Source: an uncultured Bacteroidales bacterium
Lineage (GTDB): Bacteria; Bacteroidota; Bacteroidia; Bacteroidales; UBA932
Assembly (NCBI GenBank): GCA_944325505.1
Contig: CALVAJ010000029.1
Coordinates: 1 to 34,467, forward strand
DNA: 34,467 nt
Reading direction: 5' to 3'
Under the pieces are notes generated by a model. That model was given only the letters and a program-made list of their open reading frames with translations. It did no database searches and had not been told where the DNA came from. A program made the position numbers and the translations under genes. Positions 1-34,467 of this stretch are shown piece after piece; within the stretch, counting starts at the first letter, position 1, and each line of letters begins with the position of its first letter.

Positions 1-4
1 TTAG

Positions 5-35
5 CTAAGATACAAATTTTATATTACATTGGCAA
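5..35 (-). promoter_or_regulatory. Possible leftward promoter reading out of the window
   Basis: Read on the minus strand there is TTG at 35-33, a 20-base spacer, and TATCTTAG at 12-5. This is close to the Bacteroidetes pattern, with one mismatch in the -7 box (TTAG for TTTG). It would drive a gene lying left of the window, which cannot be seen. Confidence 0.4.
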
Positions 36-103
36 TCAATTCATTATAAAGTTTTATTCTTTTTACGACAGTCCCTATTTAAGCACAAGAGGGGGGGTCA
101 AAA

Positions 104-194
104 GGAGGAATTTCAAGGCTTGCGCAGAAGAGAAAACCGCAGTGTACTGTCGTACATGAGGATTTTCGATTCAAGCGTAACGCAGAAAGTACCC
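104..194 (+). repeat. Structured repeat, copy A
   Basis: This 91-base unit differs from copy B (6603-6693, opposite strand) at about six positions. Both begin GGWGGAATTTCAAGGC and end AACGCAGAAAGTACCC. The centre is a hairpin with stem TGTAC (143-147), loop TGTC and stem GTACA (152-156). A further stem pairs GAAAA with TTTTC, and TTTC pairs with GAAA near the ends. Flanking AAAAGG and CCTTTT extend the stem beyond the conserved core. It lies in a spacer between divergent promoters. Confidence 0.8.
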
Positions 195-288
195 TTTTCA
201 GCCACCCTCTTATTTTTAATATATTAATCCATAATAATTTATGTAATACTATTTCTCCGTCTTTTGAGAGACGATTTCCGTTCCGGAA

Positions 289-321
289 TTTGGATTCCCG
301 TCTGCCGTGAACATAACTTTG
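289..321 (+). promoter_or_regulatory. Promoter for the SDR/epimerase pair
   Basis: TTTG at 289-292, a 21-base spacer and TAACTTTG at 314-321 match the Bacteroidetes sigma-ABfr consensus exactly. Transcription would start near 328, giving a leader of about 90 bases that contains the C9 tract at 355-363. Confidence 0.7.
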
Positions 322-418
322 CAAAAGAAATCATACGGCTTTTATTTGGAATTACCCCCCCCCGATTTTTTATTTTTGGTGCCGGGATTTTATTCATATA
401 ATTTAAATTATTGACATA

Positions 419-1216
419 ATGGAACTTGCAAAGACAGAAAGATTCGCTGTAGTAACCGGGGCCGGCTCGGGTCTGGGCAGGTGTTTCGCCCTTGAGCTTG
501 CCGGACGGGGACTCAACACTATATTAGTGGACCTGAACAGGAGTTCAGCGGCAAAAGTGGCAGAAGAAGCACGCAGACTGGGAACAGAAAGCATTTCCAT
601 AGAGGCGGATCTGACAGACAGGGAATCTGTCGGCAGGGTCTGCGACATAATATGCGGCAACTACAGGATTTTCGCTCTTGTCAACAATGCCGGAGCAGGA
701 GGTTCAGCCCGCTTCACGGAATGCCCGGACGGCTATATCGAACGTATTATCAGCCTTAATGTCACAGCCGTAGCTCTGCTTACACACAGGCTTCTTCCCA
801 GCCTGATGAAAACTGACCGTGCATTTATCCTGAATGTGTCCAGCATGGCGGCATTCACCCCTATCGGCTACAAGACAGTCTATCCGGCCAGCAAACGGTT
901 CATATATGACTTCACCCGGGGGCTACGGGAGGAACTGAGGAATACCGGCATTTCACTGAGTGTCATCCATCCGGGACCTATGAAGACCAATCCTGATGTA
1001 ACGGGCAGGATAGAAAGGCAGGGAAGATTCGGCAGGATAGGATTGCTTTCCCCTGAGGAAGTGGCCCGCAAGGGAATCGAAGGCATGTTCAGAGGGGAGG
1101 CAGTCATCATTCCCGGACTTATGAACAAGTTCAACAAGATGCTGACCGATATCGTCCCGGCTCGAATAAGGCTCCCGCTGGTTTCAAAAATTGTCACCCG
1201 TGAACTTCAACAATAA
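419..1216 (+). CDS. Classical short-chain dehydrogenase/reductase (SDR)
   Basis: This encodes a 265-residue NAD(P)-dependent oxidoreductase of the classical SDR family. The cofactor motif TGAGSGLG is at residues 13-20, NNAG at 89-92, the catalytic serine region NVSS at 139-142 and YPASK (Tyr155, Lys159) in the active site, followed by HPGP at 184-187. Length is normal for the family. The ATG at 419 places the glycine motif at the usual distance from the N-terminus. The next gene starts four bases after the stop, so the two are probably one transcript from the promoter at 289-321. The substrate cannot be deduced; similar proteins are annotated broadly as ketone or hydroxy-acyl reductases. Confidence 0.9.
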   Translation: MELAKTERFAVVTGAGSGLGRCFALELAGRGLNTILVDLNRSSAAKVAEEARRLGTESISIEADLTDRESVGRVCDIICGNYRIFALVNNAGAGGSARFTECPDGYIERIISLNVTAVALLTHRLLPSLMKTDRAFILNVSSMAAFTPIGYKTVYPASKRFIYDFTRGLREELRNTGISLSVIHPGPMKTNPDVTGRIERQGRFGRIGLLSPEEVARKGIEGMFRGEAVIIPGLMNKFNKMLTDIVPARIRLPLVSKIVTRELQQ

Positions 1217-1220
1217 CGAA

Positions 1221-2213
1221 ATGCAGAATATGAAGAACATACTTGTCACCGGAGCAAACGGACTGCTCGGAACAAATGTCATCCACGCCCTTGTCGCCGC
1301 CGGCTATAATGCGACCGGTCTGCTACGCCGCAAAGACTCTTTCAGAGGAGCATTGTCCGGCTCGCTGAAACTGGTGGAAGGAGACATAACATCCCAAGCC
1401 GATGTCATGAGCGCCGCGGCCGGATGCGATGCCATAATCCACTGCGCCGCCTGCACTTCGCAAAAGGCCGGCATGAAGACATACTATGATGTCAATCCGG
1501 GAGGCACCAGGAATATCCTTGAAGCCGCAAAGGAGCTCGGTATCAGACGGACAGTCAATATATCCACCGCCAACATATTCGCTTACGGAAGCCTTGAACA
1601 TCCCGGAGACGAATCCGGGGAATCCGTTCCGCCGTTTTCGGAATCAGGATATGTATTAAGCAAGCTTGCGGCCCAGGAGTGCTTGAAAGAATACAGCAAA
1701 TACGTAGAGACCATAACATTATGTCCCACCTTCATGCTCGGCCCCTATGACTCGAAGCCAAGCTCGGGAAGGATAATACTGATGGGATACAGAAAAAGGC
1801 TCATGGTCTATCCACCGGGAGGGAAGAATTTCGTGGCGGTCCAGGATGTCGCCAGATGCGCGGTCTCGGCCTTGACAAAAGGAGTCCCCGGAACGGCCTA
1901 TATCATCGGCGGGGAAAATATGTCCTATAAAGACTTTTTCAGGCTGATGTCAGAGCGTACAGACAATAAATGCCTTATGTTCAAAATTCCTGAATGGATG
2001 CTTAAAGCCATAGGAAGATTTGGTTCATTGATTGAAAACAAATTAAATATCCCGAACGAATTCAATGCTGCCAACATGGAAATGCTCTGCATCGGAAATT
2101 ATTACGGCAGTGGCAGGGCAGCCAAAGAACTCGGATTCTCATGCCGCCCTGTGTCAGAAGCTGTCGATGAGGCCATCGGGTGGTTCCGGAAAGAAAAGTA
2201 CATAAAAGAATAG
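1221..2213 (+). CDS. NAD-dependent epimerase/dehydratase (extended SDR)
   Basis: This encodes a 330-residue extended SDR. The nucleotide motif TGANGLLG lies at residues 10-17, the NIST segment at 113-116 and the catalytic YVLSK at 144-148 (Tyr144, Lys148). The C-terminal half is the variable substrate domain. The family contains sugar-nucleotide epimerases, dihydroflavonol-4-reductase-like and 3-beta-hydroxysteroid-dehydrogenase-like enzymes; which applies is not visible. The reading frame stays open upstream into the SDR gene, but ATG at 1221 (or 1230) gives a normal N-terminus and starts just after the upstream stop. Co-transcription with the SDR suggests the two act on related substrates. 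Confidence 0.85.
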   Translation: MQNMKNILVTGANGLLGTNVIHALVAAGYNATGLLRRKDSFRGALSGSLKLVEGDITSQADVMSAAAGCDAIIHCAACTSQKAGMKTYYDVNPGGTRNILEAAKELGIRRTVNISTANIFAYGSLEHPGDESGESVPPFSESGYVLSKLAAQECLKEYSKYVETITLCPTFMLGPYDSKPSSGRIILMGYRKRLMVYPPGGKNFVAVQDVARCAVSALTKGVPGTAYIIGGENMSYKDFFRLMSERTDNKCLMFKIPEWMLKAIGRFGSLIENKLNIPNEFNAANMEMLCIGNYYGSGRAAKELGFSCRPVSEAVDEAIGWFRKEKYIKE

Positions 2214-2225
2214 GCACACCGCAAA

Positions 2226-2238
2226 TGCCAAATTGGCA
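2226..2238. other. Short palindrome after the epimerase gene
   Basis: TGCCAA, one base, then TTGGCA forms a six-pair palindrome 13 bases after the epimerase stop. There is no following T-run, so it could be a weak terminator or an operator. I see no clear promoter for the next gene in the remaining spacer. Confidence 0.25.
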
Positions 2239-2373
2239 GTACCCGTGCTGTTATTCCGTAATTGTACATTTTTTGTAACGGCATCTGGCATCAAAAATAT
2301 TCCGATATGAGAAAGAATTTCGGGGCAAACAGTTGAAATAGACCGGAAGCATAATATAAAATTTTTTCATGCA

Positions 2374-3660
2374 ATGATCAAAAAAGAAGTACCTGTCCTG
2401 CTGCTGACAGGTTATCTCGGCAGCGGAAAGACCACCTTGGTAAACCATATACTTGCAAACAGGAAAGGAATTAAATTCGCCGTCATCGTCAATGATATCG
2501 GAGAAGTGAACATCGATGCGGACCTCATCCAGAAAGGGGGGGTCGTCGGGCAAAAGGATGACAGTCTGGTGGCTCTGCAGAACGGATGCATCTGCTGCAC
2601 ACTGAAGGCCGATCTCGTTGAACAGATTTATGAGCTGATGTGCATGGAAAGGTTCGACTACATCGTCATCGAGGCCAGCGGAATCTGCGAGCCGGATCCT
2701 ATAGCCCAGACCATCAGCATGATACCGACTCTCGGAGAGGCTTACACAAAACATGGCATATGCCGCCTGGACTGCATAGTCACGGTAGTTGACGCATTGA
2801 GGATGCAGAGCGAATTTGCCTGCGGAGACAGTCTGACACGCAAGAACATTGATGAGGAAGATATCGAGAACCTGATAATCCAGCAGATAGAATTCTGCAA
2901 TATCATCCTGCTTAACAAAGCCTCGGAAGTGAAGCCGGAAGAACTTGCCCGCATCAGACAGATCATCAGGACCCTGCAGCCTGGCGCCGAAATCATAGAG
3001 TGCGACTACGCGAATGTAGACCTGGACAGGATCATAAACACGAAAATGTTCAACTTCGACCGCGTGGCCACTTCCGCAGGCTGGGTCCGCGGAATCGACA
3101 GCCAGGCTACCGCAGAAGAAGAAATCGAAGCCCGCAACCCGGGCTGTCACATAGAAGCACATCACGATGACGCATCAGACAGTCACAACGGACATCACCA
3201 CGAAGAGCATCATCATGACCATGAACATGATGAAGAAGGACATGACGGAGGTCACCATCATCACCACCATCATCATGAAGGAGGTGAAGTCGAGGAATAC
3301 GGTATAGGCACTTTCGTCTACTACCGACGCCCTGCATTCGACATCAACAAATTCGACCATTTCGTAGCCAGAAAGTGGCCTTCAAGCATCATCAGGGCCA
3401 AAGGTATCTGCTACTTCACAGACAATACCGACATGTCCTACATGTTCGAGCAGGCAGGCAAGCAGAAAATGCTCAGGGAAGCGGGACAGTGGTATGCCAC
3501 GGCGCCGGAAGAAGACAGGCTTCAGCTGATGAAACAGGACCCGAACTTCTTCAAGGACTGGGACGAGAAATACGGTGACAGGATGCAGAAAATCGTCTTC
3601 ATCGGCCAGCACATGGACAAGGAACAGATAATCCGCGACCTGGACGCCTGCCTGGAATAG
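2374..3660 (+). CDS. CobW/COG0523 (G3E) metal-handling GTPase with His-rich linker
   Basis: This 428-residue protein belongs to the G3E GTPase family, whose members insert or deliver metals (zinc, cobalt) to client proteins in the cytoplasm. Walker A GYLGSGKT is at 13-20, the hallmark CxCC metal motif is in GCICC (71-75), EASG follows at 100-103 and the guanine motif NKAS is at 181-184. A His/Asp/Glu-rich linker runs from about residue 258 to 303 and includes eight consecutive histidines (294-301). A CobW C-terminal domain follows from about 310. The linker suggests metal binding or buffering, most likely zinc. A run of seven G (2536-2542) lies in the coding sequence, but the frame is intact. 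It is convergent with the HAD gene, three bases away. Confidence 0.88.
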   Translation: MIKKEVPVLLLTGYLGSGKTTLVNHILANRKGIKFAVIVNDIGEVNIDADLIQKGGVVGQKDDSLVALQNGCICCTLKADLVEQIYELMCMERFDYIVIEASGICEPDPIAQTISMIPTLGEAYTKHGICRLDCIVTVVDALRMQSEFACGDSLTRKNIDEEDIENLIIQQIEFCNIILLNKASEVKPEELARIRQIIRTLQPGAEIIECDYANVDLDRIINTKMFNFDRVATSAGWVRGIDSQATAEEEIEARNPGCHIEAHHDDASDSHNGHHHEEHHHDHEHDEEGHDGGHHHHHHHHEGGEVEEYGIGTFVYYRRPAFDINKFDHFVARKWPSSIIRAKGICYFTDNTDMSYMFEQAGKQKMLREAGQWYATAPEEDRLQLMKQDPNFFKDWDEKYGDRMQKIVFIGQHMDKEQIIRDLDACLE

Positions 3661-3663
3661 CCG

Positions 3664-4335
3664 TCAGGCCATCTTGTCCAACAGAAAACCGACTGTAATC
3701 TGTGTAAAATCATCTATTACCAGATCGCAATACGGTGCTATGGCCTCCCGTCTGTTGGTCGTTGCAAGGCCGATGACAACTCCTCCGGCATCCTTGGCCG
3801 ACTGCAACCCTGAAAAAGAATCCTCAAAGATGAAAGTGTTTTCCGGCGCTGTTCCGAAAGTCTTCATCCCGAGCAGATAGCAGTCGGGGGCAGGTTTTGA
3901 CCGTGCAAAATCCTCCCCTGTAAAAATCCTGTCGAACATCCCTTTGAGCTCAGGATGACGGGCATAGACATTCTCCATCTTCTTTCTGTTGGAACTTGTG
4001 ACAACGGCCCGGGGAATATTCCTGCGCTGCAAGTCCGCAATAAATTCCAGTACTCCCGGGACATATTCGTATGGCATATCGTGCTCGAAGCGGTCAAGGG
4101 CAGAGGTAATCTCTGCCTGGAGTTCTGTCTGACCGCCGAAATAAGTGCTGAAAATATTTTCCAGGGTCCGTCCTTTGATTTTATTGCCGAAACCGGAATC
4201 GGAAAAGCATTTCTCCCCTATTTTCTGCCAGAACTCCGTATAATGCCCTTCCGTATCTACTATGACCCCGTCAAGATCGAAAAGCGCGGCGACGCGGCTT
4301 CCATCTGAAGTAACTGAATAATCCGGTGAATACAT
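3664..4335 (-). CDS. HAD-superfamily hydrolase, beta-phosphoglucomutase-like
   Basis: This 223-residue phosphatase/phosphomutase-like protein has all four HAD motifs: DLDG at residues 20-23 (nucleophile Asp20 and acid/base Asp22), VVTSS at 111-115, Lys147 in SKPAPD and the acidic pair ED at 171-172. A helical cap domain lies between about residues 30 and 95, as in subfamily IA enzymes such as beta-phosphoglucomutase or phosphoglycolate phosphatase. It begins 12 bases after the stop of the SMR exporter gene and is probably co-transcribed with it. The exact phosphate ester substrate cannot be read from sequence. Confidence 0.85.
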   Translation of the reverse strand: MYSPDYSVTSDGSRVAALFDLDGVIVDTEGHYTEFWQKIGEKCFSDSGFGNKIKGRTLENIFSTYFGGQTELQAEITSALDRFEHDMPYEYVPGVLEFIADLQRRNIPRAVVTSSNRKKMENVYARHPELKGMFDRIFTGEDFARSKPAPDCYLLGMKTFGTAPENTFIFEDSFSGLQSAKDAGGVVIGLATTNRREAIAPYCDLVIDDFTQITVGFLLDKMA

Positions 4336-4347
4336 TGCCTGCTTCCT

Positions 4348-4677
4348 TTAACGGGCCGATACCATCTTCAGCCCTATGATTGAAATGATAAGTGTGGAAA
4401 TAAAGAAAAGCCGCCAGAAACCTGCCGGTTCATTGAAGAAAAATATCCCCATAAGGACTGTTCCTACAGCCCCGATACCGGTCCAGACAGGATATGCAGT
4501 TCCGATAGGGATGGTCTGTACGGCCTTGGCAAGCAGGAACATGCTAAGCCCCAGACTTATCAGAAAGCCTGCTCCCCACAAATAATACTCGACTCCGGTC
4601 ACTTCTTTCATTTTCCCGAGGCAGAATGCAAAACCGGCTTCAAAGCATCCCGCGACGATAAGAATCAGCCAATTCAT
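4348..4677 (-). CDS. SMR-family exporter, Gdx/SugE (guanidinium) subtype
   Basis: This is a 109-residue, four-helix small multidrug resistance protein. The essential membrane glutamate is Glu13 (GCFEAG). The segment IPIGTAYPVWTGIGAVG (about 56-72) and the C-terminal IIGLK closely resemble SugE/Gdx proteins, which export guanidinium, rather than EmrE. The reading frame extends far upstream, but only the part from ATG at 4677 resembles the family and its length is standard. The leader contains a small hairpin (4702-4715) but no recognisable guanidine riboswitch. HAD follows in the same direction. Assignment to SMR is firm; the guanidinium subtype is inferred from resemblance. Confidence 0.85.
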   Translation of the reverse strand: MNWLILIVAGCFEAGFAFCLGKMKEVTGVEYYLWGAGFLISLGLSMFLLAKAVQTIPIGTAYPVWTGIGAVGTVLMGIFFFNEPAGFWRLFFISTLIISIIGLKMVSAR

Positions 4678-4733
4678 TTTACACGATCGATTATTGTTCC
4701 ATGCGGACAGCCGCACCTGCGATGTCCGGGGTG

Positions 4734-4741
4734 CAAAGATA
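4734..4741 (-). promoter_or_regulatory. -7 promoter box for the SMR-HAD unit
   Basis: TATCTTTG on the minus strand, followed by CACCCC, is a perfect -7 element about 57 bases upstream of the SMR start. No clear TTTG is found at the expected distance, so the call rests on the -7 box alone. Confidence 0.45.
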
Positions 4742-4784
4742 AGACTGTTGTCCGATATTATGAGCGGTATTGTCAATAATTCCG

Positions 4785-4792
4785 TAAATTTG
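4785..4792 (+). promoter_or_regulatory. -7 promoter box for the cupin-MATE unit
   Basis: TAAATTTG lies 11 bases before the cupin ATG, which would give a leader of only a few bases. A -33 box at normal spacing is not evident. Confidence 0.35.
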
Positions 4793-4803
4793 CACGCTAA
4801 AAA

Positions 4804-5142
4804 ATGATTGACATGAATATAGATTTCGAAAAGACAGAACTTTCCGTCATCCCTAATTTCAAGGGAGGGGAAAAGGAACTTGCGGCCAGAATGTTTTTCG
4901 ACGGAACAAACCGTATCATGAAGGCGCGTCTCGTTCCCGGAGCATCCATCGGAATGCATACCCATACGGGCAGCTGCGAAGTCATCTTCATCACCTCCGG
5001 ACACGGTTCGGTCATCTTCGACGGGGAAAAGACCCCTGTAAGCGAAGGTATGTGCCACTATTGTCCAGAAGGACATACACACAGTCTGATAAACGACTCG
5101 GACTCCGATCTGGAATTCCTTGCAGTAGTACCGAAGCAATAA
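4804..5142 (+). CDS. Small cupin-domain protein
   Basis: This 112-residue single-domain cupin has the first cupin motif in GMHTHTGSCEVIF (metal ligands His52, His54 and Glu59) and the second in CPEGHTHSL. Single-cupin proteins bind a divalent metal and serve as isomerases, dioxygenases or small-molecule sensors; nothing here decides among these. The ATG at 4804 follows a -7 box closely; a second ATG at 4813 is also possible. The MATE transporter starts 19 bases downstream, so the two likely form an operon and the cupin may relate to the exported compound. Confidence 0.85.
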   Translation: MIDMNIDFEKTELSVIPNFKGGEKELAARMFFDGTNRIMKARLVPGASIGMHTHTGSCEVIFITSGHGSVIFDGEKTPVSEGMCHYCPEGHTHSLINDSDSDLEFLAVVPKQ

Positions 5143-5161
5143 ACGGATTCTCCCGTCTTTT

Positions 5162-6577
5162 ATGTCCGGTTCAGGAAAAAATGACTTGCTCAGGCTCATC
5201 CGGAACGGTGAACCTATGACCATGCGTCAGAGGCTGGAACTTACCGTCCAGCTGAGTGTTCCTGCCATCATGGCACAGCTGTCATCAATCCTGATGCAGT
5301 TCATAGACGCCTCGATGGTCGGCAGTCTCGGTGCGGAAGCGTCTGCATCGATCGGTCTTGTATCCACGACCACATGGCTGTTCATGGGACTAAGTTCCGC
5401 CGCCGCGACAGGATTTTCGGTACAGACAGCGCACCTTCTGGGTGCAAAAGACCCTGAAAACGCCAGGTCAGTCCTAAGGCAGGGATTATCTTCCGTTCTG
5501 ATCTTCAGCATCATACTGACTTCCATCGGACTTGCCGTCAGCGGGCCTCTGCCGCGCTGGCTCGGAGGAGGCGAAAGCATACTTGCAGATGCAAGCGGAT
5601 ATTTCAGGATATTCATCCTGTTCCTGCCCGCTTTCCAGCTCAATGTCTTTGCCGGCGGAATGCTCCGCAGCAGCGGGAACATGAAGATACCGAGTATGCT
5701 GAACATCCTGATGTGCATACTGGATGTCATATTCAATTTCTTTTTCATATTCCCTACACGTGATGTCGATATCCTCGGTCTCGCAGTCAGGATGCCCGGA
5801 GCCGGGCTCGGAGTGGAAGGAGCCGCGCTGGGAACAGCCGCCGCAATGCTTGTGACCGCCTCCCTCATGCTGTACTACCTCTGTTTCAGATCCAACGAAC
5901 TGGACATCGCCCACCACAGAGGAACGTTCATGCCGACATCAAGGTGCCTCAGGAATGCTGCCGGAATCGGAATCCCGATGGGACTGGAAAGGATGATCAT
6001 GTGCGGTGCTCAGATCATGTCTACCGTCATAGTCGCACCTCTGGGCACCATAGCCATTGCGGCGAACTCTTTTGCCATCACTGCGGAAAGCCTCTGCTAT
6101 ATGCCCGGGTACGGTATCGCCGATGCCGCGACGACACTCGTCGGACAGAGCATAGGAGCCAGAAGGAAAGAGCTGACATGGAGCTTCGCCAAAATCACGG
6201 TCTTCATGGGTATGGCGGTAATGGCCGTGATGGGTGTAATCATGTACATTGCGGCCCCGGCAATAATAGGTGTCATGACTCCTGTGCAGGAAGTGACGGA
6301 TCTCGGGGCTTCCGTGCTACGGATCGAGGCTTTCGCGGAGCCGATGTATGCTGCCTCTATTGTCGCCTACGGTATTTTCGTGGGAGCAGGCTCGACACTC
6401 GTCCCATGCATCATGAACCTGGGCAGCATGTGGGCCGTCCGGCTCAGTATAGCAGCTATCCTGGCTCCTTCACTCGGGCTGAGAGGAGTCTGGATAGCGA
6501 TGTGCATAGAATTGTGCTTCAGGGGGATTATCTTCCTGATACGTCTGTTCCGCAAGAAGTGGCTTGAAAAAATATAG
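5162..6577 (+). CDS. MATE-family efflux transporter
   Basis: This 471-residue inner-membrane protein has about twelve hydrophobic segments in two MatE repeats (roughly residues 33-190 and 260-415). The first helix region reads VPAIMAQLSSILMQFIDASM, typical of MATE proteins of the DinF/NorM group, which export drugs or metabolites using Na+ or H+ gradients. Length is normal. It follows the cupin gene by 19 bases. The stop is about 25 bases before repeat copy B, which fills the space up to the convergent gdhA gene. Substrate is unknown. Confidence 0.92.
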   Translation: MSGSGKNDLLRLIRNGEPMTMRQRLELTVQLSVPAIMAQLSSILMQFIDASMVGSLGAEASASIGLVSTTTWLFMGLSSAAATGFSVQTAHLLGAKDPENARSVLRQGLSSVLIFSIILTSIGLAVSGPLPRWLGGGESILADASGYFRIFILFLPAFQLNVFAGGMLRSSGNMKIPSMLNILMCILDVIFNFFFIFPTRDVDILGLAVRMPGAGLGVEGAALGTAAAMLVTASLMLYYLCFRSNELDIAHHRGTFMPTSRCLRNAAGIGIPMGLERMIMCGAQIMSTVIVAPLGTIAIAANSFAITAESLCYMPGYGIADAATTLVGQSIGARRKELTWSFAKITVFMGMAVMAVMGVIMYIAAPAIIGVMTPVQEVTDLGASVLRIEAFAEPMYAASIVAYGIFVGAGSTLVPCIMNLGSMWAVRLSIAAILAPSLGLRGVWIAMCIELCFRGIIFLIRLFRKKWLEKI

Positions 6578-6602
6578 ACAAAACGGAAGGAACGTCCCAA
6601 AT

Positions 6603-6693
6603 GGGTACTTTCTGCGTTACGCATGATTCGAAAATCCTCATGTACGACAGTACACTGCGGTTTTCTCACCTGCGCAGGCCTTGAAATTCCACC
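6603..6693 (-). repeat. Structured repeat, copy B (inverted relative to copy A)
   Basis: Read on the minus strand this 91-base core matches copy A at all but about six positions. The central hairpin is identical (TGTAC, TGTC, GTACA at 6654-6641). The flanks also pair: CCTAAAAGGT on one side with ACCCATTTGGG on the other (minus strand, one wobble, one mismatch and a bulged base). The flank sequence differs from copy A while pairing is kept. It occupies the 138-base gap between the convergent MATE and gdhA genes, where it could act as a transcription terminator. Confidence 0.8.
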
Positions 6694-6715
6694 TTTTAGG
6701 TAACAATCAATGCCG

Positions 6716-8071
6716 TCATACTAAGCCCTGAGCCATCATGGCATCCGCAATCTTGATAAACGAAGCGATGTTGGCACCTTTGACATAGTTGACATATCCG
6801 TCAGGCTCTGTACCGTATTTCACGCATGATTCATGAATATCCGTCATGATTCTGTGCAGCTGGGCATCCACCTCTTCTTCAGTCCATTTGAGCCTGATGG
6901 AATTCTGTGTCATTTCAAGACCGGAAGTGGCCACTCCGCCGGCATTTGAAGCTTTTCCCGGAGAATAGAGCAGTTTTGCCTTCTGGAAAATCTCTATAGC
7001 TTCCGGTTCTGAAGGCATATTCGCACCTTCCGCTACACAGATACATCCGTTGGCCACAAGCTGCCTTGCTTCGGTCGCATTGATTTCATTCTGGGTCGCA
7101 CACGGCATGGCGATATCGCATTTGATGCCCCATGGACGCTGGTTTTCAAAATATTGCGCTGTAGGATATTTCTGTACATATTCCCTGATGCGGCCTCTGT
7201 AGACATTCTTGAGCTCGAACACATATGCAAGTTTTTCCTCATCAATTCCGTCCGGATCATAGATGAATCCGTTGGAATCGGAAAGGGTTACGACCTTTGC
7301 CCCGAGCTGGAGTGATTTCTGGGCGGCATACTGAGCCACATTTCCAGCCCCCGATATGACTACAGTCTTACCTTCGAAAGATTCTCCTCTTGTAGCCAGC
7401 ATCGCTGATGCAAAATAACAGGTACCGTATCCGGTAGCCTCAGGACGGAGGGGACTTCCTCCCCAGTTGATCCCCTTGCCGGTAAGGACGCCGCTGAACT
7501 CGTTGCGCAGACGCTTATACTGCCCGAACAGAAAGCCGATTTCACGGCTGCCCACTCCTATATCACCGGCCGGAACATCCGTATCCTGTCCGACATGTCT
7601 CTGGAGCTCGGTCATGAAACTCTGGCAGAAGCGCATCACCTCGTTGTCCGACTTGCCTTTGGGATTGAAATCCGAGCCGCCTTTCGCCGCACCCATAGGA
7701 AGAGTGGTAAGGCTGTTCTTGAAAGTCTGCTCGAAAGCCAGGAATTTCATGATGCTCAGGTTCACGCTCGGATGAAAGCGCAGACCTCCCTTGTACGGGC
7801 CTATGGCACTGTTCATCTGTACCCTGTAACCTCTGTTTATACGGATCTCCCCCTCGTCATCGAGCCAAGGGACCCTGAACATTATCACCCTTTCAGGCTC
7901 CACTATCCTTTCAAGGATTTTCTGGTCCATAAGATACGGATGCTCCACGATATAGGGAGCGACACTTTCGAGTACTTCCTTCACCGCCTGATGGAATTCC
8001 TTCTCACCGGGGTTCTTTGCGACAAGATCCGCCATGAATCCGTCGACATAATTCTGGACAAACTGATTCAT
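6716..8071 (-). CDS. gdhA: NADP-type glutamate dehydrogenase
   Basis: This 451-residue enzyme is a hexameric glutamate dehydrogenase that interconverts 2-oxoglutarate plus ammonia and glutamate in the cytoplasm. The substrate motif GPYKGGLRFHP is at residues 91-101 and the active-site PMGAAKGGSDF at 125-135, with catalytic Lys130 (many relatives read GGGKGG). The coenzyme-binding motif ISGAGNVA lies in the second half. Length matches the roughly 450-residue family. A -7 box TAACTTTG lies 75 bases upstream, inside the end of the GNAT gene. As the main ammonium-assimilation enzyme in Bacteroidales it is usually well expressed. Its 3' end is bounded by repeat copy B. Confidence 0.95.
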   Translation of the reverse strand: MNQFVQNYVDGFMADLVAKNPGEKEFHQAVKEVLESVAPYIVEHPYLMDQKILERIVEPERVIMFRVPWLDDEGEIRINRGYRVQMNSAIGPYKGGLRFHPSVNLSIMKFLAFEQTFKNSLTTLPMGAAKGGSDFNPKGKSDNEVMRFCQSFMTELQRHVGQDTDVPAGDIGVGSREIGFLFGQYKRLRNEFSGVLTGKGINWGGSPLRPEATGYGTCYFASAMLATRGESFEGKTVVISGAGNVAQYAAQKSLQLGAKVVTLSDSNGFIYDPDGIDEEKLAYVFELKNVYRGRIREYVQKYPTAQYFENQRPWGIKCDIAMPCATQNEINATEARQLVANGCICVAEGANMPSEPEAIEIFQKAKLLYSPGKASNAGGVATSGLEMTQNSIRLKWTEEEVDAQLHRIMTDIHESCVKYGTEPDGYVNYVKGANIASFIKIADAMMAQGLV

Positions 8072-8145
8072 AATATCTAACTGTTAAGTATGCTCTTCAT
8101 GCTGTTCGGTGTCATCCTGAGCGGAAGGCGAAAGCCGAAACCTGT

Positions 8146-8153
8146 CAAAGTTA
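8146..8153 (-). promoter_or_regulatory. -7 promoter box for gdhA
   Basis: TAACTTTG on the minus strand overlaps the last codon of the GNAT gene and lies 75 bases before the gdhA ATG. No clear -33 TTTG is visible at 19-21 bases. Confidence 0.4.
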
Positions 8154-8657
8154 ATAAATCGGAAGAAAAATTGAAAATTTCTGATATGCAATACGCGGTG
8201 AACCGTTATCGGTGCGGATGATGCCGCAGCGGATAAAGCCGTTGCGGGAAAGGATGTTCTGCATAACGAGGTTGTCGGCATGAGTGTCGGCGCGGAGATT
8301 GTGTATCCTGCTCCAGCACCAGGAGATACATGCATCGGCGACTCCGTGCACAAGTCCGGCCGAAGCAAGGCGGTGGATAGTTCCGTATGGGCCCGGAGCA
8401 AGCCACTTGCCGTCAACGATAACCTCATACGTAGGATCTTCTCCTGTAATGAAGCAGAAAGTGCCGGCGATCCTGCCGTCCGATGTTTCGCAGACATGGC
8501 AGTGACCGGCCTCTATCTCACTTCTGATAAGATCTTCCGACGGATAACCGCCGGTCCACTGGTTCGGATTGCCATGGGCAGACATGAACGAACGGGCAGT
8601 GTCATATATCCGCATCAGGGTCTCAAGGTCATCCATTGAGGACGGGCGTATATTCAT
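8151..8657 (-). CDS. GNAT-family N-acetyltransferase
   Basis: This encodes about 168 residues resembling a GNAT acetyltransferase, which transfers acetyl from acetyl-CoA to an amine. The N-terminus MNIRPSSMDDLETLMRIYD is the typical first strand and helix. A central strand TFCFITG and the later segment ADNLVMQNILSRNGFIRCG match the GNAT pattern in which an Asn-rich turn precedes the GF motif. ATG at 8657 gives the canonical start; another ATG four codons upstream (8669) is possible. It lies 35 bases downstream of the EamA gene, same direction, and is probably co-transcribed with it. Substrate unknown. Confidence 0.8.
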   Translation of the reverse strand: MNIRPSSMDDLETLMRIYDTARSFMSAHGNPNQWTGGYPSEDLIRSEIEAGHCHVCETSDGRIAGTFCFITGEDPTYEVIVDGKWLAPGPYGTIHRLASAGLVHGVADACISWCWSRIHNLRADTHADNLVMQNILSRNGFIRCGIIRTDNGSPRIAYQKFSIFLPIY

Positions 8658-8704
8658 GGCTGGGTACATACCGGATGGTATTTGACCGGATTACAGAACA
8701 TTAC

Positions 8705-9622
8705 CTAAGCATGTCTCGGGCGGATTTTCCTGAATACCCGGCTGACAGTTCCCTGAATGACACCGGTCAGGATAATCACCGTCACGGCTGTCAGCACCAG
8801 CAGAATACCGAACCCTTCGCGAAGGGTGAAATCCTCTCCGAACACCAGAGCTCCGATGCAGACTGCAGTCAGAGGTTCGAGAGCGCCCAGGACTGAAGTG
8901 AGGGTACCTCCGACATTCTGTACGGCAAGGACAAGGGTGATATTGGAGACAACGGTAGGAAGGACAGCGAGCAGGATCATATTTCCGACGGCCGGAAGGT
9001 CCGGAGGCAGCTGGAAATCACCTGATACGAGGGTCTTTCCTCCGAATATCAGCGTAGTGAATATAAACACGTAGAAAGCGAGTTTCCGGCTGTTCATATT
9101 GCGTACCCTGGACTTGTTCACTCCTACGATATAACTCCCGTAAGCCACTGCCGAAAGAAGCACGATGACGATACCCTTGATATCTGCCGACATCCCGGTG
9201 GAAGGCAGCGAGAGTAACGCGACTCCGCACACTGCAAGTGCGATGGCAATCCAGGTAAGCCATGAGGCCTTTTCCCTGAACAGGCAGAGCATGAGCAGTG
9301 TAACGAATACAGGATAAGTAAAATGCAGTGTAGTGGCCACTCCTGCACCCATGTATCCGTAGCCGCACAGGAGGAAAAGCGAAGAGAAAGTGTAGAATAC
9401 GGCAAGAAGGATAAATACAGGCAGGTCTTTCCTGTCTATCCTGAACGACTCCTTTTTAACAAGCATCACAAGCCCCAGGGCAATGGAAGCAAAAAGGAAG
9501 CGGTAAAAAAGAATCGAATCATAGACCATCCCCTTCCCCATAAGCGGGAGTGTAAACAACGGTATCAGTCCGAAAGTGACCGACGTTGCCATGCCATACA
9601 GGATACCTTTAAATCTGCTCAT
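8705..9622 (-). CDS. EamA/DMT-family transporter
   Basis: This 305-residue inner-membrane protein has about ten hydrophobic segments in two EamA repeats (roughly 5-140 and 150-285), typical of drug/metabolite transporters such as RhaT/YdcZ-type exporters. The first repeat begins with a TSVTFGLIPLFTLPLM segment, and the second contains GGTLTSVLGALEPLTAV, where the PLTAV element is a common EamA signature. A -7 box TATCTTTG (9655-9648) lies 26 bases upstream. It leads a likely two-gene unit with the GNAT gene. The substrate is not predictable. Confidence 0.88.
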   Translation of the reverse strand: MSRFKGILYGMATSVTFGLIPLFTLPLMGKGMVYDSILFYRFLFASIALGLVMLVKKESFRIDRKDLPVFILLAVFYTFSSLFLLCGYGYMGAGVATTLHFTYPVFVTLLMLCLFREKASWLTWIAIALAVCGVALLSLPSTGMSADIKGIVIVLLSAVAYGSYIVGVNKSRVRNMNSRKLAFYVFIFTTLIFGGKTLVSGDFQLPPDLPAVGNMILLAVLPTVVSNITLVLAVQNVGGTLTSVLGALEPLTAVCIGALVFGEDFTLREGFGILLVLTAVTVIILTGVIQGTVSRVFRKIRPRHA

Positions 9623-9647
9623 TTCTTCGTTTTTAAAATCCGGGGCG

Positions 9648-9655
9648 CAAAGATA
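9648..9655 (-). promoter_or_regulatory. -7 promoter box for the EamA-GNAT unit
   Basis: TATCTTTG on the minus strand lies 26 bases upstream of the EamA ATG. A matching -33 element is not clear. Confidence 0.4.
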
Positions 9656-9763
9656 AGGATTTTTATGTATTTTCGTATTCGCGAAGCGCCAAGACTATGC
9701 TGGGCAGGATGCTCCGGCAGCGCATTTTCAATAAAACACATAAACACAAACAAACCACAGGAA

Positions 9764-11188
9764 ATGGTAACAAGAAGAAATTTCATCAAGACGGTGTCAA
9801 TGGCGACAGCCGGGCTGGCACTGGGTGCGAATGACAGTCTTTTCTCTGCCGCAGCCTCTTCAAAAAGCCCAAAAAGCAGAGGCAAAGTCAAAATCGCCTA
9901 CATCGGGATCGGTAACAGAGGTGAACAGATTATCAACGAGTTCGCCAAGACAGGAATGGTAGAAGTGACGGCTCTTTGCGATGTCGATCTCGACGGGAAG
10001 CAGGCTCAGAAAGTACAGTCCATGTACCCGAATGCCAAGAAATTCCGCGACTTCAGAGAACTTTTCGACAAGGCGGCCAATGATTTCGAGGCTGTAGCGA
10101 TAGCCACTCCGGACCACTCGCACTTCCCTATCTCCATGCTGGCAATAGCAAACGGAAAGCATGTCTATGTGGAAAAGCCGATGGCACGTACTTTTTATGA
10201 AGCCGAACTTATGATGGAAGCAGCCAGGAAACATCCGGGTCTTGTAACGCAGGTAGGAAACCAGGGTCACTCGGAAGCCAACTACTTCCAGTTCAAGACA
10301 TGGATGGATGCCGGTATCATCAAGGACGTAACTGCCATCACAGCCCATATGAACAACGAGCGCAGGTGGCACAAATGGGACGCCGCCAGAATCTACAGGA
10401 TGCCTGAAGAAGAGCCGATACCTGTCGGAATGGACTGGGACACATGGCTTTGTGCAAGACCGTACCACGAATACAATTCCAAATACCATCAGGGTGACTG
10501 GCGATGCTGGTACGACTTCGGGATGGGAGCCCTCGGAGACTGGGGTGCACACATCCTGGACACGGCGCATGAATTCCTCGAACTGGGTCTTCCATACGAA
10601 ATCAGCATGCTCCGGGCAGACGGACACAACGACTATTTCTACCCGTACTCTTCTACTATACTTTTCAGATTCCCTCAGAGAAAGGGCATGCCGCCGGTCG
10701 ATGTGACCTGGTATGACGGCATAGACAACCTCCCTCCGCTCCCGGCAGGATACGGAGCGTCCACTGTCACTGAAGGGGTGCCTTCGACAAACCAGGGAGA
10801 AGCCGTACCTTCAAATCTCAACCCTGGAAAAATAATCTATTCAAGGGATCTTACATTCAAGGGAGGAAGCCACGGAAGCACGCTTTCCATCATACCTGAT
10901 GAAAAGGCAAGGGAAATGGCGGACAAGTTGCCTGAAGTGCCCCAAAGCCCGTCAAACCACTTCGAGAATTTCCTTCTCGCCTGTCAGGGAATTGAAAAGA
11001 CACGCTCTCCGTTTGAGATCCACGGGCCTCTCAGCCAGGTGTTCTCTCTCGGGGTCATAGCCCAAAGGCTCAACACACAGCTGTTCTTCGACAGCAGGAC
11101 CAAGACCATCACAAACAATGCATTCGCAAATGCAATGCTCGTCGGAGAACCTCCTCGCAAGGGCTGGGAAGAATTCTACAGAATCTGA
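9764..11188 (+). CDS. Exported Gfo/Idh/MocA-family oxidoreductase
   Basis: This 474-residue NAD(P)-dependent sugar oxidoreductase has a twin-arginine-like leader (TRRNFIKT, residues 3-10, then a hydrophobic stretch), a Rossmann motif YIGIGNRG at 46-53, the DHSH segment at 117-120 and the family hallmark EKPMA (137-141). [10 protein letters not shown] segment in the C-terminal half supplies the usual catalytic His region. The frame is open far upstream, but ATG at 9764 begins exactly at the leader. Twin-arginine export would carry a folded protein with its cofactor. The DUF1080 gene follows after 25 bases, and this pairing fits the 3-keto-glycoside route, in which this enzyme would oxidise the sugar C3 hydroxyl. 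Confidence 0.9.
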
Positions 11189-11213
11189 ATTAAACCATAT
11201 TAAACAAAATCAA

Positions 11214-12566
11214 ATGAAGAAAATTCTTGCAATACTTTGTCTGGCCGCTGCATTTTCAGCTGCGGCCACTGCCCAGGAGTGGGAACAGCTTTTCAACGGG
11301 AAAAACCTTAAAGGCTGGACCAGAATGAACGGAAAAGCGACGTACAAGGTCGCTGATGGTGTGATAACCGGCATTTCAAGGATGAACACTCCTAACACTT
11401 TCCTTGTCACTGACAGGAACTTCAGTGATTTCATCCTCGAATTCGAGTTCAAGGTAGATGACGGGCTCAACTCCGGAGTCCAGTTCCGAAGCCACAGTAC
11501 AAAAGACTACCAGAACGGCCGTGTCCACGGATACCAGTTTGAAATAGACCCTTCCGACAGAGCCTGGTCCGGCGGAGTATACGATGAAGCTGCCAGAGGC
11601 TGGCTCTATCCGCTTACCGAGAATCCTGCTGCAAAGTCCGCATTTAAAAAAGGAGAATGGAACAAGGCCCGCATAGAAGCATTCGGGAACTCGATCAGGA
11701 CCTGGGTGAACGGCATTCCTTGCACTGACCTGTGGGATGACGGAGCATCTGAAGGATTCATCGCCCTGCAGGTACATGCAGTATATGAGCCGGCTCTTGA
11801 AGGCAAGACCGTCAGCTGGAAAGACATCAGGATATGTACTGAGGATATAGAAAAATATCTCACTCCAGTATCGTGCTGTACGCCGCAGGTTAACCTTATT
11901 GACAATACAATATCGCCACGCGAGGCAGCCGAAGGATGGACGCTCCTCTGGGACGGCAAGACCACTGACGGCTGGAGGGGAGCCAAACTGGACAGGTTTC
12001 CTGCAAACGGATGGAAAATCGATGGCGGAATCCTCAAAGTGGAGAAAGGCAACGGAGGAGAGTCTGAAAACGGCGGCGACATCATTACAACACGCACCTA
12101 CGGTGACTTCATCCTCAGTGTCGACTTCAAGATCACTCCCGGCGCGAACAGCGGAATAAAATATTTCGTGGACCCGGAACTGAACAAAGGTACAGGGTCA
12201 GCTATAGGCTGCGAATTCCAGGTTCTGGATGATGACCTGCACCCGGATGCCAAACTCGGGGTTAAAGGCAACCGCAAATGCGGATCCCTCTATGACCTGA
12301 TACCGGCCCCTGCCGACAAACCTTTCGACAAGAACGCATTCAACACCGCAGTTGTCGTTGTAAAGGGGAACCATGTGGAGCACTGGCTCAACGGAGTGAA
12401 ACTTCTTGAATACGAGCGCAACAACCAGATGTGGGACGCCCTTGTCGACTACAGCAAATACCGTGACTGGCCGAATTTCGGCAACCTGTCCGAAGGGTAC
12501 ATCCTGCTTCAGGACCATGGAGATGAAGTCTGGTTCAAGAATATAAAGATCAAGGAACTGGACTGA
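11214..12566 (+). CDS. Secreted protein with two DUF1080 (3-keto-disaccharide hydrolase) domains
   Basis: This 450-residue protein has a signal peptide ([14 protein letters not shown], predicted cut between TA and QEW), then two similar jelly-roll domains. The first spans about residues 22-205 ([10 protein letters not shown] to SWKDIRI) and the second about 237-448 ([11 protein letters not shown] to WFKNIKI). Both start with the same G-K-x-x-x-G-W motif and end with the same strand pattern, indicating an internal duplication. DUF1080 proteins cleave 3-keto glycosides. With the upstream oxidoreductase this would make an oxidise-then-cleave pair in the cell envelope. The initiating ATG at 11214 matches the signal peptide; the frame is open upstream within the preceding gene. 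A strong terminator follows. Confidence 0.88.
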
Positions 12567-12589
12567 TGAAGACGCTTCAAAAAAAAATT

Positions 12590-12613
12590 GAGGTCAGCCG
12601 TTTGGCTGACCTC
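12590..12613. terminator. Bidirectional rho-independent terminator
   Basis: GAGGTCAGCC, loop GTTT, GGCTGACCTC is a perfect ten-pair hairpin. It is followed by TTTATTT on the plus strand and preceded by a run of A on the other side, which becomes a T-run for leftward transcripts. It serves both the DUF1080 gene and the convergent gap gene. Confidence 0.92.
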
Positions 12614-12641
12614 TTTATTTGCAATCTGAATTGAATTCAAA

Positions 12642-13652
<1,011 letters not shown>

Positions 13653-13711
13653 TTAAAGTAATACAAATTTCAGATTTCGTTTCCGAAGGCTGCTTTCCTA
13701 CAAAAACGGTG

Positions 13712-13741
13712 CAAAAATAAGAAAAATAATGATTATTCAAC
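13712..13741 (-). promoter_or_regulatory. Promoter for gap
   Basis: On the minus strand GTTG (13741-13738), an 18-base spacer and TATTTTTG (13719-13712) match the Bacteroidetes pattern. The leader would be about 65 bases. It overlaps the region serving divergent surE. Confidence 0.6.
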
Positions 13742-13749
13742 TATATTTG
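13742..13749 (+). promoter_or_regulatory. -7 promoter box for surE-lpxB
   Basis: TATATTTG lies 17 bases before the surE ATG, giving a very short leader. No convincing -33 element is present; it abuts the -33 box of the divergent gap promoter, so the two may interfere. Confidence 0.45.
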
Positions 13750-13766
13750 TCACAAATTTCATATCA

Positions 13767-14678
13767 ATGGATATACTTATCACCAATGATGACGGCTATC
13801 AGGCCAAAGGCATCAAAATACTGACAGAAATCATGTGCCAATTTGGCAGTCTGACTGTCATAGCCCCCAAAAAACACCAGTCCGGTATGTCGATGGCAGT
13901 CTCTCTGGGCCTGAAACAGATAGCATACAAGGAATTAAGCAGTAAAGAGGTAGAAGAAAAGACCTGGAATACGGGAAAGGCATCAGACGGTGCGGTCAAA
14001 TGGTCGTATCTGGATGCCACGCCTGCAAGCTGCGTGAAGTTCGGGTTGAATACAGTATTTGAAAAGAAATTCCCGGATGTGGTGGTTTCCGGCATCAACC
14101 ACGGATCAAATGCCACTGCGGCTTCATGCTATTCCGGAACACTCGGAGCAGCGCAGGAAGCGGCTGTCAACGGCATACCTGCCATCGGAGTATCTCTTGC
14201 GACTCTGGATCCGGAGGCCGACTTCTCAGCCGTAGAAAAATACTTCCCGGACATATTCAGAATGATCATGTCAAACCTGCCGGATAAGCGCGGAATATAT
14301 TATAATGTGAATTTCCCGGACATTCCGGCAGACAGAATAAAAGGGATACGTACAGGTTTTCAGGGAATGGGAAGATGGGTTCGCGAATTCAAGCACTGGG
14401 ATCCGGACGTATACAGGCATCTGGGAATCACTCCCGAGCTGCTCGGACAGAGCAGCCGTCCGGAGGCCGAACCCGGAGAAGACCTTTACATGATGGTCGG
14501 AGAGTACGTAGACGATCCGGAAAATACGCACAGGTCAGACCATTGGATAATGAATGACGGCTACATATCGATTGTTGCGCACAATATCGACACGACAGAT
14601 TACGGTGAAGTCGAACGCATCGGAAAGCTCGGGTTCGACATGGATTTCCGGCAGGACGGAAGACGGTCCCGTTTCTAA
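13767..14678 (+). CDS. surE: SurE-family 5'/3'-nucleotidase (long variant)
   Basis: This 303-residue metal-dependent phosphatase of the SurE family removes phosphate from nucleoside monophosphates. Metal ligands are Asp8-Asp9 in ITNDDG, Ser39 in QSGMS, and Asn111 in SGINHGSN; YSGT is at 122-125. It is about 50 residues longer than typical SurE, with most extra length around residues 205-255. The loop usually reading GTPxDCV is ATPASCV here (84-90). The active-site residues visible are intact, so it is probably functional, perhaps with shifted specificity. lpxB follows after 41 bases, an arrangement known in Bacteroidetes. Confidence 0.88.
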   Translation: MDILITNDDGYQAKGIKILTEIMCQFGSLTVIAPKKHQSGMSMAVSLGLKQIAYKELSSKEVEEKTWNTGKASDGAVKWSYLDATPASCVKFGLNTVFEKKFPDVVVSGINHGSNATAASCYSGTLGAAQEAAVNGIPAIGVSLATLDPEADFSAVEKYFPDIFRMIMSNLPDKRGIYYNVNFPDIPADRIKGIRTGFQGMGRWVREFKHWDPDVYRHLGITPELLGQSSRPEAEPGEDLYMMVGEYVDDPENTHRSDHWIMNDGYISIVAHNIDTTDYGEVERIGKLGFDMDFRQDGRRSRF

Positions 14679-14719
14679 GCGGGAAATCAAGGATTAAGGA
14701 CTGTACAACAGACAAAGGA

Positions 14720-15910
14720 ATGAAATACTACATCATAGCAGGCGAGGCTTCCGGAGACCTCCACGGATCCAACCTCATGAAAGGGCTTTATAAAGAAGAC
14801 CCTGACGCTGACATCCGTTTCTGGGGAGGAGACCTGATGAACAGCGTATATCTTGCCTGCAGGAAAGACGGCATGTCCGGCGGAGGGCTGGTCCGGCACT
14901 ATAAGGAGGGGGCGATAATGGGATTCTGGGAGGTGTTCCGGAAAGCACGGCAGCTTCTCGGAAATGTCCGTTTCTGCGAAAAGGACATCCTGTCATGGAA
15001 GCCTGATGTAGTGATACTCATAGACTATCCCGGATTCAATTTCAAGATAGCGGAATGCACCCACAAACACGGATTCAAGGTATTCTACTACATCGCACCG
15101 AAGGTATGGGCCTCACGCGAAGGGCGCATAAAGAAGCTGAAAAAATTCGTGGACAAGCTTTTCATAGTCTTCCCTTTTGAAATACAGTACTTCAGAAAGA
15201 AAGGAGTGGATTTCGTCTATGAGGGCAATCCTTTGATAGATGCCATAGACGACTCCCCTGCTTCCAATGAAAGCCGGAAAGATTTTCTGGAACGGAACGG
15301 TCTGAAAGACAAGCCGATAATCGCCATGCTGGCAGGTTCGCGCAAAGGAGAGATCAGTACGATGATGCCGGTATTGAGAGAATTCGCGGAAAAGATGACA
15401 GCCCTGCCGCAGTACGGCGGATATCAGTTCATCGTCGCAGGGGCACCGGCCAGGAACATGGAGGACTATACCCCTTATCTGAATGACTGCAAGGCAGACA
15501 TCAAAGTCCTTTTCGGACAGACCCAGTCTATCGTCAGAAACGCTGAAGCGGCAGTTGTGAATTCAGGGACAGCATCTCTGGAAACCGTTCTTCTGGGCAC
15601 GCCGCAGGTAGTGGGCTTCATCATGGGAAGCAGGATCACCTACGCCATAGCGAAAAAAATAGTGAAGGTCAAGTACATCAGCCTCGGCAACCTGATCGTA
15701 GACCGTCTCGCTTTCAAGGAGTTCATCCAGGCGGACTGCAATGCCGACAACCTCGTGGCTGAAGTGCGTGCCCTGATTGAAGATCAGGCCTACCGTCAGA
15801 AAATGCTCTCGGAATACGCCTGCATCCGCAAGGCTCTGGGCGGCAGAGGTGCATCAGCTGCAGTAGCCAAAGCTATGATAAGAGAACTCAGCCTACCAGT
15901 TTGCGATTGA
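14720..15910 (+). CDS. lpxB: Lipid-A-disaccharide synthase
   Basis: This 396-residue glycosyltransferase joins UDP-2,3-diacylglucosamine and lipid X to form the lipid A disaccharide at the inner membrane. The N-terminal GEASGDLHG is at residues 8-16, followed by FWGG. The middle carries VILIDYPGFNFKIA and YYIAPKVWASREGR, and the C-terminal half GSRKGEI and NSGTASLETVLLGTPQVV, all LpxB signatures. Length is slightly above the usual 380. It is second in an operon with surE. Its last 18 bases overlap the end of the convergent DUF3667 gene. It implies an outer membrane with lipid A. Confidence 0.95.
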   Translation: MKYYIIAGEASGDLHGSNLMKGLYKEDPDADIRFWGGDLMNSVYLACRKDGMSGGGLVRHYKEGAIMGFWEVFRKARQLLGNVRFCEKDILSWKPDVVILIDYPGFNFKIAECTHKHGFKVFYYIAPKVWASREGRIKKLKKFVDKLFIVFPFEIQYFRKKGVDFVYEGNPLIDAIDDSPASNESRKDFLERNGLKDKPIIAMLAGSRKGEISTMMPVLREFAEKMTALPQYGGYQFIVAGAPARNMEDYTPYLNDCKADIKVLFGQTQSIVRNAEAAVVNSGTASLETVLLGTPQVVGFIMGSRITYAIAKKIVKVKYISLGNLIVDRLAFKEFIQADCNADNLVAEVRALIEDQAYRQKMLSEYACIRKALGGRGASAAVAKAMIRELSLPVCD

Positions 15911-17113
15911 CGAAGGCATAATATCCTTCTGGCTGTAAAGGGCCCATGCGAAAAACGCCGCCGACAGCACAATGACAATGAAGAAGTAAACAAAATACAG
16001 GAGAACTGTCTTCAGCACGGTCTTGGCCCAATCGTTCCCGTACACCCAGTGCAGGGCGATGGCGGTATACAGAAGATTGATTCCCAGGAAAACATACCAT
16101 GTCAGTCCATTATAATGCCACAGTTCGCCCGCAATTATGAAAAGGGTTGTCATAATGTAGAAGAAGCACCCCCAGTGAAGCGAAAAGGCGAGATGGTTCA
16201 TATACATCATGCGTTTCTTCCTGTACAGCCCTTTAAGCATGAGAGCCATTACCGGGACCAGAAACAGGGAGAACAGAGGGGCATATCCGCTGAGGACACC
16301 GAACAGTCCGTCAATGAACAGGGTTTCCTTCTCATCCATCTGCGGTGCGCCGGCGGCATACAGCCCGACTCCGTGCCAGTCTTCCACATATTCAAATGTG
16401 CCAAGATACTCGGACGGCATCCTTACCTTCACCGTATCCAGGCTTCCGTTGTCCTCGGACAGTGAATCTTTCGCGGCATATCCGATGATATCGAAAACGT
16501 CAGGATATCTTTTCACATCTTCGATATTGACAGCTATCGCCACGACAGTATCCTTGTCGAAGATTGATGACATGGCGAGATAGTCTTCGGCAGATGCTTC
16601 TTCCAGTTCATCGATAATGGTTTCGGAGTTCAGATTTGACATCGCCCTGTCCACGGTATCGCCGATGAACATGAAAAAGCCGATGAAGAAAAGCAGGGTG
16701 ATGCACATGAAAAGACGCATCGGATGGACATACGATGCTATCTTTCCAGCATTGAATTCAGTGGTAAGGAATCCGGGACGCCGGAAAAGCATCCAAAGCG
16801 TGCTCCATATCTTGGTATCGAACTGATAGACATTCTCGAAGTACTGCAGGATATATTTCCAGAACGGCTGGCGGGAATCCAGGGCATACTGGCCGCAATT
16901 GTGGCAGTACATGCCTTTCAGTTCAGTCCCGCAGTTCTTGCAATGCGTGTACGGAGGTACATACTTGCTCCTGATTCTCTTCAGGCGTTTGTACTCAAGT
17001 CCCCTCTGGAGTTTAAGCCTTCTGGCAAGAATATCGCGCCTGAGGCTGCGTCTTGCACTTTTCTGTACGATATCCAGTTTTTTCGAGAGTGACTTTCCTT
17101 TCCGTTTTTCCAT
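15893..17113 (-). CDS. DUF3667 membrane protein with zinc ribbon
   Basis: This 406-residue protein has a very basic N-terminus (about residues 1-50), a four-cysteine zinc ribbon (Cys58, Cys61, Cys70, Cys73) and a membrane region. The segment after the ribbon (FWKYILQYFENVYQFDTK to HPMRLFMCITLLFFIGFF) matches DUF3667. One hydrophobic helix at about 132-150 is followed by a roughly 130-residue hydrophilic loop and then about four more helices. The function is not established. It begins 21 bases after the YggS-like gene and is last in a leftward cluster with yidC, consistent with an envelope role. It overlaps lpxB by 18 bases at the 3' end. Confidence 0.85.
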   Translation of the reverse strand: MEKRKGKSLSKKLDIVQKSARRSLRRDILARRLKLQRGLEYKRLKRIRSKYVPPYTHCKNCGTELKGMYCHNCGQYALDSRQPFWKYILQYFENVYQFDTKIWSTLWMLFRRPGFLTTEFNAGKIASYVHPMRLFMCITLLFFIGFFMFIGDTVDRAMSNLNSETIIDELEEASAEDYLAMSSIFDKDTVVAIAVNIEDVKRYPDVFDIIGYAAKDSLSEDNGSLDTVKVRMPSEYLGTFEYVEDWHGVGLYAAGAPQMDEKETLFIDGLFGVLSGYAPLFSLFLVPVMALMLKGLYRKKRMMYMNHLAFSLHWGCFFYIMTTLFIIAGELWHYNGLTWYVFLGINLLYTAIALHWVYGNDWAKTVLKTVLLYFVYFFIVIVLSAAFFAWALYSQKDIMPSSIANW

Positions 17114-17134
17114 ATTATTCCAGGTTGGTTCATG

Positions 17135-17845
17135 TCAATAGTTCCGTTCTCCGAAAATCAGAGTCCCGATGCGGACTATGTCGGCCCCCATCGAGACGGC
17201 GATTTTATAGTCGTGTGTCATTCCGAACGACAGAAGACCGAAGCCGTCATGAAGGTTCGGATGTCTGCCGGCTTCAGGCAGCAACTTATCCCTCAGAGCG
17301 ACCAGACGCGAGAAATCATCCCTGATGACAGACTCATTGTCTGTAAAAGTTGCCATACCCATAAGTCCGCAGATACGCACATGACTGTACTGTGTGCCGG
17401 AGAAAAGAATTTCCTTTATCTCTTCCGCGCTGAATCCTTGCTTGGTCTCTTCCGATGCTATGTGGTATTCCAGCAGGACGTCCGTGATTTTTCCGTTCCC
17501 TCTCCCCCATCTGTCTATTGCCTGGAGAAGATGCAGGGAATCGACCGACTCTACCATAGACACATATGGCAGGACCATCTTCAGCTTGTTGGTCTGCAGA
17601 TGACCTATAAAATGCCATCTGATATCCGAATACAATTCCGGATTACCGGACGCAGCCGCTGACTCCCCCAAAGCCTGCACCTTGGCCAAAAGTTCCTGCG
17701 GACGGCTCTCGCCGAATACTCTCTGACCGGCCCGATATGCCTCGACAACTGCCGCGACAGGGTGGAATTTGGAAACTGCCACCAGAGTCACTTCCGGTGG
17801 CAGTTCATTGTGAAGTTTTCTTATCGTATCTGCAATACTTGACAT
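17135..17845 (-). CDS. YggS/PROSC-family pyridoxal-phosphate homeostasis protein
   Basis: This 236-residue single-domain PLP-binding protein folds like the alanine-racemase barrel. The PLP lysine is Lys26 in LVAVSKFHP. GESRPQELLAKV, WHFIGHLQTNK and GLMGMAT, and the C-terminal SMGADIVRIGTLIFGER, are the conserved family blocks. The family keeps free PLP in balance and shows no strong enzyme activity. The gene starts nine bases after yidC and is followed by the DUF3667 gene, in a leftward operon. Length is normal. Confidence 0.93.
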   Translation of the reverse strand: MSSIADTIRKLHNELPPEVTLVAVSKFHPVAAVVEAYRAGQRVFGESRPQELLAKVQALGESAAASGNPELYSDIRWHFIGHLQTNKLKMVLPYVSMVESVDSLHLLQAIDRWGRGNGKITDVLLEYHIASEETKQGFSAEEIKEILFSGTQYSHVRICGLMGMATFTDNESVIRDDFSRLVALRDKLLPEAGRHPNLHDGFGLLSFGMTHDYKIAVSMGADIVRIGTLIFGERNY

Positions 17846-17854
17846 ATTACACGA

Positions 17855-19717
17855 TTATCTGCGTTTTTTCGCCTGTTCCTTTGCCATCTGCTGCTGCATC
17901 TTCTGCGCTTCTTCAAGGCGCTGCTGCCACTTGGACTTCTTCACAGGCTTGACAGCCGCTGCAGCCATCTGGGCGTAAATCTTCTCCGGCTTCACAACGA
18001 ATCTCTTCACAAACCAAGTCTGGAACATGGTGATAAGGTTCGAAAGCAGATAATAGTAGCTCAATCCGCTGGAGAGGTTGTTACAGATGAAGAGCATCAT
18101 TATAGGCATCATCCATACGCTCATGAACTTCATCCCGGCCATGTTCGGGTCATTCGACATCTGGCTTGAAGTCATCTTCGAGTACAGGAACATGGAAATC
18201 GCCATGAGCAGGGCGAACAGGGATACATGGTCTCCGTAAAGAGGGATATTGAACGGAAGGTCGAGTATGGAATCGAAACCGCTCAGGTCATCCGCCCACA
18301 GGAAATGCTGCTGCCTCAGCTCTATGGAAGCAGGGAAGAAACGGAACATCGCATACAGGACAGGCAGCTGCAGCAGCATAGGGAGACATCCTCCCATAGG
18401 ACTGATCCCCGCCCTCCTGTACAGCTCCATCATCGCCTGCTGCTTCTTCAGGGCATCCTCCTGCTTCGGATATTTTTCATTCAGCTTGTCGACCTCAGGC
18501 TTTATGACCGCCATCTTCGCCGATGATATGTACGACTTGACTGTCAGAGGAGATACGATCAGCTTGATGAAGACCGTAAGGATAAGGATGATTATACCGA
18601 AATTCGCTATGTACTTGCCCAGGAAATTGAATGTCGGGATAATGATACCGCGGCTGATAAGGCCTATGACAGAACCTCCGAGAGGAATGATCCTCTCATA
18701 ATGCTGGCCGTAGTCCTTGAGCGTACGGTAATGGTTAGGGCCGAAGTAGAAATGGAACGGCACGGTCACATTGCCGTCCGGTCCGACGGTAAAGTCGGCA
18801 CGCATCTTCGCTGAGCATACCATAAGGTTGTGCGACGGGTCATTCTCCTCGAAGAACCTGATCACGAAATCGCCTGAAGTGAAGTCATTGTCAGCCCTCA
18901 TTATTGCGGAGAAGAACTGCTGCTGGAAAGCGAACCATGATATCTTGGCATCCACACGCGCATCATCATCACGCCCTACGCCCACTCTCTCGGGCTTCTT
19001 CTCTCCAGGGAACATATAGTTCAGCTTGGAATACTGCTTCTCGTTCCTGTAACCTTTCTCCATACGCGGGATAACCACGTTCCAGTCTATGTCGAACATG
19101 GACACGTTGCGTGGAATCACATTGCCCATACCTACGAAAGAGAAATCGTTGTCGACCGAGTAGCTTCCTTCGGCAAGAGTGTATTTCTGCTCGATATATC
19201 CGCCGCCGGCAAACGGAAGGCGCATGACGATTGAAGTATCCGTCTTTTCAGCCAGCTCGAAAACGAAATCCTTGGTGTTTATGTTCTCGCCGGCATAGAC
19301 CGTGATGCCGTACTGGCTCATTTCAGGCTTGAAGATATACAGGTCAGTACTGTCGTAATTATAGAAATCCTTGACTTTTACACTGTACGGCTGAGCACCT
19401 TTTGTCGTGAATGTGACCTCTATCTTGTCATTTGACAGGACATAATATGCTGCCTCAGCATTATGCGCATTGTCAATAAGTGTATCCTTGTAAATCCTCT
19501 GTTTTACTGACTGCTGCTCCTGAAGTGCCGTGGCAGCCGAATCTATCGGATGCTGCGCCCTCCACACCGAATCCATGTAAGCCTGCTCCGCCCTGGCTAT
19601 GGAATCCTGCTGTGCCTGATATTCAACCTGTTTCTGATACTGTTTGGACTGATACCATGTGAACCCGAAAAAGATCACACCTATCAGAACTATTCCGATT
19701 ACTGAATTCTTATTCAT
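17855..19717 (-). CDS. yidC: Membrane protein insertase YidC
   Basis: This 620-residue inner-membrane insertase has an N-terminal anchor (VIGIVLIGVIFFGFTWY, about residues 6-22), a large periplasmic beta-domain (about 60-370), and a five-helix insertase core (about 370-590). The core contains the conserved PMGGCLPMLLQLPVLYAMF block. The C-terminal tail is strongly basic, suited to ribosome contact. ATG at 19717 places the anchor at the N-terminus; an upstream ATG at 19798 in the same frame would put hydrophilic residues ahead of it and is less likely. Downstream genes are closely packed. In many Bacteroidetes yidC follows pyrG, but here pyrG is about 7 kb away. Confidence 0.95.
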   Translation of the reverse strand: MNKNSVIGIVLIGVIFFGFTWYQSKQYQKQVEYQAQQDSIARAEQAYMDSVWRAQHPIDSAATALQEQQSVKQRIYKDTLIDNAHNAEAAYYVLSNDKIEVTFTTKGAQPYSVKVKDFYNYDSTDLYIFKPEMSQYGITVYAGENINTKDFVFELAEKTDTSIVMRLPFAGGGYIEQKYTLAEGSYSVDNDFSFVGMGNVIPRNVSMFDIDWNVVIPRMEKGYRNEKQYSKLNYMFPGEKKPERVGVGRDDDARVDAKISWFAFQQQFFSAIMRADNDFTSGDFVIRFFEENDPSHNLMVCSAKMRADFTVGPDGNVTVPFHFYFGPNHYRTLKDYGQHYERIIPLGGSVIGLISRGIIIPTFNFLGKYIANFGIIILILTVFIKLIVSPLTVKSYISSAKMAVIKPEVDKLNEKYPKQEDALKKQQAMMELYRRAGISPMGGCLPMLLQLPVLYAMFRFFPASIELRQQHFLWADDLSGFDSILDLPFNIPLYGDHVSLFALLMAISMFLYSKMTSSQMSNDPNMAGMKFMSVWMMPIMMLFICNNLSSGLSYYYLLSNLITMFQTWFVKRFVVKPEKIYAQMAAAAVKPVKKSKWQQRLEEAQKMQQQMAKEQAKKRR

Positions 19718-19807
19718 CAAATTTATATTCAATATTTCACAATTACCGTCAGGGCATGGATTTTCCTTAAAACCCCGGTCCTGACGGTCTATTTCCAATA
19801 AATGGCA

Positions 19808-21598
19808 TTACTGTTCATTATCAGCGCTCTCCAGCGCCCTTATCTGCATTTCAAGTTCCTTGAGTTCAGCCTTTGCCCTGTCGATACGCTCCTGCATCTG
19901 CTTTATAAGAGGTTCCGAATTCTTTGACGCAGCAAAGAAACCGATATTATTTTCATAGGTAACTATATCCTGCTCTTTCTTCAGATACTTCTGGACAAGC
20001 CTTTCCTTCTCGTTCTTAGGAGCACGGCCGCGCGACCTGTGGGATACATCCGGGAACTTGGAGTTCATCGCTTCCTTATATGCTGCAGCGATCTTGTCCT
20101 TCTCCTTGAACGGGACAAAACCTATCGCCTGCCATCTGTCGGCAAAGTCCCTGGCGGCCTCGGCATTCGCATCCTCGTCATCGGAAAGGACATATGCATT
20201 GATTTCTTCCAGAAGGTGCTTCTTTGCCTTGAGGTTGCCGTAAAAGTCATTCTCAGGCTTGGCCTGCTTGTCCCTTTCGTTGAAGAACTCGTCGCAGGCA
20301 GCACGGAACCTCTTCCAGAGCGCTTCGGATTTCTTGCGAGGGACAGCCCCGATTTCCTTCCACTGCTTCTGGAGATTTATCAGCTGGTCTGTCGTCTTTT
20401 TCCATGCAGTACTGCCTTTAAGGGCTTCCGCCGCTTCGCAAAGGGCGATTTTCTTCTGAAGATTCTCGTTCATCTCGTCCTTGTAAGCTGCATAGAACTC
20501 CCTCTTGCGCTCGAAGAACTTGTCGCAGGCAGCACGGAAACGGTCATAGATCTTCTGGTTTTCCTTCTTCGAGGCATATCCGATACCTTTCCACTGTTTC
20601 TGGATTTCCTCGATTTCCTTCGTACACTCATTCCACTCGCTGGAATTCCTTATCTCTTTTTCCGCAATGGCTTCCACCTGCTCGCAAAGCGCGGTCTTCG
20701 CCGCAAGATTCTCCGCATACTTCTCTTTCTGGCCTTCGAAATATGCCTGGTATTTCTTGTTGATTACGGCTGTGGCTGCCTTGAAACGGTTCCAGATATC
20801 CTCGCGGAACTGCTTGGCGACCGGGCCGAACTCTTTCCACTGCTCATGCAGTTTCTGCAGTTCCTTGAAAGCCTCGACTATATTCTCGTTTTCAGCAAGT
20901 TTCTCCGCCGCCTCGCAGAACTTCTCCTTGGCTTCAAGATTCTTCTTGAAATCAAGGTCACGAAGCTCCCGGTTGATCTTGACCATATCATAGAACTGCT
21001 CTACATACAGCTGGTACGTATCGTTCAGGTTTCTGAAACTCTGTGCAGGGACAGGGCCTATTTCCCTCCATCTGTTCTGGATTTCACGGAATGCAGGGAA
21101 AGTCGCATTTACATCCTCCTGCTTTTCCACCAGAGCCTTAAGGTCTGCGATTACCGCTTCTTTAAGTTCCAGGTTATGTTCACGCTCCTTCTCAAGCTGC
21201 CTGTTATACTCGGCCTTCTCCTTGCGGTAAGCATTGTAAAGAGCCTTGAAACCGCGCTCTATCTCATCGAACGGATTTTCCGATACCGTATCCTCAAGAT
21301 GCGCCTGGGTTTCCGACATGGTTTCTTCCTGATCCGCCGTCACGTCATCTTCCGTCCCGCCGGGCTCCTGCACTTCTGCCGTACTGCCGGCTTCCGCCTT
21401 TTCCTTCAGGAGTTTCCTATAAAAGGCGGACTTGACAGCCTCAGCCTCCTTGGACCTTTTCATACGGTCCTCGCTTATAGCCAGTTTCTGGAACATGTCG
21501 GCCAGTTCTGCAAGACTCATTGCAGAATAGTTGACAGCCGGCTCTTCATTTTCTACATCTGACGCTACGGGAACATCAGGAATAATCTCTTCACTCAT
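19808..21598 (-). CDS. DUF349 repeat protein, highly charged, helical
   Basis: This 596-residue cytoplasmic protein is very rich in Lys and Glu, with long helices. It contains five W-x-x-[I/F]-G repeats (Trp at about 177, 254, 336, 413 and 489) spaced 76-82 residues apart, each followed by helices with an FRAACDxFF-type pattern. This is the DUF349 family. The first 130 residues are acidic and low in complexity. The start at 21598 (MSEEIIPDV) is preferred over an upstream ATG at 21625. The biochemical role is unknown. It heads a leftward cluster with yidC (90 bases downstream), hinting at a link with membrane protein biogenesis. Confidence 0.85.
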   Translation of the reverse strand: MSEEIIPDVPVASDVENEEPAVNYSAMSLAELADMFQKLAISEDRMKRSKEAEAVKSAFYRKLLKEKAEAGSTAEVQEPGGTEDDVTADQEETMSETQAHLEDTVSENPFDEIERGFKALYNAYRKEKAEYNRQLEKEREHNLELKEAVIADLKALVEKQEDVNATFPAFREIQNRWREIGPVPAQSFRNLNDTYQLYVEQFYDMVKINRELRDLDFKKNLEAKEKFCEAAEKLAENENIVEAFKELQKLHEQWKEFGPVAKQFREDIWNRFKAATAVINKKYQAYFEGQKEKYAENLAAKTALCEQVEAIAEKEIRNSSEWNECTKEIEEIQKQWKGIGYASKKENQKIYDRFRAACDKFFERKREFYAAYKDEMNENLQKKIALCEAAEALKGSTAWKKTTDQLINLQKQWKEIGAVPRKKSEALWKRFRAACDEFFNERDKQAKPENDFYGNLKAKKHLLEEINAYVLSDDEDANAEAARDFADRWQAIGFVPFKEKDKIAAAYKEAMNSKFPDVSHRSRGRAPKNEKERLVQKYLKKEQDIVTYENNIGFFAASKNSEPLIKQMQERIDRAKAELKELEMQIRALESADNEQ

Positions 21599-21641
21599 AA
21601 TAAATGGAGGTCTAAATAGTTTCAATTAAATTTCCAACCTG

Positions 21642-21649
21642 CAAATATA
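21642..21649 (-). promoter_or_regulatory. -7 promoter box for the DUF349-yidC cluster
   Basis: TATATTTG on the minus strand lies 43 bases upstream of the preferred DUF349-protein start. A weak -33 candidate (CCTG) lies 19 bases further upstream. Confidence 0.45.
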
Positions 21650-21700
21650 CCTTTTTTTGGCAAATCTACAGGAGTCTGCTCTAATTTTTCTAAAAAATTC

Positions 21701-21708
21701 TATTTTTG
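21701..21708 (+). promoter_or_regulatory. -7 promoter box for trmD
   Basis: TATTTTTG, followed by CAG, lies 53 bases upstream of the trmD ATG. The -33 position is not well matched. It sits about 50 bases from the divergent DUF349 promoter. Confidence 0.45.
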
Positions 21709-21761
21709 CAGTCGTTTCCAGAAAATATTTTTTTTCAGTTGCCAAAACAGCATACATGACA

Positions 21762-22439
21762 ATGAGAATAGATATCATAACGGTACTGCCCGAGCTGCTC
21801 GAAAGCCCGTTGAACAATTCAATAGTCGAACGTGCCAAAAAGAAAGGGATTGTGGATATCCACGTCCACCATCTGAGAAAGTACGGGAAAGGACCGAGAC
21901 AGCAGGTCGACGATTACAGTTACGGAGGCGATGCAGGAATGGTCCTGATGGTGGAACCCGTGTATATGATGATAAGTGAGCTTACGGCGGAAAGGGAATA
22001 TGACGAAATAATCTACATGTCTCCTGACGGGGAGATCCTGAATCAGGGAATAGCCAACGAGCTTTCCCTGAAAGGGAATATCATCATCCTCTGCGGGCAT
22101 TACAAGGGTATCGACCACAGAATACGGGAGCATCTGGTAACAAGAGAAATATCCATAGGAGACTATGTCCTCAGCGGAGGCGAAATCCCGGCAGCCGTCC
22201 TTACCGATGCCATTGTCAGGCTCCTTCCGGGGGTCCTGACAGATGAGACCTCTGCCCTTAGCGACTGCTTTCAGGACGGGCTGCTCTCTGCCCCAATATA
22301 TACGAGGCCGGCGGAATTCAACGGATGGAAAGTTCCCGATGTCCTGCTGAGCGGAAATCCGAAACTCATCCGGGAATGGCAGGACGAACAGGCGATAGAA
22401 AGGACCAGGAAATTACGTCCCGGACTATTGAAAGATTAA
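21762..22439 (+). CDS. trmD: tRNA (guanine-N1)-methyltransferase
   Basis: This 225-residue SPOUT enzyme methylates G37 of tRNAs using S-adenosylmethionine. YGGDAGM is at residues 54-60, and the trefoil-knot S-adenosylmethionine site consists of GHYKGID (112-118) and [11 protein letters not shown] (131-141). The downstream segment [16 protein letters not shown] matches the TrmD linker and catalytic region. Start is ATG 21762 or 21756; both give a normal N-terminus. Unlike many bacteria, it is not grouped with rpsP, rimM or rplS here. The gene stands alone and is followed by a separate promoter and terminator. Confidence 0.95.
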
Positions 22440-22466
22440 AGAAAATCAACATTTTTTGAAAAAATA

Positions 22467-22497
22467 TTTGTTTTTTCAATTATAGTTCCTAACTTAG
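22467..22497 (+). promoter_or_regulatory. Stand-alone promoter downstream of trmD
   Basis: TTTG (22467-22470), a 19-base spacer and TAACTTAG (22490-22497) fit the Bacteroidetes consensus with one mismatch in the -7 box. No protein gene follows on this strand for nearly 6 kb, so its product would be a short non-coding transcript. Confidence 0.5.
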
Positions 22498-22503
22498 CAC
22501 ATC

Positions 22504-22597
22504 CTTTAAAGCAAAAGTATACTAACCATTAATAATTGAAAACACTACTAACTAACCAGAAAAGACATCCGCTGAGACAGCGGATGTCTTTAAAACC
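22504..22597 (+). ncRNA. Candidate small RNA of about 90 nt
   Basis: Between the promoter at 22467-22497 and the hairpin at 22562-22592 lies about 60 bases of A-rich, weakly structured sequence with a CTAAC-rich stretch (CTACTAACTAACC). No reading frame of useful size is present. Promoter, unstructured body and terminator hairpin are the usual layout of an intergenic small RNA. The sequence itself is not one I recognise. The alternative is a remnant leader of a lost gene. Confidence 0.4.
22562..22592. terminator. Perfect hairpin terminator between trmD and the TonB receptor gene
   Basis: AAAGACATCCGCT, loop GAGAC, then AGCGGATGTCTTT form a perfect 13-pair hairpin. It ends in TTT on the plus strand and faces TTTTC on the minus strand. 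It can stop the trmD or candidate small-RNA transcripts and, in the other direction, the TonB receptor transcript. Confidence 0.85.
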
Positions 22598-22650
22598 AAG
22601 CCGGAAAACTTTATGCAGCAGAGCATTGGCTTCTGCTTTTTTTATATCAT

Positions 22651-25035
22651 TTAAAACCGGTAACTGAGTTTGAGCATGAAGTTTAACGGAGCCTGAGGAT
22701 ACACCCACACGTCAGCTTCTATTTTCTCCGTATCCACATTATACATGCTGTATGCTCCCCCGTCGGCGTAGTACATATTGTTGAAAAGGTTGTTTATGTA
22801 GCCGCTTATTCCCAGTATGCCGCCTTTGACATTGAACTCATGCGAAAGCGAGAGGTTCGAGACGAAATATCCCGGAATAGTACGTTCAGAGCTTGAGGTG
22901 TTGTCCATATACTGTCTTCCGACATATTTCCCGTTGATACTGAGAGTAGTGGATTTCAATGAATTGGAAGCTGTAGCGGCGAACGGCCGGAAAGAAAGCT
23001 GCAGCATGCCGATGACTGAAGGAGACATCAGCATGTCGGTCTTTCCGAATTTCACGGCAGTCTGTCCGCCGTGATAATCCAGTTCAGGCTCCCCTTCTTC
23101 GTTTTCAACATACCGTATATTGTCGCAATACCCCACGTAATCCAGTATTTTGTTCATACTGAGAGTAGCATTGGCGTCCAGGCGGAACCACGGTGCGGCC
23201 TGCCATGCGGCGGCAAGCTCGATTCCGCGGCGGTAGGCCCTGCCGACGTTTTCCTTAAGCGCATACCCCACATCGCTCAGACGTCCGGTCTCGAGAAGCA
23301 TGTCAAAATACTCCATGAAATAGAGGTTCGCCGAAGCCGTAACCTTTTTCCCGGTATACTGATAACCTATCTCGACATCCACCATCTGCTCAGGCCGGAT
23401 GGATATACCGTCGCGGTTGCCGCTGTTGACGTTCTTGATATTCTCTTTGATGTCGCTGCGGCCCGGTTCGCGGTTTCCGACTGCTGCGGAAACATAGGCC
23501 TTGTGTTCCGGTCTCCAGCTGAAAGTCAGTCCTGCACGGGGATTGAAGAAATTCCATGTAGTCCTGTAGTCGAGCAGTCCGGCATCATCATCAGGGCCTT
23601 TCATCTTCAGGGACACGCCCCTGTACTGCAGGTCGAGATATGCCGTAAGCCAGTCCAGCGGCGCGTACTCCGCCCTGGCAAATACATTCGCCTCCTGTTT
23701 GAGACCGTTATTACGGTACCAGGAATCATTCCTGTTATACGAACTGTAATCATAGCTGTCCCCCAGACGGCTGCACCACAGGATGTTGCCGAAATGGCCT
23801 CCGTCATACCGTGAAAGGTTGATTCCGCCGGTAAAGTTCAGCTTGTCCGAAGTGTATTTTACATCGGAGTTGAAGACCAGATAATAGTTGTCCATCGCCT
23901 CCCTGGTGATGAAGTCCGCCCCTTCCTTGAATACGGGATTCCCTTTGTCATCCGTCATCTGTACTCCGGTAGCCGGGTCGATTACCGGACTCGGCGGCAT
24001 GTCAGGAAGGTTGTAGTCCGACATGGACTCCCCTGCCTTGTAGTTCTCGTAATAACCGTCACCTTTGGTAAAATTCAGTGTGGTGCTCCATACCACGTTT
24101 TTCGGGAACTGGTGCGTATAGTTCAGTTGGATATGGTGCTGGGTGTAGTTGTCTGTCTCGTTGTCATAATAATGGATATTCCCGAACTCGTCAGTATACT
24201 CTCCGGCACTGTTATACCTGCGGTCAGTCTTATAGGTATCCAGATCGATTCCGTTCCACGTGATGCCCGTATGCTGGTCGCCCATGAGGTATGTCAGCCT
24301 CAGTGAATTTGTGGCATTCATCCAGCCGAGGGCGGCAAATGCGGACTGGACTCTGGCCTTTGCATTGCGTATATATCCGTCGGTATAGTTCTTTGAATAG
24401 GCGAAATCGAAATAGATTCCGGATTTTGTAAGTCCGGTACCTGCAGAAACAGTGGTCATGAATGTGTTGTAAGACCCTGCCGATATTTCAGCGGAGACAT
24501 GCGGATCGGATGTCACGGACGCCGTGCTCATATTCACGCTGGCTCCGAATGCTCCGGCGCCGTTGGCCGATGTTCCGAGCCCCCTCTGGAGCTGTACTGA
24601 ACTGATAAGACTGGTGAGGGCCGGTATGTTCACCCAGAACACTTCCTGTGACTCTGCATCATTGAGTGTAATACCGTTAAGCGTTACATTCACCTGTGAG
24701 CCCTTGCTGCCGCGGATAGTCATCTTCGAATAACCGAGACCGGTACCGCCTTCATTTACGGAAACTACAGACGGCTGCAGGTTCAGCATCATAGGCAGGG
24801 AGTTGATAGGGTTGTTCTGCCTGAGCTGCTGCCTGCTGACCATCGTATAGGTCACGGGGGTGGACTTCCCTGCCCTGGAGGCGGAGACGACCACACTGTC
24901 AAGCCTGTCATTGATTTCTTCTTCCGCAGATACGGACTCTGCTTTCCCGGATGTTGCATCCGCTTCGTTCACCGCAGCTGCTGCAGCGAACGGGACCAGT
25001 GCGTAAAGCACTGCTGAAAATAAAAAACCTCGCAT
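22651..25035 (-). CDS. TonB-dependent outer-membrane receptor, probable thiamin-related importer
   Basis: This 794-residue outer-membrane receptor has a signal peptide (about residues 1-22), a TonB-box-like segment LDSVVVSA (45-52), a plug domain (about 58-165, with TIRGSKGSQVNVTLNGI) and a 22-strand-type barrel ending in the terminal aromatic pattern LKLSYRF. It lacks the N-terminal carboxypeptidase-like domain of SusC proteins, so it is a classical TonB receptor. A TPP riboswitch in its leader points to thiamin, its phosphates or a precursor as substrate, as known for OMthi-type receptors in Bacteroidetes. No pnuT or thiamin kinase gene follows here; the inner-membrane step must be encoded elsewhere. 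Confidence 0.93.
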   Translation of the reverse strand: MRGFLFSAVLYALVPFAAAAAVNEADATSGKAESVSAEEEINDRLDSVVVSASRAGKSTPVTYTMVSRQQLRQNNPINSLPMMLNLQPSVVSVNEGGTGLGYSKMTIRGSKGSQVNVTLNGITLNDAESQEVFWVNIPALTSLISSVQLQRGLGTSANGAGAFGASVNMSTASVTSDPHVSAEISAGSYNTFMTTVSAGTGLTKSGIYFDFAYSKNYTDGYIRNAKARVQSAFAALGWMNATNSLRLTYLMGDQHTGITWNGIDLDTYKTDRRYNSAGEYTDEFGNIHYYDNETDNYTQHHIQLNYTHQFPKNVVWSTTLNFTKGDGYYENYKAGESMSDYNLPDMPPSPVIDPATGVQMTDDKGNPVFKEGADFITREAMDNYYLVFNSDVKYTSDKLNFTGGINLSRYDGGHFGNILWCSRLGDSYDYSSYNRNDSWYRNNGLKQEANVFARAEYAPLDWLTAYLDLQYRGVSLKMKGPDDDAGLLDYRTTWNFFNPRAGLTFSWRPEHKAYVSAAVGNREPGRSDIKENIKNVNSGNRDGISIRPEQMVDVEIGYQYTGKKVTASANLYFMEYFDMLLETGRLSDVGYALKENVGRAYRRGIELAAAWQAAPWFRLDANATLSMNKILDYVGYCDNIRYVENEEGEPELDYHGGQTAVKFGKTDMLMSPSVIGMLQLSFRPFAATASNSLKSTTLSINGKYVGRQYMDNTSSSERTIPGYFVSNLSLSHEFNVKGGILGISGYINNLFNNMYYADGGAYSMYNVDTEKIEADVWVYPQAPLNFMLKLSYRF

Positions 25036-25045
25036 AATATTTCAC

Positions 25046-25075
25046 TTATGCAAGGGGCGCACGATTTACGTGCAT
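25046..25075 (-). CDS. Possible 9-codon upstream reading frame in the riboswitch leader
   Basis: Between the TPP aptamer and the receptor start, the minus strand reads ATG at 25075 to TAA at 25046, coding MHVNRAPLA. It lies in a hairpin (GCACG at 25073-25069 with CGTGC at 25063-25059) and is out of frame with the receptor gene, which begins ten bases later. It may be chance; if translated it could affect receptor translation. Confidence 0.2.
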   Translation of the reverse strand: MHVNRAPLA

Positions 25076-25081
25076 GAGATC

Positions 25082-25158
25082 ACTGCTTCCCTACGCCGGT
25101 ATCAGCCGGATCAGGTTCAATGGGTATTTCTCAACCTTTAATAGGTACCCCCGCAAAT
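25082..25158 (-). promoter_or_regulatory. TPP riboswitch (THI element)
   Basis: On the minus strand the leader contains GCGGGGGTACC, TTGAGAAATACCC, GAACCTGATC, a stem CCGG-CTGATA-CCGG and CGTAGGGAAGC in order and spacing of the thiamin-pyrophosphate aptamer; TGC and GCA at the ends can close P1. It lies 46 bases upstream of the receptor ATG. The hairpin that follows (25059-25073) has no T-run, so control is more likely at translation than by termination. Thiamin pyrophosphate would repress the receptor. Confidence 0.95.
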
Positions 25159-25167
25159 AAATATGTA

Positions 25168-25196
25168 AGCCGTTTCCGCATTTTCCGGAAACGGCT
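25168..25196 (-). other. Palindrome at the predicted start of the receptor transcript
   Basis: AGCCGTTTCCG, seven bases, then CGGAAACGGCT is a perfect 11-base inverted repeat. It begins just one base past the -7 box, so it overlaps the expected transcription start. It may be an operator, or a stem-loop at the 5' end of the mRNA ahead of the riboswitch. Confidence 0.6.
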
Positions 25197-25197
25197 G

Positions 25198-25228
25198 CAA
25201 ATATACTTCAAAAACTATAATACGCAAA
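25198..25228 (-). promoter_or_regulatory. Promoter for the TPP-regulated receptor
   Basis: On the minus strand TTTG (25228-25225), a 19-base spacer and TATATTTG (25205-25198) match the Bacteroidetes consensus exactly. Transcription would begin at about 25191, within the palindrome. Confidence 0.7.
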
Positions 25229-25261
25229 ACTGTACGGAATTATTCCGCATAATTGCGCTTG

Positions 25262-25846
25262 TCAGAATTCCAGTTTAAGGCCTATTCCGTTTTCCGTCGT
25301 CCCGAAAGCCAGATTCGCGCCCTGTAATCCTCCATTACAGGCATCCTCCACTCTGTTCAAATGTTTCTTATTGATGCACAGCACAGTAGTTCCGGCGACA
25401 ATGCCAAGGACACCGGCGCCGGCAGCACATAATCCGGCAACAGCCGCGCCCCGGAACTTGCTGTCATACGAAATATCAGGAGATTCTCCTCCAAGTGCAT
25501 ACAAAGGAGACAGAAAACCGGCTCCTATCCCGAAAGCCACGCCCTCTACCATCATCCCGACAGCCGATACTCCCAATGTGACAAGGCCGGCACCGGTCAG
25601 GGATCCGAAACCTATAAGCAGACCTTTGCCTGTCCGGAATCCTTTCTGATATTTTATTATGTCATCCAGAGCCATTCCGTCAGTTCCCGACAGCATGGAT
25701 ACGACCTGTTCCGAGGTCAGTTTCTCTCCGTTCCGATAAAAATCAGCTCCTTTCCTGTAGACAGGGCCGCTATACTGCGCTGAGGCTGAAATACTGCCGG
25801 CAAGCATTGCAACAGCCAATACAATAATAAAAACGACAGATTTCAT
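25262..25846 (-). CDS. Small exported, glycine-rich membrane-associated protein of unknown function
   Basis: This 194-residue protein has a signal peptide (MKSVVFIIVLAVAMLAGSISASA, predicted cut before QYSG), a short hydrophilic segment with the pattern YRKGADFYRNGEKLTSEQV, and then glycine/alanine-rich hydrophobic stretches at about 83-110 and 130-160. I do not recognise a named family. The frame allows an ATG at 25870, but the one at 25846 starts directly with the signal peptide. It lies 31 bases downstream of the glutaminyl cyclase gene in the same direction, so it is probably in the pyrG transcript. The mature protein would begin with Gln, a potential substrate of the neighbouring cyclase. 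Confidence 0.7.
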   Translation of the reverse strand: MKSVVFIIVLAVAMLAGSISASAQYSGPVYRKGADFYRNGEKLTSEQVVSMLSGTDGMALDDIIKYQKGFRTGKGLLIGFGSLTGAGLVTLGVSAVGMMVEGVAFGIGAGFLSPLYALGGESPDISYDSKFRGAAVAGLCAAGAGVLGIVAGTTVLCINKKHLNRVEDACNGGLQGANLAFGTTENGIGLKLEF

Positions 25847-25877
25847 ATTTAAAGCGATAAGGTATTTCAAGTCTTTT

Positions 25878-26639
25878 TCATTTTTCCTCGAGCTTCACTT
25901 CGTAAAGCCTCGGCCAGTTCTTTCCCGTAAGGTACAGTTTCTTGTCCGCAGGATTATAGGCAATCCCGTTGAGCACATCGGTATCAGGCCTGCGGAGTTT
26001 TTTCGGGAGAAGACCCGAGCAATCGACGGTGGCCTCGACTTTACCGTCTTCGGGATTGATGATCAGAATCATGTCGCTCGTATAGACATTGGCCCAGATT
26101 TTCCCGTCTATATACTCCAACTCGTTCAGAAGCCGGACAGGTCTGCCCTGAAGCTTTACGGTAACCTGCCTTTCTGTTCTGAATTCAGGAGTCATGAAAT
26201 AGATGGTGGAAGACCCGTCGCTTGCTATCAGGCTCTTGCCATCGGTCGTAAGCCCCCATCCTTCACGAGGATAAGACCAGGTGGACTTGTACTCAAGAGT
26301 ATTGATATCATAGACGAATGCCACTTTGTTGTGCCATGTCAGAATATAGAGATTGTCACCGAGAACGACAGAACCCTCCACAAAATACCTGTCGGCAAAT
26401 TCCAGTTTTCTCAGAGGCTCTCCTGTCCTTATGTCTACTTTCCTGAATGTAGACTCACCTGTCCCGCCTGTACTCTCATACATCTGTCCTTCATGAAAGA
26501 AAAGGCCCTGGGTATATGAAGTGATATCATGAGGATACTCCTCAATGACTTCCAGACGGTAACTTTTCAACTGTGCGCCGCACTGGAACGAAGCCAGCAC
26601 AGCGCACAGGAATACAGCTATCGTACAGAGGAATCTCAT
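25878..26639 (-). CDS. Glutaminyl-peptide cyclotransferase (plant/bacterial beta-propeller type)
   Basis: This 253-residue secreted enzyme cyclises N-terminal glutamine to pyroglutamate. A signal peptide (about residues 1-22, ending CGA before QLKS) precedes a beta-propeller-like body. Family blocks include YTQGLFF, ESTGGTGESTFRKVDI, LTWHNKVAFVYD, GWGLTTDGKSLIASDGSSTIYF and NELEYIDGKIWANVY, close to the papaya-type glutaminyl cyclase. Its ATG overlaps the stop of pyrG (ATGA), implying translational coupling. It would act in the periplasm on exported proteins whose signal cleavage leaves Gln first. Length fits the family. Confidence 0.9.
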   Translation of the reverse strand: MRFLCTIAVFLCAVLASFQCGAQLKSYRLEVIEEYPHDITSYTQGLFFHEGQMYESTGGTGESTFRKVDIRTGEPLRKLEFADRYFVEGSVVLGDNLYILTWHNKVAFVYDINTLEYKSTWSYPREGWGLTTDGKSLIASDGSSTIYFMTPEFRTERQVTVKLQGRPVRLLNELEYIDGKIWANVYTSDMILIINPEDGKVEATVDCSGLLPKKLRRPDTDVLNGIAYNPADKKLYLTGKNWPRLYEVKLEEK

Positions 26640-28285
26640 TTCTCGGATTCAGGTTTCAGAGATGACTTTCCTTTGTGATGTTCCTTATGGAAATCCATGG
26701 CGGCATTTACGAATGCCACGAAGATAGGCTGCGGATGCTCCGGAGTGCTCTTGAGTTCAGGATGGAACTGGACACCGATAAAAAATGGATGAGCCGGTAT
26801 CTCGACTATCTCTACAAGTCCGGTATCAGGATTCTTTCCTGTCGCTTTCATTCCGGCAGCCTCTACCATGGAGAGGTAATCATTGTTGAACTCATACCTG
26901 TGCCTGTGACGCTCGGATATCATGTCAGTACCGTATATCTTATATGCCAAGGAATTCCTGTCAAGCCTGCAGTCATAGGCCCCGAGCCTCATTGTGCCGC
27001 CTTTGATGGTTGTGCTCTTCTGGTCTTCCATCAGGTCGATGATAGGGACCGGAGTAGCGGGATTGACTTCAGTCGATATGGCATCCTTCAGTCCGAGCAC
27101 ATCCCTTGCGAACTCTACGACACACATCTGCATCCCGAGACAGATGCCGAAGAACGGGACGTTATGCTCTCTTGCATAGCGGACAGCAACGACCTTGCCC
27201 TCCAGACCGCGCTCTCCGAATCCTGGAGCGACGAGAATACCGTCCATAGAACCGAGCTTCTCTTCCACATTGTCCTGGCTGAGGAACTCGCTGTGTATGC
27301 TGTGGACATGGACTTTGCATTCATTCGCGGCTCCGGCATGGACAAACGACTCAAGTATGGACTTGTACGCGTCCTGAAGCTCCACGTATTTGCCTACAAG
27401 TGCTATATCGACCTCAGTCTTCGGGTGCATGAGCTTGTCAAGGAAACTGTTCCACTCGGTAAGATCAGGTTCAGGAAGGCCTTTCAGTCCGAAATGGTCG
27501 AGGACCAGCTGGTCCAGCTTCTCGGCTTTCATGTTGAGAGGAACCATATATATTGAAGGGGCATCCATGGACTCGATTACATGTCCGGGACGGACATTGC
27601 AGAACAGGGCGACCTTCTTTCTGATTTCAGGAGTAAGCTTATGCTCCGTACGGCATACTATGATATCCGGCTGTACTCCGCTCTGCTGGAGCATCTGGAC
27701 GGAATGCTGGGTAGGCTTGGTCTTGAGTTCCTTTGCCGCGCTGAGATATGGCACCAGAGTAAGGTGGATGGTCACGCAGTCTTCCTCAGGAAGTTCCCAC
27801 TGGAGCTGGCGGACAGCCTCAATGAACGGCTCGGACTCCATATCGCCTACCGTTCCGCCGATTTCAGTTATTATGATGTCATACTTTCCGGACTTGCCCA
27901 GAAGAAGCATGCGTCTTTTGATTTCATCGGTAATATGAGGGACGATCTGTACAGTCTTGCCAAGATAGGCTCCTTCCCTCTCCTTGTTGATTACGGTATG
28001 GTAGATCTTGCCTGTCGTTACATTGTTGGCCTTGGATGTATGTACGCCGAGGAATCTCTCATAATGGCCGAGGTCAAGGTCAGTCTCGGCTCCGTCATCG
28101 GTAACATAACACTCTCCGTGCTCATAAGGGTTGAGTGTACCAGGGTCGATATTGATATAAGGGTCGAATTTCTGGATAGTGACCCTCAAACCTCTGGCCT
28201 GAAGAAGTTTGGCCAATGATGAAGAAATAATGCCTTTTCCAAGTGACGAGGCGACTCCGCCTGTTACGAATACATATTTTGCCAT
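26636..28285 (-). CDS. pyrG: CTP synthase
   Basis: This 549-residue cytoplasmic enzyme aminates UTP to CTP with ATP and glutamine. The synthetase P-loop region VTGGVASSLGKG is at residues 7-18, and GTVGDMESEPFIEA and LVPYLSA follow. The C-terminal class I glutaminase has the nucleophile Cys in FFGICLGMQ and the His-Pro-Glu element FHPELKSTP. ATG at 28285 begins MAKYVFVTGG, the usual start; a frame-open ATG six codons upstream is unlikely. A basic tail (HKEHHKGKSSLKPESEK) ends the protein. It is first in a unit with the cyclase and the 194-residue protein. A -7 box lies upstream at 28324-28317. Confidence 0.97.
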   Translation of the reverse strand: MAKYVFVTGGVASSLGKGIISSSLAKLLQARGLRVTIQKFDPYINIDPGTLNPYEHGECYVTDDGAETDLDLGHYERFLGVHTSKANNVTTGKIYHTVINKEREGAYLGKTVQIVPHITDEIKRRMLLLGKSGKYDIIITEIGGTVGDMESEPFIEAVRQLQWELPEEDCVTIHLTLVPYLSAAKELKTKPTQHSVQMLQQSGVQPDIIVCRTEHKLTPEIRKKVALFCNVRPGHVIESMDAPSIYMVPLNMKAEKLDQLVLDHFGLKGLPEPDLTEWNSFLDKLMHPKTEVDIALVGKYVELQDAYKSILESFVHAGAANECKVHVHSIHSEFLSQDNVEEKLGSMDGILVAPGFGERGLEGKVVAVRYAREHNVPFFGICLGMQMCVVEFARDVLGLKDAISTEVNPATPVPIIDLMEDQKSTTIKGGTMRLGAYDCRLDRNSLAYKIYGTDMISERHRHRYEFNNDYLSMVEAAGMKATGKNPDTGLVEIVEIPAHPFFIGVQFHPELKSTPEHPQPIFVAFVNAAMDFHKEHHKGKSSLKPESEK

Positions 28286-28316
28286 GATATAAAAATGAAT
28301 CACATTAACAGGGGTA

Positions 28317-28324
28317 CAAAAGTA
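28317..28324 (-). promoter_or_regulatory. -7 promoter box for pyrG
   Basis: TACTTTTG, followed by TACCCC, lies 31 bases upstream of the pyrG ATG on the minus strand. The -33 match is weak. Confidence 0.45.
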
Positions 28325-28355
28325 GGCAAAAAAAGTGATTTGAGAAAATCTTTAT

Positions 28356-28363
28356 TATCTTTG
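28356..28363 (+). promoter_or_regulatory. -7 promoter box for the membrane reductase/methyltransferase-like gene
   Basis: TATCTTTG at 28356-28363 puts the transcription start near 28370. That supports ATG 28404, rather than 28374, as the translation start of the next gene. Confidence 0.45.
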
Positions 28364-28403
28364 CCATCGATTTTTGACAGACGTATTCTGCAATTCTGTT
28401 TAT

Positions 28404-29183
28404 ATGAATACCTATTATGTATTAATGGCATGTATGGCCGCTCTGGCAGTAGTCGTTTTTGTGGCCCTGTTTTTCTTCAAGGCAGGCTACGGCTACCTGT
28501 CAGGCTCCAACTGGGGACCTAAAATCAACAACAGGACAGCATGGATCATAATGGAATGTCCGGCATTCCTGTTCATGCTTCTCTATACTGTCAGGCATGC
28601 GGTTTCCAGTGTCGATACAGGGAACAGCAGCGTTGTGCTCTATATTATAGCAGGATTGTTCCTTGTGCATTATTTCCAGCGGTCTTTCATATTCCCTCTG
28701 CTCATAAGGGGGAAAGGGCAGATGCCAGTAGTGATAATGCTCATGGGCATGGTCTTCAATACTGCCAACTCCTATTTCATCGGAGCCTGGCTATACAAAT
28801 ACGCACCGGCAGGGACATATACCATGGATTGGATAGCAAGTCCCCAGTTTATAATAGGGACGCTTGTATTCCTCACCGGAATGCTCATAAACCTCGATTC
28901 GGATTATGTAATCAGGCACCTGAGAAAGCCAGGGGACACAAAGCACTACATTCCGAAGAAAGGGCTGTACAAATACGTGACTTCGGCCAACTATTTCGGG
29001 GAACTTACCGAATGGATTGGATATGCCATACTTACATGGTCTCCTGCCGGACTGCTTTTCGCAATGTGGACGTTCGCGAACCTGGCTCCACGGGCCAAAT
29101 CCCTGACAGCGAAATACGAGGAGGAGTTCGGAGATGAATACAGAAATCTGCACCGGAAGAACCTTATTCCTTTCATCTGGTGA
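28404..29183 (+). CDS. Membrane protein of the steroid 5-alpha-reductase/ICMT-like family (DUF1295 type)
   Basis: This roughly 259-residue protein has six or seven hydrophobic helices. The C-terminal part, with LRKPGDTKHYIPKKGLYKYVTSANYFGELTEWIGYAI and then KYEEEFGDEYRNLHRKNLIPFIW, matches the conserved NADPH-binding end of 3-oxo-5-alpha-steroid 4-dehydrogenases and the related isoprenylcysteine methyltransferases. Such proteins reduce or methylate lipid substrates in membranes. Human-gut Bacteroidales carry relatives linked to bile acid or steroid reduction, but the substrate here is not proven. The start at 28404 agrees with the predicted promoter. An OYE-type oxidoreductase gene follows 69 bases later on the same strand, which is interesting for a reductive pathway. 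Confidence 0.85.
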   Translation: MNTYYVLMACMAALAVVVFVALFFFKAGYGYLSGSNWGPKINNRTAWIIMECPAFLFMLLYTVRHAVSSVDTGNSSVVLYIIAGLFLVHYFQRSFIFPLLIRGKGQMPVVIMLMGMVFNTANSYFIGAWLYKYAPAGTYTMDWIASPQFIIGTLVFLTGMLINLDSDYVIRHLRKPGDTKHYIPKKGLYKYVTSANYFGELTEWIGYAILTWSPAGLLFAMWTFANLAPRAKSLTAKYEEEFGDEYRNLHRKNLIPFIW

Positions 29184-29252
29184 AAATTCAAATATTAATG
29201 TCATTTCTTCGTTATTTTCAGAATCAGAAGAAAACATTTGAGACTAAAGATA

Positions 29253-30509
29253 ATGAGCGAGTTATTTACACCATATAAGATAGGTCCGCTGGAGATCAGG
29301 AACAGGACCATCAGGTCAGCGGCTTTCGAGGGGATGTGCGAGAACAATTCCCCTTCAAAGTCACTGTTCGACTACCATACGGCCGTAGCAAGAGGCGGAA
29401 TCGGAATGACCACGGTCGCCTATGCCGCAGTCTGCCGCAGCGGGCTCTCTTTTGAAAGGCAGCTCTGGATGAGGGAGGAAATAGTTCCCGAACTTAAAAG
29501 ACTCACCGATGCCATACATGCAGAAGGGGCAAAGGCATCAATCCAGCTCGGACATTGCGGGAACATGTCGCACAAAAGGATCTGCGGCTGCCTGCCATAC
29601 GGTGCGAGCAGCGGATTCAACCTCTACTCCCCTACTTTCGTCCACGGGATGAACAAAAAGGAAATCGACGAGGTGGTAAAAGCATACGGTGAGGCTGTCC
29701 GCCTGGCCATCAAGGCAGGATTCGATGCCGTAGAAATACATGCCGGACACGGATACCTCATATCACAGTTCCTTTCTCCATATACGAACCACAGGAAGGA
29801 CGAATACGGCGGTTCCCTCGACAACAGGATGCGTTTTATGCGTGAATGCATGGCATCTGTCACAGAGGCCGGTAAAGGAAAGGTCGCCATTTTCGTCAAG
29901 ATGAATACCCGTGACGGATTCAGGGGAGGCATGGAAATCGATGACTGCATAACAGTAGCAAAGGAATTGCAGAAATGCGGGGCGGATGCCCTGGTGCTTT
30001 CCGGAGGGTTTGTCAGCAGAGCCCCGATGTATGTAATGAGAGGGCAGTTCCCGGTAAAAGCGATCGCGCATTATATGCCGCTCAGGCAGTGGTGGCTCAA
30101 GCTCGGAGTACGTCTGGGCGGACGCATCGTTTCACCGACAGTGCCTTTCAAAAGGCTGTTCTTCCTGGAAGACTCCCTCAAATTCAGGGCCGCACTTCCG
30201 GACATGCCTCTGGTCTATGTCGGAGGCGTCACTACAAGGAAAGATGCAGACAAGGTGATAGACAGCGGATTCCAGATGCTCCAGATGGGACGTGCAGTCC
30301 TGGAGGATACAGATTTCGTAAACAAGATGAAAGCTGACGAAAACTGCTGCAGCGGGTGCGAACATACCAACTTCTGCATCGGCAGGATGTATTCCCTCGA
30401 AATGGCATGCCACAAGACCTGCAAGGACATCACACCGGCACTCGAGCGCGATGTCCAGAGGACCATACGGAAAAACGACCGTATGGAGCGCAGGCTCGGC
30501 TACAAATAA
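29253..30509 (+). CDS. NADH:flavin oxidoreductase / Old Yellow Enzyme family with C-terminal Cys cluster
   Basis: This 418-residue FMN-dependent TIM-barrel oxidoreductase starts LFTPYKIGPLEIRNRTIRSA, typical of the family. It has FDAVEIHAGHGYLISQFLSPYTNHRKDEYGG, the substrate and FMN pocket, and YVGGV and a phosphate-binding segment near 320-345. The C-terminus has Cys365, Cys366, Cys369, Cys375, Cys386 and Cys390. The spacing C-x2-C-x5-C-x10-C (366, 369, 375, 386) resembles, but is not identical to, the 4Fe-4S motif of dienoyl-CoA reductase and trimethylamine dehydrogenase. The FAD/NAD domains of those larger enzymes are absent, so electrons must come from a partner. It follows the 5-alpha-reductase-like gene. 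Confidence 0.9.
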   Translation: MSELFTPYKIGPLEIRNRTIRSAAFEGMCENNSPSKSLFDYHTAVARGGIGMTTVAYAAVCRSGLSFERQLWMREEIVPELKRLTDAIHAEGAKASIQLGHCGNMSHKRICGCLPYGASSGFNLYSPTFVHGMNKKEIDEVVKAYGEAVRLAIKAGFDAVEIHAGHGYLISQFLSPYTNHRKDEYGGSLDNRMRFMRECMASVTEAGKGKVAIFVKMNTRDGFRGGMEIDDCITVAKELQKCGADALVLSGGFVSRAPMYVMRGQFPVKAIAHYMPLRQWWLKLGVRLGGRIVSPTVPFKRLFFLEDSLKFRAALPDMPLVYVGGVTTRKDADKVIDSGFQMLQMGRAVLEDTDFVNKMKADENCCSGCEHTNFCIGRMYSLEMACHKTCKDITPALERDVQRTIRKNDRMERRLGYK

Positions 30510-30563
30510 CATTGCATCTGAGACCCGATCCGGTCTTCAGATTCCAGGACGAATCCGTAATGA

Positions 30564-30582
30564 CCGTAAAACACTTTTACGG
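30564..30582. other. Short perfect hairpin between the OYE gene and rnpB
   Basis: CCGTAAAA, CAC, TTTTACGG forms a perfect eight-pair stem. A neighbouring ATCCGTAA at 30553-30560 can pair with the same TTACGGAT segment (30577-30584), so two alternative stems exist. There is no T-run. A longer imperfect stem (ATCTGAGACC with GGTCTTCAGAT) lies just before, at about 30516-30542. These may end the OYE transcript. Confidence 0.35.
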
Positions 30583-30628
30583 ATCCAGTACACTGAATTA
30601 TTAAGGAATCAAGTTGTTTGAAATACAA

Positions 30629-31043
30629 GGCGGGACGATCTGCCGCCATTGCGGATAAAAATTGGAGATTTCAAGGCGCGCGAGTTTCGAGTCCCGGAGC
30701 AACCTGTAGGTTGTGAGGACACGAGAAACGAGCAGCAACGCCGAAAGTTCCAATTTTTGCCGCAATAGAGGAAAGTCCGGACAGCACAAGGCACCCCGCT
30801 GCGGAAATCGCAGCCGGGAGTAATCTCGGGAGGGCCGTAACAGAAAACAACCGCGCTTAAAGCGTAAGGGTGAAAACGCGAGGCAAGAGCTCACGACGCG
30901 ACATGGCGACATGCCGCGGGTACGGTTCCGGGGGCTGCAAGACCAAATATACTGGCAGTCAAGGGTCGCCTGCCCGTTGCCAGGGGGTAGGTTGCGAAGA
31001 TAAATGGCAGATTCAAAAACAGAAACCGGCTTACGGTCCCGCC
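30629..31043 (+). ncRNA. rnpB: RNase P RNA with an expanded P3 region
   Basis: The catalytic RNA that matures tRNA 5' ends. The universally conserved GAGGAAAGTCCGGAC is at 30768-30782, an ACAGAAA segment follows, then AAGGGTGAAAACGCGAGGCA, and near the 3' end AGATAAATGGC (30998-31008) and ACAGAAACCGGCTTAC. P1 is closed by GGCGGGAC (30629-30636) with GTCCCGCC (31036-31043), after which TTTTTT follows. Between P1 and GAGGAAAGTCC, where the short P2/P3 helices usually lie, a long stem (TTGCGG with CCGCAA; AAAAATTGGA with TCCAATTTTT) carries the third copy of the structured repeat at its tip. Total length is about 415 nt. No protein frame in the region is credible. Confidence 0.95.
30664..30752 (+). 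repeat. Structured repeat, copy C, inside rnpB P3
   Basis: This shares with copies A and B the order TTTCAAGGC, CCG-x-AG, an apical hairpin, TGAGGA, CGA, AGC, AACGC, GAAAGT-x-CC. The hairpin is CAACC (30700-30704), loop TGTA, GGTTG (30709-30713), against TGTAC/TGTC/GTACA in A and B. Four of five base pairs differ, yet all pair. The next stem is GTTTC with GAAAC here, GAAAA with TTTTC in A and B. It sits at the end of a 16-pair stem within the RNase P RNA. Confidence 0.8.
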
Positions 31044-31049
31044 TTTTTT
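31036..31049 (+). terminator. Terminator of rnpB
   Basis: The 3' strand of P1 (GTCCCGCC) followed at once by TTTTTT serves as an intrinsic terminator for the RNase P RNA. The next gene begins 34 bases after the RNA, so some readthrough into it is possible. Confidence 0.6.
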
Positions 31050-31077
31050 ATAAAAGAAACACAAACTGACAAAATAT

Positions 31078-32205
31078 ATGAAAAATCACGTTCTTCCTGT
31101 ATCGTTCCTGGTTCTGGCAGGAATGTCCGTTTCCTGCGTAAATGAAAGGCCGAATCTTTCCGGACATATTGAAATGGACAGGGATACGCTGCTCATTGAA
31201 GTATCGAGTATCTTGGGACAGTATAAAGGATACATCGATACTGTCGTGTTGAGAAACGGATACTTCGAAACCTCGATACCGGATTCGGCGTCATTTGTCT
31301 ACTTCGTCCCGAAGCCGAAAAGCGAATCCGAAATGATTACGATGTGCCCCACACGAATACTATTCCTGCCGGGAGACAGGATGACAGTATCAGGCAGCGT
31401 GAACGCGCCTGAAATATCAGGTACCGAACTGTATGATGCACTGAACCTCCAGACAGAGATGAAGGCAGCCGAAAGAGCGTGGATGGAAAAGCTGCAGCAG
31501 ATGCACGGGCTTTATACTTTCGACAACAGGAATGCGGCAGCTATAGACTCTTTAAGAAAAGAAGTCCGGACAGCGGTCAAAAGGCTTGATGAAGCCAGGC
31601 TAGAACTTGTCGGCAGGGAGCCTGCCAACATCGCATCAGCCTATGCCGCCATCTTCCTGCCTGAAGAAGAAAGTATCGAGGCATACGGAATGCTCGATGA
31701 AAGCGTCAGGAACAGCGCTATCGCCCCTGTACTCGACTACTTCATATCATCCAACAGGAATGTTATCCAGAAAAAACAGAACTGGAAAAGCCTTCAGCCG
31801 GGTGTCCAGGCTCCGGACTTCAGACTTAAGAATCTCGAGGGGGAATACATGACTCTGGATTCCTTCAAAGGGAAATATCTTTTGCTGGATTTCTGGGGGA
31901 CATGGTGCGGATGGTGCATCAAAGGCATTCCGGACTTGAAAAAATATTATGAAAAATACAAGGACAGGATTGAATTCGCAAGCATAGACTGCAGGGATAC
32001 TGAAGAAGAATGGAGGGAAGGGGTTGCAGAACACGAACTCACGTGGACCAATCTGTTTAACGGTGATGGACAGGAGGTTACTCTGGCTTACGGCATACAG
32101 GCATACCCTACCATGATAATCATTGACCCGGAGGGTAAAGTCGTAGGAGCTTATGTCGGGGAAAATCCTGCTCTCTATGAAAAGCTTGATGAACTGTTCA
32201 GATAA
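31078..32205 (+). CDS. TlpA-like thioredoxin lipoprotein with DUF4369-type N-terminal domain
   Basis: This 375-residue envelope protein has a lipoprotein-like signal (MKNHVLPVSFLVLAGMSVSC), an N-terminal beta-rich DUF4369-type domain (about 25-125), a helical middle section (about 130-240) and a C-terminal thioredoxin fold. The active site is WCGWC with Cys277 and Cys280, embedded in LLDFWGTWCGWCIKGIPDL, and the cis-Pro segment is AYPTMIIIDPEGKVVG. Such proteins are periplasmic thiol-disulfide reductases common in Bacteroidetes. The WCGWC centre (CxxC = CGWC) differs from the CPPC seen in many TlpA/ResA proteins. The gene starts 34 bases after rnpB, with no obvious promoter of its own. Confidence 0.9.
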   Translation: MKNHVLPVSFLVLAGMSVSCVNERPNLSGHIEMDRDTLLIEVSSILGQYKGYIDTVVLRNGYFETSIPDSASFVYFVPKPKSESEMITMCPTRILFLPGDRMTVSGSVNAPEISGTELYDALNLQTEMKAAERAWMEKLQQMHGLYTFDNRNAAAIDSLRKEVRTAVKRLDEARLELVGREPANIASAYAAIFLPEEESIEAYGMLDESVRNSAIAPVLDYFISSNRNVIQKKQNWKSLQPGVQAPDFRLKNLEGEYMTLDSFKGKYLLLDFWGTWCGWCIKGIPDLKKYYEKYKDRIEFASIDCRDTEEEWREGVAEHELTWTNLFNGDGQEVTLAYGIQAYPTMIIIDPEGKVVGAYVGENPALYEKLDELFR

Positions 32206-32225
32206 CACTGAAAGCGAATATTTTC

Positions 32226-32233
32226 TATCTTTG
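32226..32233 (+). promoter_or_regulatory. -7 promoter box for the MFS gene
   Basis: TATCTTTG, followed by CAGCC, lies 26 bases before the MFS ATG. A -33 element at normal spacing is not clear. Confidence 0.45.
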
Positions 32234-32259
32234 CAGCCATTTTTCAGAAACGGACTTAT

Positions 32260-33432
32260 ATGGGACATGAAAAAAGCGGACTGAAAGCATGGCTGCCGGT
32301 TATAGGGCTTACATTTTCAGCATTCATTTTCAATACATCGGAATTCATTCCGATAGGGCTTCTGTCTGACATCGCGGCCGATTTCAGCATTACCGAATCG
32401 CACGCCGGACTCATGATTACAGTGTATGCCTGGGTCGTGGCCCTGGCTTCCCTGCCTCTCATGCTGGTATTCGCGAAGACCGAAAGCAAGAAACTGATGC
32501 TTTCGATAACGGCGCTTTTCGTTGTCAGCCATGTGCTGTCGGGACTTGCATCCGATTTCTACATGCTCATGCTCTCAAGGATGGGCGTTGCCTGTGCCCA
32601 TGCCATATTCTGGTCGATAGTCACCCCTCTCGCCGTCAAAACCGCTCCTGAAGGGAAGCAGTCTACGGCACTGAGTTTCATCGTATCGGGCTCATCCATT
32701 GCAATGATTGTCGGACTGCCGCTCGGACGCACCATAGGACTGTACGCAGGATGGCGGGCAACTTTCCTGATAATCGGTGCAGTAGCCCTTATGATACTGT
32801 GCATACTCGCTCTCGTACTGAAAAAGACACCGGGAGAAAGCAATTTCTCGATCAGGAAACTTCCCGCCCTTTTCAAGACCCCGGCCCTTCTTGGAATCTA
32901 CCTCATCACTGTGATAGCCATCACCGGACATTTCACAGGGTATAGCTATATCGAGCCTTTCATGGGACAGGTCGCAGGAATGGGCAGCACTCTGATTACA
33001 CTTGTCCTCACTCTTTTCGGAGTCGTGGGAATTTTCGGAAGTGTCATCTTTTCCAAATTCTACGACAGACATCCCGGTTTTTTCATAAAATACGCAGTAT
33101 CAGGAATATGCATTTTCCTTCTGCTGCTTCAGGCTGCATCGTTCAGCATCTGGTCCGAGTTCCTTCTGTGCGTATTCTGGGGCCTGGCGATAAACAGCTA
33201 CAACCTTGTTTTCCAGTCTGAAATAATACGGAACGCACCTCAAGGGACGGCAGTAGCCATGTCCATTTATTCAGGAATCTACAACGTGGGCATAGGCACC
33301 GGTGCGCTTGTCGGAGGAGCCGTCTGCGACGGGATAGGAATACAGTATATCGGATATGTAGGCGGAACGATTGTCCTTATCGCGCTGGTCTACGGAGCGA
33401 AAAAGCTTTTCCCTGTACTTGCCGGGAAATAA
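32260..33432 (+). CDS. MFS exporter, DHA1/sugar-efflux (AraJ/SotB-like) type
   Basis: This 390-residue inner-membrane protein has twelve hydrophobic segments. The N-terminal FNTSEFIPIGLLSDIAADF (about residues 24-42) is the signature region of AraJ/SotB/YdhP-type DHA1 exporters, with the conserved Glu inside the first helix. MGVACAHAIFWSIVTPLAVK and GLPLGRTIGLYAGWRATF form the later MFS motifs. These proteins expel sugars, drugs or other small molecules by proton antiport. The gene has its own -7 box and is separated from the lipoprotein gene by about 50 bases. Substrate unknown. Confidence 0.9.
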   Translation: MGHEKSGLKAWLPVIGLTFSAFIFNTSEFIPIGLLSDIAADFSITESHAGLMITVYAWVVALASLPLMLVFAKTESKKLMLSITALFVVSHVLSGLASDFYMLMLSRMGVACAHAIFWSIVTPLAVKTAPEGKQSTALSFIVSGSSIAMIVGLPLGRTIGLYAGWRATFLIIGAVALMILCILALVLKKTPGESNFSIRKLPALFKTPALLGIYLITVIAITGHFTGYSYIEPFMGQVAGMGSTLITLVLTLFGVVGIFGSVIFSKFYDRHPGFFIKYAVSGICIFLLLLQAASFSIWSEFLLCVFWGLAINSYNLVFQSEIIRNAPQGTAVAMSIYSGIYNVGIGTGALVGGAVCDGIGIQYIGYVGGTIVLIALVYGAKKLFPVLAGK

Positions 33433-33533
33433 AGTGATTACTGCTCCGGGAAACTTTCATCTTGAAAACTGTCATCCTCATGCAGCCTGGCTTCCTTGCG
33501 GACCTTGACCGGAATCCTGTCTGCCATATCTTC

Positions 33534-34358
33534 TTATTTCCCGGCCTGGATAAACGCCGGTGCGGGGAAATGCATTCCTGCCATAACCAGGGAACTGTCC
33601 GACGCATACTTCAGAACTTCCTTCCTGGCAGATACCGCCGCCGGGAAATCCATATCATATGAAGCACAGATTTCAGGGTACTCCATCTGCAGAGCCACAC
33701 CATGCATCAGGTCCCCTACAATCAGGAAGTCACCTACCTTGTAAACAGTGTGCCCCGGGGTGTGGCCAGGTGCATCGATGCTGAGGACATTACCCGGAAG
33801 AGTGTCTCCTGACATAAAAAGGTTCAAACGGCCTTCATACGCTGACAAGGCCTTCTCTACCGGTCCTTTACGGTCATCTGGCATGGCCATCCAGGCATCA
33901 TACTCCTTCTTGGAAGCATATACCTTGGCATTGGTGAATACTGGCTGACCGTCTTTCAGCATACCTCCTATATGGTCACCATGAAAATGAGTGATATACA
34001 GATAATCAATCTCTTCCGGAGCAACTCCCAACGCATTGAGAGAAGAGAGCATACGGCTGTCAGGCATCCCGAGCCCCGTATCGAACAACATCTTCTTGCC
34101 ACCCGTTTCCACAAGGAAGACACTCACGGTAGAAGGGACGCCGGTCTGTAAGCCAAGACCGGCCACAAGACTGTCTGAGGCATCTGGGAAGAGAGAACGC
34201 TCCATAAGGCGCTCCTTAGCGTTGTCCTGAATCCAGGTTATTCTGATTCCGTCCGTCTGCAAAGTCTTGGTACCTTCGGGTCCGTCAACGGAATTCCCGC
34301 ATGAAGCAACGGTCAAAAGCGCCGCCGCAACCGCCACTGAGTTAAAATGCCAGTTCAT
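33534..34358 (-). CDS. MBL-fold metallohydrolase lipoprotein
   Basis: This 274-residue protein has a lipoprotein signal (AAALLTVASC, Cys20 at the lipobox) followed by a metallo-beta-lactamase fold. The metal motif is THFHGDH (residues 123-129; His124, His126, Asp128, His129), then PGHTPGHT and MHFPAP toward the end supply the later His ligands. LFDTGLGMPD (91-100) is typical of the lactonase/AttM-like and general MBL hydrolase group. It would be anchored in the envelope, facing the periplasm or outer surface. It is convergent with the MFS gene (101 bases apart). Activity is probably hydrolysis of a lactone or ester, but this is inference. A -7 box lies upstream. Confidence 0.9.
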   Translation of the reverse strand: MNWHFNSVAVAAALLTVASCGNSVDGPEGTKTLQTDGIRITWIQDNAKERLMERSLFPDASDSLVAGLGLQTGVPSTVSVFLVETGGKKMLFDTGLGMPDSRMLSSLNALGVAPEEIDYLYITHFHGDHIGGMLKDGQPVFTNAKVYASKKEYDAWMAMPDDRKGPVEKALSAYEGRLNLFMSGDTLPGNVLSIDAPGHTPGHTVYKVGDFLIVGDLMHGVALQMEYPEICASYDMDFPAAVSARKEVLKYASDSSLVMAGMHFPAPAFIQAGK

Positions 34359-34392
34359 GGTTTTTCAATATTAATCCAACATATTTTCAATG

Positions 34393-34400
34393 CAAAGTTA
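34393..34400 (-). promoter_or_regulatory. -7 promoter box for the MBL lipoprotein gene
   Basis: TAACTTTG followed by CA lies 35 bases upstream of the MBL ATG on the minus strand. The -33 position is not a clear match. The remaining 67 bases to the window end hold no recognised feature. Confidence 0.45.
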
Positions 34401-34467
34401 CTACAAAAAAGTGAAATGCGGAAAGATATAGTGATAGAATTGAGTTACAAGGGTTTTGGTTGAAGTG

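Follow-up and report, generated by a model that had tools for sequence, protein, structure and literature searches.

The window analysed here is the whole 34,467-nucleotide stretch of contig CALVAJ010000029.1 (GenBank assembly GCA_944325505.1), originating from an uncultured Bacteroidales bacterium. It carries a gene for RNase P RNA (rnpB) with an enlarged P3 arm, together with two dispersed copies of a structured repeat (Table 1). The Rfam family RF00010 matched the window with 157.3 bits at 30737-31049, above the gathering score of 100, which assigns the RNA to class A. This match begins downstream of the true 5' end of the gene, which is misplaced by Rfam because of the insert in P3; the end was set by the P1 helix, in which GGCGGGAC (30629-30636) pairs with GTCCCGCC (31036-31043). 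The conserved block GAGGAAAGTCC lies at 30768-30778, just past the P3 arm, and the blocks ACAGAAA, AAGGGUGAAA and CCGGCUUACGG are all intact in the RF00010 alignment. No second rnpB was found, the genome (assembly 92% complete) giving a single RF00010 match. Between 30550 and 31120, a scan for signals gave no sigma-70-like promoter and a single terminator-like hit (minus strand); neither outcome departs from chance. Elsewhere in the window, a TPP riboswitch (67.4 bits) is located at 25070-25162 on the minus strand.

Table 1. Positions of the rnpB gene, the parts of its P3 arm and the dispersed repeat copies in the window
Feature	Positions	Strand	Evidence
A-subtype dispersed copy	100..198	+	BLAST; R1 105.9 bits at 110-190 (training sequence)
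A-subtype dispersed copy	6599..6697	-	93% complementary to 100-198; R1 101.9 bits at 6607-6687 (training sequence)
rnpB, class A RNase P RNA, P1 to P1'	30629..31043	+	RF00010 match and P1 pairing
Enlarged P3 arm, about 122 nt (congener median 16 nt, n=143 measured)	30646..30767	+	P3 survey
Basal P3 stem, 5' strand TTGCGG	30649..30654	+	Sequence reading, fold
Copy-specific arm AAAAATTGGA	30657..30666	+	Sequence reading; arm test (locus L117)
C-subtype core of the dispersed element	30668..30748	+	Covariance models R1 and R2
Copy-specific arm TCCAATTTTT	30749..30758	+	Sequence reading; arm test (locus L117)
Basal P3 stem, 3' strand CCGCAA	30760..30765	+	Sequence reading, fold

The basal stem and the arms above it were read in the sequence where the original prediction had placed them. 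The 117 nt between 30649 and 30765 fold with -50.1 kcal/mol (z -6.4), a value equalled by none of 200 shuffles. It had further been proposed that the tip of this arm holds the core of the repeat present at the two other places in the window. Direct comparison within the window detects just 30 nt of direct repeat at 70% identity, between 95-124 and 30653-30682. The covariance model R1, for which nine dispersed copies and no rnpB were used (seven of subtype A, one B and one C, labels coined in this analysis according to the sequence of the upper hairpin), scored the P3 core with 58.6 bits (E 2.9e-13). Since the C copy in R1 had originally been picked up through its likeness to the P3 insert (locus L062; in the following, L and G numbers denote the loci and genomes of the analysis, G000 being the genome of the window), model R2 was built from the same set minus that copy (seven A, one B) and gave 34.0 bits (E 3.8e-6) for the same core, these and all other covariance-model E-values being rough by the tool's own warning. 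The closest dispersed relative of the P3 insert by BLAST is G000:C7:48888-48956 (79%, E 3.8e-7), followed by weaker matches. A dispersed structured repeat thus resides inside P3 and the elements compared are significantly alike; the P3 core belongs to the same family as the other two copies of the window, as proposed, but not to the same subtype, being C where they are A.

The P3 sequence does have copies elsewhere in its genome: R1 gave at least 32 matches at E<=1 and at least 30 at E<1e-3, the one in P3 included, among the 150 of 282 candidates scored. BLAST with the copy at 100-198 returned 38 matches in the same genome, of which 11 reach at least 90% over most of the repeat and one 73% over positions 14-89, the others being short. 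On reading, these matches include shortened forms of the repeat, which would apparently be deletions between TTCAAG repeats. The hairpin is sustained by covariation: across 30 R1 matches (27 distinct), 88.6% of the cells are paired and both sides have changed in 19 of the 24 pairs, with a score of 0.437 versus 0.149 for shuffled data (0/500) and at most 0.094 with slid partners, in an alignment which was made by fitting to R1 and so leans toward that structure. The letters CAAGG, the AG before the apical stem and ACG are invariant in 15 aligned core copies, taken from Candidatus Cryptobacteroides, the genus of the window genome and of the congeners surveyed, and from two genomes of other families. 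None of 4227 Rfam families matched the core in the window, in 30560-30800 (E<=10) or in 20 loci (gathering score); the RF00010 match within 30560-30800 starts at 30732 and represents rnpB itself, not the core.

Several copies lie beside or within other genes. An A copy is in frame within the open reading frame 1082-2137 of L102 (1501-1581; G000:C21:38234-38314), with a shorter version, also in frame, in G076, and two G343 relatives without the insert. A C copy is found immediately 3' of the small SRP RNA (L121, 1501-1582), and a shortened A copy immediately 3' of tmRNA (L017, around 1486-1528). Copies of subtype B, some in tandem, are situated directly upstream of tRNA-Val or tRNA-Met in G000, G253, G209 and G403 (L116/L022, corresponding to G000:C9 around 39959-40288, L123, L319, L324, L333 and L338), and a group II intron match of 45.8 bits was recorded near a B array (L116, 801-891, minus strand).

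The comparison was extended to rnpB genes of relatives. A scan of genome contigs for the exact core pattern near GAGGAAAGTCC yielded five loci, from Candidatus Cryptobacteroides faecipullorum, excrementipullorum and avicola and from two uncultured Bacteroidales, the P3 of faecipullorum differing from that of the window in two letters. In the genus, an rnpB match was obtained in 343 of 400 genomes, and a looser core pattern had seven matches in the 400, six of which were taken as P3 inserts; the one in G161, a genome without an rnpB match, was judged from its letters to be chance. P3 was read in 151 rnpB loci, representing 150 distinct genomes among the 343, chosen among high, intermediate and low rnpB scores with a deliberate bias to the low ones. 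From 152 loci tried, L196 had no motif, L133 was the same contig as that of G343 and seven had no usable P1, which left 143 measured; the P3 lengths of L074, L083 and L178 were set by eye on account of a false P1, and 15 rows were rechecked.

Most of these P3 arms are short, 108 having at most 27 nt, 18 between 28 and 60 nt and 17 more than 60 nt. The element was detected in 8 of the 143 measured genomes and is absent from most, subtype C occurring in six, A in one and B in one. With R1, the C inserts scored 58.6 (G000), 56.3 (G091), 55.3 (G076), 50.4 (G209), 37.3 (G343) and 31.8 bits (G098), the A insert of G267 98.3 bits and the B insert of G407 23.8 bits (E 4.9e-4), the position of the latter inside P3 having been verified. 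R2 recognised G267 (96.3 bits), G000 (34.0), G091 (33.2), G076 (31.7) and G407 (26.4) at E of at most 3.7e-4; it was weak or silent on G209 (E 0.012), G343 (E 0.13) and G098 (no match), so that the assignment of these three rests on the C copy in R1. Some inserts are nearly identical, with two letters separating G000 from G076 and three separating G098 from G343. By eye, the P3 of G410 appears as a remnant of the element, while that of G403 is a plain 24-nt hairpin, TATTGCGGACTTTTTCCGCAATA, on the same basal stem as in G076. Nine measured genomes have a P3 longer than 60 nt without a model match in it, and those arms are built differently from the element. Other hairpin-like P3 expansions were observed at L069, L079, L082, L085, L084, L178, L181, L235, L089, L074, L075, L080, L083, L086, L088 and L097; part of them look like dispersed repeats of another kind (e.g. 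GTCATTCC...GGAATC). In G133, a B copy lies just 5' of the rnpB P1 and outside P3 (L098, 1381-1462; R1 36.1 bits).

The history of the insert was followed on a midpoint-rooted FastTree phylogeny of 111 of the 151 rnpB cores (P3 removed, about 300 nt). The C carriers G000, G076, G091, G098 and G343 form a grade together with the remnant-bearing G410 and the non-carrier G403. Next to it branch G284, which has no element, and then G267, with subtype A; G407, with subtype B, sits in a group nested beyond G267, the other members of which have a P3 of 14-53 nt, and the C carrier G209 is placed in a distant clade. Presence and absence of the element in P3 amount to six changes on the 111-leaf tree, a number which is unchanged when nodes below 0.7, 0.8 or 0.9 are collapsed. 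As far as can be judged from rnpB sequences, this distribution suggests that P3 may have gained the element three or four times. When the subtypes are taken into account, the most economical history would have four gains and two losses; three gains could do if G267 retained an older insert with its subtype exchanged, and fewer could suffice if copies swap subtypes through gene conversion.

Outside rnpB, many Cryptobacteroides copies cap long copy-specific stems, often 3' of genes, and for several of them the stop codon of the gene falls within or beside the arm. A hairpin followed by a T run 3' of genes was seen by eye at many copies; the position and the T runs indicate that the capped hairpins at gene 3' ends are probably terminators or 3'-end stabilisers. 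Within the group of C-type and rnpB copies, which was sorted by eye like the others and takes in the A-type copy from the rnpB of G267, all 15 of 15 pair better with their own 3' arm than with that of any other copy (mean 31.7 versus 11.6 crosswise; 0/20000 permutations). The own arm is the best partner in 8 of 12 A copies (0/20000 permutations) and in 3 of 7 B copies (423/20000). Core-less plain hairpins with A-type arms were sought by one rule in 245 kb of G000 loci (overlaps included), and none was retrieved.

Orthologous sites in seven genomes (L113 and most of L114 being left out of this reading) have the core present in some and absent in others. The L122 locus holds a full copy in G000 and G091, a short one in G076 and G403, a plain hairpin in G098 and G410, and no clear stem in G343. 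At L107 a C copy in G091 corresponds to a plain hairpin without core in G403, at L103 the 3' arm alone remains in G076, and at the L118 and L121 sites of G403 the core is absent with no clear stem. Such states are compatible both with insertion into the tips of hairpins and with decay of the element.

Beyond the window genome, R1 matches at E<=1e-3 number at least 26 in G267, 28 in G091, 17 in G343 (its rnpB not included), 5 in G403, 4 in G209 (rnpB included) and 1 in G253, with none in G016, G120 and G178 among the candidates scored; since at most 150 candidates were scored per genome, the counts in the genus are lower bounds. Across Bacteroidales, a match at E<=1e-4 was obtained in 32 of 119 genomes (30 of 117 outside the genus), and three of these 30 have at least 39 matches each, 39 being the number of candidates scored. 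Being short and present in many copies, in G000, G267 and G091 alike, and bounded by terminal inverted repeats, the element resembles a MITE; in Cryptobacteroides these repeats are the copy-specific arms, and copies from other genera (L351-L353, L355-L360, L369 and L370) have shared inverted ends.

Twenty copies were taken from six genomes of other genera, two of them at contig ends being left out. Both flanks are available for 18 of these copies from other families, and an identical TANNTA lies flush with the two ends in 11 (9/10 in G488, 1/1 in G481, 1/1 in G443, 0/4 in G483, 0/1 in G449 and 0/1 in G474), under a rule chosen after inspection which mismatched-flank controls pass in 22 of 200 cases. 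By this rule, copies with inverted ends and TANNTA duplications occur in three of the six genomes, and none of the 20 copies taken from the 30 in G000 has such a duplication. No phage or plasmid carriage emerged from exact-pattern searches of viral contigs and blastn searches of plasmids, and no cognate transposase was found with both sets scanned; we know of no cognate insertion sequence for the element in Cryptobacteroides.

Taken together, the P3 arm very probably owes its size to a copy of a MITE-type hairpin, short and non-coding, which consists of a core of about 81 nt and complementary arms. In several Bacteroidales species, mobile-looking hairpin repeats that are scattered over the genome appear to have settled in this essential catalytic RNA on more than one occasion. 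The element would have come to P3 through transposition, or else have been copied there from an existing copy. P3 being a peripheral hairpin, growth at its tip would leave P1, P2 and P4 undisturbed, which may be how the insert persists, and the fold together with the single gene found suggests that it may be transcribed and not removed on maturation, giving the finished RNA a long P3 extension. There is next to no chance that the long P3 was simply inherited vertically and resembles intergenic hairpins by accident: P3 length does vary in the genus, nine long arms having no model match, but the R1 match and the R2 match obtained without the C copy oppose coincidence, as do A, B and C cores in the P3 of different species.

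The original prediction had offered two readings, insertion at a tolerated helix tip and recruitment of the repeat at this site. Insertion fits best, with the element at the P3 tip and both present and absent among relatives. For recruitment, a protein or nuclease recognising the core would act on RNase P RNA in processing, localisation or stability; the invariant core letters leave room for something that recognises them and the P3 inserts are near-identical within pairs, but the core may equally have been conserved through the spread of the element itself. Moreover, the rarity of the insert and the state of two relatives, G403 with its plain P3 and G410 with no more than a remnant, make the P3 element look dispensable; recruitment is improbable. 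A less remote, if still unlikely, alternative is that hairpins already in place, namely terminators and P3, are the specific targets of the element, which would enter at their tips, with arms made of host sequence. Arms which are copy-specific and self-complementary in all 15 C-type and rnpB copies favour it, as do the core-less plain hairpins at L122, L107 and the rnpB of G403. Arms of subtype A, however, share an inner GACTCAAAAGG while their outer changes preserve pairing, which implies that some of the arm either moves along with the core or evolves in concert with it. Shortened copies are common, and the plain stems may therefore be losses; the sites where no stem is clear (L118 and L121 in G403, L122 in G343) and the poorly fitting B-type arms also weigh against it.

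The enlargement of P3 by a MITE-type hairpin could belong to a wider, decidedly doubtful scheme in which an element found throughout Bacteroidales moves when its core is copied to the tip of a nucleic-acid hairpin that is already there, P3 having received it on three or four occasions, in three subtypes. If copying onto tips were true, terminators and structured RNAs would be the targets of a shape-based rule acting even on an essential ribozyme. A helix colonised again and again, and met in related species as empty, occupied or decayed, would offer a natural test of the limits of P3 growth. The analysis also brings to light a structured repeat family across Bacteroidales to which Rfam gave no match here.

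Rickettsia palindromic elements are short palindromes able to sit inside genes, and the A copy in frame within an open reading frame is comparable to them, although they occur in other bacteria and the likeness is one of description. REP sequences associated with RAYT genes are dispersed palindromes as in the present case (PMC3733652, PMC2817692). Three Y1-transposase-like genes (L099 1387-2259, L100 886-1752 and L101 883-1854) are by eye each flanked by palindromes of their own, not by the element as expected of REP repeats around a Y1 transposase gene, and a RAYT link is not supported; Pfam Y1_Tnp is weak on them (two of three above the cut-off), and phmmer of L099 gave weak structure matches only (best E 0.16). 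BrickBuilt MITEs of Porphyromonas, as described in PMC10969869, are also short, non-coding, multi-copy and mostly intergenic; they are likened to the element by description only, and in Cryptobacteroides the target duplication is missing. Neither the element nor MITEs in rnpB are described among the literature matches listed, which cover subscription literature in small part. A precedent is provided by the STRR repeats in rnpB of heterocyst-forming cyanobacteria (Vioque 1997, as cited in PMC2858038), where a repeat family likewise lies within the gene for RNase P RNA. By the title of that work the repeats are short and in tandem, whereas the element described here is one long structured hairpin, occurring in three subtypes, at P3.
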